From NCBI GenBank assembly GCA_011523635.1, contig WTGI01000059.1, positions 1 to 64,000 on the forward strand: DNA of 64,000 nt, given 5' to 3'. Under the pieces are notes generated by a model. The model was given only the letters and a program-made list of their open reading frames with translations, had not been told where the DNA came from and made no database searches. How positions within the stretch are numbered: the first letter of the stretch is position 1; every line of letters begins with the position of its first letter. The stretch comes from Acidimicrobiia bacterium (GTDB lineage Bacteria > Actinomycetota > Acidimicrobiia > Spongiisociales > Spongiisociaceae). The translations under genes and the position numbers were made by a program. Positions 1 through 64,000 of this stretch are shown in pieces.

Positions 1-1
1 C

Positions 2-1183
2 CCAGTAGTCGCCGCCGACGCCGCCACCCACACCCAGACCGGCCTCACCGGCGGCGACTACTGGGTGCGCGTCCGCGCTCGCAACAGCGACCAGCACAGC
101 GACTGGACCACCAGCCAACAAATCACCATCGGCACCGGAGCACTCAGAGCCTGGTTCGCCCACGGCACGCCGACCCTCCGGTTCGATACCAGCCATGACA
201 GAGCCGAGGGGGTGAGGGTGTTCGTGGGAATCGACGGCAACAAGAACTTCGCCGGCGACTGCGACCTGCTAGCCCACACCGTGGCCAGGGAGGATTTCAG
301 CTTCACCAACTGCCCGAAGGGAAACTTGAACAGCCTCTCGGGCTTCCGCGCCGCCTCCGGCCAAGACGCGTTCACCTCGTACTTGGTGAAAGTCGAGTCG
401 GTCCCCCACCCGACGCTCACAAAATACCGCCTGGTGCGGCCCCTCTGGGAGACCGAGCTGGTGATCCGCGGCACCGCCACCGCCGGCAGCGAGACAGCGA
501 GAACCTGGGACGTCTACACCGATGTCGGCGGCCCCACCGCGCCCCAGATCGCCGTGTCGGGCGGCAACACCAAGATCTCCGTCGGCTGGTCGACGCCCAG
601 CAGCCTGGGGGGCAAGCCCGGCAACACGCTCAGCGGCTGGCAGGTCTGGCACCGCCAGACCGGCACCACGGACTGGACCAAGTCGGCGTGGCAGACCGCC
701 GACACCCGCACCCTCGACATCACCGGGCTCACCAACGGCACCAGCTACGAGGTGCGCGTGCGCGCCGCGGCCCGGTCGAACCTCGACGGTGTCCTCACCG
801 CGTTCGAGGGCATGACCACCGGATCGTGCAGCAGCGACGTGTCGGTCATGTGCGCCGCCACCCCCACCGCCGCCACCCTCACCGCGCCCGGCGCGCCCAC
901 CTTCGGCTCGTCGCCGATAACCGCCGGCGACACCACACTCGCCGTGGCCTGGAACGCGCCCGCCGACACCGGCGGCGCCGCCGTACACGCCTACAGCATT
1001 CGCCACAAGGTCAGCACCGCCGGCGACGACACCTACGTGACCGCCACCGTCGACGGCCGCTCCACCACCCACACCATCAGCGGGCTCACGAACGGCACCC
1101 AATACACCGTGCAGGTCCGCACCCACACCGCCGCCGGCACCAGCGCCTGGACCACCATCGGCACCGGCACCCCCACCAGCTGA
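2..1183 (+). CDS. Fibronectin type III domain surface/secreted protein, 5'-truncated by window edge
   Basis: Frame is open from base 2 (PVVAADAATHTQTGLTGGDYWVRVRARN...), so the CDS begins upstream. FN3 signatures: SGWQVWHRQTG..TDWT, ITGLTNGTSYEVRVRA, AYSIRHK..., ISGLTNGTQYTVQVRTHTAAGTSAW. Confidence 0.8.
   Translation, partial: PVVAADAATHTQTGLTGGDYWVRVRARNSDQHSDWTTSQQITIGTGALRAWFAHGTPTLRFDTSHDRAEGVRVFVGIDGNKNFAGDCDLLAHTVAREDFSFTNCPKGNLNSLSGFRAASGQDAFTSYLVKVESVPHPTLTKYRLVRPLWETELVIRGTATAGSETARTWDVYTDVGGPTAPQIAVSGGNTKISVGWSTPSSLGGKPGNTLSGWQVWHRQTGTTDWTKSAWQTADTRTLDITGLTNGTSYEVRVRAAARSNLDGVLTAFEGMTTGSCSSDVSVMCAATPTAATLTAPGAPTFGSSPITAGDTTLAVAWNAPADTGGAAVHAYSIRHKVSTAGDDTYVTATVDGRSTTHTISGLTNGTQYTVQVRTHTAAGTSAWTTIGTGTPTS
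876..1170 (+). repeat. Direct repeat copy 1 (FN3 module), ~295 bp
   Basis: Aligned by eye without gaps to 2746..3040 at a constant offset of 1870 bp; about 6 mismatches, all in the first ~95 nt. Confidence 0.92.
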
Positions 1184-1299
1184 CCCGAACAACCCGCCTC
1201 GCGGTGGCAGACCCGCTCGGGCTCGCCCGATCGGGCGGGAGTTCGGCCGCTGAGGCCAGGGCAGCCCCGGTCGGCCGAAGTGTGCATCATGAGTCAATT

Positions 1300-1328
1300 C
1301 ATAGCCACATAGCCACTATCTGGCTATG
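1300..1328. promoter_or_regulatory. Putative AbiEi autoregulatory operator (CATAGCCA x2 direct plus inverted TGGCTATG)
   Basis: Reads CATAGCCACATAGCCACTATCTGGCTATG: half-sites at 1300-1307 and 1308-1315, inverted copy at 1321-1328, immediately upstream of the likely AbiEi start (ATG at 1338). Confidence 0.6.
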
Positions 1329-1910
1329 ATTTCATACATGGCCTCGACAACCATTCCGATCGCGTTTACGCACGCCCAAGCCCGCGACCTCGGAATCTCG
1401 AACCGCGACCTCGCGAAGCTGACCGCCCAAGGCGACCTGGAACGCATTGCGCGCGGCATCTACGCCCGCGCCGGACACGGTGTGGACCCAGACCTTCTCG
1501 AGCTGGCTCTGCGCAACCCTCACACCACCCTGTGCCTCACAACCGCCTTCGCTCACCACGACCTCACCGACGAGATCCCCCACACCATCGACGCCGCCCT
1601 GCCGCGTCACCACTGGCAGCCGAAGACACGGGCTCCCGTCACCTGGCATCGGTTCGACCGCGACACCTTCCACATCGGACGCGACGATCTTCGCCTCGCC
1701 GACACGATCACCATTGCCATCTACAGTCCGGCGCGCTCGATCATCGACGCCTACCGCCTCCGTCATCGACTCGGCATCGACCTCGCACACACAGCCCTGC
1801 GCCGCTGGCTCAACCAACGCGGCAACCATCCCTCCGAGCTCCTAGAACTAGCCAGATCGTTCCCACACGCCATGCCAGCACTTCGCGCCGCAATCGAAAC
1901 CCTTCAATGA
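1326..1910 (+). CDS. abiEi: AbiEi-type antitoxin (type IV TA; N-terminal winged-helix)
   Basis: ITHAQARDLGISNRDLAKLTAQGDLERIARGIYARAG N-terminus and SPARSIIDAYRLRHRLG...ALRRWLNQRG are typical of AbiEi/DUF4095-like antitoxins. Start may be ATG 1338. Confidence 0.82.
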   Translation: MISYMASTTIPIAFTHAQARDLGISNRDLAKLTAQGDLERIARGIYARAGHGVDPDLLELALRNPHTTLCLTTAFAHHDLTDEIPHTIDAALPRHHWQPKTRAPVTWHRFDRDTFHIGRDDLRLADTITIAIYSPARSIIDAYRLRHRLGIDLAHTALRRWLNQRGNHPSELLELARSFPHAMPALRAAIETLQ

Positions 1911-3053
1911 GCCCCCGACCGAGCCGAGACACAACCGCGGGCGCCGCCTATCTCGACCTCCAGGCCGCCGGCCCGCGCCACAGGCCGACCAGTCGACGAA
2001 CTCTTCCAGCTCTACGCGCTCGAAGGCTTCCTCCGCCGCCTCGTCGAAACCGACCACGCCACAACGTTCGTCCTCAAAGGCGGTGTCCTGCTCGCCGCCT
2101 ACACCGACAGACGACCAACCCGCGACATCGACCTAGCCGGAACCGATGTCGACGGCGACCTCACCGCCATCGCAAACATCGTCGCCGACATCGTGACCGT
2201 GAATCTCGATGACGGCCTCGACCAGCTGGCCATCGCCAAGGTGGAGGAGATCCGCGACGAGGCGTCCTATCCAGGAATCCGCGCAACAGTCACCGGACAT
2301 CTCGACCGGGCGAAGCTCCGCTTCCACGTCGACATCAACATCGGTGACCCGCGCTGGCCCGAACCAGACCTCGTCGAGCTTCCTCAACTCCTCCACGCCG
2401 AGCCAATCCCCGTCCGCGCCTACTCCGCCGAGCTGATGCTGGCCGAGAAGATCGTCACCGCGATCCAACGCGGGACAGCATCAACGCGCTGGCGTGACTT
2501 CGTCGACATCGCCGCACTCGCCAAGACTCAAGTCGACATGACCCGCCTCAGCGCAGCCCTACAGATGGTCGCGGACCATCGACAAGTGAGCATCCGCCCG
2601 TTGGCCAACGTCCTCGACGGCTACGCCGAGCTGGCACAAAGCAGATGGTCGGCCTGGCGCAATCGCCAAGCCCTCCACACCACCCCAGAGCAATTCGCTG
2701 ACCTCCTAGATCAGGTGATCACCTTCGCCGATCCACTCCTGCAGCCCCTCACCGCGCCCGGCGCGCCCACCTTCGGGTCGTCGCCCATCACCGCCGGCGA
2801 CACCACCCTCGCCGTGGCCTGGAACGCCCCCGCCGACACCGGCGGCGCCGCCGTACACGCCTACAGCATCCGCCACAAGGTCAGCACCGCCGGCGACGAC
2901 ACCTACGTGACCGCCACCGTCGACGGCCGCTCCACCACCCACACCATCAGCGGGCTCACGAACGGCACCCAATACACCGTGCAGGTCCGCACCCACACCG
3001 CCGCCGGCACCAGCGCCTGGACCACCATCGGCACCGGCACGCCGGCGAACTAG
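1907..3053 (+). pseudogene. abiEii: AbiEii nucleotidyltransferase toxin, frameshifted near ~1970 and C-terminally fused to an FN3 module
   Basis: ATG 1907 overlaps the abiEi stop. N-terminus MSPRPSRDTTAGAAYLDLQAA is in one frame; GRPVDELFQLYALEGFLRRLVETDHATTFVLKGGVLLAAYTDRRPTRDIDLAG (NTase motif) is in the +1 frame, continuing to 3053. Last ~100 aa are the FN3 repeat. Confidence 0.75.
2746..3040 (+). repeat. Direct repeat copy 2 (FN3 module), ~295 bp
   Basis: See copy 1 at 876..1170. Confidence 0.92.
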
Positions 3054-3470
3054 CCCGGAGCGGCGCCGCTGGGACGACATCGCCGGCACTGCCTATGACT
3101 GGCTGAACGGCGGACTAGGCAATTACACGCTGACTGTTCCTGGAGGGGGCAACGACTACCAGTTCGGCAGCAGCCGGTACGACCTCAACTTCGGGAATGA
3201 CGTCATCACGCACTTCAAAGCCACATAGCTCCAAAACGGCCCGAACGCCTATGACAAGATCTCCCTGTGCATGGGCACCCCTGGAACCTCCCCACTCAGA
3301 GCGCCGTCGTCGCCAGCGGCAACCTGGTCATCACCGTCACCTTCAGCGGGCAGACGGCGGGGACCATCACCTCGAACGGCATAACCAGCACCGAGAACGT
3401 GCGCATCGAGAGACCGCGCCAGAACGGCGGCCACTGCTTCAAGCGCCCCGGCGCCGCGAGTCCGTACTAA
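3054..3470 (+). pseudogene. Degraded tail of a surface protein (several frames)
   Basis: AGTAYDWLNGGLGNYTLTVPGGGNDYQFGSSRYDLNFGNDVITHFKAT*LQNGPNAYDKISLCMGTP, then another frame ...AVVASGNLVITVTFSGQTAGTITSNGITSTENV. Low-complexity secreted-type sequence broken by a stop and a frame change. Confidence 0.45.
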
Positions 3471-3530
3471 CGCCGAGGAGTGTCATCCGCGGAGCGGGCC
3501 GCGTGCAACCTCGTCCTCCTTGCGAGGCAC

Positions 3531-4772
3531 TCAGGCGCCGGGTTGGTGTCGCCGCGCGGCGGCGAGCGCTGACAGGACCTGGCGGATGTCCGCTTCAGTG
3601 TGGTCGGCGTTGACTTGGAGGCGGATCTCCTCGTCGCCCTTCGGTACCACGGGATAGGCGAGGCCGGTTGCGAGGATGCCGGCGTCGTACAGAGCCTTTA
3701 CCAGGCGCCGGGTCTCGCCCGTGTCCCGCAACATCAGGGGCACGATGGGATGTTCCCCGGGAATGACCTCGTACCCGAGCGACTGGAGTCCGGATTCGAG
3801 CACGTGGGTGAGCCTGCGCAGGCGGGCCAGCAGAGCCTCACCCTCCGCACTCCGCAGGATGCCCAGCGCCGCCGTCGCCGCGGCAGCCTCGCCGGCGGTG
3901 ATCGGGTTCGAGTAGATGTAGAGCGGGGAAGCCTCGCGGAGGAACCGGACCACCGGGCGGCGCGACACCACGTAGCCCCCGTTCACTCCGAATGCCTTGC
4001 CGAGCGTTCCGATGAGCACGTCCGGGGGTGGGCCGCCCGTGTACTCCTCGGTTCCCCGTCCTGTGGTGCCGAACGCGCCGACACCGTGGGAGTCGTCCAC
4101 CACCACCACGACGTTCTCGGGGAAACCGTCGTCGTGACGGCGTGCGATCTCCATGATCCGGTCCAGCGGCGCGTGGTCACCCCGCATGGAGAAGATCCCG
4201 TCGGTGACGACGACGGCGCGACGGGCCCGGCCGGTGGCCTCCTCCAGTAGCCGGTCGAGCTCCGCCAGGTCGAGGTGCGGGTAGACCGCCTTGCCGGCGG
4301 GCCGGGCGAGGCGGACGGCGTTGATGATGGAGTTGTGGTTGAGCTCGTCCGAGATCACCGCGGTGGACGGATCGATCAGGGCGACCAGGGCGCCCACCAC
4401 CGCGTTGTATGCCGACGAGTAGATCATTCCTTCCTCCCGGCCGTGGAAGCCGGCCAGGCTGCGCTCCAGCTCGACATGGGCCGAGTGGGTGCCGATGATG
4501 AACCGGACCGCTCCCGGACCTGCTCCCGCAGCAAGCGCGGCGTCCTCCCCCGCCCGGATCACCGCCGGATGCAGGCCCAGCCCCAGGTAGGAGTTCGAGT
4601 TCATCCGGATGAACTGGCGATCTCCCTCACCTTCGAGCAGGAAACGCGGCCCACGCTCTCCGGCGGGCCGGATCACCCCCCGAACAACGGTTTCCCGCCC
4701 CTTGGCGGTCTCCTGCTGCTCGAGCCTTGCTACGTGACGGTCGAGTACGTCTGACAAGCGGTCCAATGGCAT
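3531..4772 (-). CDS. PLP-dependent alpha-oxoamine synthase family (8-amino-7-oxononanoate synthase / 2-amino-3-ketobutyrate CoA ligase-like)
   Basis: NSNSYLGLGLHPAV, SDELNHNSIINAVRLA, VVVDDSHGVGAFGTTGRG, GTLGKAFGVNGGYV (PLP lysine) motifs. Confidence 0.9.
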   Translation of the reverse strand: MPLDRLSDVLDRHVARLEQQETAKGRETVVRGVIRPAGERGPRFLLEGEGDRQFIRMNSNSYLGLGLHPAVIRAGEDAALAAGAGPGAVRFIIGTHSAHVELERSLAGFHGREEGMIYSSAYNAVVGALVALIDPSTAVISDELNHNSIINAVRLARPAGKAVYPHLDLAELDRLLEEATGRARRAVVVTDGIFSMRGDHAPLDRIMEIARRHDDGFPENVVVVVDDSHGVGAFGTTGRGTEEYTGGPPPDVLIGTLGKAFGVNGGYVVSRRPVVRFLREASPLYIYSNPITAGEAAAATAALGILRSAEGEALLARLRRLTHVLESGLQSLGYEVIPGEHPIVPLMLRDTGETRRLVKALYDAGILATGLAYPVVPKGDEEIRLQVNADHTEADIRQVLSALAAARRHQPGA

Positions 4773-4942
4773 CTCGCCTCGCTGTGGTCGGTCAACCCTC
4801 CAGATTATCCGCCGGCGCGGCCGGCTTCTTCTGTCGGCCGGCCTGGCGAAGCTACTCTCGGTCCGGTGCCCATCCGATGTGACGGTGAGAAGCGTCTAGT
4901 CCTACCGGCAACCTCTCGGAACGGGCGAGTGTCAGGCTTCGA

Positions 4943-5146
4943 TCAGCCGGAGATCCGGAGGGCCTCAGCGAGGAAAGAGGCAAGTTGGTCGCGGCGTACG
5001 GGTTCATCCGGGCAATAGTTGCGGCCCGGTGTCTTCTCGCAACCTCGGTTAACGCCGGCGGCCAGGATTGCCTCCACTGCGGCGGCGTAGAACGCGTCGG
5101 CGGGCACGTCGTCGAAGACCCCGGTGGGTGTTTCCACCGGGGTCAT
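4943..5146 (-). CDS. Single SLH repeat, probable third SLH repeat of the upstream protein in a shifted frame
   Basis: MTPVETPTGVFDDVPADAFYAAAVEAILAAGVNRGCEKTPGRNYCPDEPVRRDQLASFLAEALRISG. ATG overlaps upstream TGA (ATGA, 5143-5146). Confidence 0.65.
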   Translation of the reverse strand: MTPVETPTGVFDDVPADAFYAAAVEAILAAGVNRGCEKTPGRNYCPDEPVRRDQLASFLAEALRISG

Positions 5147-7443
5147 CCGTCGAACGCGCTGGTAAGGAACAATGCCATGTGGGCTCGCGTCACGTGTTCC
5201 TTCGGCCGGAACGTCCCGTCGGGGTAGCCGGCGCTGATCTCGAGCTCGGCCAAGCGTTCCACGTAGGGCCTGTACCAGGAGTCGTCGGGTACGTCGGTGA
5301 AGAGCGACGGTCCCGATGTCGAGGCGACCGTTTCGCCTAGAGCGCGTATCAGGAACGTGGCCAACTGGGCCCGCGTGACCGGCCGGTCGGGGCAGTACAG
5401 TTTTAGCTCGCGATTGCAACCGCTGGTGATGCCCCGTTTGGCGAGGAAATCGATGTTCTCCTCGTGTATGTTGTTCTCGTCGTCCGCGAACGTCCCGACA
5501 TGGGGGTTGCCGACCCATACCCGGAACCGGTCCCCGACCCGCTCGGTGACCTCGACCCGGAGTCCCTCGACATTCAGATGATCACCCGGACCGTATACGT
5601 GGTCGGTCAGCTCGTAGATCTCCTGATCATTGTCCGGGGGCGGCGGGACCTGCCGGGTTCGCCGGCCAAGGCCGGTGCATGTGAGCCGATCCGGATGCGC
5701 CGGTGGGGATTCGGTGCTGCAAGCGGAGGCGCGCTGGTCGACCCGGTAGGCCTCCACACCAGTGGCCGGAATGCCGGCGTCGTATCCCGCGGCCACACGA
5801 GCACCCAATGAGATGAAATGCCCTGGGTCGCCGGTCGGTAGCACCAGCATCTGGGTGCCGGAGATGCCGATCGGCGCCAGGACGTAACTGGCGATTCCAC
5901 CCTCGTGGACAGCCACGTCGTCGGTATCGATCCAGCCCGCCGCGTACCTGTTGACCGCGATGGTGCCGGCCACCAGCCCGTTCCGTCGTAGCTCCCACCC
6001 GTGTGGGCTGCCACTGATCATGTCCATAGGGTTGTCGTACTCATCGATCTCGTAGCCTCCGGCGAGGAGCGCATCGTGGGTCTGAGGTCGTTTGCCGCCG
6101 AATGAATGGGGCCAACCCAGCGCGTGGCCCATTTCATGAGCTACGGTATCCAGGTTGATGTGGTCCGGGTACTGGCAGTCGGAACAGTAAGCCGAGACGG
6201 GCAGCACAGTGCTCGACGACAGTTGAATGGAACGACTGTTGTCGGGGAAGGTCCCGGCCGACACGGTCCAGGTGCCATCGACTTGGGAACTGTGCCGGCG
6301 CCCGGCCCCGCCGGAGCTGACAATCCCGTCCTTGTCGAGAACGATCACCGCTCCCTGCGTGCCACCTTCGGAGACTTCCGCCACCCGGTCCTCGCACTCG
6401 TAGTCGCTGGCACGCTGTGATTCGTGGGTGGGGTCGGCCTCAACAACGCCGCGGGCTACGAACTCAGGTCGGTACCGGCCGCCGGACAGCCAGGAGAAGT
6501 ACGCGGTTATCTCCCGGTTGAGCAGCGTGGCGGCATCCGCCGCATCAACCGGCAGGTCGCCGTCCGCGACGTCGCATACCCACACTTCCCAGGTGTCGGT
6601 GCCGAGTGTGTACGACCGGGCGATCCGGTGATCGGCGATCAACCCCAACGGGTCATGGTCATCACCGTTGGCTGTCCCCCACGCGGACGCGAACAGCCCG
6701 CGACCGGCCTCGTTGACCGCCGCGACTAGCACGTTGTACAGCCGGTAGTCGACGAGGCCCGTGATCCGGTGTCCACGTGCGTCCGAACCCAGGGTGTCCC
6801 CTGCCCTGGTCCACGACACACCTTCGGCTTCCTCGTAGGTCCAAGCCGACGAGCGATCCTGTTCGAGTACGTACCAGACCTCGTAGCCGGTTACCGGAGC
6901 GCCGCCATCATCAACGGGGGGTTCCCATTCCACCGTCACCGAGCCGGGTTCTTCTGCGCTCACCGTTGGTGCGGCAGGTACAGCCGGCGGCCGTACCTCA
7001 GGTGCCGCCTCACCCGGCCGGGCCAGTACGGAATCGTCGGACCACTCCCATTGATCGTCACCGTATTGCGCGGTCACGGTCAGTTCGTACCAGACCCCGT
7101 TGGTCAGGTCTCGCACCCGAGCCTGCCGGTTGTCCCGACCTACTCGGCTCTCGTCCTGGAACGACCACCATCGGGCTTCTGCTGGGTGGGCGCCCGCCTC
7201 CGCAGCCGAAAGGCGGTAGACGACCGTGTAGCCGTCTGCTTTCGGCCGGCCCGGGGGCACATCCCAAGCCACGGTCACCGATCCGTCCGTCTGCCTGGCC
7301 AAGCGAACATTCACCGGCCGGGCCGGTTTCTCGGGCTCATCGGACTGCGCCGCCGCCCCGGACGAAGATGCGAACATTACGGCGGCGACGACGAACAGGA
7401 AGACCGCCGTCTTGTGGAAGTTGTAGTGGGTGGTTCCGCGCAT
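5143..7443 (-). CDS. Secreted FN3 x2 - zincin metalloprotease - SLH x2 protein
   Basis: Signal peptide; FN3 repeats PARPVNVRLARQTDGSVTVAWDVPPG... and VPAAPTVSAEEPGSVTVEWEPP...; HEMGHALGWPHS zinc motif; SLH repeats NIDFLAKRGITSGC...PVTRAQLATFL and FTDVPDDSWYRPYVERLAE..GYPDGTFRPKEHVTRAHMALFL. Confidence 0.88.
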   Translation of the reverse strand: MRGTTHYNFHKTAVFLFVVAAVMFASSSGAAAQSDEPEKPARPVNVRLARQTDGSVTVAWDVPPGRPKADGYTVVYRLSAAEAGAHPAEARWWSFQDESRVGRDNRQARVRDLTNGVWYELTVTAQYGDDQWEWSDDSVLARPGEAAPEVRPPAVPAAPTVSAEEPGSVTVEWEPPVDDGGAPVTGYEVWYVLEQDRSSAWTYEEAEGVSWTRAGDTLGSDARGHRITGLVDYRLYNVLVAAVNEAGRGLFASAWGTANGDDHDPLGLIADHRIARSYTLGTDTWEVWVCDVADGDLPVDAADAATLLNREITAYFSWLSGGRYRPEFVARGVVEADPTHESQRASDYECEDRVAEVSEGGTQGAVIVLDKDGIVSSGGAGRRHSSQVDGTWTVSAGTFPDNSRSIQLSSSTVLPVSAYCSDCQYPDHINLDTVAHEMGHALGWPHSFGGKRPQTHDALLAGGYEIDEYDNPMDMISGSPHGWELRRNGLVAGTIAVNRYAAGWIDTDDVAVHEGGIASYVLAPIGISGTQMLVLPTGDPGHFISLGARVAAGYDAGIPATGVEAYRVDQRASACSTESPPAHPDRLTCTGLGRRTRQVPPPPDNDQEIYELTDHVYGPGDHLNVEGLRVEVTERVGDRFRVWVGNPHVGTFADDENNIHEENIDFLAKRGITSGCNRELKLYCPDRPVTRAQLATFLIRALGETVASTSGPSLFTDVPDDSWYRPYVERLAELEISAGYPDGTFRPKEHVTRAHMALFLTSAFDG

Positions 7444-7473
7444 CGTTTGGCCCCGCGTACGTCCGCTACGTGA

Positions 7474-9537
7474 TCACAGAAAGCCTCTCGGGACCGAGGT
7501 GTGCCAGGTGCGGGAGAAGTGGGGTTTGCCGTCGGCGCGGACCTCCGACGCCGTGACGGCGTGGAAGGAGTCGGAACTCCCCACCACGCGGGTGGAGCTT
7601 CTGACCTCGGTCCGGGAAGTCCCGTGGTCGACATCGAAGCGGAATCCGGCTTCGACGCTCGAGTTGGCCGGGTCGGACCGGTCGGTGGTGACCTTGAAGT
7701 CCGTGTGGGTACGGATCCGGGCGCCGTTGTCGTTGGTGGAGTTTCCCCCCATCGAGATCACCACGCTCACCTCGGTACCGGCCAGGTCCTCGACCAGGTC
7801 CCATCGCGTCGGCTCGCCGGTCCCCCGCGGATCGGGCAGGGGATGGGCCGTTCGGTAGTCGGGTGGGGGAAGACCGGAGTCGGGCCGGCTCACGACCGGG
7901 AGGCTGATCCCGGAGGGGTGGTCCGCGTCCATGTGGATGGTGTTGACGGCGTTCTGCGGCAGGGGCCAGACCAGCGGGAAGTCGGCGCTGGAGATCATGA
8001 CGCCGATCCGGTGGCCGGCTTCGAACGTGTAGGACACAGCCTCCAGCTCGATGGTGATCTCAGTGACCTGGCCGGGCACGAGGGGCTCGGGGTCGGTCCT
8101 GGAGTTCCGCTGGGTGGCGTTCTTGATCGCCCTGGACACGAGCGCCCAGGGACCGTCGGGATGCACGTCGATCAGCTTCACGGAGAAGGCGGTGATCTCG
8201 GCGGTCGAGGATACGAAGAGGGTGGCCTCGGGGAAGCCGGTCACCTCGCAGTCCGCTTCGAGTGGCTCCCCGAGGAAGACCACCGACCCCGCGGCATCAC
8301 GACGCTGGTCGATGGGGAGGCCGACATCGGCGCCGAGCCCGGTGATCAGACCCATGGTCGAGATGCCCACCGCCGGGTCGTAGGTGTAGGAGACGCGGTC
8401 CTCCCCTCCCGACGGCGCCGAGCCGTCGAGCCGTCCGTCGGGTTGGAGATAGAGGGTGTGGTCCGTGGCCCGGGCGAGGGGCCAGTCAGCCTCCGAGCGC
8501 CAGTAGCCGCCGGCCCCGTCCCGGCGAGCCTGGGGTTGGTCGTAACCCCGTACCCACATGCTGATGGGCGGTTCGTCCGAGATACCGGTGTCCTTCCCCT
8601 TGAGATGCTGGTCGAACCAGCGCACGATCTCGTGGAGGTGGTCGAACCGTTCTCCGGGCACCCCGATGTTGGGAGCGATGTGGAGGTACGGACCCATCAT
8701 CAGCTTCTTGGGTACGTCAGGGCTCAGGCCCATATACATGTAGAAGGGGTCGGAGACGAAGATGTCGTGCCACCCGCCGAAGATGAAGGTGGCGGCCCGG
8801 ATGTTCTCGAGCCCGTAGCGGACCGAGCCTTCATGCCACACCGGACCGTCCACCGGGTTGCGCATCCAGGTGTCGAGCCAGGGCTTGTTGGCGGCGAGGT
8901 GTTCCTCCCATATCTCCAGCCACGCGCCCTCCGGATCGGGCGCCGGAGGCGCTCCTGACAGAGCGGTCATCATTGCGTTGTAGGCGCCGGTCCAGATGGA
9001 GGTCTGCCACATGCCTCCATGGTGGCTGTTCTCGTAGAGGTCCCATCCGGCGTAGATGGGGGCGATGGCCTTGAGGCTGGGAGGCGCCTGGGCAGCGGTG
9101 AGCAGGGACGAGTACCCGCCGTACGAGACTCCGGTCATCCCTACCGCCCCGGTGCACCACGGCTGGGCGGCCAGCCACTCCACCGCGTCGTAGCCGTCCT
9201 CCCATTCCTGGCGGCGGAGCATCCGGTCGCATACGCCGGCCGAGGCGCCGGTTCCCCGCACATCGAGCAGGGCGGTGATGTAGCCATGGGCGGCGTAGTA
9301 GCTGGCGCGGTCCACGGTCAGGCCGCGCAGCAGGTCGTCCTTGCGGTACGGGTAGTACTTGATGATCAACGGGGCGGGGTCGTCCGACTCCGGATAGAAC
9401 AGGTCGGCGGACAGCTCGACACCGTCCCGCATCGGGATACGAACGTTGGGCCTGGTCCGGGCCGGGCCGGGCCGCTTTTCGAGCCAAGTAGTCATAGCCT
9501 GCAAGCTACACCGAAACCGCGGTGCCCGCCGGAGCAA
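7474..9537 (-). CDS. CocE/NonD family alpha/beta hydrolase (Xaa-Pro dipeptidyl-peptidase S15-like)
   Basis: IPMRDGVELSADLFYPE, LLDVRGTGASAG, MTGVSYGGYSSLLTAAQAPPSLKAIAPI motifs; C-terminal beta-sandwich. Confidence 0.92.
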   Translation of the reverse strand: MLRRAPRFRCSLQAMTTWLEKRPGPARTRPNVRIPMRDGVELSADLFYPESDDPAPLIIKYYPYRKDDLLRGLTVDRASYYAAHGYITALLDVRGTGASAGVCDRMLRRQEWEDGYDAVEWLAAQPWCTGAVGMTGVSYGGYSSLLTAAQAPPSLKAIAPIYAGWDLYENSHHGGMWQTSIWTGAYNAMMTALSGAPPAPDPEGAWLEIWEEHLAANKPWLDTWMRNPVDGPVWHEGSVRYGLENIRAATFIFGGWHDIFVSDPFYMYMGLSPDVPKKLMMGPYLHIAPNIGVPGERFDHLHEIVRWFDQHLKGKDTGISDEPPISMWVRGYDQPQARRDGAGGYWRSEADWPLARATDHTLYLQPDGRLDGSAPSGGEDRVSYTYDPAVGISTMGLITGLGADVGLPIDQRRDAAGSVVFLGEPLEADCEVTGFPEATLFVSSTAEITAFSVKLIDVHPDGPWALVSRAIKNATQRNSRTDPEPLVPGQVTEITIELEAVSYTFEAGHRIGVMISSADFPLVWPLPQNAVNTIHMDADHPSGISLPVVSRPDSGLPPPDYRTAHPLPDPRGTGEPTRWDLVEDLAGTEVSVVISMGGNSTNDNGARIRTHTDFKVTTDRSDPANSSVEAGFRFDVDHGTSRTEVRSSTRVVGSSDSFHAVTASEVRADGKPHFSRTWHTSVPRGFL

Positions 9538-9637
9538 CCCGATCCGGCCCTACCCGCGACCCCTCGAAGATCGGCTTCTCCCCGATTTCTTGACGTCCTC
9601 TGGTGTGTCGCTAAGGATGTCCACCTTGACGTATAGA

Positions 9638-9647
9638 CGTATATACG
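9638..9647. repeat. Small AT-rich palindrome CGTATATACG in an unassigned intergenic region
   Basis: Context gacgtatagacgtatatacgatatg; perfect 10-bp palindrome. Confidence 0.4.
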
Positions 9648-9959
9648 ATATGTTTAAGGCTAATGCTCCCCGCCGTTCGGGTTCTCGGACCCGGACTGGC
9701 GGGGATTTGTTACGTAGCCTGCGCCGTTCGAAAACCCGGAGAAGCATTTGACCGAGCGTGTCGCCGTCTTCATCGACTATTAAAACGTCTACATGTCCGC
9801 TCGCGAAGTGTTCCATCAAGCTCGGGCGCCGCTATCCGTTGTCCAGAGGCGGTCGATCGGTATCGCCCTGGCTTCCCATGTCTTACATGAATGGCCTGTT
9901 ATTCGTTACACGATTGGCCGCTTCGTCGAGGGGCTGCCGGTCATGCGACCCGGCTGCGT

Positions 9960-12215
9960 TCAAGGTAGGGGGTCGTCGGAGGCGAACTTGCGCAGCACGT
10001 TGGCGGTGATCCGGGACACGTTGTTGTCGTAGTCGTTTTGGGAGAGGCAGGCGCTCCAGGCGATCGAACCGGTGGTGAAGACAGCCCCGCCGTTGGGGTA
10101 CTCGAAGAGTACCATGTCCGACCGTACCTGATCGTTGGTGGTGCCGGTCTGCTCGGAGTTCATGTGCATGACCTCCTCCACTACGTGATGGAAGCTGTCA
10201 TCGAAGTCCGTCGCAGTGGCCACCACCAGGGCGTGTTCGGGCGTTCCGAGAGCCGGATCGGCCCGGTCCATCTCGTAGCCGGCCGCCCCCCATCCCAGGT
10301 TGAGGGTGTCGAAGTCGCCGATCACCTCATCGTCACCGATTCCCTCGAAGATGAAAGCAGCTCTCGGGTCGAAGCTATCCGGGAGGCGCCGGTAGGCCGA
10401 GTTGGTTCCGGAACCGCCCTGGGCGGTCATGCCCACTCCCACCAGGCGCTGCGGCGCCCAGCCGCGGAACCTCCACAGACCGCCCGGCTCGCCGGTGGTG
10501 CTGTGGTGGCTCTCCGCGAAGTCGGTCCGCCACGACCCGGTGCCGTTCCAGCGGCGCACCTCGATGACGTGAGGCCTCTCGGGATCGACCGATGTGATCC
10601 AGTAGAGGCCGTTGCCGCCCAGGTACATGAAGCGGCCTCCGGCGTTGAGGTAGGCCTCGAGGGCGATGAGCATGTCCTCGGTCCAGTACTCAGGATGGGC
10701 GTCGGACATCACCACGTTGTAGCCGGACAGCAGGTCCAGCCCGTCGAAGTGGATGTCCTCGTCGGTGATCAGGTCGAAGTCGAACCCCAGGCTCTCCATC
10801 CAGTCCATCTGGTGGAGGTCGGCTGACAGCAGGACCGGCGCGCCCATGCCGGCGCCGACCGTCCGCTGCTTGTTGTTGGGCCGGAAGTTGACGATGGGCT
10901 TGCGGCTCGACGAGTAGCAGATGCCGCTCCCGTCGGTGTGCAGGTCGTAGAGGCCGCCCAGCTTGTTGTCGACCATGTAGTGCTCGTGGGGGAGGAGCGG
11001 GAACTCCACCTCCATCCCCTTGCCCTCCAGGTACTCGATGAGCACCGGGTTGTTGGCCAGGTGCTCGTTGGCATAGGCCAGGAAGGTGTAGGTCCCGAGC
11101 AGGAACGCGATCTTGGCGGTAGGTTCGCCGGTCCTGGGCCGTACCGCGAAGGGGATGTAGTCCTCGGCGTCGTCTGTGGTGAGCCGGAAGGCGTACATGG
11201 CGCTTCTCAGGTCCTCGGGTACGGCGTACTCGAAGTCCGTCTCCCAGCGTGCGTCGTCCAGGTCGTCGTCGTTGAAACGGATGGCCGCGTACTCCTCGGG
11301 GGCGTGCTTGAAGTCCATGTTCCGCCCGGCCCAGTTGTGACCGGTCACCGCCCGGCCCGGCATGTTGAGGGCCTCCCCGTGCAGTCCGTTGGGCGAGCTG
11401 TCGGTGACGGTGGCGGTCGAGAAGTCCCGTCCGAAGTCCCATGCGGCCACCACGTCCGGGTCCCCCGCCCCGGAGGAACGGCCCTCCCTGAGGGCGGCGA
11501 TCTCGTCCGGTCCGAGCGCCCGCCCGATGATGGTCGGGTTGTCGATCTTGCCGTTGTAGAGGCCGCCGACCGTGCCCGGGACGTTCTCGGGACCACGGCT
11601 ACAGCCACCGATGATCAGGCCGGCGCCGGTCCGTCCCGGCCCGCCCGCGGCCGCTGCTCCGGCCTCCGCCGCGGTGTCCTGCAGTGGCCAATGGTCGAGA
11701 GGCGTCTGGTAGACCCGCATCGAACTCTCATCCGCGTCGTAGACACCGGCGGCGAAGTACCACTTGGCATCCCGCATGGCCACGCCGGTGCCGACCTCAT
11801 CGACGGTTTCGCCGTCACCGACCCGGAGGGACAGGGCGCCCTCCTCGTCCACGAACAGCCCGTAGCCGGTGTCCGTGTTGCAGTCCCACTTGGTGACCAA
11901 CCCTTGCCGGCCCTTGCCAACGGTGGTCGGGTAGATCCACGCCTGGATGGTGAAGCTCCCGTCCAGCTGCAGCCGGGGATCGTCGGGTACCGCTACGAAC
12001 GAGCCGGGGTGGAGTTCCTGGATCCTCCCCGGATACTCGCCGTTGGCGGGCGAGTCGAGGTCGTCGATCTTGGATCCCGGTCCGTCAGGGTTGTCGTCAC
12101 CGTGGATCACGCGGACCAACTGGGCCCGGTAGCTCGGTGCCTGGCAACTGACCTTGAAGCTCACCGTCTCGCCGGGCTGGGCCCTCAGCCTGTCCGCATA
12201 ACCTACGATCTCCAC
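9960..12215 (-). CDS. N,N-dimethylformamidase beta-subunit-like protein with inserted LamG/ConA-like domain
   Basis: LGTYTFLAYANEHL, LLSADLHQMDWMESLGFDFDLITDEDIH..., VVMSDAHPEYWTEDMLIALEAYLNAGGRFMYLGGNGLYW resemble DmfA2. LDGSFTIQAWIYPTT..GRQGLVTKWD...YGLFVDEEGALSLRVGDG resembles LamG. Confidence 0.85.
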   Translation of the reverse strand: MEIVGYADRLRAQPGETVSFKVSCQAPSYRAQLVRVIHGDDNPDGPGSKIDDLDSPANGEYPGRIQELHPGSFVAVPDDPRLQLDGSFTIQAWIYPTTVGKGRQGLVTKWDCNTDTGYGLFVDEEGALSLRVGDGETVDEVGTGVAMRDAKWYFAAGVYDADESSMRVYQTPLDHWPLQDTAAEAGAAAAGGPGRTGAGLIIGGCSRGPENVPGTVGGLYNGKIDNPTIIGRALGPDEIAALREGRSSGAGDPDVVAAWDFGRDFSTATVTDSSPNGLHGEALNMPGRAVTGHNWAGRNMDFKHAPEEYAAIRFNDDDLDDARWETDFEYAVPEDLRSAMYAFRLTTDDAEDYIPFAVRPRTGEPTAKIAFLLGTYTFLAYANEHLANNPVLIEYLEGKGMEVEFPLLPHEHYMVDNKLGGLYDLHTDGSGICYSSSRKPIVNFRPNNKQRTVGAGMGAPVLLSADLHQMDWMESLGFDFDLITDEDIHFDGLDLLSGYNVVMSDAHPEYWTEDMLIALEAYLNAGGRFMYLGGNGLYWITSVDPERPHVIEVRRWNGTGSWRTDFAESHHSTTGEPGGLWRFRGWAPQRLVGVGMTAQGGSGTNSAYRRLPDSFDPRAAFIFEGIGDDEVIGDFDTLNLGWGAAGYEMDRADPALGTPEHALVVATATDFDDSFHHVVEEVMHMNSEQTGTTNDQVRSDMVLFEYPNGGAVFTTGSIAWSACLSQNDYDNNVSRITANVLRKFASDDPLP

Positions 12216-12297
12216 TTGCCAACCTCCTGAACCGTGGTCAGAACCAGGATAGGACGTTGCTCTGAACGTGGACCAGAATCTCGGGGTCCGGGATGCC

Positions 12298-13134
12298 TCA
12301 ACCTAGGTTGTACCAGTCCAGGGCGTCCGGCGTCAGGAACTCACGCAGCCCGTTCACGATCCATTGCTGCCCCTCGTCCTGGAAGGCGTACACGTCCTCG
12401 GAGCGATGGCCATCCGGTGTGCCGCGGGCGAAGATCGTCAGGATCAGGAAGTCCGATCCGTCCTCTCCGGCGCCGGTCTCGATCCTCGCGTACAACCGCC
12501 CCCGCCGCTTCCCGGTCCCGTCTGACATGGGGTACTGGGTGATGATCCGCATCGCCTCCAGGTCCGGCAGGTACGAGCCCCGGTCTGCGGAGAACATTCG
12601 CACCACCTGGTCCAGCCCGCCCGGACCGTCCCAGAGACCCTCCGCCCGCAACTGGAAGCGGTAGGAGATCTCGCACTGGAGCGGCTTGAACTCGCCCAGG
12701 TCGGTGTCTCCCACGAAGTCGATGAGACCTTGCAGGGACTCTGCGAAGTCCGAACGCACCGAGGCATAACCCGGATAGGGGGTGACCGCCCCGTTGCTGG
12801 TGGTCTCGAGGGTCGCTCGCCAGTTGCGGGCGAACCAGTTGCGCTGGACCTGCACCAGCCCGCTCCCGTCCTCGCTGCTGAACCACCGGCGGATGTTGGT
12901 TATCGGACTGGCGGACGGTAGGGCGGCCAGCCCGCCGTCCGGTTCCTCGATGAACGGTTTGTGAGGAGCCTTCTCCTCGTCGGTGGGGAAGTGCTCGGCG
13001 TACTTCTGGTCCCACAGATCGTCCAACTCGTAACGCAGCATGCGGTGGAACTCCTCGAATCCCACGCTCAGCGCAACCTCGACCAGAGCGGTAGTGGACG
13101 ATCTGTCGAAGTCTACGGACACGCGTACTCCCAC
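12298..13134 (-). CDS. TIGR04255-like family protein (function unknown)
   Basis: IRRWFSSEDGSGLVQVQRNWFARNWRA...YPGYASVRSDFAESLQGLIDF resembles TIGR04255. The ORF extends to 13320 but the N-terminal ~60 aa are low-complexity and overlap a divergent gene; GTG near 13134 is the likelier start. Confidence 0.6.
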   Translation of the reverse strand: MGVRVSVDFDRSSTTALVEVALSVGFEEFHRMLRYELDDLWDQKYAEHFPTDEEKAPHKPFIEEPDGGLAALPSASPITNIRRWFSSEDGSGLVQVQRNWFARNWRATLETTSNGAVTPYPGYASVRSDFAESLQGLIDFVGDTDLGEFKPLQCEISYRFQLRAEGLWDGPGGLDQVVRMFSADRGSYLPDLEAMRIITQYPMSDGTGKRRGRLYARIETGAGEDGSDFLILTIFARGTPDGHRSEDVYAFQDEGQQWIVNGLREFLTPDALDWYNLG

Positions 13135-13288
13135 GGTGTTGTTGATCGGTGCTCGGGGAAGGATACCAGTGACCGGTGGTCGGCCATTGCGGGCAACCGC
13201 GGGCCGTATGCCGCGAGGGTTAGGCTGGCGGTGTGTCGGGCGGTCCTCCGGTGCCGTCCTCGGGCCGACCGCCGGAAGGAGAGGGACA

Positions 13289-14053
13289 ATGGGAGTTTCC
13301 GGGCGGGTGGCGGTCGTCACGGGCGCCGCATCGGGTCAGGGCCGCGCTACATCCCTGCAGCTGGCCGGAGAAGGCGCCCTGGTGGCCGCGCTCGATGTCG
13401 ACACCGTGGGACTCGCCGGCCTGGTGGACGAGTTATCGGACACGGGAGCCCGTTGCCGCGCATACCAGGTGGACGTGTCCGACTCCGAAGCCGTGTTGAG
13501 GGCATTCGCCGAGATCGAGGCCGACCTGGGCCGGGCCTACGTGCTGGCCGCCGCGGCGGCGATATACCCGCCGGGGACGCTCTCCCACCTCCGCGATCCC
13601 GAGCAGACCGCCCGGATCTTCGACGTGAACCTGATGGGGGTCGTCCACTGCGCGAGTGCCGCCACCAGCCAGATGATCGAGGAAGGCCACGGGGGGCGCA
13701 TCGTCCTGTGGTCGTCGATAGGAGCCGGCGCCGCCATAGCCGGCCACGCCGCCTACTGCGCGGGCAAGGCGGCCATCGAAGGGCTGGGACGGGCACTGGC
13801 CGCCGAGCTGGGGCCCTACGGGATCACCGTCAACACGATCGCCCCGGGGGCCATAGACACTCCGATGCTCGGTACGCCGCCCGATCCGGCCTACTTCGAG
13901 GTCCTACCCGCCGGCCGGGCCGGTACGCCCGAGGAGGTGGCCCACCTGGTCAGCTACCTGTGCTCGGACTCGTCCGGGTTCATGACCGGAGCGGTGCTGG
14001 CTCTGGACGGAGGCCTGAGCGGTGTCAACGGGGCCGTCCGGCCAGAGGTCTGA
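13289..14053 (+). CDS. SDR family oxidoreductase
   Basis: VAVVTGAASGQGRATSLQLAGEGA, YCAGKAAIEGLGRALAAELGPYGITVNTIAPGAIDTPM; ATG 13289 with RBS ggaaggagagg. Confidence 0.93.
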   Translation: MGVSGRVAVVTGAASGQGRATSLQLAGEGALVAALDVDTVGLAGLVDELSDTGARCRAYQVDVSDSEAVLRAFAEIEADLGRAYVLAAAAAIYPPGTLSHLRDPEQTARIFDVNLMGVVHCASAATSQMIEEGHGGRIVLWSSIGAGAAIAGHAAYCAGKAAIEGLGRALAAELGPYGITVNTIAPGAIDTPMLGTPPDPAYFEVLPAGRAGTPEEVAHLVSYLCSDSSGFMTGAVLALDGGLSGVNGAVRPEV

Positions 14054-14108
14054 CGTAGGCCTCCGGCGCCGGTCAACGGAAAGCCGATACACATCAGGAG
14101 GTTCAACC

Positions 14109-15128
14109 ATGAAGAACGCGGTTTCGGTGACCGGCCTCGTTCCGGCTGACCGGATCGGTCGTACGCTTCCCCACGAGCATCTCTTCGCCACCATGACTTA
14201 CGCCTATCCGGCCAGCGGCGAGGATGCATACCGGCCCATCACGATCGACCGGCTGGGCGAGATCCGCTCCGACTTGATGACGAATGCCAACAACATCCAC
14301 CTGGACAGCAGTTGCGGCCAGGCTCTCGAACTGAAGAAGGCAGCCGATGCCGGCATCGACACCCTGGTCGAGTTGACCACCGAGCCCATCGGGAGGAACC
14401 CCGAGAGGATGGTCGAGGTGTCCGAGTTCACCGGTGTCAACGTGATCTCGGGAACGGGCCAGTACCTCGCCCACCACCAGCGTCCGTGGGCCCTCCAGGC
14501 ATCGAGGGAGGAACTGGCCGAGTTGATGATCCGGGAGCTGACGGAAGGGATCGGCGACACCGGGATCCGTACCGGGGTGATCGGGGAGATCGGGCTCTTC
14601 GAGCCGGTTCGTCCCGCCGAGTTGAAGGTCCTGGAGGCAGCGGTCCTGGCCCAGCGCGCCACGGGCGCTCCCCTCTGGGTCCACCTGATGAACGTTCCGG
14701 TCGTCGACGATGCGCTCGCCGTCTTCGACGAGTACGAACCGATCTACGAGAAGACCGCGTTCTGCCACATGGACTTCGACATCCGCGATCTCACCCGGCA
14801 CGAGCGGGCCATGGACCGGGGCATCAGCGTGGAGTTCGACTTCTTCGGATCCGTATGGCTACCCGTCGATCACTACATCCACTGCCCGACCGACCCGCAA
14901 CGGCTGGCGGTGCTGGCCGACTGGTCGGAGAGAGGCTACGCGGATCGCGTGCTCATCAGCCACGACGTCTGCACCAGGGTCCAGTTCACCTCCCATGGGG
15001 GCTACGGATACGCCTACATCCCGACCATCGTTCCCGGACTGATGGACCAGATGGGCATCGACCGGGAGCTGCTGGACATATGGATGATCGACACCCCCCG
15101 CCGGCTGCTCGCCTGGGCGGACTCCTGA
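14109..15128 (+). CDS. Phosphotriesterase-family (amidohydrolase superfamily) hydrolase
   Basis: PADRIGRTLPHEHLFATMTY; VIGEIGLFEPVRPAELKVLEAAVLAQRATGAPLWVHL; VLISHDVCTRVQF...YIPTIVPGL. Confidence 0.88.
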   Translation: MKNAVSVTGLVPADRIGRTLPHEHLFATMTYAYPASGEDAYRPITIDRLGEIRSDLMTNANNIHLDSSCGQALELKKAADAGIDTLVELTTEPIGRNPERMVEVSEFTGVNVISGTGQYLAHHQRPWALQASREELAELMIRELTEGIGDTGIRTGVIGEIGLFEPVRPAELKVLEAAVLAQRATGAPLWVHLMNVPVVDDALAVFDEYEPIYEKTAFCHMDFDIRDLTRHERAMDRGISVEFDFFGSVWLPVDHYIHCPTDPQRLAVLADWSERGYADRVLISHDVCTRVQFTSHGGYGYAYIPTIVPGLMDQMGIDRELLDIWMIDTPRRLLAWADS

Positions 15129-15172
15129 CTCTCACGAGCCGATGGCCGGGATGCGGCGGTACGCTCTAGACC

Positions 15173-15496
15173 ATGGAGGATGGAGCAGACTGGCTCGATG
15201 AGATAGCCGCCGACTCACGGTTCGCTTGGGCGAGGCCCACGCCGACCACACTCGAGACCAAGCTCAGGCCGGACCTTCCTTGCCGGGTGATGATGTCCCC
15301 GGCAGGCTCCGATCCGGTTCTCTTCGTTGCCATCGGGACGAACGGCACCCACAACTACTGGCAATGGGCCACGCTGGATCGGGTGACTTCCTCTCCGATG
15401 CCCAAGGAGGCGGCCCTGGCAGGCCTTATGAAGATCATCGACCTGACGATGATCACGTCCAAGAGCGGAGTGGTCCCCAGGCTACTGAACGCATGA
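15173..15496 (+). CDS. Hypothetical protein
   Basis: 107-aa ORF MEDGADWLDEIAADSRFAWARPTPTT...; no family recognised. Confidence 0.4.
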   Translation: MEDGADWLDEIAADSRFAWARPTPTTLETKLRPDLPCRVMMSPAGSDPVLFVAIGTNGTHNYWQWATLDRVTSSPMPKEAALAGLMKIIDLTMITSKSGVVPRLLNA

Positions 15497-15603
15497 GGCT
15501 GGTAGACACCATCCCGGGTACAAGAGCGCAGGCGCCATAGCCGGGACGCGGATACAGATCATCTATTCGATCGGTCAATAGGCGCTTGCCGGGCCGAGAA
15601 CGC

Positions 15604-15879
15604 CTATCTCCTCTCGATCAGCCTGCCGGACAAGTATTTGTGGATCACACTGGACAGCAGTGTCTGATAGGGCATCCCTTCTTCCCTGGCCCGGATGTGA
15701 GCAAGATTGAAGTCGCGTTCGGTAACCCGCAGGTTCACGCGCTTGGTCTTGTTGAACGTATTGCGAGCCGCCTGACGCGCTATCTCGACTTCGCGTTCAG
15801 CGCCGGGGGCGGAGCGCAACTCACCTCGCTCGAAGCGGTCGAGAATCTCGCGTTCTTCCGCACTCATTTCGTGGTTCAC
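15604..15879 (-). CDS. brnA: BrnA-type / CopG-like antitoxin
   Basis: NKTKRVNLRVTERDFNLAHIRAREEGMPYQTLLSSVIHKYLSGRL; directly downstream of the BrnT-like toxin. Confidence 0.8.
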   Translation of the reverse strand: MNHEMSAEEREILDRFERGELRSAPGAEREVEIARQAARNTFNKTKRVNLRVTERDFNLAHIRAREEGMPYQTLLSSVIHKYLSGRLIERR

Positions 15880-15881
15880 GA

Positions 15882-16163
15882 TTATTGCCTCCTCCCATAG
15901 TCCCTCATCGCTTTCCGGCTAGGAATGATCGTCTTCAGAAAGCGGGTGCCGTCAGTCTCCGTCACGAAAGGCACGAGGTAGAGATACTCGTCTACTTCCA
16001 CCACGTAGATCGACTGTTCCGGGTAGCGATCCTGGTTCGGGTGCTCCAGCACGTCGACTAAGCGGCCTTGCTCGATGGCGAAGATAATGGTCTCGAATGA
16101 GATTTGCCGCTGCTCTACGAGCTGTTGGTTCTTATCCGTGCTCCAATCGAAACGGAAGCTCAT
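15882..16163 (-). CDS. brnT: BrnT-family toxin
   Basis: FRFDWSTDKNQQLVEQRQISFETIIFAIEQGRLVDVLEHPNQDRYPEQSIYVVEVDEYLYLVPFV..FLKTIIPSRKAMRDY; toxin-first gene order. Confidence 0.8.
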   Translation of the reverse strand: MSFRFDWSTDKNQQLVEQRQISFETIIFAIEQGRLVDVLEHPNQDRYPEQSIYVVEVDEYLYLVPFVTETDGTRFLKTIIPSRKAMRDYGRRQ

Positions 16164-16174
16164 GCGTCAATTAT

Positions 16175-16204
16175 CACACGATGTGTGCATTTTGGCAACA
16201 CATC
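16175..16204. promoter_or_regulatory. Putative BrnTA operator: CACACgatGTGTG and GATGTGT-11nt-ACACATC
   Basis: Nested inverted repeats 12 nt upstream of the brnT start (minus strand). Confidence 0.55.
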
Positions 16205-16252
16205 CGTCGAGAGTCGGCTCAGAGTTCAATCGACCGGAGAGCGGGCCGGCAA

Positions 16253-17341
16253 TCAGCGCCAGTCGAGTAGGACGCCGATCATGTCGCGTTCGGCGGCGTC
16301 GAGGTCTGCGAATGCGACATCTATCTCCGCGGCGGGATAGGTGTCGGTGTGCATGGCTTCCAAGGGGAGCCTTCCCTTCGAGTGGAGTTCGAGCAGGAAC
16401 TCGACGTTGCCGGTGGAAGTGAAGCGGGTAAGACGCTCGGCGGGGTCCTGATAAGGGGCGTTGCTGGTACCGAGGATCGAGGCCTGCTTGTTGTAGAAGT
16501 CGGCCGAGAGGAGAGGTCCCACGTCCTCGGGGTGCAGGGCGATGGCCACCATGCGGCCCTGGTCGTCGAGGATGCGCATGCCCAGGTCGAGCGGGGCCGA
16601 GCCGACAGCCGCCTCGACGACCACGTCGATCCCGAACGGCTGGAAGCGCTCCACCAGAGCGTCCTCGAAGCCGTCCTCGGTGGGGTCAAGGACCAGCGCC
16701 TTCGGTAGCGCGGCCGCCGCCCGCCGGCGTCGGTCCGGGCTGATCTCGAGACAGGCCAGATAGGCGCCGATGGCGTCAGCCACCAGTGCGGCGCCGAAGC
16801 CGATCAGGCCCAGGCCGATGACCGCCACGTTGAGACCTGGGGTGAAACCGCCCCGGCGGAGGGCGTGCAACCCCAGGGTCGGTAGGTAGGCGAACGGGGC
16901 GGCTTCGGTCGCAGCGCCATCCGGCACCTTGACGGCCTGCCATTCCCGGGCGTCGAAGACGGGCTGGTGCCTGGCCAGGGCGAAGACCCGGTCGCCTTCG
17001 GCCAGCGAACGGACCCCTTCGCCGACCTCGATGACCTCGCCGACGAGGTTGTACCCGCAGTTGACCGGGTACTTGGCGCCCGAGGGTTGGTTGCGGCCGG
17101 TGATGCGGTATTCGGGTGCCACTCCCATGCCCTCGGTGGTGGCCGCGTCGATGTCGGCGAAGCTGTCCCACACCTCCTCGACCATGGGTTCCCCGCGGTA
17201 GAGGCGTAACTCGGTACCCGGGCTGATCAGGCTGACCAGGGTGCGGATCCGGACCTTGCCGGGTTCCACATTGTCGGGAATCGTGACGGGTACCCAATCG
17301 AACCGGCAGGGCGCGACGATGAGTGGCCGGTCTACCTCCAT
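16253..17341 (-). CDS. Zinc-binding alcohol dehydrogenase-like (MDR superfamily)
   Basis: VRIRTLVSLISPGTELRLYRGEP; NVAVIGLGLIGFGAALVADAIGA; medium-chain dehydrogenase fold. Confidence 0.85.
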   Translation of the reverse strand: MEVDRPLIVAPCRFDWVPVTIPDNVEPGKVRIRTLVSLISPGTELRLYRGEPMVEEVWDSFADIDAATTEGMGVAPEYRITGRNQPSGAKYPVNCGYNLVGEVIEVGEGVRSLAEGDRVFALARHQPVFDAREWQAVKVPDGAATEAAPFAYLPTLGLHALRRGGFTPGLNVAVIGLGLIGFGAALVADAIGAYLACLEISPDRRRRAAAALPKALVLDPTEDGFEDALVERFQPFGIDVVVEAAVGSAPLDLGMRILDDQGRMVAIALHPEDVGPLLSADFYNKQASILGTSNAPYQDPAERLTRFTSTGNVEFLLELHSKGRLPLEAMHTDTYPAAEIDVAFADLDAAERDMIGVLLDWR

Positions 17342-17353
17342 ACCTACGCTCCG

Positions 17354-18370
17354 TTACACAGGATCTTCGGGGAAGTAACAATGCACCTCGTGGCCCTCCA
17401 CCGGGATGTCGGCGGGAGGGAACTCGCCCGCGCAGACCTCATCGGCCTTCCAGCAGCGGGTTCGGAAGGGACATCCGCTCGGAGGGTGGCGGGGGTTCGG
17501 AAGGGTGCCTTCCAGGATGATCCGCTCGCTGCTCTTCGTGATCATCGGGCTGGCCGAGAGCAGGGCCCGCGTGTAGGGATGGAGCCGGTGGTCCCTCACT
17601 TCGGCGACCGGGCCCTCCTCGACCTTGCGGCCCAGGTACATCACCGCCACACGGTCGACCAGCCAGGAGACCGCCTGGATGTTGTGGCTGATCAGGATCA
17701 CCGAGAGGTTGAGGGCATCGCGCAGTTCTGCCAGCAGGTTGAGTATCTGGTTCTGGACACTGACGTCGAGGGCCGAGGTCGGCTCGTCGGCCACCAGCAG
17801 GGAAGGGTTCAGCGAGAGGGCCCGGGCGATCGCCACCCGCTGGCGCTGGCCTCCCGACAGCTCGGAGGGGAGCTTGTCCGCCGCGTCCCGGGGAAGGTGC
17901 ACCATGTCGAGTAGCTCCTGCACCCGTGCGTTCCGCGCTGCCTTGTCGCCGACTTCGTGGATGATCAGGGGGTCGGCCAGGGTCTCCCTCACCTTCAGAC
18001 GGGGGTTGAGGCTCGAGGTGGGATCCTGGAAGACGATCGCAACCTGGCGGGCGAAGTGGCGGCGGCGCCACCTGGTCGGCTGGGCCCAGACATCGGTTCC
18101 GTCGTAGATGATCCGCCCTCCGGTTGGTCGGATCAGCCCGACAACGCAGCGGGCCACCGTGGACTTGCCGCATCCCGACTCGCCTACCAAACCCAGAGCC
18201 TCGCCGGGGGCGACCGTCAGTGAGAGATCCTCCACCGCGTGGACTTTCTGCCGTCGGGGAGCCCGGTAATGATGGACGAGATTCTCCAGCCGGAGCAGGG
18301 CGTCGGGGCCGGTGGTCGCGCCCTCCCGGCTGGCGGGGGCGGTGACAGCGGGAGCGGGTCCGGATGTCAT
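17354..18370 (-). CDS. Peptide/oligopeptide ABC transporter ATP-binding protein (DppF/OppF-like)
   Basis: GLVGESGCGKSTVARCVVGL, LSGGQRQRVAIARALSLNPSLLVADEPTSALD, C-terminal CPFRTRCW. Start MTSGPAP at 18370, overlapping the upstream gene. Confidence 0.92.
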   Translation of the reverse strand: MTSGPAPAVTAPASREGATTGPDALLRLENLVHHYRAPRRQKVHAVEDLSLTVAPGEALGLVGESGCGKSTVARCVVGLIRPTGGRIIYDGTDVWAQPTRWRRRHFARQVAIVFQDPTSSLNPRLKVRETLADPLIIHEVGDKAARNARVQELLDMVHLPRDAADKLPSELSGGQRQRVAIARALSLNPSLLVADEPTSALDVSVQNQILNLLAELRDALNLSVILISHNIQAVSWLVDRVAVMYLGRKVEEGPVAEVRDHRLHPYTRALLSASPMITKSSERIILEGTLPNPRHPPSGCPFRTRCWKADEVCAGEFPPADIPVEGHEVHCYFPEDPV

Positions 18371-19362
18371 CCGACGGCCCCGGCGTTTGCAGCGTTTCCT
18401 CCGACGGGGAAGTAGCAGGCCAGGTCGTGGCGGTCCCCGGCGGACTCCAGGGGTGGGGGAGTCTCGGCGCAGGCGTCGCCGGCATTGACGCAGCGCTCCA
18501 CGAACCGGCACCCGGGAGAGAACTCGAGGGGACTCGGGACCACACCGTCGATCGAGCGGGCGGGCCGCTCCTTCGCCTCCAGGCTGACGATCGAACCCAG
18601 CAGCCCCGCCGCGTACGGGTGCCGGGGGTCGCGGACCAGTTCCTCGGTGTGCGCCACCTCGACCAACTGCCCGGCGTACATGACCATGGTGCGCTCGCAC
18701 AGCTCCTTCACCAGGGCCAGGTTGTGGGTGATGAGGATGGTCGTGAAGGACAACTCGGCCTGCAGCGATCTCAACAGCTCGACGATCTGGGCCTGGACGG
18801 TCTCGTCCAGGGCCGTAGTGGGCTCGTCGCCGATCAGGATGGAGGGTCGCCGGGCCAGCGCCAGGGCGATCAAGACCCGCTGGCGCTGCCCGCCGGACAG
18901 CTGGAACGGGTAGGCGGCGGCGATGGCCTTGGGGTTGGGCAGGTGGACCAGTTCCAGCAACTCGTACATGCGCTCACCCTTGTGGTCACCGTCGAGCCGG
19001 AGCGCCTGCCGCAGTTGCGCCCTGACCGTCATACCGGGGTTCAGGCTCATCAGCGGGTCCTGGTAAACCATGCCGATCTCGCGGCCCATCAGGTTGCGGC
19101 GCTCCGTGGGAGACAGCCGGAGCACATCCTGGCCCTTCCAACGGATGGAACCCGTGGCCTCCACCAGGCGCGGAAGCAGGCCGATGACGGACAGACCGGT
19201 CAGCGTCTTGCCGCACCCGGACTCGCCCACGATTCCCAGGTTCTCGCCCTCCAGCACCGAGAACGACACCCCCGACACGACCGGCGTGTTCCCGTAGGCA
19301 TGCCGGATGTGGATATTGAGGTCCTCGACCTCCAGGATCGGATCACCCGCCGCTGCGCTCAT
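18367..19362 (-). CDS. Peptide/oligopeptide ABC transporter ATP-binding protein (DppD/OppD-like)
   Basis: GIVGESGCGKTLTGLSVIGLLP, LSGGQRQRVLIALALARRPSILIGDEPTTALD, CRFVERCVNA. Start MSAAAGDPILEVEDL at 19362. Confidence 0.92.
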   Translation of the reverse strand: MSAAAGDPILEVEDLNIHIRHAYGNTPVVSGVSFSVLEGENLGIVGESGCGKTLTGLSVIGLLPRLVEATGSIRWKGQDVLRLSPTERRNLMGREIGMVYQDPLMSLNPGMTVRAQLRQALRLDGDHKGERMYELLELVHLPNPKAIAAAYPFQLSGGQRQRVLIALALARRPSILIGDEPTTALDETVQAQIVELLRSLQAELSFTTILITHNLALVKELCERTMVMYAGQLVEVAHTEELVRDPRHPYAAGLLGSIVSLEAKERPARSIDGVVPSPLEFSPGCRFVERCVNAGDACAETPPPLESAGDRHDLACYFPVGGNAANAGAVG

Positions 19363-20309
19363 CACTGCCCCAGCAGGTGCCGTCTGCCGCCGAGGCGGTC
19401 CGCCATGCTCTCCGCCACCGTGTTGAGCGCCAGCACCGTGAGGAAGATGGCGAGACCGGGGAAGGTGGTGTACCACCAGGTGCCGGCTATCAGGTACTGC
19501 GATCCGCCGTAAACGAGATTTCCCCAGGTGGGAGCCGGGGGAGGAAGACCGGCCCCGAGGAAACTGATGGAGGCTTCCAGGATGACCGCGTCCGCCGCCA
19601 CCAGCGTGAAGAACACCAGAAGCGGCGTGGCGATGTTCAGGGACACGTGGCGCAGCAGGATGCGGCGTTGGGAACTCCCCATGGCCTTGAGCGCGGCGAC
19701 GTAGTCCTCGGACAGCTGGTCGAGGACCGCGGCGCGGATGTATCGGGCCATGATCGGCGTGTAGACGACGGTCAGGACCAGCAGCAGGGTCCGGAATGAC
19801 TGGCCGAAGGCCGACGACACCACAACGGCCAGCACGACTGCCGGGAACGCGAACTGTATGTCCACCAAGCGCATCAGCACGTCGTTGATCCACCTGAGTT
19901 TTCGATTCCGGGACGTGGAGGCGGCCACCATCCCGATCGTTCCTCCGAGAATGAGGGCCAGCACGGGGGTCAGGACGGCCACGAGAGCCGACATCCTCGA
20001 TCCGTGGATCACCCTGGAAAGGATGTCACGGGCGATCTCGTCGGAGCCGAAGATGTGCTCCGGCCAGTCGGGCCCCGTGTTGGGCGAGGTCAGGCCCACC
20101 ATGTAGGGATCGTACGGGGACAGCCAGTGGGCGAATATCGCCACGATTATGACGAACACGACCCAGGCCAACCCGAGCTTGGCCCGGAATGGCAGCCTCC
20201 CCATCTTCAACGGACCGGCGGGAGCAGCCTTCATCGCAGCCTCGACCGACTTGGGGCCGAACCTGATCCGTGGCCGGTGTTCGGGGTTGGGGTCGCGCGC
20301 TTCGCTCAC
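19362..20309 (-). CDS. ABC transporter permease (DppC-like)
   Basis: GSDEIARDILSRVIHGSRMSALVAV; EDYVAALKAMGSSQRRILLRHVSLN permease EAA-type loop. Confidence 0.9.
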   Translation of the reverse strand: MSEARDPNPEHRPRIRFGPKSVEAAMKAAPAGPLKMGRLPFRAKLGLAWVVFVIIVAIFAHWLSPYDPYMVGLTSPNTGPDWPEHIFGSDEIARDILSRVIHGSRMSALVAVLTPVLALILGGTIGMVAASTSRNRKLRWINDVLMRLVDIQFAFPAVVLAVVVSSAFGQSFRTLLLVLTVVYTPIMARYIRAAVLDQLSEDYVAALKAMGSSQRRILLRHVSLNIATPLLVFFTLVAADAVILEASISFLGAGLPPPAPTWGNLVYGGSQYLIAGTWWYTTFPGLAIFLTVLALNTVAESMADRLGGRRHLLGQ

Positions 20310-20310
20310 G

Positions 20311-21279
20311 TCACGTATTCTCTCGGGCGCTCGGTTTGAAGATGATGAACGCCACGTCGGCAGCCAGGTTGGAGAGAACGAACATCAACGCGCCGACCAT
20401 GGCGATGCCGGTGACGATGTTGAAGTCGCCGGTTGTGGCGGAGTCGATCATCTTCCAACCCAGGCCGCGGAGGTTGAAGACCCTCTCCACCAGCACCACG
20501 CCACCCAGGATGTAGCCGGCCTGCAATCCGAGCACGGTCAACGGGGCCACCAGCGCGTTGCGGAGCACGTTCTTGCGGACGATCTTCCGGTCCCTCAGTC
20601 CTATCCCGCGCGCAGTGCGAACGTAGTCCTTCTCCAACTCGTCCAGCACCGACGAACGCACCACGCGGGTTAGGAACCCGCCGACGGGGAGGGCTATCGA
20701 TAAGGAGGGTAGGGTAAGTGCCCTCAGCCAGCCGATCTTGTCCTCGCTGAAGGGCACCCAACTCCCGGCGGGGAACCACGTGAACCCTATGGGGTTCGCC
20801 AGGGCGAAGGTCAGGATCAATAGCAGAGCCAACCAGAAGATCGGCATCGAGAGCACCCCCAGCGTCACCGCCCTGACTGTGGAATCCCACCAGCTGCCCG
20901 CGAAATAGGCGGAGCTCACCCCCAGTACGAAGGCAATCAGGGTGGCCAGGAACAACGAAACCGCCGCCACCGATAGCGAGATCCCGATGCCTTCACCGAG
21001 GATGGTAAGGACGGGCCGGTCGCCGTAGACGCTTAAGCCGAAGTCGCCTTGTGACAGGTCTCCCAGGTACCGCCCGTAGCGGATGAGCACCGGATCGTTG
21101 AGCCCGAATTCCTCGGCGAGCTGCTCGCGCGCCTCGTCGCTGGCGTAAAGCCCCAGGCCCGCGTAGCGAGCGTCGACCGGAGAGAACTCCAGCATCACGA
21201 ACACGTAGAACGTGATGCCGATGATGACCGGTAGGGCTTGGAGGAGACGTTGCAGGACGAGCCTGCTCACGGCTCCCAT
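20311..21279 (-). CDS. ABC transporter permease (DppB-like)
   Basis: LGLNDPVLIRYGRYLGDLSQGDFGLS; EKDYVRTARGIGLRDRKIVRKNVLRNALVAPLTV. Confidence 0.9.
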   Translation of the reverse strand: MGAVSRLVLQRLLQALPVIIGITFYVFVMLEFSPVDARYAGLGLYASDEAREQLAEEFGLNDPVLIRYGRYLGDLSQGDFGLSVYGDRPVLTILGEGIGISLSVAAVSLFLATLIAFVLGVSSAYFAGSWWDSTVRAVTLGVLSMPIFWLALLLILTFALANPIGFTWFPAGSWVPFSEDKIGWLRALTLPSLSIALPVGGFLTRVVRSSVLDELEKDYVRTARGIGLRDRKIVRKNVLRNALVAPLTVLGLQAGYILGGVVLVERVFNLRGLGWKMIDSATTGDFNIVTGIAMVGALMFVLSNLAADVAFIIFKPSARENT

Positions 21280-21352
21280 CAGACCCTACCGGCCTCTACC
21301 GATACCAACCCGATATCGGCTCGGTTGCTACTTGATCTGCCGAGCCGGCCGG

Positions 21353-23089
21353 CTATTCGCCGGACGGATGCACGCCGAACATCGTCATACCCAGCGTCTG
21401 CGGCATCTGGTAGCCGGCCACGGACTTGTGCCAGGCGTGAGCTATGGGCTGGAACAGGATCGGAACCGCACCGGCCTCGGTAACGAGTATCTCGTTGGCC
21501 GCCGCGTACAGATCGTTCTGTTTGTCGAAGTCCGGCTCCTCAAGCGCCTGGTCGAGAAGGTCGTTCAGCGTTGACGGAACGTTCTCCGTGGCGAAGCTGG
21601 CGTTCTCGGCCCAGCCGCCCCACCAGCCGCGGAACAGGTTGTCCGGGTCATAGGTGAACACCTCGAACCCGATGGTGGCCACCCAGGCGTCGTACCGGGC
21701 GGGGCCGCCGTCTTCGGGCCGCATGATGTCGGATACCCAGCGGGCGTCGATCGAGTCCACCAGGAGCAGCGGGTCGAAGCCGCCCAGCTGCATCGTCTGA
21801 GCGAGCAGCGGCGCCTGCGGGTAGACGTACGCCCACTCGACGACACCGAGCTGGAATTGCACCGGCGCGTTGTCCGGGTCGTATCCGGCCTCCCTGAGCA
21901 GTGCCTTCGACTTCTCGGGGTCGTAGTTGTACTGCATCTGCGGTTCCCGGAACCGGTCGCTCTCCGGAGGGAGCGGCGAGCGGGCGATCCGACCCTCGCC
22001 GGCCAAGCCGATCTCGATCAGCTGCGGCGCGTCGATGGAGTACATCACTGCCTGGCGCACCCGCTGGTCGTCGAAGGGGGGCTTGGTGGTGTTGAAGAAG
22101 ATCATCTCGAGGAACGTGGTCTCCCGAGCAACGCCGAGACTGAGGTTCGGCGAGTCTTCGATAGCCCGGTAGAGCTGCGGGGACACCCCGTCCAGGATCT
22201 GCACCTGGCCGGCCTCGGCCTGGGCGATCCGTCCCGAGAGTTCAGGGATGACCAGATAGGTGATGTCCTTGGCCGCCAAAGGCATGGGACCCTCGTATCC
22301 GTCGTACCGCTTGAACGTGTTGATCTCGGTGTCGAACGGGCCGTCAACCATCATCGAACCTGACGAAGGAGTCGGTGCGAATGAGTAGTCCATGCCGCCC
22401 ATCGCCTCTACGACCGCCTCGGGATAGGCATTGATGCCGGAGATCCGCTGGAACAGGACGTCCTCGGGCATCCGCTGGGTGAGGTTGAACCGGAGTTCGT
22501 CGTCGGCGACGACCTCAACCGACTCGATGAAGGAGATGTACGCCGTGAAGGGCGAGCCCAACTCCTTTTCAGGAGCCAGCCGGGAGAACCCGTACGCGAT
22601 GTCGGACGCCTTGATCGGCGAGCCGTCGGTGAACGTCCGGTCCGTCCTCACCTTCACGCTGTAGGTGGTGGCATCGACCTGCTGGGGCATCTCGGCCGCC
22701 AGGCCCGGAATCAGTGACCGATCCGGAAGCTTGATCAGCAAACCCTCGAAGGTGTGCTGGCCCGAGGCGAGGGCGCCGCCCGTTGTCCGGTTGTTGTCGA
22801 GCGAGATCCAGCCGCCCACCTGCGCGAGCGTGATGCTGTCGAACTCCGCCGGAGCGTCCGCCATCATTGCGGTGGTGGTGGTCTCCTCCGCCATGGCCGC
22901 CTCTGTGGTGGCCGGGGCTGCGGCTGCCGTAGTGGCGGGGGCTGCGGTGGTGGCCGGGGCTGCCGTGGTGGCTGGAGTGTCGTCCCCTCCGCAGGCCGCC
23001 AGTACCGTCGGAGCAACGGCACCAACCCCGATCATGAGACCGCTACGCTTTAGGAACTCTCTTCGGTCCATTGATTTGGGCACAACCAA
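21353..23089 (-). CDS. ABC transporter substrate-binding protein (SBP family 5), likely Tat-exported lipoprotein
   Basis: MDRREFLKRSG...VLAACGGDD (twin-Arg plus lipobox), TDGSPIKASDIAYGFSR, VRQAVMYSIDAPQLIEIGL. Confidence 0.9.
   Translation of the reverse strand: MVVPKSMDRREFLKRSGLMIGVGAVAPTVLAACGGDDTPATTAAPATTAAPATTAAAAPATTEAAMAEETTTTAMMADAPAEFDSITLAQVGGWISLDNNRTTGGALASGQHTFEGLLIKLPDRSLIPGLAAEMPQQVDATTYSVKVRTDRTFTDGSPIKASDIAYGFSRLAPEKELGSPFTAYISFIESVEVVADDELRFNLTQRMPEDVLFQRISGINAYPEAVVEAMGGMDYSFAPTPSSGSMMVDGPFDTEINTFKRYDGYEGPMPLAAKDITYLVIPELSGRIAQAEAGQVQILDGVSPQLYRAIEDSPNLSLGVARETTFLEMIFFNTTKPPFDDQRVRQAVMYSIDAPQLIEIGLAGEGRIARSPLPPESDRFREPQMQYNYDPEKSKALLREAGYDPDNAPVQFQLGVVEWAYVYPQAPLLAQTMQLGGFDPLLLVDSIDARWVSDIMRPEDGGPARYDAWVATIGFEVFTYDPDNLFRGWWGGWAENASFATENVPSTLNDLLDQALEEPDFDKQNDLYAAANEILVTEAGAVPILFQPIAHAWHKSVAGYQMPQTLGMTMFGVHPSGE
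22892..22981 (-). repeat. Coding APATT/APATTAA low-complexity linker repeat after the lipobox
   Basis: Protein TPATTAAPATTAAPATTAAAAPATTEAA. Confidence 0.7.
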
Positions 23090-23299
23090 CTCCTCCCGCT
23101 TGGGATGCCACGTCCGGGAGAATATAATAGGTGGAGATGTCAGTCGGCAACTTGTCCCATTCTGCTTTCTTGTGTCTACATGTATTGTTCAAGTAAGATA
23201 GTCATATCGAACAGAAGCCATCGGTCTGACGATTTATTTATATCCAAGACGTTATAAACATGGCACCTCATCGAATCTGAGTCTTCTCAAGGCGTTCAA
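23090..23299. promoter_or_regulatory. AT-rich divergent promoter region between the ABC transporter and hyuAB operons
   Basis: Noticeably AT-rich against high-GC flanks; TATAAT at 23123-23128; divergent gene starts at 23089 and 23300. Confidence 0.45.
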
Positions 23300-25402
23300 A
23301 TGGTCGGATCAGCAGGCAACGGGTTACGGGTAGGTGTCGATATCGGCGGCACCTTCACCGACCTGATGATGATCGGCCAGTCCGGACAGGTCGAGATCGG
23401 CAAGGTGCTCACCACTCCCGATCCGTCGCGAGGGGTCGAGGAGGTGCTGGTGCGAACGCTCGATCGTTCGGGCTACTCCGGTGCTTCGGTCCGCCATCTG
23501 GTGCACGGCACCACCCTGGTAACCAATGCCATCATCGAGCGCAAGGGCGCCCGGACAGCTCTGCTCACCACCTCGGGGTTCCGGGACTCAATAGAGATAG
23601 GCCGCGAGCATCGCTACGAGCTGTACGACCTGAACCTGGAGCACCCCAGGCCGCTCGTGCCCCGCCATCTCCGTTTCGATGTGCCTGAGCGGACCTTGAC
23701 CGATGGCGCGCAGGCCATCGAACTCGGTGGGGACTACGTGGCGCGCCTGGTCCGTGAGTTGGCCGGCGCCGGCGTGGAGGCGGTGGCCATCTGCTTCCTC
23801 CATTCCTTCGCCAATCCCGAGTCCGAGGAACAGGCCAGGGGTGTAGTCAATGGACAGGCCCCGGAGATGCGGGTCTCGATCTCCTCGGAGGTCGTTCCCG
23901 AGATCGGCGAGTTCGAGCGGGCCTCCACGACGATCGCCAACGTCTATGTCCAGCCACTGGTAGAGGACTACCTGCATGGACTCCGCCGCCGCATGGAGAG
24001 GATCGGATTCGAAGGGCAGCTGTTCGTGATGCTCTCGAGCGGCGGTGTGGCCACCCTCGACACCTGTGTCCGGTTCCCGATCCGTCTCCTCGAGTCGGGC
24101 CCGGCCGCCGGAGCGCTGGCGGCGGCGGCGGTAGGGACGGCCATGGGCCGTGACTCGCTGCTGTCCTTCGACATGGGGGGTACCACCGCCAAACTCAGCG
24201 TGGTGGACGGGGGCGAGCCCCTCGTCACCCACGACTTCGAGGTGGACCGCCGCTATCGCTTCAAGAAGGGCTCCGGTCTTCCGGTGAAGGTTCCGGTCAT
24301 AGAGATGATCGAGATCGGCGCGGGCGGGGGGTCCATCGCCCGGGTCGACTCCCTGGGGCTGCTCAAGGTGGGTCCCGACTCGGCCGGCGCCGATCCCGGA
24401 CCGGTCTGTTACTCCCGGGGCGGGACGTCCCCCACGGTGACCGACGCCGATCTGGTACTCGGCTACCTGGACCCCGATTACTTCCTGGGCGGCGCAATGA
24501 AGCTGGACGTGGCCGCCGCCGAAGCCTCCCTCGCCAGGAGCATTGGCAGCCCGTTGGGGATGTCGGTTCCGGAGGCCGCCTGGGGGGTTCACCAGGTCGT
24601 CAACGAGGCCATGGCCAACGCCGCCCGGGTCCATGTAGTGGAACGCGGGAAGAACCCCAGAGCCCTGCCGGTGGTCGCCTTCGGAGGCGCCGGACCGGTC
24701 CATGGTTACGGTGTCGCCGAGTTGTTGGGCAGCACCGAGTTGGTACTGCCCTACGGCGCCGGCGTCACCAGCGCCATGGGCCTCCTGGTGGCGCCGCTCG
24801 CCTTCGACTTCGTGCGGTCCTACTACGGAAGGCTCGACGAATTGGACTGGGGTGCGGTGACCGGCATATTCGAGGAAATGGAGCGGGAAGGAACCGACCT
24901 TCTGGTGGAGTCGGGCGCCGGACGTGACGAGATCACTCACACGAGGACCGCTGACATTCGCTACGTGGGCCAGGGCCACGAGATACGGGTTCCGATCCCG
25001 GACGGGTCGCTGACGGTCCGCCAGCGCCGGACGATATACGAGGAGTTCGACCGGGTCTACCAGACCCTTTACGGCCGGGAGGGGCCTCCGGTCGGTCTCG
25101 AGGCCCTCACCTGGCGCGTGGTGAGCCGGGGACCGCGCCCCATGCCCGTCGAGACGGCCAGGGGCGACGTGACCGGCGATGCTGAGGCGGCCCGCAAGGG
25201 TGAGCGCCCGGCCTTCTTCCCGTCCGAGGGGGGATTCGTCACCACGCCGGTATACGACCGCTACCGGCTGGGTCCCGGCTCGACGATGGCCGGGCCGGCG
25301 ATCATCGAGGAGCGGGAGTCCACCGCCATCATCGGACCGGGCGGCCTGGTGCGGGTGGACGACCGGCTCAACATCGTCGTCTCGCTCGGAGGGGAAGTAT
25401 GA
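23300..25402 (+). CDS. hyuA: Hydantoinase/oxoprolinase family protein, A subunit
   Basis: RVGVDIGGTFTDLMMI; VHGTTLVTNAIIERKGARTALLTTSGFRDSIEIGRE; SFDMGGTTAKLSVV; GAGGGSIARVD. Confidence 0.95.
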   Translation: MVGSAGNGLRVGVDIGGTFTDLMMIGQSGQVEIGKVLTTPDPSRGVEEVLVRTLDRSGYSGASVRHLVHGTTLVTNAIIERKGARTALLTTSGFRDSIEIGREHRYELYDLNLEHPRPLVPRHLRFDVPERTLTDGAQAIELGGDYVARLVRELAGAGVEAVAICFLHSFANPESEEQARGVVNGQAPEMRVSISSEVVPEIGEFERASTTIANVYVQPLVEDYLHGLRRRMERIGFEGQLFVMLSSGGVATLDTCVRFPIRLLESGPAAGALAAAAVGTAMGRDSLLSFDMGGTTAKLSVVDGGEPLVTHDFEVDRRYRFKKGSGLPVKVPVIEMIEIGAGGGSIARVDSLGLLKVGPDSAGADPGPVCYSRGGTSPTVTDADLVLGYLDPDYFLGGAMKLDVAAAEASLARSIGSPLGMSVPEAAWGVHQVVNEAMANAARVHVVERGKNPRALPVVAFGGAGPVHGYGVAELLGSTELVLPYGAGVTSAMGLLVAPLAFDFVRSYYGRLDELDWGAVTGIFEEMEREGTDLLVESGAGRDEITHTRTADIRYVGQGHEIRVPIPDGSLTVRQRRTIYEEFDRVYQTLYGREGPPVGLEALTWRVVSRGPRPMPVETARGDVTGDAEAARKGERPAFFPSEGGFVTTPVYDRYRLGPGSTMAGPAIIEERESTAIIGPGGLVRVDDRLNIVVSLGGEV

Positions 25403-27135
25403 CCAGCCGGACGCGTCTGGATCCGGTCCTCATCGAGGTGCTCTGGAGCCGGGTCCTGTCGGTCGTCAACGAGCAGCAGGTGGCCCTGCAGCGGACGGCC
25501 TTCAGCACCATCGTGCGTGAGACCCAGGACCTGGCCTGTGGGGTCTTCGACACCAACGGCTGGATGATGGCCCAGTCGGTCACCGGGACCCCCGGGCACA
25601 TCAACGCCATGGCCACCGGGGTACGCCATTTCCTGAAGGAGTACCCGCCGGGCACGCTTAGCCCCGGAGACGTGCTGCTCACCAACGACCCCTGGATGAC
25701 CGCCGGCCAGATCAACGACATAACGGTGTTGACGCCGGTCTTTAGGAACGGCATCGAGGTTGCCTACTTCGCCAACACCTGCCACGCGGCCGACATCGGC
25801 GGGCGCATTCTCTCCGCCGAGGCCCGAGAGGTGTACGAGGAGGGCCTGCGTATCCCCATCATGAAGCTGTACGACCGGGGCGCCATCAACCAGGACCTGA
25901 TCTCCATCGTCCGGGCCAACGTCCGCACCCCTGATGAGACGGTGGGCGATCTGTATGCCCAGACCTCTTGCAACGACGTCGGCGCCAGGGCGCTGCTCAG
26001 CTTCATGGACGAGTTCGAACTCGACTCCATCGATCCTCTTTCCCACGAGATCATCAGCCGCTCGGAGGAGGCGATGCGCGGCGCCATCCGGGAGATTCCC
26101 AACGGCGTGCACGAGCACGAGACCTGGAGCGACGGCTTCGAGGAGCCGATCCTCATCAAGGCGAAGGTGACCATCGAGGACGAGGACATCCTCATCGACT
26201 TCGCCGGTTCGTCGCCGGAGAGCGTCCGGGGAATCAACGTGGTCTTCAACTACACCCACGCCTATGCCTCCTTCGCGATGAAGGCGGCCATCAGCCCCGA
26301 TGTTCCCCACAACGACGGGGCCTTCCGTCCGGTGCACGTGTCGGCCCCTCCCGGGTCGATCCTCAACTGCCTGGAGCCTGCCGCAGTGGCCTCCCGGCAC
26401 ATCATCGGCCACTTCCTGCCCGGGGTCGTGTTCGGTGCGCTGGCGGAGGCCTTGCCCGACCAGCTTATGGCGCCCGGTTCCGACCCGATCTGGATCTCGA
26501 TCTGGCGGGGGAGGCCCCGGCGGTCGGACGACCGGTTTACCTTCAGCCTGTTCCAGTGCGGCGGGGCGGGGGCTCGGGCGGCCAAGGACGGCCTCAACAC
26601 GACCGGCTTCCCCAGCGGGGTGGCGGGGGTGCCGGCCGAGTCCGTGGAGACCCTCACATCCATGGTCCAGCATCGGCGGGAACTACGCACCGACTCCGGC
26701 GGAGCGGGCAGGTTCCGAGGCGGGCTGGGGCAGTGGACCGAGATGAGCTGTCGCACCGACGAGCCTTGGACGGTCTCGGGCATGGTCGATCGCATCTCCT
26801 ACCCGCCCGAGGGGCTGCTGGGAGGAGGGTACGGAGCGGCCGGCGAGTTCCGGATCGACGGCGCCAAGGAGGCTCAACCGAAACGCCTGCTGGTACTCGA
26901 CCCCGCCAGCCGGGTGCAGCTCAACCTGCCGGGCGGCGGCGGCTACGGAGATCCGTTCACCCGGGACCCCGGGGCGGTCCTGTGGGACGTTATCGAGGGC
27001 TATGTCTCCGTGGAGGGGGCGAGGCGTGACTACGGCGTGGTGGTCGAGTACCTCGGCGATGGCGACCAACTGGTACGTCTACCCGCCGACTACCGCCTCG
27101 ACCTGGAAGCCACAGAGTTGCTGCGTACGTCCTGA
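25399..27135 (+). CDS. hyuB: Hydantoinase B/oxoprolinase family protein
   Basis: DPVLIEVLWSRVLSVVNEQQVALQRTAFSTIVRETQDLACGVFD; DVLLTNDPWMTAGQINDITVLTPVF; ATGA-type overlap with hyuA. Confidence 0.95.
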   Translation: MTSRTRLDPVLIEVLWSRVLSVVNEQQVALQRTAFSTIVRETQDLACGVFDTNGWMMAQSVTGTPGHINAMATGVRHFLKEYPPGTLSPGDVLLTNDPWMTAGQINDITVLTPVFRNGIEVAYFANTCHAADIGGRILSAEAREVYEEGLRIPIMKLYDRGAINQDLISIVRANVRTPDETVGDLYAQTSCNDVGARALLSFMDEFELDSIDPLSHEIISRSEEAMRGAIREIPNGVHEHETWSDGFEEPILIKAKVTIEDEDILIDFAGSSPESVRGINVVFNYTHAYASFAMKAAISPDVPHNDGAFRPVHVSAPPGSILNCLEPAAVASRHIIGHFLPGVVFGALAEALPDQLMAPGSDPIWISIWRGRPRRSDDRFTFSLFQCGGAGARAAKDGLNTTGFPSGVAGVPAESVETLTSMVQHRRELRTDSGGAGRFRGGLGQWTEMSCRTDEPWTVSGMVDRISYPPEGLLGGGYGAAGEFRIDGAKEAQPKRLLVLDPASRVQLNLPGGGGYGDPFTRDPGAVLWDVIEGYVSVEGARRDYGVVVEYLGDGDQLVRLPADYRLDLEATELLRTS

Positions 27136-27162
27136 CGCGCCCGGTAGGCGTGCAGAGACCCG

Positions 27163-27516
27163 TCAGCAGTCTGACAAGGCTTCGAGCGCGGAGCAGATCT
27201 CGTGTCGGCGATGCCAGATGGAGCCGAGCCTTGACGTCAGGAAAGATTTGGGGACCGGCTGGAGGTTGTCGAAAGAAGCCACGCTGGTCTCGGGAAGCCC
27301 GTCCTCTCTCCCGAGCAGAACCTCGGTGGGGATCCCCCTGATCGTGCGGGTCACCGGCGCTACGAGGATCCTGTTTAGCACGGGAACTGCCTCGCTGCGG
27401 GTGACCACGAGCACCGGCCGGCGTTGACCCTCTGACTCCGCCCACCAGATGTCTCCCTGCACGGGAGTCACCAAGGTTCCTCGGCGATCATGGATCTGGC
27501 CATATCTTCGCTCCAT
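27163..27516 (-). CDS. PemK/MazF family toxin
   Basis: GDIWWAESEGQRRPVLVVTRSEAVPVLNRILVAPVTRTIRGIPTEVLLGREDGLPETSVASFDNLQPVPKSFL. Confidence 0.9.
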   Translation of the reverse strand: MERRYGQIHDRRGTLVTPVQGDIWWAESEGQRRPVLVVTRSEAVPVLNRILVAPVTRTIRGIPTEVLLGREDGLPETSVASFDNLQPVPKSFLTSRLGSIWHRRHEICSALEALSDC

Positions 27517-27716
27517 CCCGCCTCATCCTCGGCCTGAGGTCGGCGGCGGTAGCCGTCGACGATCGACGCAGCCACCGAGCGCCGGCGCTCGGTGTCGACC
27601 ACCGCTCGCAGGCCTCTACGTACCGCGTCGGATCTCGACTTCACAGCTCCGTTTTCTACGAGCTGGTCCACTTGGCGAACCAACTCATCGTCTACCCGCG
27701 TTACCAGTTGTGTCAT
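27468..27716 (-). CDS. Ribbon-helix-helix antitoxin (partner of the PemK/MazF toxin)
   Basis: MTQLVTRVDDELVRQVDQLVENGAVKSRSDAVRRGLRAVVDTERRR; overlaps the toxin start. Start set at 27716. Confidence 0.85.
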   Translation of the reverse strand: MTQLVTRVDDELVRQVDQLVENGAVKSRSDAVRRGLRAVVDTERRRSVAASIVDGYRRRPQAEDEAGWSEDMARSMIAEEPW

Positions 27717-27729
27717 GCGAAAAGCATAG

Positions 27730-27754
27730 CATTCCGTACTACGACTACGGAATG
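27730..27754. promoter_or_regulatory. Putative TA autoregulatory operator: CATTCCGTA-ctacgac-TACGGAATG
   Basis: Perfect 9-bp inverted repeat with 7-nt spacer, 14 nt upstream of the RHH antitoxin start. Confidence 0.7.
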
Positions 27755-27770
27755 TGAACCGCACCAGCGG

Positions 27771-29078
27771 CTAGGGTGGGCGCACCTCGCCGGTTCCGGG
27801 AAGTCCGAGTCCCATCCAGGGACGGCGCAACTGCTGAGGCCGCATCACGTCCCACTTCTTCATCTCGGACACATGCCTTCGTGTCATCGGTTCCGCGTGT
27901 CCGAGAACTCTCTTGCGGATCATCGACCTCCAAGCCTTGTCACAGAGGCGGAACGTGCCTGGATGGATCCTCATGGGCCAGTCCAGTTCGATCGACGGAA
28001 GGCCCCCGAGTCTCGATGTCATGAAGTGTGGCAGGGTACTCACGCGATCACGGGCGAAGGAGAAGACGTAGCCTTGGTACAGGGGTTCGCGCTCCAGGAA
28101 CTCATGTACGTCCTTGCGGTCGTACGGTCTCCAGTCAGCATGGTGTCCGTCATCGACCACCGTACGGATCACATCCCTGCGCATGCACTTGGTGCACCGC
28201 TGACAAGCGCTGCCATCGCGCTCCGTGCAATAGACCACTCTTCCCGACCGGATGAGGTCGAGTGATAGTGCCATTGTGAGGTACTCGCTCGCGCCGCATA
28301 CGGGTGAGAAGAGGGGTATCCCGATGTCGTCGAATGCCGACTGCCAGAAGTTCCCGGTTGGTCCGTGCCACTTTCTGGCCTTGAAGCGGTTGTAGTAGCG
28401 GGTCCCCTTGTGAAGGAGGGTGCCCCCGAGGTTCGACCCCATGAGGATGATCCCGAACCGGTAGTCCGTTGCCAACAGTAAGGAGGTGGCAAACGCGCAG
28501 GTCCACCCGTGCCACCCGCCCGGATCCGAGACGTACCGTTGGTTCGTAGTCACTACCCGGCCCCGGTCCGGACCGAGGTCTCGAACGAGGTCATGGGCAT
28601 CCGAAGGAACGACTTGGCCATTCCTTGTGTGAGCTTCGTGCACGACGAAGGCTTCGGGGAACATCTTGTGGACGGCGCTGGAGTCTATGCCGCCTCCAAA
28701 CGAGAGAGCCATTCTCGAAGCCTCATACTTTCGAATTCCACGATCGACGTTGTCGAACCGGAACTGACGCTTGAACGAGTTTCTTCTGAACGCCTTCTCG
28801 AGCCTGGGTGACACCGGGCTGGGGAAGACCACTCGTCGCCCTATGAACGGATAGAAGATTGTCAAGCAGAGAAGACCCAACAGGTCCGGATGAATGGACC
28901 GCACGCCGTAGTCGAAGGTTATCTCTTGCCCTGAGTAGGTGATCGGCTGGCCCGATCCTTCTTGGCGCTCGCCGGCTGGTTTCTCGTCGGGCTCGAATAT
29001 GGCGCGTAACGTAGAAGAGTCCTTGCCGGACTCGAACTCGAACCTCATGTCGCCGACAGCGTAGTGACAGGGCGGCAA
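27771..29078 (-). CDS. Orphan PP-loop ATP-pyrophosphatase-like protein (QueC/N-type; DUF6395-like) with Cys cluster
   Basis: MALSFGGGIDSSAV PP-loop motif; GIPLFSPVCGASEYLTMAL; CTERDGSACQRCTKCMRRD candidate zinc site. Confidence 0.65.
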   Translation of the reverse strand: MPPCHYAVGDMRFEFESGKDSSTLRAIFEPDEKPAGERQEGSGQPITYSGQEITFDYGVRSIHPDLLGLLCLTIFYPFIGRRVVFPSPVSPRLEKAFRRNSFKRQFRFDNVDRGIRKYEASRMALSFGGGIDSSAVHKMFPEAFVVHEAHTRNGQVVPSDAHDLVRDLGPDRGRVVTTNQRYVSDPGGWHGWTCAFATSLLLATDYRFGIILMGSNLGGTLLHKGTRYYNRFKARKWHGPTGNFWQSAFDDIGIPLFSPVCGASEYLTMALSLDLIRSGRVVYCTERDGSACQRCTKCMRRDVIRTVVDDGHHADWRPYDRKDVHEFLEREPLYQGYVFSFARDRVSTLPHFMTSRLGGLPSIELDWPMRIHPGTFRLCDKAWRSMIRKRVLGHAEPMTRRHVSEMKKWDVMRPQQLRRPWMGLGLPGTGEVRPP

Positions 29079-29124
29079 GTCCTAGGGAGGCCGCTCCGCC
29101 GCCCCGGCCGAGGTTCGCCGGGTC

Positions 29125-30498
29125 TCAGCCGGTGGCTATGTAGACGTTCTTGAGTTCGGTGTAGTAGTCGAGGGCGTCGGGGCCGAGCGCCCGGCCGATG
29201 CCCGACTGCTTGAAGCCGCCGTAGGGTGTGGCGACCCGGACTGACCAGTTGGAGTTGACCGAGAGCGTGCCGGCCTCCAGCGCCCGGGCGACCCGGAGCG
29301 CCCTGGCCCCGTTCTCCGTCCAGATCGATCCGGACAGGCCGTAGATGGTGCCGTTGGCGATGGAAATGGCCTCGTCCTCACCATCGAACGGCAGGACGCA
29401 GGCGATGGGGCCGAAGATCTCCTCGGTGACCGCCCGAGCGCCGGGCGAGTTGGGAGTCACCACCGTCGGCGCGAACCAGAATCCGGGACTGTCGGGGGCG
29501 GCACCGCGGGCCACGACGGTGGTGTCATCGTCAAGGAACGAAGCCACCTTGGATCGGTGTTCCGCCGTGATCAGGGGTCCCATCTGGGTGGCCTCGTCCA
29601 TTGGATCGCCGACCCTCATGGCGGCAACGTTGGCGGAGAGCAGGCCGAGGAAATCGTCCATGGCGCTGCGTTCCACCAGGATCCGGGAGCGGGCGCAGCA
29701 ATCCTGGCCGGCGTTGCCGAAGACCGCGCCCGGTGCGGCGGCGGCCGCCTGCTCGAGATCGGCGTCCGCAAACACGATGTTGGCCGATTTCCCACCGAGT
29801 TCGAGAGTCACCCGCTTGATGGTCTCCGAGGCGCGGGCGCTGATCCGTTTACCGACTTCGGTCGAGCCCGTAAAGCCGATCTTGGCCACGTCCGGGTGCT
29901 CCACGAGACGCTCGCCCACCACGCTGCCCGGCCCGGCCAGCACCTGGAACACGCCTTCGGGCAGGCCCGCCTCCAGCGCGATGCGTTCGAGTTCGATGGC
30001 CGTCAGCGGTGTGAGCTGCGCCGGCTTGAGGACCACCGTGTTGCCGGCTGCCAGGGCGGGCGCCACCCCCCAGGAGGCGATGGCGAGGGGGAAGTTCCAT
30101 GGTGTGATCAGACCGACCACGCCCATCGGTTCTTTGAAGGTCATGTTCACGCCGCCGGGCACGGGGATCGTCTTTCCGGTGAGACGCTCGGGCGATCCGG
30201 CGTAGTAGGCGAAGGTGGCCGCCACCATTCCCACCTCTCCCAGGGCATCGCTGATCGGCTTGCCCACGTTGCGCGACTCCAGTTGAGCCAACGACACCGC
30301 CTGCTCCTCTACGGCTGCACCGATGCGTCTCAAGATGGTGGCCCGGTCGCCGGCCGTGACATTTCGCCACGTCGCGAAGGCTTCCCTAGCCGTGGCGACG
30401 GCCCGGTCGGCCTGCTCCACGCCGGCGGCGGGTAGCCGGGTGATGACCTGCTCGGTTGCCGGGTCGATGACCTCGATGGATTCTCTGATCGGATCCAC
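29125..30498 (-). CDS. NAD(P)-dependent aldehyde dehydrogenase
   Basis: GVVGLITPWNFPLAIASWGVAPALAAGNTVVLKPAQLTPL; IGFTGSTEVGKRIS; VTLELGGKSANIVFADAD; GNAGQDCCARSR. Confidence 0.95.
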   Translation of the reverse strand: MDPIRESIEVIDPATEQVITRLPAAGVEQADRAVATAREAFATWRNVTAGDRATILRRIGAAVEEQAVSLAQLESRNVGKPISDALGEVGMVAATFAYYAGSPERLTGKTIPVPGGVNMTFKEPMGVVGLITPWNFPLAIASWGVAPALAAGNTVVLKPAQLTPLTAIELERIALEAGLPEGVFQVLAGPGSVVGERLVEHPDVAKIGFTGSTEVGKRISARASETIKRVTLELGGKSANIVFADADLEQAAAAAPGAVFGNAGQDCCARSRILVERSAMDDFLGLLSANVAAMRVGDPMDEATQMGPLITAEHRSKVASFLDDDTTVVARGAAPDSPGFWFAPTVVTPNSPGARAVTEEIFGPIACVLPFDGEDEAISIANGTIYGLSGSIWTENGARALRVARALEAGTLSVNSNWSVRVATPYGGFKQSGIGRALGPDALDYYTELKNVYIATG

Positions 30499-30696
30499 TT
30501 CCTGTTCCCAATCTCGCGCGTTCGCTGCTGCAGGTACCTCGCTACCCGTACCGCGACGACACCACCGGTGCCAGCCGCCGCTGGTTGGTATCCTGCCCCG
30601 GCAGGCGGCCTACCGCGTTGCCGGCGGATGCCCACCCTCCAAGGTCTAGGGTACAGCAGGGCGCCCGCACGCCCGTGAGGACCGATTGGAGACCGA

Positions 30697-32784
30697 TTGC
30701 AGTCGAGAGCACCGTTCGTAGCGCCGGGCGCCGGGGCCGTGTTCCAACTCGAGTTGGCGAGGCCGTACCGCATCATCGTGGCCGGGGACGGCGCCCGGGT
30801 GGAGGACTCCACCGGCAAGCGGTACCTGGACGCCATGAGCGGCGGTTCCATGGCGGCCACTCTGGGCCACGGCCGCCGCGACCTCATCGATCTGGTCTGG
30901 GAGCAATCCCGCCGGGTCGGATACCTGGACAACAACCACCTGACCAATCCATGGCAGGAGTCCCTGGCGGCGAAGCTGGTGGATGTGGCCCCGCCGGGGT
31001 TCACGAGGGCGCGGTTCGTAACGGGAGGCTCCGAGGCCAACGAGGCCGCCATTCGGGCCGCCCGCATGTACCACGTGGCCCGCGGTGAGCCGCAGCGCTG
31101 GCAGATCATCTCGCCCGCCCAGGCCTATCACGGCCCCACCATGCAGACCCTCGCCCTCACCGGTAGGCCCGGCTTGCAGGGGGCCTTCGGGCCCTACCTC
31201 ACCCGTCACCGGCACATACCACCCTCCACCGACCGCTTCGACGCGACCGGGCAGCAGGCGCTCGACGCGCTGGACGAGGCAATCGAGCAGGTCGGTCCGG
31301 AGAACGTATCCGCCTTCTTCTGCGAGCCCGTGAGCGCCGCCTCGCTGCCCGCCTACTCGCCCCCGGCCCGGTTCTGGGAGGGGCTGGCGGAGCGCAGGGA
31401 GCGCCACGGTTTCCTGATCTGCTTCGACGAGGTGGTGACGGGGATCGGCCGGACCGGTAACTGGTTCGCGGCCAACGACCTCCCGATCGTTCCCGATGTG
31501 GTCGCCACGGCCAAGGGTTTGGGGGCCGGTTACACCGCCATCGGGGCCGTCCTCTACCGCAATTCTGTGTACGAGGCGATCGCCTCCGAGGTGCGCTCGT
31601 TCTCGCTGGGTCACACCTGGGACGGCTCGCCGCTGCCGTGCGCCGTGGGCCTGGCGGTGCTCGGAATCCTCGAGTCCGAAGGCTGGGTCGACCACGTGGC
31701 GGCACGGGGTCCGTCGCTCCGCCGGGAGCTGGAGGAGGCCCTCTCGGGCATCGATCTCTTGGGGGAGGTCCGGGGGCGGGGCTACCTGCTCGGGATCGAC
31801 TACGTGGATCCCCGGGATGGCCGGTCCTTCCTTCCTCCGGAGCTAGGCGTGGCGGGGCGGATCGAGCGGGCCGCGGCTCGTCACGGTCTACTGGTACTGG
31901 GCACGATGCCGACCCGGGATGGATTCGCAGGTGACCAGCATCTGTTCGCGCCGCCCTTCCCGACCCCGGACGGCGATCTCGAGGAGATGGTGGATCTGAT
32001 GGCTGCCGCCGTAGGGGAGGTCGCCGCCGAGGTGAGGGGCGAGCTCGGCTCGAATCTGTCCCCCGGAGGCGGTCCGTCCGCGGGGCTTCGTGTCCTGATC
32101 GTCCAGCACGAGGACCCGACACCGGCCGGGTTCGTCCACGAGTGGTTGGAGGACCAGGGCGCCGACGTGGAGATCTACCGCATCGACCTCGAGGACCGCT
32201 GCGTCGATCCCACCCGCTACGACCTGATCGTGTCGCTCGGCTCCGAGCTGGCGGCCTTCGACGACTCGATCCCCTGGATCGACCGGGAGAAGGACCTGCT
32301 GGTGGAGGCCTACGGCGCCGACGTTCCGATCCTCGGCCTATGTTTCGGCGGCCAGCTGCTGGCGAGGGTCCTCGGCGGTGATTCCTACCGTGGGGAGCTG
32401 TCCGAGGTCGGCTGGTTACCGGTACGTAGCACCAACGAGGACCTGGTGCCTGCCGGACCCTGGTTCCAATGGCACTTCGACACCTTCTCGGTTCCGCCCG
32501 GAGGCGAGCTCATCGCGGACAGCGAAGCCGGGCCGCAGGCGTTCGTGGTGGGACGCAGCCTCGGCGTGCAGTTCCATCCGGAGGTCACCGACGAGATCAT
32601 GGACGGCTGGGTCGACGTCTACCGCCACGAACTCGACGACGAGGGGGTCGATCCCGATGCCCTGCTGGAGGAAACCCGCCGGCTTGCCCCGAGAGCGAGA
32701 GCCGTCGCGGCACAGTTGCTCGAGCGCTACACAGAGGACATAGCCGGCCTGGCCCTGCCGGGACGTGGAGGTAACCGATCATGA
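30697..32784 (+). CDS. Fusion: class-III PLP aminotransferase (N-term) plus class-I glutamine amidotransferase domain (C-term)
   Basis: Aminotransferase: VTGGSEANEAAIRAARMYH, CFDEVVTGIGRTGNWFA, PDVVATAKGLGAGY. GATase: VLIVQHEDPTPAGF, VPILGLCFGGQLLARVLGG (Cys), LGVQFHPEV (His/Glu). Confidence 0.9.
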   Translation: MQSRAPFVAPGAGAVFQLELARPYRIIVAGDGARVEDSTGKRYLDAMSGGSMAATLGHGRRDLIDLVWEQSRRVGYLDNNHLTNPWQESLAAKLVDVAPPGFTRARFVTGGSEANEAAIRAARMYHVARGEPQRWQIISPAQAYHGPTMQTLALTGRPGLQGAFGPYLTRHRHIPPSTDRFDATGQQALDALDEAIEQVGPENVSAFFCEPVSAASLPAYSPPARFWEGLAERRERHGFLICFDEVVTGIGRTGNWFAANDLPIVPDVVATAKGLGAGYTAIGAVLYRNSVYEAIASEVRSFSLGHTWDGSPLPCAVGLAVLGILESEGWVDHVAARGPSLRRELEEALSGIDLLGEVRGRGYLLGIDYVDPRDGRSFLPPELGVAGRIERAAARHGLLVLGTMPTRDGFAGDQHLFAPPFPTPDGDLEEMVDLMAAAVGEVAAEVRGELGSNLSPGGGPSAGLRVLIVQHEDPTPAGFVHEWLEDQGADVEIYRIDLEDRCVDPTRYDLIVSLGSELAAFDDSIPWIDREKDLLVEAYGADVPILGLCFGGQLLARVLGGDSYRGELSEVGWLPVRSTNEDLVPAGPWFQWHFDTFSVPPGGELIADSEAGPQAFVVGRSLGVQFHPEVTDEIMDGWVDVYRHELDDEGVDPDALLEETRRLAPRARAVAAQLLERYTEDIAGLALPGRGGNRS

Positions 32785-34163
32785 CCGGATCGGCCGGGGC
32801 GAATGGCCAGGCAGTCATCGACACCGCCTCGACCAGCGTGTTCCACAAGTTCCTCGACCGGACCTATCCGAGTATCGATCGGGGCGAGGGCGTGTGGCTG
32901 TACACGACCGGAGGCGGGCGCATCCTCGACGCCTGCTCAGGCGGGGCGATGACGGCCGGTCTCGGTCACGGGGTGGTGGAGATCGCGGACGCGGCCGAGG
33001 CCGCCATGGGCGACATCGCCTACTACTACGCCCACCACTTCACCAACCTGCCCCAGGAACGGCTGGCGGCTCGTCTGGTGGACATCGCCCCGGAGATGGC
33101 CAAGGTCCGTTTCCTGAGCGGCGGTTCCGAGGCCAATGAGACCGCTCTCAGGCTGGCCCGCCAGTACCACGTGGATCGCGGGGAGGGCACGCGGTGGCGG
33201 GTCATCTCTCCGGCCCAGGCCTACCACGGCGGAACCATGGCCACGGTGTCGCTCACCGGCCGCCCCACCTTCCGGGCACCGTTCGGCCCCTACCTCTCCG
33301 AGCACCTGCACATCCCTCCGTCCACCCCGAGGTTCGATCCGACCGGCGCTGCCGCTCTGGACGCACTCGACGAGGCGATCGAGCAGGCGGGCCCCGAGAC
33401 CGTGGCCGCCTTCTTCTGCGAGCCGGTGAGCGGTGCCTCCCTACCCGGCTACTCACCACCGGATCGGTTCTGGGAGGGGCTGGCGGAGCGGCGCGACCGG
33501 TACGGCTTCCTGGTGTGCTTCGACGAGGTGGTCACCGGCATGGGGCGCACGGGAGGCTGGTTCGCGTACCAGGGCCTGCCGATCACCCCCGACATCGTGA
33601 CCATCGGCAAGATGCTCGGCGGGGGCTACATGCCGCTGGCCGCCACCATGTGCCGCCAACCCGTCTACGACGTGTTGGCGAGCGGTTCGAAGGAGTTCGA
33701 TCTGGGCCACACCTGGGACGGCGCGCCTCTGAGCTGCGCGGTCGGTCTGGCAGTGCTCGACTACCTGGAACGGCACGACCTGGCGGGTCTGGCTGCGGAG
33801 CGCGGGCCGGCGCTTCTCGACCGGCTTCGGGCGGCGCTCGAGGGCTATGCGATCGTGGGGGAGGTCCGGGGCCGCGGGTTCCTGCTGGGCGTGGAGTACG
33901 TGGATCCCCGGGATGGCGTCTCCATACCGCCGGACCGGCTGGAGATCGCCGAACGGATCGACGCCTGCGCCCTGGAGAACGACCTGCTCGTGATGTCCAC
34001 CCACCCGAACGCCGATGGCTTTGCCGGGGATCAGACGGTCTTCGCCCCGGCCCTCACGAGCACGGACGAGGAACTGGACGAGATGATCGAGCGGTTGGCC
34101 CGGGTGGTGGGGGAGGTTGACCGGACGGTGACGGACCGCTTGGCGAACGGAGGAACGACATGA
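32781..34163 (+). CDS. Class-III PLP-dependent aminotransferase
   Basis: FLSGGSEANETALRLARQYH, CFDEVVTGMGRTGGWFA, PDIVTIGKMLGGGYMPLAA; paralogous to the N-terminal half of the upstream gene; ATGA overlap. Confidence 0.93.
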   Translation: MTGSAGANGQAVIDTASTSVFHKFLDRTYPSIDRGEGVWLYTTGGGRILDACSGGAMTAGLGHGVVEIADAAEAAMGDIAYYYAHHFTNLPQERLAARLVDIAPEMAKVRFLSGGSEANETALRLARQYHVDRGEGTRWRVISPAQAYHGGTMATVSLTGRPTFRAPFGPYLSEHLHIPPSTPRFDPTGAAALDALDEAIEQAGPETVAAFFCEPVSGASLPGYSPPDRFWEGLAERRDRYGFLVCFDEVVTGMGRTGGWFAYQGLPITPDIVTIGKMLGGGYMPLAATMCRQPVYDVLASGSKEFDLGHTWDGAPLSCAVGLAVLDYLERHDLAGLAAERGPALLDRLRAALEGYAIVGEVRGRGFLLGVEYVDPRDGVSIPPDRLEIAERIDACALENDLLVMSTHPNADGFAGDQTVFAPALTSTDEELDEMIERLARVVGEVDRTVTDRLANGGTT

Positions 34164-35452
34164 CCTGGAATCCTTCCGACGACGGCTTCGTCCTTCTGGG
34201 TATGCCGGATGTTCACGGCTCGGTACGGGGCAAGGCCTTCCGACCCGGCGCCTTCCGGTCGGCGGTGGAGAAGGGCACGGTGATGACCGACCTGTGGCTG
34301 GGTCTGGACCCGGTCGACATGCCGATCGCCGACTACCGGGAGTACGGGATCAACACCGGCGCGCCCGACCTGCTGCTGCAGCCGGACCCCGATACCCTCC
34401 GGCCGCTGGCGTGGAGGCCGGGTTGGGGGATATGCCTGGCCGATCCGAGCTGGCCGGACGGGTCCCGATGCCGGTTGGCCTCACGCGAGGTGCTGCGCGA
34501 TGTGTTGGCGGACCTGGCTGACATGGGCTACGAGGTGATGGCGGGTTTCGAGTACGAGGTCAGGATCTTCGACGGCGCCGGCGAGCCGCTTTCGTCGGGT
34601 ATCAGCTACAGCCTCGGGGAGATCGGCCGTTTCGACCGGCTGCTCGAGGTGCTGGTCCCGGCCCTCGAGGGTCTCGGCGTGAACCTCGAAGCGGTTCACA
34701 CCGAGGCGGGTCCTGGCCTGCTGGAGCTGAATATCTCCGCCCGGCGGGGCCTCCGGGCCGCCGACGACGCCGCGCTGCTCAAGTTCGCGGTCAAGGAGGT
34801 GGCGGCCTCCCTGGGCCTCACCGCCAGCTTCCTGGCCAAGACCATGCCGCTCGAGGAGGGTTCGAGCGGACACATCCACGTCTCGTTCTGGCGAGGCGAG
34901 CACAACGCCTTCGCCCCCACCGCGGAAGGTGAGTTTCCCGCGACGTGCATGTCGGCCATAGGGGGCATCCTCGATCATCTCCCGGCTGCTTCCCTCCTGG
35001 TCAACCCCACCGTCAACTCCTACAAGCGGCTGGTTCCCGGCTACTTCGCGCCGGTGAACGTGAGCTGGGGTTACGAGAACCGCTCCACCTCGGTGCGGGC
35101 CATCCGGGGCAACCGCCCGGCCCGTTCCCGGCTCGAGTGTCGCCGTCCCGGCGCTGACGCCAACCCCTACCTGGCGCTGGCGGCTCTGCTGGCCTCGGCG
35201 ATGATCGGGATCAGGGAGGGAGCGTCGCCCCCGGCGCCCGAGACCAAGGATGTCTCCGAGCGGGCGGACCTGCCACCGCTACCCAACTCGCTGGAGAGCG
35301 CCTTGAGGGCCTTCCGGGCCGATACTGCCTTGCAGGAGGCGATGGGCGCGGAGTTCAGCGACTACTACGCCATATCGAGGGCGTGGGAGCTGCGCGCCTG
35401 GCAGGAGAGCGTCAGCGACTGGGAGCGGGAGCGCTACACCAGAGCCGTCTAG
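34160..35452 (+). CDS. Glutamine synthetase family ligase (gamma-glutamylamine synthetase-like)
   Basis: MAGFEYEVRIFD, AVHTEAGPGLLELNISAR, SFLAKTMPLEEGSSGHIHVSFW, NPTVNSYKRLVPGYFAPVNVSWGYENRSTSVR. Confidence 0.92.
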   Translation: MTWNPSDDGFVLLGMPDVHGSVRGKAFRPGAFRSAVEKGTVMTDLWLGLDPVDMPIADYREYGINTGAPDLLLQPDPDTLRPLAWRPGWGICLADPSWPDGSRCRLASREVLRDVLADLADMGYEVMAGFEYEVRIFDGAGEPLSSGISYSLGEIGRFDRLLEVLVPALEGLGVNLEAVHTEAGPGLLELNISARRGLRAADDAALLKFAVKEVAASLGLTASFLAKTMPLEEGSSGHIHVSFWRGEHNAFAPTAEGEFPATCMSAIGGILDHLPAASLLVNPTVNSYKRLVPGYFAPVNVSWGYENRSTSVRAIRGNRPARSRLECRRPGADANPYLALAALLASAMIGIREGASPPAPETKDVSERADLPPLPNSLESALRAFRADTALQEAMGAEFSDYYAISRAWELRAWQESVSDWERERYTRAV

Positions 35453-35498
35453 GCGCTGCGAGCGTTCCCCCGATCCGGCTCCGGGCCGTTCCACATGG

Positions 35499-37823
35499 TC
35501 ATTGACGGGATGGAGGGGCCAGCACTCTCTCGGGGGTTAGGGGTAGCCGGCTGGCGAGGCCGGGCCGGCCCAGGGCATGTTCTATCGCCGTGGCAATGGC
35601 GGCGGCCACTCCCGGGACGCCTCCCTCGCCCGCTCCCTTGATTCCGAGCGGGTTGGTGGCGGTCGGGTCCTGCTCGCCGATTAGAGCGGTCATGTTCGGC
35701 GCCTCGGCGAGCGTGGGCAGCAGGTAGTCCATGAACGATCCGCACAAGGGGTTGCCGTCCCCGTCGTAGGCGAACTGCTCGTACAGCGTGCCTCCTACCG
35801 CCTGGATGGCGCCCCCCTCCATCTGTCCCGCCACCAGCATCGGGTTGATCGCCCTCCCGATGTCGTAGTACAGGATCAACTGCTCGACCACCACCTCGCC
35901 CGTCTCCCCATCCACCCGGACGACTGCCAGGTTGGCGCCGCACGGGTAGACCACCCGTTCCGCCTCGAACACCGAGTCCACGGCCAGGCCCGGCTCGGAC
36001 CTTCCGTACTTCGGGGCCGTCACAGGATGGAGCCGGGCTGCGGCCTCGAAGATGGAGAGGCTGAACTCGGGCGATCCGGATACAAAAACGGAGCCGTCCC
36101 GGTAGTCCAGGTCGCCTGCGTCCACCTCGAAGTCCACGGCCGCCACCTGCTTGGCGATCCGCACCACTTCGTCGGCGGCCTGCACCAGGGCGCTGCCTGC
36201 GGTCACCGTCGATCGGCTGGCGTAGCTACCGATTCCGTAGGGCGTCCGGTCCGTGTCGAGTAGTTCCACCCGTACCCGGGTGTGATCCAGCTGGAGCCGT
36301 TCGGCCACGATCTGGGCCAGCACCGTGCGGATGCCCTGGCCGACCGAGGAGCATCCCGACCGGACCCGGACCAGACCGTCGGGATCGACTTCGACCGCGC
36401 CGGTCTCCCACGGACCCAAGCCCGACTTCTCCATGAACATCGCCACACCGACCCCGATCTGCTCCCCTGCCTCCCGGCGCTGCTCGAGCCCCTTCCAGTC
36501 GAACGAGCCGACCAGTCGGTCGAGGATGCTCGGGAAGTCGCCGTCGCTGAACAGCATCGGCTCGCCGGTTGACGACAGCGGGCGGGAGTAGGGGATGCGA
36601 TCGGGTTTGATCAGGTTGCGGCGCCGCACCTCGACGGGTTCCATGCCGATCTCGTTGGCGTACAGGTCGATGAGCCGCTCCCGCACGAAGCTGGATTCGA
36701 ACCTGCCGGGAGCCCGGTAGGTGCCGGTGGGGGTCTTGTTCGTGACCACGCACCGGGCCGTTCCCCGGTATGCCTCCATGTCGTAGGGGCCGGGGATCAT
36801 CGACAGGGTCAGGTCCGCCACGCGGATGCTGTGGGTGCGGGCGTAGGCGCCCATGTCCATGTCGAAGTCCGAGGCGATGGCGGAGATCCGGCCCTCCCGG
36901 TCACCCGCGATGCGCGCCCGATGGAACTGCTCGCGGGAGTGGTTTGCCGTTAGGAGGTGTTCCCTGCGGTCCTCGATCCAAGCCACGGATCGGCCCAGCC
37001 GGTCGGCCGCCCACACCGCCAGCACATCCTCGGGATACAGCTCGCCGCGCACCCCGAAGCCTCCCCCCACCGCCGTCTCGCGCATGCGTAGACGGCCGGG
37101 AGGCATGCCCAGGAGCGCGGCGGTGGTGGCCAGGTTCCAATGCGGCACCTTGGTCGCGCCGTGGACGGTGAGCCGTTCGCCGGCGGGGTCGAACTCGACC
37201 ACTATGCCCCGCGTCTCCATCGGCACGCCGCTGTGGCGGCCGGTGGCAAGCTCGGCCTCGACCACCACCTCCGCCTCCGCGAACACCCGTCCCGCGTCGC
37301 CGAAGCCGGCTTCGAGGGTGGTGACCAGGTTCTCCGGCTCGAACAGGCGCCGACCGGGCCGGTCCTCGGCCCCGGCATCCATCATCACCGGGTGGGTGTC
37401 GATGTCGGCGAACACCAGATCGGCGGCGTCCTCCGCCACGTACCGATCCCGAGCCACCACTACCGCCATCGGCTCGCCGACGAAGCGCACCCGGTCGTGG
37501 GCGATGATCGGCTGGAGGTACGGGGTCACGGTCTCGTCGAACGAAACCCGGGGCGGGATCCTGGGAATGCCACCGAGCGACCCGCTCACCTCTTCCGCGG
37601 TGAACACCGCCTCTACTCCCGGCACCCGGCGGGCCTCTGAGCAGTCGATGCTCCGCAGCGTGCCGTGGGCGACGGGCGCCCTCACCACCACCATGGTGAG
37701 CATGCCCGGAAGGCGGATATCGGCTACGTAGCGGGCCTTGCCGGCCAGCAGCGGAGGGTCCTCATGGCGCCGGATGGAGCTTCCGATACCACCGACAGGC
37801 GCCGGCCGCTGGTGTGGGGTCAT
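35499..37823 (-). CDS. Xanthine dehydrogenase/CoxL-family molybdopterin-binding large subunit (copy A)
   Basis: SIRRHEDPPLLAGKARYVADI; GGGFGVRGELYPEDVLAVWAA; GTYRAPGRFESSFVRERLID; GIKGAGEGGVPG. Confidence 0.93.
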   Translation of the reverse strand: MTPHQRPAPVGGIGSSIRRHEDPPLLAGKARYVADIRLPGMLTMVVVRAPVAHGTLRSIDCSEARRVPGVEAVFTAEEVSGSLGGIPRIPPRVSFDETVTPYLQPIIAHDRVRFVGEPMAVVVARDRYVAEDAADLVFADIDTHPVMMDAGAEDRPGRRLFEPENLVTTLEAGFGDAGRVFAEAEVVVEAELATGRHSGVPMETRGIVVEFDPAGERLTVHGATKVPHWNLATTAALLGMPPGRLRMRETAVGGGFGVRGELYPEDVLAVWAADRLGRSVAWIEDRREHLLTANHSREQFHRARIAGDREGRISAIASDFDMDMGAYARTHSIRVADLTLSMIPGPYDMEAYRGTARCVVTNKTPTGTYRAPGRFESSFVRERLIDLYANEIGMEPVEVRRRNLIKPDRIPYSRPLSSTGEPMLFSDGDFPSILDRLVGSFDWKGLEQRREAGEQIGVGVAMFMEKSGLGPWETGAVEVDPDGLVRVRSGCSSVGQGIRTVLAQIVAERLQLDHTRVRVELLDTDRTPYGIGSYASRSTVTAGSALVQAADEVVRIAKQVAAVDFEVDAGDLDYRDGSVFVSGSPEFSLSIFEAAARLHPVTAPKYGRSEPGLAVDSVFEAERVVYPCGANLAVVRVDGETGEVVVEQLILYYDIGRAINPMLVAGQMEGGAIQAVGGTLYEQFAYDGDGNPLCGSFMDYLLPTLAEAPNMTALIGEQDPTATNPLGIKGAGEGGVPGVAAAIATAIEHALGRPGLASRLPLTPERVLAPPSRQ

Positions 37824-37872
37824 GGGTCGGTAAGGCCTCGGGTTGGCGCCCGGATACTACACTCCGGCCCTC

Positions 37873-38730
37873 ATGAAGCCGGCTCCGTTCGACTACCACC
37901 AGGCCCGATCCGTGGCCGAAGCGGTGACCCACCTCGGTGAGTACGGCTACGAGGCAAAGGTCCTGGCCGGCGGCCAGAGCCTGGTGCCGGCCATGAACTT
38001 CCGTCTGGCCCGCCCCGCGGTCCTGGTCGACATCAACCCGCTGGACGAACTCGACTATCTCGAGGAGGACGGAGACACCCTCCGGATCGGAGCGATGGTC
38101 CGCCACGTGACCTTCGAGCGACCGGTCACGGAAGGCCCCACCGGCCGCCTCCTGACCATGGCCGCCCACCACGTCGGACATTTACCGATCAGGATCAGGG
38201 GTACTTTCGGGGGCAGCCTGGCCCATGCCGACCCCGCCGCGGAGTGGTGCGTGATCGCCCTGCTGCTCGATGCCGAACTGTCGACCCGGAGCCCGTCCGG
38301 TGGTCGTGACATCCCCGTGGAGGGTTTCTTCCAGACCGTCTTCACCACCGCTCTCGAACCCGAGGAGCTCTTGGTCGAGGCTCGCCTGCCCAAACTCTCC
38401 ACGCGCACCCGGGTCGGTTTCCAGCAGTTCAGCCGCCGCGCCGGTGACTTCGCCCTGGCCATGGCCGCAGTCGCTTTCGAGTCCGATGAAGGGCAGGTCG
38501 GGAACGCCCGCATCGCGCTCGGTGGAGTGAGTGATCGCCCGCTCCGGGCCGGCGAGGCGGAGCAGGCACTGGAGGGCCAGCCCGCTACCGAGGAGTCATT
38601 CCGCGCTGCCGCCGAGATCGCTGCTCTCGAGATCGACGCCATCGGCGACATCCACGGGTCCGCCGGCTACCGGCGGGACCTGGTGCGCGCCCTGACCCGA
38701 CGAGCCCTTGAGCAGGCGATCGCCGCGTGA
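37873..38730 (+). CDS. FAD-binding medium subunit (CoxM-like)
   Basis: KPAPFDYHQARSVAEAVTHLGEYGYEAKVLAGGQSLVPAMNFRLARP; RIRGTFGGSLAHADPAAEW; GGVSDRPLRAGEAE. Confidence 0.93.
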   Translation: MKPAPFDYHQARSVAEAVTHLGEYGYEAKVLAGGQSLVPAMNFRLARPAVLVDINPLDELDYLEEDGDTLRIGAMVRHVTFERPVTEGPTGRLLTMAAHHVGHLPIRIRGTFGGSLAHADPAAEWCVIALLLDAELSTRSPSGGRDIPVEGFFQTVFTTALEPEELLVEARLPKLSTRTRVGFQQFSRRAGDFALAMAAVAFESDEGQVGNARIALGGVSDRPLRAGEAEQALEGQPATEESFRAAAEIAALEIDAIGDIHGSAGYRRDLVRALTRRALEQAIAA

Positions 38731-41045
38731 TCCCGTGGATCGGGCAGCCGCTCCCGCGCTTCGAGGATCCGCCCCTACTCACCGGCGAGGGCCGGTTCGT
38801 GGCCGACCTCACCAGGGATGCCTCGTTCCTACGGTTTGTCCGTAGCCCGGTCGCCCACGGCCGGATCGTTTCCATTTCGGCGCCCGAGGGGATCACCGCC
38901 TTCACCGCCGAGGATCTGAAGGAGGTGCGTCCCATCCGGCCGCTGCTCCACCGGCCGGACTTCCACCCCATCGAGCAGCCGGTGCTGGCTTCCGGCAAGG
39001 TCCGATTCGTGGGTGAGCCCGTCGCGGTAGTGGTGGCGGGCACGCCCGAGGAGGCGGAGGATGCCGCCGAGCAGGTCTTCGTGGACATCGAGCCGGAGGA
39101 TTGCGTGATCAACGCCCCCGAAGCGCTCCGTCCGGGAGCGCCGGCCGTTCACGACCACCTGGAGGGCAACGTGGTGGTAGACGCCCGCTTCGAGACCGAG
39201 CGGGTCGACGAGGTCTTCTCCGGCGCCGCGGTGGTGGTGGACTTCGATCTACGTTCCCGGCGCCAGAACGCCCTCCCTTTGGAGGCTCGAGGCTCCATCG
39301 CCGCCTACGACCCCCGTTCGGGGCGGACCACCCTTACCGCTTCCGTCCAGTCGCCTCACGTGGTCCGCACCGTCCTGGCCGACCTGCTCGGCATGCCCGA
39401 GTCGGACCTCAGGGTGGTGGTCCCGGATGTGGGAGGAGCGTTCGGGCAGAAGTTCTGCCTGGCGCCGGAGGATGTGGTGACGGCCTGGGTGGCGCGACGG
39501 CTCCGGACCACGGTGTCATGGGTGGAGGACCGGCGCGAGAACCTGATGTCGTCCTTCCACAGCCGCGACCACCACTACCGGGTACGGGGCGCATTCGGCG
39601 CGGACGCCCGGCTGCTGGCGGTGGATGCCGACCTGCTATGCAACATCGGCGCCTACTCCTGCTACCCGGTGACCTGCGGGGTGGAGCCGCTGATGGCGCT
39701 GGCCGAGTTCCCCGGACCCTACGACTTCCGCACCTACCGGGTCCGGTCCCGCGGCGTCACCACCAACACCTGCCCGATGGCGCCCTACCGGGGGGTGTCG
39801 AGACCGGTGATCACCCTGGCCATGGAGCGCCTCATGGACCTGGCGGCGGTCCGCTTCGGGATCGAGCCCGCCGAGATCAGGCGGCGCAACCTGATAACGG
39901 AGTTCCCCTACGCCTCGGCCACCGGCCTGATGTACGACGAGGGTTCCTACGTGGAGTCCCTGGACCGGGCTGTCGAGGCGATAGGCCTGGAGGACTTCCG
40001 GGGCCGCCAGGCGGTGGCCCGGTCCGAGGGCCGCTACCTCGGGATCGGCTTCTCCGTGTTCTCGGAGCGCACCGGCTACGGGACATCGGCCTTCGCCGCC
40101 CGGAGCATGGACGTGACACCCGGATACGAGACCGTGGACCTGGCCATGGACCCGTCCGGCAACGTGGAGGCCCGATTGGGGGCCTCGCCGCACGGCCAGG
40201 GTTTGGAGACCACCCTCGCCCAGTTGATCGGGGACCGACTGGGTGTCGAGCCGGCTCGGGTCCGGATCGTTCACGGCGACACCGACCGCACGCCCTACGG
40301 ATGGGGTACGTTCGCCAGCAGGTCCCTGGTCATCGCCGGGGGAGCGGCCCGCCTGGCGTCCGACCGGCTCCGGGCCAAGCTGGCCGCCATCGCTTCCGCG
40401 GAGTTGGAGGCGGCGCCGGAGGACATCGTCATCCGGGCAGGCAGGGCGACCGTGAGGGGTACGGATGCCGGGATCGAGGTGGGGGACCTGGCCCGCCTCG
40501 CCTACCACTCCAGCCACCGCTTGGCCGCTGGCATGGATCCCGGACTCACCGCCACGGCCACCTACGACCCGGCCGGGACCTTTTCCAACGCCTGCCATGT
40601 GGCAACGGTGGAGGTGGACCCGGAGACAGGCGGGGTCAGGGTGGACCGGTTCGTGGTGGTGGAGGACGCCGGGCGCCTCATCAACCCGATGATCGTGGAC
40701 GGGCAACTCCACGGCGGGATCACCCAGGGGATCGCCGGAGCCCTGTACGAGGAGATCCGCTACGACGGGGAGGGCAACATCCTCACCACCTCGCTCATGG
40801 ACTTCCTGCCGCCCACCCTGGCCGAGGTTCCCACCATCGAGGTCCACCACCTGGAGACCATCTCCGAAGCCACCATCACCGGCGCCAAGGGCTTGGGAGA
40901 GGGGGGCACGATCGGCGCCCCGGCCGCCGTCATCAACGCGGTCGCCGATGCGCTCCGTCCCCTCGGCGTCGAGATCGCCGAGGTTCCGGCAACCCCGTCC
41001 CGGCTGCGTAGGCTGGTAAGCGAGAGGGAGAGGATTCCCGCATGA
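38727..41045 (+). CDS. Molybdopterin-binding large subunit (copy B)
   Basis: IGQPLPRFEDPPLLTGEGRFVADL; DVGGAFGQKFCLAPEDVVTAWVA; APYRGVSRPVITLAMERLMD; GAKGLGEGGTIGAPAAV. Confidence 0.92.
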   Translation: MIPWIGQPLPRFEDPPLLTGEGRFVADLTRDASFLRFVRSPVAHGRIVSISAPEGITAFTAEDLKEVRPIRPLLHRPDFHPIEQPVLASGKVRFVGEPVAVVVAGTPEEAEDAAEQVFVDIEPEDCVINAPEALRPGAPAVHDHLEGNVVVDARFETERVDEVFSGAAVVVDFDLRSRRQNALPLEARGSIAAYDPRSGRTTLTASVQSPHVVRTVLADLLGMPESDLRVVVPDVGGAFGQKFCLAPEDVVTAWVARRLRTTVSWVEDRRENLMSSFHSRDHHYRVRGAFGADARLLAVDADLLCNIGAYSCYPVTCGVEPLMALAEFPGPYDFRTYRVRSRGVTTNTCPMAPYRGVSRPVITLAMERLMDLAAVRFGIEPAEIRRRNLITEFPYASATGLMYDEGSYVESLDRAVEAIGLEDFRGRQAVARSEGRYLGIGFSVFSERTGYGTSAFAARSMDVTPGYETVDLAMDPSGNVEARLGASPHGQGLETTLAQLIGDRLGVEPARVRIVHGDTDRTPYGWGTFASRSLVIAGGAARLASDRLRAKLAAIASAELEAAPEDIVIRAGRATVRGTDAGIEVGDLARLAYHSSHRLAAGMDPGLTATATYDPAGTFSNACHVATVEVDPETGGVRVDRFVVVEDAGRLINPMIVDGQLHGGITQGIAGALYEEIRYDGEGNILTTSLMDFLPPTLAEVPTIEVHHLETISEATITGAKGLGEGGTIGAPAAVINAVADALRPLGVEIAEVPATPSRLRRLVSERERIPA

Positions 41046-41524
41046 GCGAGCGAACCAAGGTCGAGGTCACCCTCGCGGTCAACGGCCGGTCCTACCGGGT
41101 CCTGGTGGAGCCCCGGCGCACCCTGGCCGACACGCTCAGGGACGATTGCGGCCTCACGGGAACCCACCTGGGGTGCGAGCACGGCGTGTGCGGGGCCTGC
41201 ACGATCCTGGCCGACGGCCAACCGGTCCGGTCCTGCCTGATGTTCGCCGTCCAGTGCGAGGGCATGGACCTTCGCACGGTCGAGGACCTGGCCGACGGTG
41301 AGCGGCTCCATCCGATCCAGCAGGCCTTCTGGGACAACCACGGGCTCCAGTGTGGCTTCTGCACTCCGGGGTTCCTGATGCTGGCGGCCGGGTACCTGGA
41401 GCAGAATCCCGATCCCGACGAAGAGGAGCTGCGGGCCGTGCTGTCCTCCAACCTGTGCCGCTGCACCGGGTACCAGAACATACTGAAGTCGGTGCGCCAG
41501 GCCGCCGAGGTCATGCGGGGATGA
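41042..41524 (+). CDS. 2Fe-2S small subunit (CoxS-like)
   Basis: CGLTGTHLGCEHGVCGACTILADGQPVRSCLM; LQCGFCTPGFLMLAAGYLE; LSSNLCRCTGYQNILKSV. Confidence 0.96.
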   Translation: MSERTKVEVTLAVNGRSYRVLVEPRRTLADTLRDDCGLTGTHLGCEHGVCGACTILADGQPVRSCLMFAVQCEGMDLRTVEDLADGERLHPIQQAFWDNHGLQCGFCTPGFLMLAAGYLEQNPDPDEEELRAVLSSNLCRCTGYQNILKSVRQAAEVMRG

Positions 41525-43884
41525 GCTATGTCGGTAGCTCGGTCAAGAGGATCGAGGACCGACCACTACTGACAGGAAGGGCCCGGTTCGCGGCCGACCT
41601 GTCCCTTCCCGACCAGCTGCACATGAGGGTGGTGCGTTCCCCGGTGGCCCACGGCCGGTTGCTGGAGATCGACACCTCGGAGGCCCTTGCCATGGACGGG
41701 GTGGAGGCGGTCTGGACACGTGATGACGTCCGGGATGTACCGCCGATCGACTTCCGTATGCCCTGGGTGGAAGGTCTGGAACGGTTCCGCCAACCCATCC
41801 TCGCCGGCGACCACGTTCGCTACGTGGGGGAGCCGTTCGCGATCGTGCTGGCCGAGGACCCCTACCTGGCCGAGGACGCAGCCGAACTGGTCTTCGCCCA
41901 AATCGAGGAGCTCGATCCGGTGGTCGATCCGGTGGCGGCCGGGCCGGCGGCCACCGAGACGACGGTGGTGGAGAAGGCTTACGGGGACCTCGAGGGAGCG
42001 TTCGGGGATGCTCCGGTCGTCGTGGAGATGGAACTGGCGGTGGGGAGGCACTCCGGGGTGCCCATGGAGACCAGGGGAGCGGTGGCTCACTACGACGCGA
42101 CAAGGTCGGTGCTGGAGATGTTCGGCGCCGCCAAGGTGCCCCACCACAACCGGGCCGCCATAGCCTCGATGCTCGGCCTGCCACTCGGCGCCGTCGTTCT
42201 CCGGGAGGGTCACGTCGGAGGGGGGTTCGGGATCAGGGGAGAGCTCTATCCGGAGGACGTGCTGGTGTGCCTGACCGCCCTCCGCCTGGGGCGCCCCGTC
42301 CGCTGGGTGGAGGATCGCCGGGAGCACATGCTGGCCGCCAACCACTCCCGCGATCAGGTCCACCGGATAAGGGCGGCGGTGGAACCCGACGGCTGGATCA
42401 GGGGTGTTGTCGACGAGTTCTGGGTGGACCAGGGGGCCTACCTGCGGACCCATCAGGTGACGGTCACCGAGCTCACCACCTCTATGCTCCCGGGGCCGTA
42501 CGCCTGGCCCGCATACCGGAGCCGCGGCCATGTGATGCTCAGCAACAAGACCCCATGCGGTACCTACCGGGCCCCCGGCCGGTACGAGAGCACTTTCGTC
42601 CGCGAGCGCCTGATCGACGTCATAGCGCACCGGCTCGGTCTCGACCCGGCCGAGGTTCGCCGCCGCAACCTGGTCCTGCCGGAGCGCATGCCCTTCAAAC
42701 GGGGGATCACCGCGCTCGGTACCGAGTTGACCTACGACTCCGGCGACTACCCGGGTCTCCTGGATCGGACCCTCGAGTACCTGGACTACGAGCGGTTGAC
42801 GGCCGACCTCGCCCGGAGGCGGTCGGATGGCGAGTTGGTGGGCCTCGGCATGGGGTTCTTCGTGGAGAAGAGCGGTCTCGGTCCGTTCGACGGGGTCAGG
42901 GTCACCGTGGACGAGGCGGGAGACGTACTGGTGATCACCGGCGTGGCCTCGATCGGTCAGGGCGTCGAGACGGTGCTGGCGCAGGTGTGCGCCGACACGC
43001 TGGGCGTGGAAATCGGATCGATCCGGGTACGACACGGCCAGACCGACGACCTCCCCTACGGGATGGGCGCCTTCGCCAGCCGGGTCACCGTCATGTCCGG
43101 CTCCGCCACCCTGATCGCTGCCCGCCGCGTGCGGCGCAAGGCCTTGGATGTGGCGGCCTCGGTGCTGGAGGCCGATCCGGGTGACCTCACCATCGACGGG
43201 GGCCGGGTATTCGTCCGGGGCTCGCCGGGCGGCCCGGCCATCACGCTGGGCGAGGTGGCGCAGAGGCTCCGTCCCGGCATGACCGGTGGCGAGCCCGGCC
43301 TCACCGCCGAGGGCTGGTTCCAGGCGGACCACATGGTCTATCCCTACGGCATCCACGCCGCGGTCGTCCGGGTGGATCCTGACTCCGGCCTGGTCGAGGT
43401 GGAACGGCTCGTGGTGGCCTACGAGGTCGGCAAGGCGGTCAACCCGGAACTGGTCAACGGCCAGATTGCCGGCGGCGCCGCCCAGGGCATCGGGGGCGCG
43501 CTGCTCGAGGACTTCGCCTATGACGAGGCCGGCCAGCCCCTGGCCGCCACGTTCATGGACTACCTGATGCCGACCGTCACCGAGATGCCGGAAGTGGAGG
43601 TGCTGCTGCTCGAGGAAGCGCCCAGCCCGCTCAACCCGCTCGGCGTCAAGGGAGCGGGTGAGGGAGGCATCACCGCGGTAGGGGCGGCCGTCGCGAACGC
43701 CGTGGCCGACGCGCTGGGATGTCCTGAGAACGTGACCCGCCTGCCGCTGGGTCCGGAGCGGGTCCGCCGGATCGTTGCCGACACCGACCGAGGAAGCGGC
43801 CGGCGCTCGGCGGGACTCGCTTTCGATCGGTCTCCCAGCGGGCCGCGAAGCTCAGGCCTAGTCAAGCCCGGCGCTTACCGCTAG
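41521..43884 (+). CDS. Molybdopterin-binding large subunit (copy C)
   Basis: Start ATG 41521 (ATGA overlap): MSYVGSSVKRIEDRPLLTGRARFAADL; GGGFGIRGELYPEDVLVCLTA; GTYRAPGRYESTFVRERLID. Confidence 0.93.
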   Translation: MSYVGSSVKRIEDRPLLTGRARFAADLSLPDQLHMRVVRSPVAHGRLLEIDTSEALAMDGVEAVWTRDDVRDVPPIDFRMPWVEGLERFRQPILAGDHVRYVGEPFAIVLAEDPYLAEDAAELVFAQIEELDPVVDPVAAGPAATETTVVEKAYGDLEGAFGDAPVVVEMELAVGRHSGVPMETRGAVAHYDATRSVLEMFGAAKVPHHNRAAIASMLGLPLGAVVLREGHVGGGFGIRGELYPEDVLVCLTALRLGRPVRWVEDRREHMLAANHSRDQVHRIRAAVEPDGWIRGVVDEFWVDQGAYLRTHQVTVTELTTSMLPGPYAWPAYRSRGHVMLSNKTPCGTYRAPGRYESTFVRERLIDVIAHRLGLDPAEVRRRNLVLPERMPFKRGITALGTELTYDSGDYPGLLDRTLEYLDYERLTADLARRRSDGELVGLGMGFFVEKSGLGPFDGVRVTVDEAGDVLVITGVASIGQGVETVLAQVCADTLGVEIGSIRVRHGQTDDLPYGMGAFASRVTVMSGSATLIAARRVRRKALDVAASVLEADPGDLTIDGGRVFVRGSPGGPAITLGEVAQRLRPGMTGGEPGLTAEGWFQADHMVYPYGIHAAVVRVDPDSGLVEVERLVVAYEVGKAVNPELVNGQIAGGAAQGIGGALLEDFAYDEAGQPLAATFMDYLMPTVTEMPEVEVLLLEEAPSPLNPLGVKGAGEGGITAVGAAVANAVADALGCPENVTRLPLGPERVRRIVADTDRGSGRRSAGLAFDRSPSGPRSSGLVKPGAYR

Positions 43885-45058
43885 CCATTGCTATCGCACC
43901 GTGCAGGGCCGTGCCGATGATCATCGCCTCCTCGTCGAAGACGGCCCGGTCGGAGTGCAACCCTGGTGCCCGGCCCGGTTCCAGCTCGGGAGGGCAGGCC
44001 CCGAGGAACGACATGGTTCCCGGGACTTCCCGGAGCACGTAACCCCAGTCCTCGGCGGCCATGATCGGCGAGTTCATCCACACAACGCGATCGTTGCCCA
44101 GGGTGTCGCGGGCCACCGTGTCCACCCACGCCGTGTGATCGGGGTCGTTGACGGTCACCGGATATCCCAGGTTGAGTTCCACCTCGGCCTCCATGCCGTG
44201 GGCAGCGGCGATGCTCGGGACCACCCGGGTGATCAGGGCGTGTAGCTGCTCGCGGCTGTCTTCGGAGACGGCTCGGATCGTTGCGACCATTGAGGCGGTC
44301 TCCGGGATCACGTTGTGGGTGGTCCCGGCGACGACGTGGGCAAACGTGATCACGCCCGGATCGAAGACGTTGATCCGCCGGGTGATTGCGGTCTGCGTGG
44401 CCAGGACGATCTCCGCAGCCACCGGAATCGGGTCGTAGGCGAGGTAGGGGGCCGAGGCATGGCCTCCCTTGCCCCGTATCGTGACCCGCGCCTCGTCGGC
44501 GGAAGCGAGTTGCGGGCCCCCGCGGTGGAGCACCATTCCGGTGGGCGTCCAGGTGTTCACATGAATGGCGAAGGCGCTGGAGGGCCGGTCCGTGACCGTG
44601 GACAGCAGGCCCTCTTCGAGCATGAAACGCGCCCCGGCGAAGCCCTCCTCGCCGGGCTGGAACATGAACAGCACCGTACCCGCCAGGTCGGACCTCATCG
44701 AGGACAGCAACCGGGCTGCCCCCACCAGCATGGCGGTGTGCAGGTCATGCCCGCAGGCGTGCATGAAGCCGTCATGGCGACTGGCGAACCCGAGGCCGGT
44801 CGCTTCCGTGACCGGCAAGGCGTCCATGTCGGCCCGCAGCAGGGTCACCGGGCCGGGATGATCACCCTCCAGCACCGCCACGATCCCGCTGGTGGTCTCG
44901 TGTGCCACGATGTCGAGAGGCAGGCCTTCCAGTGCCTCGAGCACGATCCGGCGGGTCTCCGGGAGGTGGTTGCCCTGCTCGGGGAATCGATGGAGTAGCC
45001 GCCGCAGGTCGACCAGATCCGGGAAGAGGCGCTCGGCGGATGCTCGGAGGTCGGGCAC
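43862..45058 (-). CDS. M20 family amidohydrolase (hippurate/IAA-amino-acid hydrolase-like)
   Basis: LRRLLHRFPEQGNHLPETRRIV; LLRADMDALPVTE; HDGFMHACGHDLHTAMLVGAARLL; GKGGHASAPYLAYDPI. Confidence 0.94.
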   Translation of the reverse strand: MPDLRASAERLFPDLVDLRRLLHRFPEQGNHLPETRRIVLEALEGLPLDIVAHETTSGIVAVLEGDHPGPVTLLRADMDALPVTEATGLGFASRHDGFMHACGHDLHTAMLVGAARLLSSMRSDLAGTVLFMFQPGEEGFAGARFMLEEGLLSTVTDRPSSAFAIHVNTWTPTGMVLHRGGPQLASADEARVTIRGKGGHASAPYLAYDPIPVAAEIVLATQTAITRRINVFDPGVITFAHVVAGTTHNVIPETASMVATIRAVSEDSREQLHALITRVVPSIAAAHGMEAEVELNLGYPVTVNDPDHTAWVDTVARDTLGNDRVVWMNSPIMAAEDWGYVLREVPGTMSFLGACPPELEPGRAPGLHSDRAVFDEEAMIIGTALHGAIAMASGKRRA

Positions 45059-45126
45059 GGTGCCGCATGCTACCCGCTCTGCGACCTGTGGGATCGGCGC
45101 CGTAACATGGCGCGGGACGTTGATGG

Positions 45127-45735
45127 TTGATCGTAGACGGGCATGTCCATATCAGTGACGATCCAGATCGCACCCGAGGATGGCATTCGTTCACAGCCGA
45201 CGACCTGATCGCCATCATGGACGAGGAGCTCCCGATCCCCGGCGACCCCCGGGTGATCGACCGGGCGGCGGTCATGCCGATGTTGGGTCCTACCGAGCGA
45301 GCCGGTCTCAGCTTCCGTGAGCAGTACCGGCCGGCGATCGAAGCGGTACGCAAGTACCCCGACCGGCTCGTAGGAACGTTCATGCTCAATCCGCATCAGG
45401 GCGTGGACTCCGACCATCCGAGCACGATGGTGATCCTGGCTCATCTCGGGACCCAGAAGATCGGGTATGCGGACGACGCCATCAACGTGGCTCGCCACTG
45501 TGACAACGTGTACCCGGAGACCGGATAGGGCGATCAGCCGAGGGTTGCCGAGGCGGCCCTGGCGATCGGCGCCGACCGCATGGTGTTCGGCAGCGACTGC
45601 CCGGTGCAGGATCCATACAGCCAGCCACGCATCATCGAGACCCTCACCAGCGACGGTCCGCTCGGGATCAACCTGAGCGAATCGGGACATGGAAGACATC
45701 ATGGGGAACAACCTGGCCCGCCTCCTGCGCCTCTG
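45127..45735 (+). pseudogene. Amidohydrolase family 2 pseudogene (in-frame stop, internal loss, terminal frameshift)
   Basis: MIVDGHVHISDDPD...GTFMLNPHQ | HPSTMVILAHLGT...DNVYPETG*GDQPRVAEAALAIGADRMVFGSDCPVQDPYSQPRIIETL. Ancestral end LSESDMEDIMGNNLARLLRL* lies in another frame. Confidence 0.7.
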
Positions 45736-45782
45736 AACATTCGTACGGATGATTCCTTCGGCCCGGACGACCGGAGGCGCCG

Positions 45783-46550
45783 TCAATGCAGCACGGATCC
45801 TCCGTTCACGGCGATCAACTGGCCGGTCACGAAATCCGAGGCCGCAGACGCCAGGTAGAGCATCGTGCCGGTGAGGTCGTCCGGCGTCTCGGCCCTGCGT
45901 AGCGCCCGCCGGGCGATGCTCCGCACGGGCGCATCGCCACCGAGGCGGAGGGCTGACTCGGTCTCGGTAAAGCCGGGCGCCACCGCGTTCACCCGGATCC
46001 CGTCGGGCCCGAGTTCGTGGGCAAGCGTTCTGGTCAGCGCCCAGATCGCTCCCTTCGAGCTCACGTAGTGCGCCATTCCGGGCACTCCCGACAGCACCAG
46101 ATCGGAGGACATGTTGATGATCTTCCCGTATCCGGCCTCCCGCATACCGCCGGCCACGGCTCTGACCATCAGCCACAGGCCCTTCACGTTGACGGCCATC
46201 GTCCGATCCCACTCCTCCTCGGTGATCCTGTCGAATGGCTGCCGGCGGAGACCTGCCATATCGGCGGCGTTGTTCACCAGGATGTCGACCGTCCCGACGG
46301 TCCTCCTGGCGCGTTCGGCCATGCGGGCGACGCTCTCCGCATCCGCCACGTCGGTCCGGATGGCCAATGCTCTGCCTCCGTTCCGGAGGATGGAATCGGC
46401 AACATCATGGGCTAGGTCACCCTGGATGTCGGCGAGGACCACCCAGGCCCCTTCGTCGGCGAAACGCTCGGCGACCCTCCTACCGATTCCCTGGGCGGCT
46501 CCGGTCACGATGGCCGCCCGGCCCTCCAGGGCACCTCCTGGCGTCGTCAT
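45783..46550 (-). CDS. SDR family oxidoreductase
   Basis: RAAIVTGAAQGIGRRVAERFADEGA; NAADMAG; YVSSKGAIWALTRTLAHELGPDGIRVNAVAPGFTETE. Confidence 0.94.
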   Translation of the reverse strand: MTTPGGALEGRAAIVTGAAQGIGRRVAERFADEGAWVVLADIQGDLAHDVADSILRNGGRALAIRTDVADAESVARMAERARRTVGTVDILVNNAADMAGLRRQPFDRITEEEWDRTMAVNVKGLWLMVRAVAGGMREAGYGKIINMSSDLVLSGVPGMAHYVSSKGAIWALTRTLAHELGPDGIRVNAVAPGFTETESALRLGGDAPVRSIARRALRRAETPDDLTGTMLYLASAASDFVTGQLIAVNGGSVLH

Positions 46551-47347
46551 ATCGCTGTCCAGCCGCCGTCGTGAGTCATGACCGCCCCGCTCACGAACCG
46601 GGAGGCGTCGCCGGCTAGGTAGAGGACCAGAGGAGCGAGCTCCTCGGCGGTCGAGGCTCGCTGGAGCGGTATCCGCTCGTGGATGGTGCGCTGCAGGCTC
46701 GCCTCCTGCTCGGGGGTGGCGAAGTTACCGGCCCGCTTGCTCAGGTTGGTGCCGAGGTGCCAGCCGGGGGCTACCGCGTTGGCGCGCAACCCGAACTCCC
46801 CGTAGTCGGCGGCGGTCTGGAGGGTGAGTCCGATCATGCCGGCCTTGGACGCGGCGTATCCGGCCTGGGAGATGACGTCCGGATGGAAGCCGCGCATCCC
46901 GAGTACCGAGGCGATGTTCACGATGGACGGGCTCTCCGTCGTCAGCATCATCGGCATCAGGGCTCGGGTGCAGAGGAAGGCGCTCCTCAGGTTGACGGCG
47001 ATCACGTCGTCCCATTCCTGGACCGGGATGTCGGCCACCCGCCTGGACGGCGGGGAGTTGCCGGCGTTGTTGATCAGCACATCCAGGCCCGGGCCGGTCT
47101 CCTCCAGCCGTTCGGCCATCGCATCGACATCGGTCGCATCCGCCACGTCGCACTCGATCGCCCAGGCCCGGCCGCCGGCCCCGGTCACCAACGAGGCGGT
47201 CTCCTCGGCGGCGGGCCGGTCTATATCCACCGGAATGACCTCGGCGCCCGCTTCGGCCAGGATCCGGCAGAAGGCTCTACCGAATCCCCCACCACCACCG
47301 GTCACCACGGCCCGCCTCCCGGCCATCGAGAACCGCTCTTCGATCAT
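46547..47347 (-). CDS. SDR family oxidoreductase
   Basis: RAVVTGGGGGFGRAFCRILAEAGAEV; INNAGNSPP; YAASKAGMIGLTLQTAADYGEFGLRANAVAPG. Confidence 0.94.
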   Translation of the reverse strand: MIEERFSMAGRRAVVTGGGGGFGRAFCRILAEAGAEVIPVDIDRPAAEETASLVTGAGGRAWAIECDVADATDVDAMAERLEETGPGLDVLINNAGNSPPSRRVADIPVQEWDDVIAVNLRSAFLCTRALMPMMLTTESPSIVNIASVLGMRGFHPDVISQAGYAASKAGMIGLTLQTAADYGEFGLRANAVAPGWHLGTNLSKRAGNFATPEQEASLQRTIHERIPLQRASTAEELAPLVLYLAGDASRFVSGAVMTHDGGWTAI

Positions 47348-47470
47348 GCCGGACGCCCTCCTGCCGCAGCCGACCCGACGATCCTAGGGGAAAAGCTGGT
47401 ACGGGTTGGTTCTGCCGAGTTCGAGCGTGACGGGCTAGTTCAGCGACCGGTTGGAACGCCGTTTCGATCC

Positions 47471-48475
47471 TCAGGCCAGGTCGAAGAGAGCCGACGCGTT
47501 GCCGGCGAAGATCGAGTTGCGGGTCGTGTCGTCGACAGTTTCCATGGCGTCCATCGTGGCGCCGGCATCCTCGATCGAGAAGGGGTGGTCGGTGCCGAAC
47601 ATGACCCGGTCGCTCCCGACCATGGCAATCGAGGCCTGGAACGGGCCGGCGGCGTACGTGATGGCGTCGATGTACAGCCGCGCTATCGACCTGGACGGGA
47701 GCTCCGGAAGTCTGGTCCGGCCGATCTCGTCCGATCGCCACGCAGCGTCGAGGCGTCCCACCAGGGCCGACAGCGTTCCACCACCATGGGAGACGATGAT
47801 CTTGAGACCGGGGTGGTTGTGGAGCACGCCGCCGAACACGAGCCGGCTCACCACGGCGGTCGTTTCCATCGGGAAGCCCACTCCCACGGGTAGCACGTGT
47901 CCGTACCCCTCCAGGAGGTCGAGGGCGATGCCGTCCTGGGGGTGCAGCAGCAAGGGGAGCTGCCGGGACTCCAGTTCCGTCCACACCGGTTCCAGTTCCG
48001 GATCGTCAAGCCGGAAGTGGGCGATCCTGGGGCCCGTCACGATCCCGCGCAGGCTGGGGTGGGCGTCTATGGCCTCGATCTCGTCCACCACGTCAGCTAC
48101 ACCCGTGGCGGGGAGGGCGCCCAGCCCGACCAGCCGGCCTTCGGTCCTCTCCTCCAGCGTGCCCAGCTCGTCGTTGACCACCCTTGTGAGCTCGACTCCG
48201 TGCTGTCCTTCGAAGGGCTCCATCCAGGGATTGCCGAGCGAGATGACCGATCGTGAGATGGCGTTCTCGTCCATGAAGCCGAGTTTGCCGGCGATGGTCC
48301 ACCAGCCGTCCTCGATGGGGCGACCGATGCGCGGGTCGGCTTCCTCCTCCGGGAAGATCACGAACCGCCGGACGTCGCCGTCCCGGTAGACGCGCGGCAT
48401 TTCACGTCGCTTCTCGAGGCCGGCCAGGTAGGACGTGGGGTAGAAGTGGGTGTGGACGTCGATTCGTGTGCTCAT
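47471..48475 (-). CDS. Amidohydrolase family 2 protein (ACMSD/decarboxylase-like)
   Basis: RIDVHTHFYPTSYLAGLEKR; KIIVSHGGGTLSALVGRLDAAW; SDRVMFGTDHPFSIEDAGATMDAME. Confidence 0.92.
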   Translation of the reverse strand: MSTRIDVHTHFYPTSYLAGLEKRREMPRVYRDGDVRRFVIFPEEEADPRIGRPIEDGWWTIAGKLGFMDENAISRSVISLGNPWMEPFEGQHGVELTRVVNDELGTLEERTEGRLVGLGALPATGVADVVDEIEAIDAHPSLRGIVTGPRIAHFRLDDPELEPVWTELESRQLPLLLHPQDGIALDLLEGYGHVLPVGVGFPMETTAVVSRLVFGGVLHNHPGLKIIVSHGGGTLSALVGRLDAAWRSDEIGRTRLPELPSRSIARLYIDAITYAAGPFQASIAMVGSDRVMFGTDHPFSIEDAGATMDAMETVDDTTRNSIFAGNASALFDLA

Positions 48476-49263
48476 CGAGTGCTGCCTCCCATGGCGTTCG
48501 ATTCGTCCAGTACGAGAGCGTCGAGCGCGGCCGTCACCACCTTCTCGACCAGGCGCTCCGACTCTTCGGGCGTCAGCCGGGTGGACGCGTCCTGCGAGCT
48601 GGCCACCAGGCAGATGGATCCCGTCCTGACCTGGAGCATGGATCCGAGAACGAAGAGCGTGGAGGTCTCCATCTCCGACGCCAGGGCGCCTCCCGCCATC
48701 CAGGCGGCCCGCTTGCCTCTCATCTCCTGGGCCACCGGGAGTCGGTCCGGGTCACGGTGGGAGTAGAAGGAGTCCTTCGAGTGGAGCACCCCCACCCGAA
48801 CCGGCAGGCCCAGCGTCTCGGCCGCCGCCCGCAGGCAGTAGGTCAGGTCTAGGTCGGCCACAGCCGGGAACTCGATGGGGAGGTAGGACGTTCCGGTTCC
48901 TTCTTCCCGGATCGCGGCCGAACCGACGATCACCTCACCCGGCCCCACGTCGGGACTCATCGACCCGCTGGTGCCGGTTCGTATGAGGGTCTTGGCGCCC
49001 ACGCTGGTGAGTTCTTCGATCGCGATGGCCGCAGACGGGCAGCCGATACCGGTCGACGTGACGGAAACCGGCATGCCCCGGTAGGTCCCGGTGTAGGTGG
49101 TGTACTCCCGATTGGTGGCGACGTGGCGGGCATCGTCGAGGAGGCCCGCGATCAACTCTGCTCGCTTGGGATCGCCCGGCAGGAGCACTTTGTCGGCGAC
49201 GTCGCCCGGCAGGCAACGGATATGGTGCTGGGGCCTGTCGGTGCTCAGCGGATCATGCTTCAT
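48472..49263 (-). CDS. udp: Uridine phosphorylase-like nucleoside phosphorylase
   Basis: HHIRCLPGDVADKVLLPGDPKRAELIAGLLDDA; GTGIGCPSAAIAIEELTSVGAKTLIRTGTSGSM; SEMETSTLFVL. Confidence 0.92.
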   Translation of the reverse strand: MKHDPLSTDRPQHHIRCLPGDVADKVLLPGDPKRAELIAGLLDDARHVATNREYTTYTGTYRGMPVSVTSTGIGCPSAAIAIEELTSVGAKTLIRTGTSGSMSPDVGPGEVIVGSAAIREEGTGTSYLPIEFPAVADLDLTYCLRAAAETLGLPVRVGVLHSKDSFYSHRDPDRLPVAQEMRGKRAAWMAGGALASEMETSTLFVLGSMLQVRTGSICLVASSQDASTRLTPEESERLVEKVVTAALDALVLDESNAMGGSTR

Positions 49264-50069
49264 GGCGTCCGACCTCCGGCGGCTTCGAGATATTCTTCCA
49301 GCTCGTCCACCCCTCGCGCCGGCGGGTCCAATCCGATGCCGACGGAGATCTGATGCATGGTGGAAGGCTCCACCCCGGCCAGATGGAGGAGCGGATCCCC
49401 GAGCACCGACATCGGAGCGCCTTCGAGGTGGATGACCCCTTCCCGAAGCACCACGATCCGGTCGGCGCAGTCGAAGGCCAGTTCCACGTCATGGGTGACC
49501 ACGACGCAGCCGTGGCCGCGGCGGCGCGTGTCGGTGATGAGGTCGGTGAGGACCCGCGTCCCGTCTGCGTCCTGGCCGCCGGTGGGTTCGTCGAGCACCA
49601 GGATGGGAGTCCCCATGGCCACTACGGACGCGATGGCGACCCGCTTTCGCCACGAGAGGGTCAGGTCGTAGGGATTGCTGTCCGCGACCGACTCGAGGTC
49701 AAGCAGGGCCATCGCCCGCTCGTGGCGCTCGGTCGCGTCGTCATCTCCCGAGCCGTTCTCGGCGCCGAAGGACACCTCTTCGGAGACCCGGTCCCGGAAC
49801 AGCTGCGCGTCAGGATTCTGGAACACCAGGCCCACGGTGCGGGAGAGTTGGGCGGGCCTCGCATCTCTCGTGTCGGTGCCGTCGACGGTGACCGTCCCCG
49901 AACCGGGCTTGAGCAGCCCGTTGAACAAGCGGAGCATCGTCGACTTGCCGGCCCCGTTATGGCCCAGGACGAACAGGGTCTCGCCCAAGGACACGTCCAG
50001 GCTGATTCCCCGGATCGCCTCTGCTCCACCTTTCGGGTACGTGTAGCGGACGTCGTTCAGGTGGATCAC
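49260..50069 (-). CDS. ECF transporter ATP-binding protein
   Basis: FVLGHNGAGKSTMLRLFNGLLKPGSG; VGLVFQNPDAQLF; LDEPTGGQDADG. Confidence 0.92.
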   Translation of the reverse strand: MIHLNDVRYTYPKGGAEAIRGISLDVSLGETLFVLGHNGAGKSTMLRLFNGLLKPGSGTVTVDGTDTRDARPAQLSRTVGLVFQNPDAQLFRDRVSEEVSFGAENGSGDDDATERHERAMALLDLESVADSNPYDLTLSWRKRVAIASVVAMGTPILVLDEPTGGQDADGTRVLTDLITDTRRRGHGCVVVTHDVELAFDCADRIVVLREGVIHLEGAPMSVLGDPLLHLAGVEPSTMHQISVGIGLDPPARGVDELEEYLEAAGGRTP

Positions 50070-50974
50070 GGAGTCGGCTCCCGCTCCCTACCGAGGTTCT
50101 GGATGGAGCCGACCAGCCGGTCGGTGGTCAGCGGGGGAGTGTCGTTCAGGGCGACCCCGCGCCGGCGCAGGTCGGCCCAGACGGTGACGCAGCGGGGAAC
50201 CAGGATCTTTCCGTCGAGGAGGCGAGGGTCGGCCAGCAGCGTTGCCGGATGGCCGTCGGCGGTCACTCGGCCACCATCCAGGATGACCAGCCGATCCGCC
50301 ATCTCGAGCCAGTGGCCCAGGTCCTGCGCCACCAGGACGACTGTGGTGTTCGCGTCCCGCAGCGTCCTGACCAACGAGACGACTTCCTCCCGACCGGTGG
50401 GATCGAGCTGGGAAGTCGGGTCGTCGAGGACCAGGATCGGCTTTCTCTGGGCCAGAGCGCAGGCAATGGCAAGCCGCTGTGATTGGCCACCAGACAGGCG
50501 GCGGGGGTGCCGGCCCGTCATCTCGGCCAGCCCCACGCTCTCCAGCGCCTCCAGTGCTCTAGCCACGATCTCGGCCGGCGGGAGGCCCTCGTTCTCCAGG
50601 GCGTAGGCGACCTCGTCGAACGCCGTGCTCGTGGCGGCGGTCAGCTGATCGAACGGGTTGTCGAACACGACGCCGACCGCCTCGGTGAGCGCGTGTGGTG
50701 GAGCGGTGTCCACGTCATGCCCCAGCACCCTCGCCGTACCCTCGAAACTCCCCCCGAGCGGTCGCGGGATGAACCCGGCCACAACCCGGGCCAGCGTCGA
50801 CTTGCCACCTCCGGACGGCCCGGAGATCAGCGTGAGTTGGTCGGCACGCAAGCCGAGATTCAAATCGGTCAGTGATGGCTCGGAGGCCGTGTCGTATTGG
50901 AACGTGAAGTCCTCGAAGGTGGCGAAGGTGGAGGTGGCCAGGCTCTCAGTCTCCGGCAGGCCGGCGCCACTCAC
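50066..50974 (-). CDS. ECF transporter ATP-binding protein
   Basis: LISGPSGGGKSTLARVVAGFIPRPLGGSFEG; VGVVFDNPFDQLTAATSTAFDEVAYALEN; LSGGQSQRLAIACALAQRKPILVLDDPTSQLD. Confidence 0.92.
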   Translation of the reverse strand: MSGAGLPETESLATSTFATFEDFTFQYDTASEPSLTDLNLGLRADQLTLISGPSGGGKSTLARVVAGFIPRPLGGSFEGTARVLGHDVDTAPPHALTEAVGVVFDNPFDQLTAATSTAFDEVAYALENEGLPPAEIVARALEALESVGLAEMTGRHPRRLSGGQSQRLAIACALAQRKPILVLDDPTSQLDPTGREEVVSLVRTLRDANTTVVLVAQDLGHWLEMADRLVILDGGRVTADGHPATLLADPRLLDGKILVPRCVTVWADLRRRGVALNDTPPLTTDRLVGSIQNLGREREPTP

Positions 50975-51807
50975 CAGATGATCGCCAGGACGAGCAGCGG
51001 GATCGAGGCCAGGAGCAGGCTCCTCTGGAGCAGCCTTCCCCTCTCCCGGACCGCGACCGCGGCTGTCCGCCGGCCTGGCAGGGAGAACCCGCGGGACTCC
51101 AGGGCGAGCGTCCTCATCTCTACCCCGATCAGGGAACTCACCAGCAGCGGTTTGAGCAGTGCGAAGAGAGTCCGCAAGCGCCGTGGCAGGCTCCCTTTGG
51201 TGTCGAAGCCGCGGGACTGCTGGGCCTCGAGAATCTGGGTGGCCCGGAGCCTCATCTCCGGGATCAACTCAGCCCCCGCCAGGTAGGCGTAGGCCAGCTT
51301 GTGCGACACCCCCCGCTGGATGAGAGCGGTGGCGAAGATCTTGGGGTGGACGGTCGCCATCGCGGCGGTCACCGCGATGACGAACACCGCTATCCGCGCC
51401 GCGGTCGTCCCGGCAAGGGCTAGGCCGCCGGCGTTGACCGAGATGGGCCCCCAAGCCACCAGGGGCTCCGTGTCGTACGGGCGGACTATTCCATGGATCA
51501 CGACCAGGGCGAAGGTCATCGGGGCCATGAGCCGGAGGGACTTGAGCGCGATGATGCCGAGGCGGGACACGACCAGGGTCAGCACCGCCGCTGCCAGGAG
51601 GATGGCCGGTACCAGTACGGTGTCCCCGGCGAATCCTGCCACCGATAGTGGAAGCACCGCGGCCAGTTTGGTCAATGGATGGGCCCGGTGGAGCCAGGTG
51701 TTCCCAGTGTTGTATAACTCGGCGACCCGAGCCGGGGACCAGGTGGCCGTGTCAGCTTCCACTACATCCACGTCAGTGTCGTCGTAGCGGTCTGTCTGCA
51801 GGGACAA
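50971..51807 (-). CDS. ecfT: ECF transporter transmembrane (T) component
   Basis: WLHRAHPLTKLAAVLPLSVAGF; KLAYAYLAGAELIPEMRLRATQILEAQQSRGFDTKG...LVSSLIGVEMRTLALESRGF. Confidence 0.93.
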   Translation of the reverse strand: MSLQTDRYDDTDVDVVEADTATWSPARVAELYNTGNTWLHRAHPLTKLAAVLPLSVAGFAGDTVLVPAILLAAAVLTLVVSRLGIIALKSLRLMAPMTFALVVIHGIVRPYDTEPLVAWGPISVNAGGLALAGTTAARIAVFVIAVTAAMATVHPKIFATALIQRGVSHKLAYAYLAGAELIPEMRLRATQILEAQQSRGFDTKGSLPRRLRTLFALLKPLLVSSLIGVEMRTLALESRGFSLPGRRTAAVAVRERGRLLQRSLLLASIPLLVLAIIW

Positions 51808-51893
51808 CTCGGCGTGCTCAACTGGCCATCGACGTCACCCGCGGCCTTCCGCCCCGAGTGACGCCGATGGTTCAAAGACAGACCACTAGCGGG

Positions 51894-52496
51894 TCAGAAC
51901 GGAATGACCTCTCGGCCGAACGGCGGCCGGTAGCGCTGCGGTACGCCCTTGATCAGGGCGAATGCCAGCAGCACCGTCAGTACCTTGTCGCCCGGTGTCG
52001 TGAGCAACTGCTGACCGAGCACCGACTCGACCATGTTCCTCCCGGAAGCCGCGAAGAAGCCGGTGACCGCGTCGACGCCGGACCCGGAAACGCCTTCGAA
52101 CACGAGAACCACGAGGGGCATGGCGGTGATGATGGTGATCGCGGTCAGGCAGAGCATCATCAGGATGATCTTGCCCGTCGAGCGAAGGAACCCGTGCGCC
52201 GCCATGACACCGGCCACGATTCCGATGGCGGCGTTCACGATCCCGAAGGGAATCGACGTCGCCTCGAGCGTGAGCCCGATCACCAGGTTGGTGAGCACCC
52301 CGGCAACTGCGGCTACCCACGGCCCTGCCAGGAAGGCCGCCATGGTGGTGCCGATGGTGTCGAGGAACAGTGGCAGGTTCAGGGTCTGGGTGAAGAACCT
52401 CCCGATCAGGTTGATCCCGATAGCCACGGGGATGAGTACCCATGCCGTCGTTGTGAATGCTGTCTTGAACCGGAGACCGTCCTTGATGGCGCTCAT
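51894..52496 (-). CDS. ECF transporter substrate-specific (S) component
   Basis: MSAIKDGLRFKTAFTTTAWVLIPVAIGINLIGRFFTQTLNLPLFLDTIGTTMAAFLAGPWVAAVAGVLTNLVIGLT; upstream of EcfT/A/A. Confidence 0.85.
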   Translation of the reverse strand: MSAIKDGLRFKTAFTTTAWVLIPVAIGINLIGRFFTQTLNLPLFLDTIGTTMAAFLAGPWVAAVAGVLTNLVIGLTLEATSIPFGIVNAAIGIVAGVMAAHGFLRSTGKIILMMLCLTAITIITAMPLVVLVFEGVSGSGVDAVTGFFAASGRNMVESVLGQQLLTTPGDKVLTVLLAFALIKGVPQRYRPPFGREVIPF

Positions 52497-52595
52497 TGTC
52501 CATCCCCTCCCATGTAGCGATCCCATGGAAGCCTATTTGACGTGGGCCCCTGCCGTCGGAGAAACCGGGTATTTTGTCCACTCTTCACCATCCAT

Positions 52596-52613
52596 TCACT
52601 CAGTCCTGAGTGA
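52596..52613. promoter_or_regulatory. Putative operator palindrome TCACTCAG-tc-CTGAGTGA upstream of the ECF/udp operon
   Basis: Perfect 8-bp inverted repeat with 2-nt spacer, ~100 bp upstream of the EcfS start. Confidence 0.6.
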
Positions 52614-52816
52614 CCACGACCTCTGAGGAGGGGACAATACGTGGAAGTCGACCCGGACCGGCCAGGACGCTGGCGGATAGCGCGGCGGGCAGCAGGGACT
52701 GCACCACATCAACAGTAGGGCTACAACGCAACCGGCAACGGCTCACCAGACGCGCCGCCGGCATCAACCTCCAACGGCTCATCAACCCGGGACTTGCCCG
52801 CACCGGCCGAGGCTAG
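52610..52816 (+). mobile_element. Possible degraded transposase C-terminus remnant
   Basis: QRNRQRLTRRAAGINLQRLINPGLARTGRG resembles DDE-transposase tails that end in a 'NLxRLxxLGL' motif; no intact ORF or ends seen. Confidence 0.35.
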
Positions 52817-52911
52817 ACGTTCAACCCGTCCTAAACCCACCCCATCCATCAACCCGCCAACCCCCGCATGACTCAGCACCCTCCTAGGCGCCGTGGGAAT
52901 GCCCGTGATAC

Positions 52912-52946
52912 CCTACCCCCTTAGCCGACATCAACAAGGGGGAGGG
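52912..52946 (+). promoter_or_regulatory. Hairpin overlapping the probable RBS of the 52951 gene
   Basis: ccctaCCCCCTT-agccgacatcaac-AAGGGGGaggg. The 3' arm is the purine-rich SD-like sequence directly before TTG 52951. Confidence 0.45.
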
Positions 52947-52950
52947 CGAA

Positions 52951-55338
52951 TTGAGTAGCGTGGCATCCAGGCCTACGGTAGTTATTGCTATTATAGTGAT
53001 ACTGGCCTTGTTAATGGGGCAAACCAACACGGCCGCCGCCCATACGACTCTGCCGGCGCATGTCAACTTTTCGGTAGCCGATGGGGATGAACCTGGGGAG
53101 GCTCTCATAACGTGGGACGCGGTACCAGGGGCAACCGGCTACAGCGTTCGCTGGATGAATGTGAACGCCGCAACGCTCCTCCAGCGCCTCGGAGGACCGT
53201 GGCAGGACATTATCGAGTCCATCGACATCGCCGAACGCGGCGAGGACAATTACACGCTAGCGGTGAAGAACCTTGCGCCTGGAACCGTCTATGCGTTTGG
53301 CATCGGCAGCAAGTTCGGCCAATCGACCAGTCCTAGTTGGTCGGGGTGGACTACGTTGAAGTTGTCGGGTTCCGATGGCACTATGGACGTGTACGACATT
53401 GTCCAATTACAGTCCGCAGCCTTGTCCGTAGCGAACCATGCCTACTCGTTGAGCAGCATAGGGTCTGTACCGACTAATGCCGGTATGACACGGGAATCAC
53501 TCACTCAAGACGGGGCACTCATCGTACGGCACGGGACCGCCTTAGTTCAACAACTGGGGATCCTAAAGGAGAAAGGCAATAGTGACCGGGTTGAGCACAT
53601 CACGTCCCTGGCCAACAGGCTCCTTACCAATGTCGAGTCGATTCAAAGTGGAAGGGGCCAGCTGTTACTCAGATTGCAGGCGGAGCAAAAGAGCCGAGCC
53701 GAGTTGACTCGTGCTAACTCTATTGCCCTGTTTCCGGCTGTCACCGCCAGTACAGACAGACAATTCTATGGTCTGGTGACCAACCTTCCTGAGGATAGAC
53801 GTACGGGTTCAACAGTACTCACTAGGCAGAATCTGCTGGATTACAGCGCCACCGATAGCCTAGCGAATAACACGGTCTTGGGGCATACGCTTCTGCTGGT
53901 GGCAAGCCTTATGCAAGATCCCACACACGTAGCGCGGCTTCAGGAGTCATTCGACTCGGTAGCCCACAGAATTGATCTTGACATCAACCACCTTCGCGCG
54001 TCTTCTTTCGCCGGACTGAACAATGCCGTCTTGAATCTGGCCGAGAACCTGCGTGATGCTGGAACCGAAGAAGATGACTACTTCGAACGGCTGGAGGAGC
54101 GTCTTGAGCTGGTAGAGAAGGAACGTGCTCTGATAAAGGACAGCGAGAACGTTCTGAGGCAGCTCTTGACTCAGGTTGACGCTCTGGGTAAGGAAGCCCA
54201 GGGTTTGCGTGTGCCACCGATCCCAACGGCTCCAACGGTAAGCCCGGATGATCCCGGCATCTCCGACAGCGAGATACTGTTCGGTCAATCAGCGGCCCTC
54301 ACCGGACCTTCCGCAGCATTGGGCTTGGGAATGCAGCTGGGCATCCAGGCGGCGTTCAAAGAGGCGAACGATGCAGGAGGAGTGCATGGACGCCAGCTGA
54401 GGCTTGTAACCAGAGATGACCGATACGAGAGCGATGCAGCATTCGCGCAAACCCTTCGTCTGATCGAAAACGATCAGGTCTTCGGGTTGATCGGAGCGGT
54501 GGGAACACCAACCTCTCGGGCAGCCTCCCCGCTGGCACGCGCCTCGGGCGTGCCGTTCGTAGCACCCTTCACCGGTGCGCAGCTGCTGCGCGTCGGCGAG
54601 CTGAGCAATGTTCTCAACATCCGTGCGTCATACCACCAGGAAACCCAGAAGATGGCGGAGCTTCTCGCCGCTGCCGGAAAGACGAGGGTGGCGGTGCTGT
54701 ACCAGAACGACTCTTATGGTGTTGACGGCCTTACGGGAGTAAAACAGGCGGTGGAGGCTCATGGCCTGGAGTTGGTAGCTTCCTGGTATTACCGGCGGAA
54801 CACGGAGGCTGTCACGTCCGCGGCGTTCCGGATTGCCGACAAGCAGCCGGAAGCGGTCATCATCATCGGCGCGTATCGCCCGGCAGCGCGGCTGATCGAG
54901 AAGCTGCGCGAGGACCTGGGACCCGAAACGATCTTCATGGCCGTGTCGTTCGTCGGCAGTGAGGCGCTCGCAACGGAACTGGGTGCTGCCGGCGAGGGCG
55001 TTTACGTGACGCAGGTGGTGCCGTTGCCCGGCGGGGACGACGTTGCGGTCCTGGCCGAGTACCGCGCCGCGCTGTCCGGCGTCGATCCGGATGCCGATCC
55101 GGGATTCGTCTCCCTCGAGGGCTATCTCGCCGGACGACTCGCCATCGAACGTCTGAGGGCTTGCGGCGCCGATGTCAGCCGGGAGTGTTTCCTGGATGTC
55201 ACAGGTGCGTCCGGATCCATAGACATAGGCGGAATCTCGCTCCAATTCGGACCAGGCGACAACCAGGGTTCTGACGCGGTCTACCTGACCGTGATCAACT
55301 CGGAGGGCGAGTACGAGTTGGTCGACAGCATCCGGTGA
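52951..55338 (+). CDS. Secreted/anchored chimera: signal/TM - FN3 - long helical region - type-1 periplasmic binding protein (branched-chain aa-like)
   Basis: TVVIAIIVILALLMGQTNTAAA; VNFSVADGDEPGEALITWDAVPGATGYSVRW; helical region to ~54200; SDSEILFGQSAALTGPSAALGLGMQLGIQAAFKEANDAGGVHGRQLRLVTRDD (Peripla_BP_6). Confidence 0.88.
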   Translation: MSSVASRPTVVIAIIVILALLMGQTNTAAAHTTLPAHVNFSVADGDEPGEALITWDAVPGATGYSVRWMNVNAATLLQRLGGPWQDIIESIDIAERGEDNYTLAVKNLAPGTVYAFGIGSKFGQSTSPSWSGWTTLKLSGSDGTMDVYDIVQLQSAALSVANHAYSLSSIGSVPTNAGMTRESLTQDGALIVRHGTALVQQLGILKEKGNSDRVEHITSLANRLLTNVESIQSGRGQLLLRLQAEQKSRAELTRANSIALFPAVTASTDRQFYGLVTNLPEDRRTGSTVLTRQNLLDYSATDSLANNTVLGHTLLLVASLMQDPTHVARLQESFDSVAHRIDLDINHLRASSFAGLNNAVLNLAENLRDAGTEEDDYFERLEERLELVEKERALIKDSENVLRQLLTQVDALGKEAQGLRVPPIPTAPTVSPDDPGISDSEILFGQSAALTGPSAALGLGMQLGIQAAFKEANDAGGVHGRQLRLVTRDDRYESDAAFAQTLRLIENDQVFGLIGAVGTPTSRAASPLARASGVPFVAPFTGAQLLRVGELSNVLNIRASYHQETQKMAELLAAAGKTRVAVLYQNDSYGVDGLTGVKQAVEAHGLELVASWYYRRNTEAVTSAAFRIADKQPEAVIIIGAYRPAARLIEKLREDLGPETIFMAVSFVGSEALATELGAAGEGVYVTQVVPLPGGDDVAVLAEYRAALSGVDPDADPGFVSLEGYLAGRLAIERLRACGADVSRECFLDVTGASGSIDIGGISLQFGPGDNQGSDAVYLTVINSEGEYELVDSIR

Positions 55339-55353
55339 CAAGATCGCCAACCG

Positions 55354-55391
55354 CGGGGCGTCCCGGCACGTTCTAACCACGGGACGCCCCG
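55354..55391 (+). terminator. Strong hairpin after the PBP chimera gene
   Basis: CGGGGCGTCCC - ggcacgttctaaccac - GGGACGCCCCG, perfect 11-bp stem, 16 nt after the stop at 55338; no U-tract. Confidence 0.55.
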
Positions 55392-55621
55392 AGCGGGCCT
55401 CGCTGCCGGAGGCGCAGGGTTGGCGGCACACGACGGTGCGGGGAAAGAGCGGCATTGCACAGCCTGAGCAATCCTCTCCCCGCCAATCGAAGGGGTTATC
55501 GGTTCCGGCCGAGTAACCTTCGGATGGAGATGGACCTGTTCTCTATTCGAACGCCGCCGGGATTCCGGAGCCTCATGCTGCCCGATCCGGCACCGCGCCT
55601 CGGAGTTTGGGGAGGACCGGC

Positions 55622-55999
55622 TTGACGGGACTGCGGATAGTGATGACCATCCTGGCCTCCCTGCATCTCGGGTGGTCGGCACTGGTCGCCCTGGGGGCTA
55701 GCTTCGCCGATGGGGGATCCGTGCCGGAACGCCTCCTTCTGAGCGCGGTACACCCGCTGGCGGCCATCCTGCTTCTCTACGCAATCGTGTCCTCCGAGCG
55801 GCTCAGCCCGCTCATCCGGCGTACCACCGTGGCGATGCTGTCGGTGAGCATTATCGGGGACATCCTGGCGGCCGTCCTGATAAGCCAGGGGACATGGCGG
55901 GGAGACTGGCCGCTGCCGCTGACGTTCACGGTGGTTCCGGTGATCGGCCTCGTCTACATCGTCGGGCGACGCCGGGGCCGGCAGCCGGCCGACGGCTAG
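55622..55999 (+). CDS. Small integral membrane protein (4 predicted TM helices)
   Basis: LTGLRIVMTILASLHLGWSALVALG...LLLYAIVSSERLSPLIRRTTVAMLSVSIIGDILAAVLI...FTVVPVIGLVYIVGRRRGR. Confidence 0.65.
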   Translation: MTGLRIVMTILASLHLGWSALVALGASFADGGSVPERLLLSAVHPLAAILLLYAIVSSERLSPLIRRTTVAMLSVSIIGDILAAVLISQGTWRGDWPLPLTFTVVPVIGLVYIVGRRRGRQPADG

Positions 56000-56011
56000 G
56001 CTTTGCTTGAT

Positions 56012-56438
56012 ATGAGCGTAACGACGGGATGGCTTCTCTCCGATCTGGCCGAGGAGATCGAGGGCTCTGGCCGAGGGTGGCGCCGGCGATGGGACGCTGG
56101 TGGAGGGCCGGGCAGTCGCGGTCAAGGCTTCGCCGGAACAGGGCAATTCCTCCAAGATCGTGATGGGCACTTCCTGCCTGCCTCCGCACTTCTCCACCGT
56201 CCCCCACTCTCATGAAGCGGAGGAGGTGTCGGTGGTCCTCGCCGGCGGCGGCTGGGTGGACATCGACGGGACCCCTCACACCCTGCAAGTAGGAGGGATC
56301 CTGATGGCCCCGTCCAACCTCCCGCACCAGACCCACTCGGGCCCTGACGGGCTCACTGTCCTCTGGTTCTACGCACCGCCGGGTTCGGAGGCGCGCTGGC
56401 GGGCAGAGGACGAAGACCCAGCCGAGGCTTCGACATAG
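56012..56438 (+). pseudogene. Cupin-domain protein with apparent N-terminal frameshift
   Basis: MSVTTGWLLSDLAEEIEG (frame 2), then AEGGAGDGTLVEGRAVAVKASPEQGNSSKIVMGTSCLPPHFSTVPHSHEAEEVSVVLAGGGWVDIDGTPHTLQVGGILMAPSNLPHQTHS (frame 3). An intact short form could start at GTG 56100. Confidence 0.6.
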
Positions 56439-56458
56439 CCGCTGGTCCGTCGGAGAGC

Positions 56459-57214
56459 GTGGCGATAGTCACGGGGTCGGCGGGCGGGATCGGGTCCGCG
56501 GTGGTGGCGGCGCTGCTCGCCCATGATCCGTCAGCAAAAGTCGCGGCGGTCGACCTGCGTCCCGGCCATGCCGATCCCCTGATCCGTGAGTCCGGAGAGA
56601 CCCGGATACTCGAGGTCGTGTGCGACGTAGGGGATCCCCGGTCGGTCCGCCGCGCGGCTCAGCAGATCGAGGCGTGGGGTCTGGCTGTCCGGTCGCTGGT
56701 GAACTGTGCCGGCATACAACTCGCCGCTCCCAGCGTCGACTTCGATCCCGAGGACTGGCAGAGGGTGCTGGACATCAACCTGTCGGGCACCTTCTTCTGG
56801 TGCCAGGAGGCGGGAAGGCGGATGATCGCCTCGGGTGGCGGTGCCATCGTCAACTTCTCCTCGGTGGCGGAGTTCTTCGGATGGCCGCTGAGGGCGCCCT
56901 ATACGGCCACCAAGGCAGCGGTCAGCGCGATCACCCGGACCCTGGCCACCGAGTGGGCCCACCTGGGGGTCAGGGTCAATGCGGTTGCTCCCGGGTTCAT
57001 AGACACCGCGTTGGCGCGGTCGGCCATCGAGGAAGGGCGGCTTTCCAAACCGGAGGCCGATGCCCTGCACGCCCAGCAGCGCTTCGCCGATACTTCCGAG
57101 GTGGCTGCTGCGGTTTGCTTCCTGTTGTCGCCGGAGGCCGGTTTCATAACAGGGGAGACCCTCAAAGTGGACGGTGGCCTGTCCGCAAAGAAGCTCGACT
57201 GGCCACCACCCTGA
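56459..57214 (+). CDS. SDR family oxidoreductase
   Basis: VAIVTGSAGGIGSAVVAALL; NCAGIQLAAPS; YTATKAAVSAITRTLATEWAHLGVRVNAVAPGFIDT. Confidence 0.93.
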   Translation: MAIVTGSAGGIGSAVVAALLAHDPSAKVAAVDLRPGHADPLIRESGETRILEVVCDVGDPRSVRRAAQQIEAWGLAVRSLVNCAGIQLAAPSVDFDPEDWQRVLDINLSGTFFWCQEAGRRMIASGGGAIVNFSSVAEFFGWPLRAPYTATKAAVSAITRTLATEWAHLGVRVNAVAPGFIDTALARSAIEEGRLSKPEADALHAQQRFADTSEVAAAVCFLLSPEAGFITGETLKVDGGLSAKKLDWPPP

Positions 57215-57299
57215 TCCCGGCATACGCCGGGTACGCTGGTAATCAGCGGATCTGAAGGTGGGGCGAAGCCTTCGGCAGGGCCCCGGTCTGGCCCGGTGA

Positions 57300-58127
57300 T
57301 CAGACGGCCTGGAACATCTCCTCCACGGTCAGGTCGCCGACATCGAAGAAGGCCATGATGCGGCACGGGCAGGACTCGCCACCCTCGAACTTCCAGGGGA
57401 AGGCCCCGATAATGCATCGCTGGTTGAGAACCTTCTCGATGTCGCCGCCCACGTTCTCGGCGTGGATACAGCCCTTGGGGAAGGCGAGGTAGTGGAGGGG
57501 GAACAGGTCCTCGGTGATCTCCCGCCCGCTCCGGTGGTGGGTGTAGGTGTACTCGCCGAAGTACTCCAGCACCGACATGCCCACCTTCTGCTCGAAACGC
57601 CTGGTCAGATCGGGCCGCATGTGGCGGATGGTGGTGTTCATGGGGTGATCGCCCGAGCCGGCGTCGATTCCCCACCATGCCAGCTCCATCTCCAGCATCC
57701 ACTCGGCCAGCTCCCTGGTCCCGCCCGGATGCATGCAGAAGTAGCGGGTCAGATCCTGCTCGGGCTTCCCCTCGTAGTAGCGGTGGTAGCCGGTGTGGAT
57801 GATCAGGATGTCGCCCTTCTTGACCTCCACCTTGGAGGTGATCATCTCGGGGGTGATGATGCTCCAGTCGCTCACCTCGTCGGACACGTCGACGATGACT
57901 CCTTCGTGGATCAGCTTGGTAAGCGGGAGGGAGGCCATGTCGCCACCCCCGTCGGCCATGTGCATCGGGCCGTCGAGGTGGGTTCCCACGTGAAGCGAAG
58001 ACTCGATCCTCTGTGACACCACCCGGTTGGTCTGCAGGGTCTGGGTGTAATAGATCTTGGATCCGGGATATCCGACCCAACCCGGCGTGTGGATGTTGAT
58101 CGGGTGGGAGAGATCGACGATCTTCAT
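57300..58127 (-). CDS. Cyclase family protein (kynurenine formamidase-like)
   Basis: IVDLSHPINIHTPGWVGYPG; SLHVGTHLDGPMHMADGG; GDILIIHTGYHRYY. Confidence 0.9.
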   Translation of the reverse strand: MKIVDLSHPINIHTPGWVGYPGSKIYYTQTLQTNRVVSQRIESSLHVGTHLDGPMHMADGGGDMASLPLTKLIHEGVIVDVSDEVSDWSIITPEMITSKVEVKKGDILIIHTGYHRYYEGKPEQDLTRYFCMHPGGTRELAEWMLEMELAWWGIDAGSGDHPMNTTIRHMRPDLTRRFEQKVGMSVLEYFGEYTYTHHRSGREITEDLFPLHYLAFPKGCIHAENVGGDIEKVLNQRCIIGAFPWKFEGGESCPCRIMAFFDVGDLTVEEMFQAV

Positions 58128-58184
58128 TTCAGGTTACCTCCGCTGTCGGTATGTGGATGGATGGTAGAGAGCGGGAACGCGGGG

Positions 58185-59039
58185 CTAGTACCTGAGACCG
58201 TCTTCCCAGATCCCGTAGAGATCGGTGCGGCGGTCCGCCCGTGGAGCGATCAACTCGCCCCGAACCTGGGCTCGCTTGGCTGCGCCCAGGTCGACCTCCG
58301 TGACGCTGATGGCGTCTTCCGAGCCGGGTAACGGCCCGGAGGCCAACTTGCCGTAGGGGTCGACCAGGATCGACGAGCCGAGAAAGTCGAACTTCCCGTG
58401 ACGCCCGGCTTGGGAGGCGCAGGCGATGTAGACCTGGGAGAGGTTGGCCTGGAGGACCGCCCCCTTGCCCTGGGGACACATCCCGTCCGCATCCCAGCGT
58501 TCCTTGTCGTAACCGGGCAGCCAGGCGGTCGGAACGCAGATCAGGTCGGCGCCCTTCAGTGCCATCAGCCGCACCACCTCGACGAACCGGAGGTCGTAGC
58601 AGACGCACAACCCGATGGTTCCGAACCGGGTGTGGGCCACCGGGAAGCCGAGGTTGCCGTCGTGGAAAGCGATCTTCTCGTTGGCGAACAGGTGGGTCTT
58701 GCGGTAATGGAGGATGGTTCCGTCTGGTCCAACGGCCACCGCCGTGTTGTACAGCGATTCGCCGTCGCGCTCGCAGAAGCCGCCCACCACGTATCCGTTG
58801 GCCTCGGCCGCCAGGGCGGTCCACTGCTTGACGGTCGGCCCGTCCACCGGTTCGGCGGTCTCGGCCAGCGCGCGCCAGTCGAAGGCATAGCCGTGGATGA
58901 TCATCTCGGGCAGCACCACGATGTCGGCGCCCTTGTTGAAGGCGCGCTCCGTCCACCGGACGGTGAGGTCGCGGTTCTCCTCGACCGCCAGGGGCTCGCC
59001 CCCGATCTGGACCAGACCTATCGAGACCTTGTTGACCAT
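58185..59039 (-). CDS. Carbon-nitrogen hydrolase (nitrilase superfamily)
   Basis: ADIVVLPEMIIHGY (Glu), YRKTHLF (Lys), IGLCVCYDLRFVEVVRLMALKGADLICVPTAW (Cys) triad. Confidence 0.93.
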   Translation of the reverse strand: MVNKVSIGLVQIGGEPLAVEENRDLTVRWTERAFNKGADIVVLPEMIIHGYAFDWRALAETAEPVDGPTVKQWTALAAEANGYVVGGFCERDGESLYNTAVAVGPDGTILHYRKTHLFANEKIAFHDGNLGFPVAHTRFGTIGLCVCYDLRFVEVVRLMALKGADLICVPTAWLPGYDKERWDADGMCPQGKGAVLQANLSQVYIACASQAGRHGKFDFLGSSILVDPYGKLASGPLPGSEDAISVTEVDLGAAKRAQVRGELIAPRADRRTDLYGIWEDGLRY

Positions 59040-59043
59040 TGTG

Positions 59044-59886
59044 CTACTCCTGTCTTCTCTGGCCCAGCGGCCCGTCCGGCATGAGCCCTGCTATCCGAAG
59101 CATGTTCCAATCGGCCGGGCACGGGCCGCCCACGCTTTCGATGTGATCGTCTCGGTCGCCCGATACCGCGTGCCAGATCCCGACCGGCACGTGAACCACG
59201 TCCCCGGCCTCGAACTCCAGCCGGAGACCGTTGGTCAGGTCCTCGATGCTGCCCTTGCCGTCGAGGATGTAGATGGTGTCCTCGGACTCGGCGTGGACAT
59301 GGTCCTTGTTCCGCTCCCCGGCCTGCATGTCCACGTAGTTCATGTTGGCGTCGTAGGCCCCCACTCCGGCCCAGACGATCAGACGGGCATCCCTGGCGAT
59401 CATCGGGACGATGGCGGTCGGCTGGTCACGGTGGAAGATCCGGATGCCACGGGCCGCCAACCGTCTGCCGCCCGCCGGCTGCGGTGGGCCCGGACGCCGC
59501 TCGTATTCGAGGTGGGAGTAGAGCCGTTCGTCGGTCGGGCAGGGACCACCGATCAGTTCGGCGCCGGCCGGACCCGCCTCGAAAACGTACCTCGTGTCCG
59601 GTCCGATGTGCGCCATCGCCCCGGTCGGGAGGTCGAGCGGGCGGTCGAATGAGTTGTCCGATGCCGTCACGCCGCCGGACATGGCGTAGTAGACGGACTC
59701 CATCGGATGCTCGAGCTGGACGGTTCGCCCGCCCGGCTCCAGGGAGATGTGGTGTATGGAGCGGAGATGGGCGTCCAGGCCCGGCCAGACCACCACCCAG
59801 GCCCGGCCGCCGTGCTCGACGATGGGAAGTTCGGGAGCATCCTCCTCATCCCGGAGGATGCGGACGCGGTCGGTTTCAGCGACCAT
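59044..59886 (-). CDS. Bicupin-like protein
   Basis: Two cupin-like halves: HISLEPGGRTVQLEHPMESVYYAMSGG and VDMQAGERNKDHVHAESEDTIYILDGKGSIED...FEAGDVVHVPVGIWHAVSG. Confidence 0.82.
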   Translation of the reverse strand: MVAETDRVRILRDEEDAPELPIVEHGGRAWVVVWPGLDAHLRSIHHISLEPGGRTVQLEHPMESVYYAMSGGVTASDNSFDRPLDLPTGAMAHIGPDTRYVFEAGPAGAELIGGPCPTDERLYSHLEYERRPGPPQPAGGRRLAARGIRIFHRDQPTAIVPMIARDARLIVWAGVGAYDANMNYVDMQAGERNKDHVHAESEDTIYILDGKGSIEDLTNGLRLEFEAGDVVHVPVGIWHAVSGDRDDHIESVGGPCPADWNMLRIAGLMPDGPLGQRRQE

Positions 59887-60006
59887 CTTGGGGGTTCGGT
59901 CCGTCCATCGGCGGCGAGTCTACCCGCCGGTCAACCACCGCGAGGCTGCCGGTCGAGGGCGCTACGGTCGGTCCGGAAACCGCTTTAACTAGGGCTCGGA
60001 GGGAAG

Positions 60007-60537
60007 ATGCCGCGGATAGAGCTGATCGACCGCAAGGATGGGCTCGCACCGGGCCAAGCTCGGCTGTTCGACTGGATCGTGGGGAGCAGGGGCGAGCTGG
60101 TAAGGCCCTTCCAGGTGCTGCTGCATGCCCCCGAGCAGGCGGAGCACATCGCTCGGCTCGGGCACGTGGTCCGCTTCGAGTCGGGCTTGGAAGGCGCCGA
60201 CCGGGAACTGGCCATCCTCGCGACCGGCCGGGCACACGGCTGCGACTACGTCTGGGACACCCATGTGGACCTGGCGCGTCGCGAGGGGACGAGTCCCGCG
60301 GCGATCGCCTACCTCGACGGCGAAGCGGAGGATCTGGCGCCGAGAGAGGCCGCCATTCTGGACATGGTCGATGAGCTCTGCTCGGCGTCATCCTTGTCCG
60401 CATCCACGTTCGCCCGCGTTGAGTCCCATCTAGGCGCCAAGGGCGCGGTCGAGCTCAGCGTCCTGGTCGGCTACTACACCCTGCTGGGCTACGCCATGGC
60501 ATCGTTCGACGCATGCCACGTGCCCGGGGAGGCGTAG
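60007..60537 (+). CDS. Carboxymuconolactone decarboxylase/AhpD-like family protein
   Basis: LDRADRELAILATGRAHGCDYVWDTHVDLARREGTSPAAIAYL..; VELSVLVGYYTLLGYAMASFD. Confidence 0.82.
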   Translation: MPRIELIDRKDGLAPGQARLFDWIVGSRGELVRPFQVLLHAPEQAEHIARLGHVVRFESGLEGADRELAILATGRAHGCDYVWDTHVDLARREGTSPAAIAYLDGEAEDLAPREAAILDMVDELCSASSLSASTFARVESHLGAKGAVELSVLVGYYTLLGYAMASFDACHVPGEA

Positions 60538-60670
60538 GGGCCCGGTAGTCGGATGTGGTCCTGCTCGGCGTTGCTTTGAGGCTGCTTGGTTCAGTCTGCC
60601 GGTTTCGGCGCTCCGGGGCCGACTAGTAGAGTCGAACGGTCAGCCCCGAAGGACGAAGGAGCCCCGTCAG

Positions 60671-61837
60671 ATGACTCATGTCCCCGTAACTCACATCACC
60701 TCGGATGCCGAGCGCGCCCGCCGCTACGCAGCCCTCCGGGAGGCCATGGCCGGCGCCGGCATGGATGCCTTCGTCATCTGTAGCAGGGGCGACGAGTTCG
60801 TGCGGGGACGGGTCCAGTACGTGAGCGACATCTTCCAGTGGGCCGGTCGCGGCTTCGTGGTTCTCCCGATGAAGGGCGAGGCCAGCTTCGTGGTGGATCC
60901 GTTGTGGGGCACCGGCTATGCCATGCAGGGCATGTGGCTGAACGACTACCGCCAGCCCGACGACGCCGGCACCGAGATCGGGGCGATCCTGTCCGACCAT
61001 GGTCTCGCCACCGGCACCATCGGGATCGTCGGTCTGGCCGACATCACCTCGGTGGCCGACTACAACAGCATGAAGAACGCCCTCCCCAACGCCAACTGGG
61101 TGGACGCCACGGATCTCTTCGATGACGTGCGGGCCATCAAGAGCCAGGAGGAGATCGACTCCACCATCGAGACCGGCAACATCATGCGCCGGGTCTTCAA
61201 CGCTCTCGAGGCGGAGATCCGTCCGGGCGTCCAGGAGGTGGACGTGCTCTCGGAGGCCCACCGGCTGGCCCGCCAGTTGGGCTGCATGGAGGGCATCGCC
61301 CTGATGGGACGTGCGCCCTTCAAGTGCTTCGGCCCCGGTACCCGCGGCGTGATCGAGAAGGACGATGTGATGGTCATCGATCTGGAGTGGGGCGGGCCGC
61401 TTGGCTACTGGGTGGAAGTCCGCCGGGTGTACAGCTTCAACCCGCCCAACGACGAGCAGAAGGCCTTCTGGGAGATGCGGGTCGAGAGCTTCGAGGCGTG
61501 CGTGCAGGCCATGAAGGCGGGCGAGGACTCCGACACCGTCCTTGACGCCCGCGACCGGGTCTACGACAAGTACGGGTACGACGCCAGGGACGCCAACTCC
61601 TACACCGCCCACGGGATCGGCATCGACTCGTTGGAGCCCCCGTGGGTGCCGGGCAAGCGCCGCATCATGGAAGAGAACATGATGATCAACCTCCACCCCG
61701 CCATCGGCGGCTTCTCGGATGCAGAGACGGGCGCCCGGTTGGGCGGCATCAGCATCGCCGACAACGTTCTGGTCGGTCCCGACGGCGGTACTCGCATGGT
61801 CGACCAGGCCGATGAATGGATCGTCCTCGACGCCTAG
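60671..61837 (+). CDS. M24 family (creatinase/Xaa-Pro peptidase-like) protein
   Basis: AIKSQEEIDSTIETGNIMRRVFNALEAEIRPGVQEVDVLSEAHRLARQLG; VIEKDDVMVIDLEWGGPLGYWVEVRRVYSF; AHGIGIDSLEPPWV..MEENMMINLHPAIGG. Confidence 0.9.
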   Translation: MTHVPVTHITSDAERARRYAALREAMAGAGMDAFVICSRGDEFVRGRVQYVSDIFQWAGRGFVVLPMKGEASFVVDPLWGTGYAMQGMWLNDYRQPDDAGTEIGAILSDHGLATGTIGIVGLADITSVADYNSMKNALPNANWVDATDLFDDVRAIKSQEEIDSTIETGNIMRRVFNALEAEIRPGVQEVDVLSEAHRLARQLGCMEGIALMGRAPFKCFGPGTRGVIEKDDVMVIDLEWGGPLGYWVEVRRVYSFNPPNDEQKAFWEMRVESFEACVQAMKAGEDSDTVLDARDRVYDKYGYDARDANSYTAHGIGIDSLEPPWVPGKRRIMEENMMINLHPAIGGFSDAETGARLGGISIADNVLVGPDGGTRMVDQADEWIVLDA

Positions 61838-62107
61838 CCCGACGTCCAGGAGATCGAATGTCAGAGCAGGTCGGGCGCACGGTCCGGCCTGCTTCCTACC
61901 TGATGGCCGGCCCCGGACGCCGTCTCTCCGGTGGTTCCGGACGCGCTGCGGCGTATCCCCGGATGGCCGGGAGGAGTCCAACCAGTGACCACTAACATCG
62001 TCAGGCCGACCCGAGTTCATTGGCAGTGACATCCGAGCCGGGGGGCAGACCGACAGCAACTGATTGAGCCTGCGCGCGAGCGCGGGGGAAGGGAACAGCA
62101 AGTCGAG

Positions 62108-63040
62108 ATGAGAGTATTGATCACCGGCGCAGCCGGGTTCTTCGGACGGGCACTGGTCCGGGCTTTCGCCCTGGGTGGAGAGCACGTGGTGGCGGCGGAC
62201 ATCCTCCCGGCGGGCGAGTTCGCTCCCCGGTCGGATACCCCGAGCGACCGGCTCGATTACGTGGTGCTGGATGTGGCCGATCCGGCCGCTTGGTCCACCG
62301 AGGTTACCGGCGAAGTCGACGCCATCGTCCACGCCGCTGCCCTCACCCCGAGCATCCAGGAGGCCAAGGAGGACCCGTCCAAGCTGGTGAACGTCAACCT
62401 CATCGGCACCCTCAATGCCCTCGAGTTCGCCCGCAGCCAGAACATGGGCAAGTTCCTGTTCATCTCCTCCGCCGGCGTGTACAACCAGTTCGACGAGGAG
62501 ACGCTCACCGAGGCGGACGCGGACGGAGGTTTCTCTCTCTACGGCTCGGCCAAGTTGGCCGCCGAGATCATGCTGTTCCGGTACGCCGACATGTTCGGTT
62601 TCGATGCCGGTGCGATCCGACCCACCTCCATGTACGGCCCGGCGGAGGAGTTCCGCGACACGCGCCCGTTCGTCACCCAGGCCAAGCAACTCGCCGACGC
62701 CGCTCTTGACGGTGTGCCGGTGCGGGTCATCGGGGCCGAAGACCGGTGTGACTGGGTGTTCGTGGACGACGTCGCCGAGGGCGCCCATCGCTTCTTCGCC
62801 GGCGGTATGAACAGCCGGGCCTTCGCCTTCTCCTCGGGTAATCCGATCCCGTTCCAGGACGTGCTGGATGCGGCGGTGGCCTCGTTCGGCGTGGTCGTGG
62901 ACGACGCCGCCGAGATGCTGGTCGACGCTACTCCCGACCGGGCCACCACGATCTCATGTGACAAGGCCCGTTCCGAGCTGGGATGGAACCCGATGGGGAT
63001 CGAGGAAGGCATGCGCCGCTACGCCGAGTTGGGTGGCTGA
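62108..63040 (+). CDS. NAD-dependent epimerase/dehydratase
   Basis: MRVLITGAAGFFGRALVRAFALGGEHVVAADI; AIVHAAALTPS; LYGSAKLAAEIM. Confidence 0.93.
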   Translation: MRVLITGAAGFFGRALVRAFALGGEHVVAADILPAGEFAPRSDTPSDRLDYVVLDVADPAAWSTEVTGEVDAIVHAAALTPSIQEAKEDPSKLVNVNLIGTLNALEFARSQNMGKFLFISSAGVYNQFDEETLTEADADGGFSLYGSAKLAAEIMLFRYADMFGFDAGAIRPTSMYGPAEEFRDTRPFVTQAKQLADAALDGVPVRVIGAEDRCDWVFVDDVAEGAHRFFAGGMNSRAFAFSSGNPIPFQDVLDAAVASFGVVVDDAAEMLVDATPDRATTISCDKARSELGWNPMGIEEGMRRYAELGG

Positions 63041-63096
63041 GGGCCGCCTACCACTGATGTCCCGAACGAACCGATAGCCTCAGATATGGAGTCCCT

Positions 63097-64000
63097 ATGA
63101 GCCAGAGCAAACTGAGACAAAGGCTGGCCGAGCGCACCCTGCGGATCCGGGGCGGCCACGAGTCGCCCTACTTCCAGATCATGCGGAGGGTCGAAGGCCG
63201 CGATGACATCATCCGCCTGGTGCGGGGGGAGCCGGATATTCCGACCCCCCAGCACATTATCGACGCCGCCAAGCGATGTCTGGACACCGGGCATGTCGGC
63301 TACACCCCTCCGGGCGGGATGATCGAGCTCCGGGAAGCCATCGCCCGCAAGTTCAAGGAGGACAACAACCTCGAGTACGACGCGGCTTCCGAGATCCTGG
63401 TCACCGCCGGGGCGCAGGAATCGATGGCGGTCAGCCTCCAGACGCTCCTGGATCCCGGCGACGAGGTGCTGCTCGCCACCCCCCATTACATGGCCTACCC
63501 GGCCAACATCATCATGGCGGGCGGGCGCATCGTCTACGTGGACACGGTCGAGGAGGAGGACTTCGAGCTCAAGCCCGAGGCCATCGAGGCGGCCATCACC
63601 GACCGCACCAAGCTGCTGGTACTGGTGACCCCCAACAATCCCACCGCCGGGGTGATCACCGCCGAGACGCTGTCGGCGATCGCCGATGTGGTGCGGGCCC
63701 ATCCCGGCCTGGTGGTGATCTCCGACGAGCTCTACGAGAAGGTGGTGTACGACGGCTTCGAGCACATCTCCTTCGCCACCTTGCCGGACATGTGGGACCG
63801 GACCATCACTATCAACGGCTTCTCCAAGGCCTACAGCATGACCGGCTTCCGGGTGGGTTACATGGCGGGCCCGGCCGACTACATCCTGGCCGCCACGGAG
63901 CCGCGCCACTCCCTCAGCATCTCCACCTCCCTGCCATCCCAGCACGGCGCCCTCGCCGCGCTGGAAGGGCCGCAGGACTTTATGGCCGAGATGATGGAGG
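63097..64000 (+). CDS. Class I/II PLP-dependent aminotransferase, 3'-truncated by window edge
   Basis: Translated by hand from ATG 63097: MSQSKLRQRLAERTLRIRGGHESPYFQIMRRVEGRDDIIRLVRGEPDIPTPQHIIDAAKRCLDTGHVGYTPPGGMIELREAIARKF...TPNNPTAGVITAETL...SDELYEKVVYDG...NGFSKAYSMTGFRVGYM. Open to the window end. Confidence 0.94.
   Translation, partial: MSQSKLRQRLAERTLRIRGGHESPYFQIMRRVEGRDDIIRLVRGEPDIPTPQHIIDAAKRCLDTGHVGYTPPGGMIELREAIARKFKEDNNLEYDAASEILVTAGAQESMAVSLQTLLDPGDEVLLATPHYMAYPANIIMAGGRIVYVDTVEEEDFELKPEAIEAAITDRTKLLVLVTPNNPTAGVITAETLSAIADVVRAHPGLVVISDELYEKVVYDGFEHISFATLPDMWDRTITINGFSKAYSMTGFRVGYMAGPADYILAATEPRHSLSISTSLPSQHGALAALEGPQDFMAEMME

What the first reader, a model, noticed from the sequence alone, without database searches (positions are those of the whole stretch)
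876..3040. AbiE TA cassette bracketed by ~295-bp near-identical FN3 direct repeats
Seen: 876-1170 and 2746-3040 align without gaps at a fixed 1870-bp offset, with about six mismatches by eye, all in the first third; the last ~195 nt are identical. Between them lie abiEi and abiEii. Recombination between the copies would excise exactly one repeat plus the cassette and leave a single FN3 terminus. The identity gradient suggests recent duplication or gene conversion. The TA may stabilise the locus or have moved in with a duplicated FN3 module.
Basis: partly seen in the sequence, partly recalled or inferred. Interest (0 to 1): 0.7.

Follow-up and report, generated by a model that had tools for sequence, protein, structure and literature searches.

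The report
Transferred AbiE cassette between duplicated FN3 ends
A small, horizontally transferred bacterial toxin-antitoxin cassette (AbiE), now apparently with a broken toxin gene, landed at the end of a surface-protein gene and left that gene's last domain duplicated on either side; the parts are ordinary, but the locus is a readable footprint of how such cassettes get captured without a transposase.

Summary
The repeat is real: 876-1170 and 2746-3040 match without gaps (1870-bp offset), with 6 mismatches in 295 nt. All six are synonymous and lie at 907-1000; the last 170 nt (not ~195) are identical. Between them lies an abiEi-abiEii operon, but abiEii has a one-base frameshift near 1970 and no stop of its own: it reads in frame into FN3 copy 2. 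A congeneric genome (G005) has the empty allele: one FN3 end, the same 3' flank, then the same aminotransferase gene. The same ~1.5-kb cassette (92-93% nt) sits at unrelated loci in three other Acidimicrobiia genomes; an orthologous flanking gene is only ~70% identical, so the cassette moved horizontally. Two of those copies lie between tRNA-overlapping direct repeats. The intact relative L087 shows that abiEii was joined to FN3 at a 6-nt microhomology one codon before its natural stop. Best reading: a footprint of single-crossover or homology-facilitated illegitimate integration, later partly homogenised. The repeats came from capture; nothing shows that they mobilise it, and the toxin is probably dead, so 'TA stabilises the locus' is not supported. 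The genome is a draft in 91 contigs, so misassembly is not excluded. AbiE family: known.

The parts
2..1183 (+). 3' part of a large FN3-domain surface-type protein gene (5' end lost at contig start), ending ...GTGTPTS-stop
   Evidence: 393-aa open frame; fn3 E 1.1e-20; orthologous to the end of a 1648-aa frame in G005
876..1170 (+). FN3 direct repeat, copy 1
   Evidence: D1; 6 mismatches to copy 2
1171..1187 (+). C-terminal codons and stop of copy 1; differ from copy 2 but resemble the G005 gene end (9/14 nt; 0.45% of window 14-mers do as well)
1188..1223 (.). 36 nt of unassigned sequence between FN3 gene end and the part shared with other abiE cassettes
   Evidence: alignment
1224..2754 (+). 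horizontally shared abiE cassette (92.7% nt identical to L087 4314-5843)
   Evidence: for the low identity or absence of flanking genes
1288..1340 (.). two 25-nt inverted arms (80% complementary) 3 nt apart at the start of abiEi; probable AbiEi operator, conserved in all four cassettes
   Evidence: I5; matches the two-IR, 3-bp-gap operator of PMC7319586
1326..1910 (+). abiEi antitoxin gene, intact, 194 aa; its stop overlaps the abiEii ATG (ATGA, 1907-1910)
   Evidence: AbiEi_4 E 1.8e-8; PADLOC AbiEi E 1.1e-50
1907..1970 (+). 5' end of abiEii in the ATG frame, up to a one-base frameshift near 1970 relative to L087/L088
1971..2754 (+). body of abiEii (nucleotidyltransferase motifs I-IV all present), in a frame with no start codon upstream of motif I
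   Evidence: AbiEii PF08843 E 2.3e-33; PADLOC E 1.7e-74
2748..2754 (+). junction abiEii/FN3: CTCACCG; TCACCG is common to the natural end of abiEii in L087 and to FN3 copy 1 at 879-884
2746..3040 (+). FN3 direct repeat, copy 2, fused in frame downstream of abiEii
3041..3085 (+). C-terminal codons, stop (3051-3053) and 3' flank of copy 2, matching the G005 flank (the empty-allele side)
3086..3470 (+). remnant of a related surface-protein (RTX-like) gene with frame breaks; not present at this place in G005
   Evidence: window 3265-3371 is 76% identical to an internal part of the G005 FN3 gene; in-frame stop at 3226-3228

Best explanation
A compact AbiE type IV toxin-antitoxin cassette was acquired horizontally from another Acidimicrobiia lineage and captured at the 3' end of an FN3 surface-protein gene. 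Capture went by a homology-dependent event inside the terminal FN3 domain together with an illegitimate joint at a 6-nt microhomology (TCACCG). This means either single-crossover integration of a circular or recircularised molecule carrying FN3 homology, or homology-facilitated illegitimate recombination (HFIR). Either way the terminal FN3 domain ends up duplicated: copy 1 closes the gene, and copy 2 is the displaced host end, now in frame behind abiEii. The cassette has since decayed: abiEii is frameshifted and has lost its stop, while abiEi is intact. Part of the repeat was homogenised by gene conversion. SHOWN: repeat, empty allele, horizontal transfer of the cassette, microhomology at the right joint, frameshift and readthrough in the assembly. 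INFERRED: the recombination route, the gene conversion, the loss of toxin activity.
For: G005 has one FN3 end followed by the copy-2 flank and the aminotransferase gene 206 nt on; copy 1's upstream side and copy 2's downstream side are the two halves of that allele. No abiEii in the nine other genus genomes. The cassette is 92-93% identical at unrelated loci in L087, L088 and L218, although L088 and L218 belong to genomes that share only the class and L087's flanking oxygenase gene is ~70% identical to the G000 copy. L087 gives the natural end of abiEii (PLLQPFTD-stop) and the window leaves it at TCACCG, which FN3 shares at 879-884. Precedent: in E. coli, 56 of 60 recombinants recovered as candidate HFIR events instead carried a partial duplication of the homologous locus (109-950 bp in 14 sequenced clones), explained by single crossover of a shortened circular molecule (PMC3240628); HFIR with displaced 3' ends is proposed for V. 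cholerae T6SS loci (PMC5361080).
Against: A plain single crossover or HFIR predicts differences on one side of the crossover or throughout the repeat; here they sit at both ends around a 170-nt identical tract, so an extra gene-conversion step is needed. The left joint (1171-1223) has no clear junction. No donor locus with FN3 next to abiE was found. No reads were available to confirm the assembly.
Confidence: 0.55

Rival explanations
1. Deletion between tandem paralogs: two FN3 surface-protein genes stood in tandem with abiE between them; a deletion at the TCACCG microhomology removed the body of the second gene and fused its last FN3 domain to abiEii.
For: All six differences are synonymous, as for two domains that both evolved under selection. 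Copy 1 ends with its own native-looking stop, 9/14 nt like the G005 gene end. G005 has a second surface-protein gene with a near-identical N-terminus next to its FN3 gene, and the window holds a further paralog remnant at 3086-3470.
Against: The G005 neighbour does not end in this FN3 domain; no other close FN3 copy in the genome; needs the cassette to have entered between paralogs beforehand.
Confidence: 0.22
2. Assembly artefact: the 170-nt identical tract exceeds usual short-read k-mer lengths, so the contig may wrongly join an empty FN3 allele with an abiE-FN3 segment of another strain.
For: The genome is a draft in 91 contigs; the window begins at a contig end with a 17-nt hairpin artefact-like inverted repeat at 1-17/49-65; strain mixture would give the same graph.
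Against: The six mismatches tie the 5' part of each copy to different neighbours; the abiEii end joins FN3 at a microhomology, as real joints do; abiEi-abiEii is continuous and colinear with L087.
Confidence: 0.13
3. The FN3 copies act as a recombination pair for a selectable, reversible TA insertion: the cassette is gained and lost by homologous recombination and its toxin holds the locus.
For: The geometry allows it; an empty allele exists in G005.
Against: abiEii is frameshifted and unterminated; G005 is a separate species (about 10% divergence over the syntenic flank), more likely never occupied than excised; the same cassette elsewhere has no FN3.
Confidence: 0.05

Closest known systems
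AbiE type IV toxin-antitoxin system (AbiEi/AbiEii; PF13338, PF08843)
   Same: Bicistronic, 4-nt overlap, inverted-repeat operator with 3-nt gap, NTase motifs I-IV, AbiEi intact
   Different: abiEii is frameshifted, lacks its own stop and reads into an FN3 domain
Homology-facilitated illegitimate recombination / single crossover with partial duplication (PMC3240628)
   Same: Non-homologous insert flanked by a partial duplication of the homologous target (295 bp here, 109-950 bp there)
   Different: Natural locus; microhomology at the illegitimate joint; partial sequence homogenisation; donor unknown
Displaced, orphaned 3' ends of Rhs and T6SS effector genes (PMC5361080)
   Same: A new gene end plus cargo sits upstream of the old, orphaned 3' end
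   Different: Cargo is an intracellular TA, not an effector-immunity pair; the host gene is an FN3 surface-type protein
tRNA-associated genomic islands with short att repeats
   Same: The same cassette sits in such islands in L087 and L088
   Different: In the window there is no tRNA and the flanking repeats are 295-bp protein-coding DNA, not att cores

Membership tests
AbiE type IV TA | AbiEi antitoxin with N-terminal winged-helix domain | tested here: met
   AbiEi_4 E 1.8e-8; PADLOC AbiEi E 1.1e-50
AbiE type IV TA | AbiEii DUF1814 nucleotidyltransferase with motifs I-IV | tested here: met
   PF08843 E 2.3e-33; GG-x13-DID, AEKIVTAIQR and RDFVD read in the frame; motifs as in PMC3985639
AbiE type IV TA | bicistronic operon with overlapping genes | tested here: met
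   ATGA overlap at 1907-1910
AbiE type IV TA | promoter inverted repeats bound by AbiEi | tested here: inconclusive
   25-nt arms with a 3-nt gap at 1288-1340, conserved in four cassettes; binding not testable
AbiE type IV TA | intact, expressed toxin neutralised by AbiEi | tested here: not met
   abiEii frameshifted near 1970 with no own stop; an intact copy exists in L087. So: a degraded member, not a working pair as assembled
Insertion by transposase or site-specific integrase | recombinase gene or short fixed target duplication at the cassette edges | tested here: not met
   No transposase or integrase frame between the repeats, only abiEi and abiEii; no tRNA in the window; flanking repeat is 295 bp of coding DNA
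HFIR / single-crossover integration | homologous anchor at one end, microhomology or no homology at the other, partial duplication of target | tested here: inconclusive
   Duplication and TCACCG microhomology present; donor and crossover point not identified

The most novel reading that the evidence does not exclude
The ~1.5-kb abiE unit is a recombinase-free cassette that spreads across orders of Acidimicrobiia by hitching on whatever recombination is at hand (tRNA islands in two genomes, a surface-protein gene here), with the antitoxin kept and the toxin usually lost after arrival; repetitive FN3 gene ends serve as general landing pads.
Probability: 0.2. Interest if true: 0.5.

Novelty: new member of a known kind. 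Interest (0 to 1): 0.3.

Why it matters
It is a natural example, with both an empty allele and an intact donor-type cassette on record, of how a small TA cassette enters a chromosome without a transposase and what scar it leaves. It also warns that an FN3 domain joined to AbiEii here is a joint of two broken genes and not a new toxin architecture, a trap for automatic annotation.

Tried and rejected
(1) Target-site duplication by a transposase: rejected, 295 bp of coding DNA and no recombinase. (2) A designed AbiEii-FN3 fusion toxin: rejected, the frame lacks a start upstream of motif I, FN3 is typical of exported proteins, and 92-93% identical cassettes have no FN3. (3) abiEii truncated by ~20 residues, as comparison with G034 first suggested: rejected after L087 and the short-tailed relatives L089-L091 showed the natural end is only about one codon beyond the joint. 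(4) Mobile unit [abiE + FN3]: no second such unit found in G000 or relatives or in viral contigs. (5) Phage or plasmid origin: only distant AbiEii matches (up to about 35% identity in the listed records). (6) Polarising the six mismatches with G005: three derived in each copy, so no copy is clearly the younger.

Full report
OBSERVATION. 876-1170 and 2746-3040 align without gaps at an offset of 1870 with six mismatches at 907, 916, 919, 937, 958 and 1000. All six are third-codon positions of the FN3 frame. The identical 3' tract is 170 nt. No other close copy exists in the genome. The window is the first 64 kb of an 83.8-kb contig of a 91-contig draft genome.

WHAT LIES BETWEEN. abiEi (1326-1910) is intact. 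abiEii starts at 1907 (ATGA overlap) but has a one-base frameshift near 1970 relative to its relatives L087 and L088. Its body, with all four nucleotidyltransferase motifs, is then in a frame that has no start codon ahead of motif I and no stop of its own; it runs in frame through FN3 copy 2 to 3053. A pair of 25-nt inverted arms 3 nt apart at the abiEi start (1288-1340) resembles the known AbiEi operator, two 23-bp repeats 3 bp apart, and is conserved in four cassettes.

EMPTY ALLELE. In the congeneric genome G005, a 1648-aa FN3 gene ends with one such FN3 domain (85% nt), followed by the flank that in the window follows copy 2, then the same aminotransferase gene 206 nt on. Over the following 6 kb the two genomes are 90.6% identical. 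G007 and G008 have the aminotransferase gene but no match to the FN3 gene next to it. None of the nine other genus genomes has a matching abiEii. So copy 1 carries the upstream half and copy 2 the downstream half of the ancestral gene end.

HORIZONTAL CASSETTE. The window's 1224-2754 is 92.7% identical to L087 (Acidimicrobiia MAG, JAJEEO010000015.1), and the abiE part is 92-93% identical in L088 (JAPOYA010000017.1) and L218 (G117), each at a different place with no FN3. L088 and L218 belong to a family that shares only the class with the window's genome; an oxygenase gene beside the L087 cassette is ~70% identical to its G000 counterpart, and the genomes of L087 and L088 gave no match to the aminotransferase gene at all. 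A cassette at 92-93% against ~70% for a neighbouring gene means horizontal transfer. L087 keeps an intact toxin gene; L088 has lost its 3' part; L218 has lost it almost wholly. abiEi is complete in all four.

VEHICLES ELSEWHERE. L088's cassette lies in a 2.1-kb insert behind tRNA-Ala, between 42-nt direct repeats that overlap the tRNA's last bases. L087's lies between a tRNA-Leu 3' end and a 17/17 copy of it 4.3 kb away. So in two genomes the cassette is cargo of tRNA-type islands; in the window it is not (no tRNA).

THE JOINTS. In L087 abiEii ends ...CTGCAGCCCTTCACCGACTGA. The window reads ...CTGCAGCCCCTCACCG and then FN3. TCACCG is shared by both parents (FN3 at 879-884), a 6-nt microhomology at the right joint. 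The left joint is less clear: copy 1 keeps four more C-terminal codons and a stop at the same codon as G005 (9/14 nt; 0.45% of random window 14-mers do as well), then 36 nt of unassigned DNA, then the cassette.

MECHANISM. A partial duplication of the target on both sides of a non-homologous insert is the expected product of single-crossover integration of a circular or recircularised molecule. In E. coli, 56 of 60 recombinants recovered as candidate HFIR events were of this kind, with duplications of 109-950 bp in 14 sequenced clones (PMC3240628). HFIR with displacement of an old 3' end is also proposed for V. cholerae T6SS loci (PMC5361080). I take one of these two routes as most likely. The mosaic of differences (six in 125 nt, none in 170 nt, many after 1170; Fisher p = 0.005 on third-codon positions, P = 0.006 for clustering) needs an added gene-conversion step, and the synonymous-only differences fit copies that diverged as working coding sequence. 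A deletion between tandem FN3 paralogs is the main rival. Misassembly across the 170-nt tract cannot be excluded without reads.

FUNCTION. As assembled, no working toxin can be made. AbiEi may still be expressed and may still repress its own promoter (inference). The FN3 segment behind abiEii is best seen as an orphaned gene end, not as part of a new toxin.

VERDICT. Known family, degraded member, with an informative integration scar. Interest modest.

Noticed in passing
L088 3629-5835: abiE (3'-truncated) in a 2.1-kb insert behind tRNA-Ala(tgc), between 42-nt direct repeats 3700-3741/5794-5835 that overlap the tRNA end; no integrase inside. Looks like a minimal or decayed tRNA island.
   Followed up: partly
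L087 4083-8462: intact abiE plus a DUF4238 protein gene and a weak DUF6036-like gene between the 3' end of tRNA-Leu (8378-8394) and an exact 17-nt copy of it at 4083-4099; a second tRNA-type island with the same cassette.
   Followed up: partly
window 3086-3470: Remnant of an RTX/FN3-type surface gene with frame breaks between FN3 copy 2 and the aminotransferase gene; absent from G005 at this place.
   Followed up: partly
window 1-65: Perfect 17-nt inverted repeat (1-17 / 49-65) exactly at the contig start; probably an assembly end artefact.
   Followed up: no
window 5143-7443 (minus strand): 766-aa secreted-type protein with FN3 domains and a C-terminal S-layer homology domain; a HEMGH motif suggests a metalloprotease (read by eye).
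   Followed up: no
L013 (G005), reverse strand 392-8452: Two surface-protein genes in a row share a near-identical N-terminus (KRRGLALVLAAVLSVVLSG...), a likely site for recombination between paralogs.
   Followed up: no
L218 4263-4987: 98.6% identical to L088 over the left flank plus abiEi, at another locus and without abiEii: antitoxin kept, toxin lost.
   Followed up: partly

Follow-up and report, generated by a model that had tools for sequence, protein, structure and literature searches.

A Natural Aminotransferase-Glutamine Amidotransferase Fusion Confined to One Acidimicrobiia Family and Its Possible Role in Gamma-Glutamylation

A gene of an Acidimicrobiia bacterium, carried by a stretch of 64,000 nucleotides that was analysed as a whole (hereafter the window), joins a class III aminotransferase and a class I glutamine amidotransferase (GATase) in one protein. 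This fusion is natural, conserved and confined to one Acidimicrobiia family. It results from a single, lineage-restricted merger of operon genes that were once separate and translationally coupled. As for its function, we lean, though not strongly, towards an omega-aminotransferase joined to a gamma-glutamyl-amide hydrolase, which would take part in the breakdown of a di- or polyamine-type substrate by gamma-glutamylation, through the steps proposed below.

The fusion can be regarded as a natural Rosetta stone, in which two adjacent genes of a widespread and uncharacterised operon have merged in one lineage. Such a merger is good evidence for joint action of the GATase and the first aminotransferase. 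It also provides a testable role for the whole operon, made of a first class III aminotransferase (AT3a), the GATase, a second class III aminotransferase (AT3b) and a glutamine synthetase (GS)-like gene. This could help to annotate many genes recorded as "aspartate aminotransferase family" or "type 1 glutamine amidotransferase". Each domain is already of a known kind and the advance is modest.

The Fused Gene

The following features were delimited in and just ahead of the fused gene:
30688-30691, + strand: Shine-Dalgarno-like GGAG preceding the TTG start, kept across the fused clade
30697-32784, + strand: fused class III aminotransferase-class I GATase gene, 695 aa, TTG start
30769-32007, + strand: Aminotran_3 domain, residues 25-437, with the PLP lysine K273 at 31513-31515
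32041-32082, + strand: interdomain linker, residues 449-462 (about 14 residues), rich in Gly, Ser and Pro and predicted to be flexible
32083-32766, + strand: GATase domain, residues 463-690
32341-32343, 32575-32577 and 32581-32583, + strand: GATase triad Cys549, His627 and Glu629

The uninterrupted aminotransferase-GATase frame of 695 aa on which the original prediction was built is real: a single open frame covers exactly 30697-32784 on the + strand and matches two Pfam domains, Aminotran_3 (PF00202; residues 25-437, 241 bits for a cut-off of 30.5, E 2e-71) and GATase (PF00117; residues 486-632, 37.8 bits for a cut-off of 22.8, E 2e-9). The whole-fold PF00202 match, K273 and D244 together assign the first domain to the class III aminotransferases, an aspartate of which (the counterpart of D244) contacts the PLP ring nitrogen. 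Both residues are invariant in the 36 proteins compared (9 fused and 27 separate AT3a). In the same way, the PF00117 profile match and the Cys-His-Glu triad make the second domain a class I GATase. The triad, which had been described from the outset as apparently intact, is indeed so, C549, H627 and E629 being invariant in 43/43 proteins (9 fused, 25 separate GATases and 9 stand-alone GATases).

In all nine fused genes, the frame starts at the same site, with TTG or GTG, and the GGAG motif lies ahead of it. That the linker is read in this frame is shown by the absence of stop codons there in the fused genes, by indels that are all multiples of a codon, and by a pN/pS of 0.42 in the linker vs 0.17 in the two domains.

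The predicted structure is confident for each domain on its own (the GATase modelled alone reaches a pLDDT of 94). The pLDDT is below 50 at linker residues 452-462, and the full-length pTM is only 0.62. Class III aminotransferases work as dimers, whereas the model is that of a monomer, in which no trustworthy interdomain interface or tunnel is found. The interdomain tunnel for which structure prediction had been recommended was thus not predicted and, because of the flexible linker and the pTM of the model, neither a tunnel nor a rigid hand-over is supported.

By sequence and by fold, the solved proteins closest to the GATase domain are MsGATase (PDB 7d54) and TM1158 (PDB 1o1y), which differ from it in being stand-alone proteins and are 31-34% identical to it in the structural match. 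The closest of them, 7d54, was determined with glutamine and no gamma-glutamyl amide. Arabidopsis gamma-glutamyl peptidase 1 is a more distant fold relative. Membership of the PuuD (Peptidase_C26) family was rejected for lack of a full-length match: the 20.7 bits obtained against this profile (cut-off 20.5) come from stretches of which the best has 33 residues and none passes alone. No full-length protein of the PuuD family (Peptidase_C26) was found in the window's genome either.

Distribution and Origin of the Fusion

When 84,980 species genomes were scanned, the same architecture was found in 8 further loci (L009-L016), in each of them as one ORF and with 77-98% identity. Within the window's own family, the fused ORF is present in 10 of 15 genomes and 3 of 4 genera, a set that overlaps with the 8 loci of the scan. 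Assembly error or chance is ruled out by this recurrence. The coding-type evolution of the linker and the grouping of the fused proteins in a single clade also speak against an assembly chimera, the support of this clade being 100/100 in the aminotransferase tree and 98/96 in the GATase tree. It had been anticipated that a chimera would be betrayed by homologues in which the two domains are always separate genes. Most relatives do have them as separate genes; the fusion is nonetheless genuine and conserved in one lineage.

At the thresholds used, no fused ORF was found outside the family in class-wide (247) and phylum-wide (397) samples of genomes, and no report of an aminotransferase-GATase fusion was found in the literature searched. 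A wide occurrence of the fusion across phyla was considered and rejected, as the tblastn rows that look full-length (L017-L050) correspond to two adjacent or overlapping genes. According to their coordinates, the long fused-looking ORFs of L026, L029, L037 and L041 are open frames that lie beside AT3a in another frame.

The loci L017-L050, in which AT3a and the GATase are separate genes, belong to another member of the Acidimicrobiia, other Actinomycetota, Chloroflexota and one contig binned as Arenicellales. In these split loci, the AT3a stop usually overlaps the GATase start by 4 bp (ATGA or GTGA). More generally, Actinomycetota and Chloroflexota keep the operon AT3a-GATase-AT3b-GS-like at about 40 loci, mostly with 4-bp overlaps. 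Among the split loci nearest to the fused clade in both trees is L022, whose surroundings are those of the window (HydA-HydB, divergent aldehyde dehydrogenase, AT3a-GATase-AT3b-GS).

In one other actinobacterial lineage, the GATase ATG comes directly after the TAG of AT3a and in frame with it (L017:1058-1063, L101:2857-2862, L102:1058-1063). With such a layout, one stop-codon change or read-through would yield a fusion.

One group of Chloroflexota (L019, L020, L024, L027, L028, L030, L033, L043) has FGGY kinase genes by the operon, directly upstream of AT3a in several loci. Most of these loci also carry genes of a DeoC/LacD aldolase and/or a zinc alcohol dehydrogenase. These neighbours hint at an amino-sugar or amino-polyol substrate in this group.

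Genes Associated with the Fusion

The neighbours that bear most on function are as follows:
23300-27135, + strand: hydantoinase/oxoprolinase subunits A (HydA, 23300-25402) and B (HydB, 25399-27135), found next to several of the fused loci and also next to the split locus L022
29125-30498, - strand: aldehyde dehydrogenase (ALDH), divergent from the fusion and kept next to many of its relatives
32781-34163, + strand: AT3b, 460 aa, with an ATGA overlap with the fusion
34160-35452, + strand: GS-like gamma-glutamyl amine ligase (putative), 430 aa, with Phe296 (35045-35047) at the Glu327 position

In true glutamine synthetases, the flap residue Glu327 and the FDGSS motif of the Asp50 region serve ammonia. 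The GS-like gene, which starts with a 4-bp overlap on AT3b, is not a true glutamine synthetase: Phe occupies the Glu327 position in all proteins of its alignment (Phe296 here) and FDGSS is absent. Residues E131, E133, E182, E189, H238, E326, R290, R313 and R328, involved in binding of metal, glutamate and ATP, are invariant. In the same way, the gamma-glutamylethanolamide synthetase GlnA4 has Phe331 at the E327 position and PauA7 has Trp296 (PMC6529630). By comparison with the residues listed in that study, the protein is thus of the GlnA4/PauA7 type (metal, glutamate and ATP residues kept, non-polar residue at E327, D50 lost) and, judging from these residues, it probably makes gamma-glutamyl amides. 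FDGSS, the glutamine synthetase motif, is present in another gene of the window's genome, and the GS-like gene therefore need not make glutamine.

The placement of AT3b between the fusion and the GS-like gene, which the original prediction had not stressed, matters for the reading of the pathway. With 56% identity, AT3a and AT3b are close paralogues. As both have the catalytic lysine and, in the set of proteins aligned, only four positions distinguish them consistently, their steps cannot be assigned by sequence alone. Elsewhere in the same genome, a second class III aminotransferase, 40% identical to AT3a, is divergent from an adjoining GS-family gene (contig C31:4641-7398; L003, L104); these two genes are a possible paralogous amine locus.

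The ALDH gives good scores with models of aminobutyraldehyde dehydrogenases, but these are below the cut-off, and none of the NCBIfam cut-offs for named activities is reached. It adjoins some split loci but not all. Between ALDH and HydB, a DUF6395 protein (27771-29078, - strand) is encoded, which is present only in some fused genomes. HydA and HydB may belong to the same catabolic unit as the fusion. Their nearest named family is caprolactamase, with 522 and 235 bits vs NCBIfam cut-offs of 1000; the assignment to an ATP-dependent caprolactamase was therefore rejected. They were not found beside the operon in Chloroflexota and in most actinobacterial loci.

The remaining neighbours in the window are, besides HydA/HydB, a dipeptide ABC transporter and molybdenum hydroxylases. 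In the latter set (35499-43884), one gene for a medium subunit and one for a small subunit are surrounded by three separate genes for large subunits, the profile check covering the first large subunit only. Neighbours of split loci include AA_permease_2, PuuD-family Peptidase_C26, GntR/FCD regulators and a second GS-family gene. In related loci, an Amidohydro_2 gene lies next to GS, a pairing that resembles glnA3-SCO6961 of S. coelicolor (PMC5403932). SCO6961 itself was considered as a GATase homologue and rejected, the same study calling it an amidohydrolase 2 family protein.

Proposed Pathway and Alternative Explanations

A ligase, a hydrolase, an ALDH and a transaminating enzyme, as expected of a gamma-glutamylation cluster, are found together here. 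In the pathway proposed, the GS-like ligase (34160-35452) would cap one amine of the substrate with glutamate, using ATP, AT3b (32781-34163) would deaminate the free end to an aldehyde and the divergent ALDH would oxidise this aldehyde. The GATase domain would then take off the glutamate and the fused aminotransferase domain would deaminate the freed omega-amino acid, two steps on one chain that would match those of PuuD and then PuuE in E. coli. These steps run exactly opposite to the order of the genes, AT3a-GATase-AT3b-GS. The coupling of the two domains would consist in the transaminase receiving the amine that is set free when the gamma-glutamyl amide is cut, which seems likelier than a release of ammonia. 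The gain from the fusion could be a fixed 1:1 ratio and possibly a hand-over of the product.

Although it stands outside the PuuD family, the GATase domain may act like PuuD, and it probably hydrolyses a gamma-glutamyl omega-amino acid. A 41% identical GATase homologue is encoded on a Rhodococcus plasmid beside a GS-like gene, oxygenase genes and a catechol dioxygenase, in an aniline-type cluster. A point against the pathway is that the ABC transporter, HydA/HydB and molybdenum hydroxylase neighbours are not specific to polyamines.

Other explanations have to be weighed. The setting could still be gamma-glutamylation, with the fused aminotransferase acting before the GATase: it would deaminate the glutamylated amine, the GATase would cut the oxidised product, and AT3b would take the final step or associate with AT3a in mixed dimers. 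The resemblance of the two aminotransferases, too close for sequence to set their order, leaves room for this, and a fusion tells of joint action, not of order. However, the aldehyde would have to pass through the separate ALDH before hydrolysis, which would break any direct hand-over between the fused domains, and the genes lie in exactly the reverse of the favoured order of steps; this variant is unlikely. Much less probable is a glutaminase-coupled enzyme, in which ammonia or glutamate released from glutamine by the GATase would feed the aminotransferase or the GS-like enzyme. PF00117 GATases commonly cut glutamine, and glutamine is the ligand in the nearest structure, 7d54. However, PLP aminotransferases take an amino donor and not free ammonia, a glutamate donor made from glutamine next to a GS-like ligase would be wasteful, this ligase lacks the ammonia-site residues, and the model predicts no interface or tunnel. 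For the original prediction, the consequence is a division: genomic context favours the idea that the GS-like ligase makes a gamma-glutamyl amide which the GATase cuts, while the release of ammonia to the aminotransferase is not supported, given the need for an amino donor and, in the model, the flexible linker and the pTM of 0.62.

HydA/HydB raise another alternative, in which they would open a lactam, the fused aminotransferase and ALDH would process the product, and the GATase and GS-like proteins would serve a side branch or detoxification. Such a pathway is that of caprolactam breakdown in Pseudomonas jessenii, in which CapAB works with an omega-aminotransferase of class III and a dehydrogenase (PMC6061476). 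The two proteins are closest, below the cut-off, to caprolactamase subunits and are kept beside several fused loci and L022. However, their absence beside the operon in Chloroflexota and most actinobacterial loci places them outside its core function, and such a route would not account for the conservation of the GS-like and GATase genes. A lactam route is thus improbable.

The gamma-glutamylation pathway with hydrolysis before the last transamination is the one favoured. In its most specific form, the fusion would be a natural bifunctional enzyme for the two final steps of a gamma-glutamylation pathway that dispenses with an oxidase, the GATase freeing the omega-amino acid, the fused aminotransferase taking this product directly and AT3b doing the job of PuuB; stated so fully, the proposal is tentative and somewhat doubtful. 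It would add a gamma-glutamylation route apparently with two transaminases and without flavin oxidase.

Comparison with Known Systems

The E. coli Puu pathway involves the ligase PuuA, the flavin oxidase PuuB, the ALDH PuuC, the hydrolase PuuD and the aminotransferase PuuE. As in this pathway, the cluster offers a GS-like ligase, an ALDH, a hydrolase of class I GATase fold and a class III aminotransferase, and related loci have a permease. However, the hydrolase and the aminotransferase are here one protein, the GATase matches PF00117 and not Peptidase_C26, and there is a second aminotransferase. No PuuB-type oxidase was found among the neighbours scanned.

The GlnA4 cluster of Streptomyces coelicolor also has a Phe at the E327 position of its ligase, an ALDH and a glutamine amidotransferase gene, but its genes are separate and no aminotransferase is listed in the cluster described (PMC6529630). 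In the arylamine systems AtdA1/AtdA2 and NpaA1/NpaA2, a GS-like gamma-glutamyl ligase has as its partner a GATase-like protein whose presumed role is to hydrolyse the gamma-glutamyl amide (PMC11335346). The ligase-GATase pairing is shared, and the Rhodococcus cluster with the 41% identical GATase resembles these systems. However, they feed a Rieske dioxygenase and not aminotransferases (PMC11335346). Finally, PtTamH offers a precedent: it too is a natural fusion of two domains, the N-terminal one being a PLP transaminase, but its partner domain is a thioester reductase and its pathway is biosynthetic (PMC9594044).
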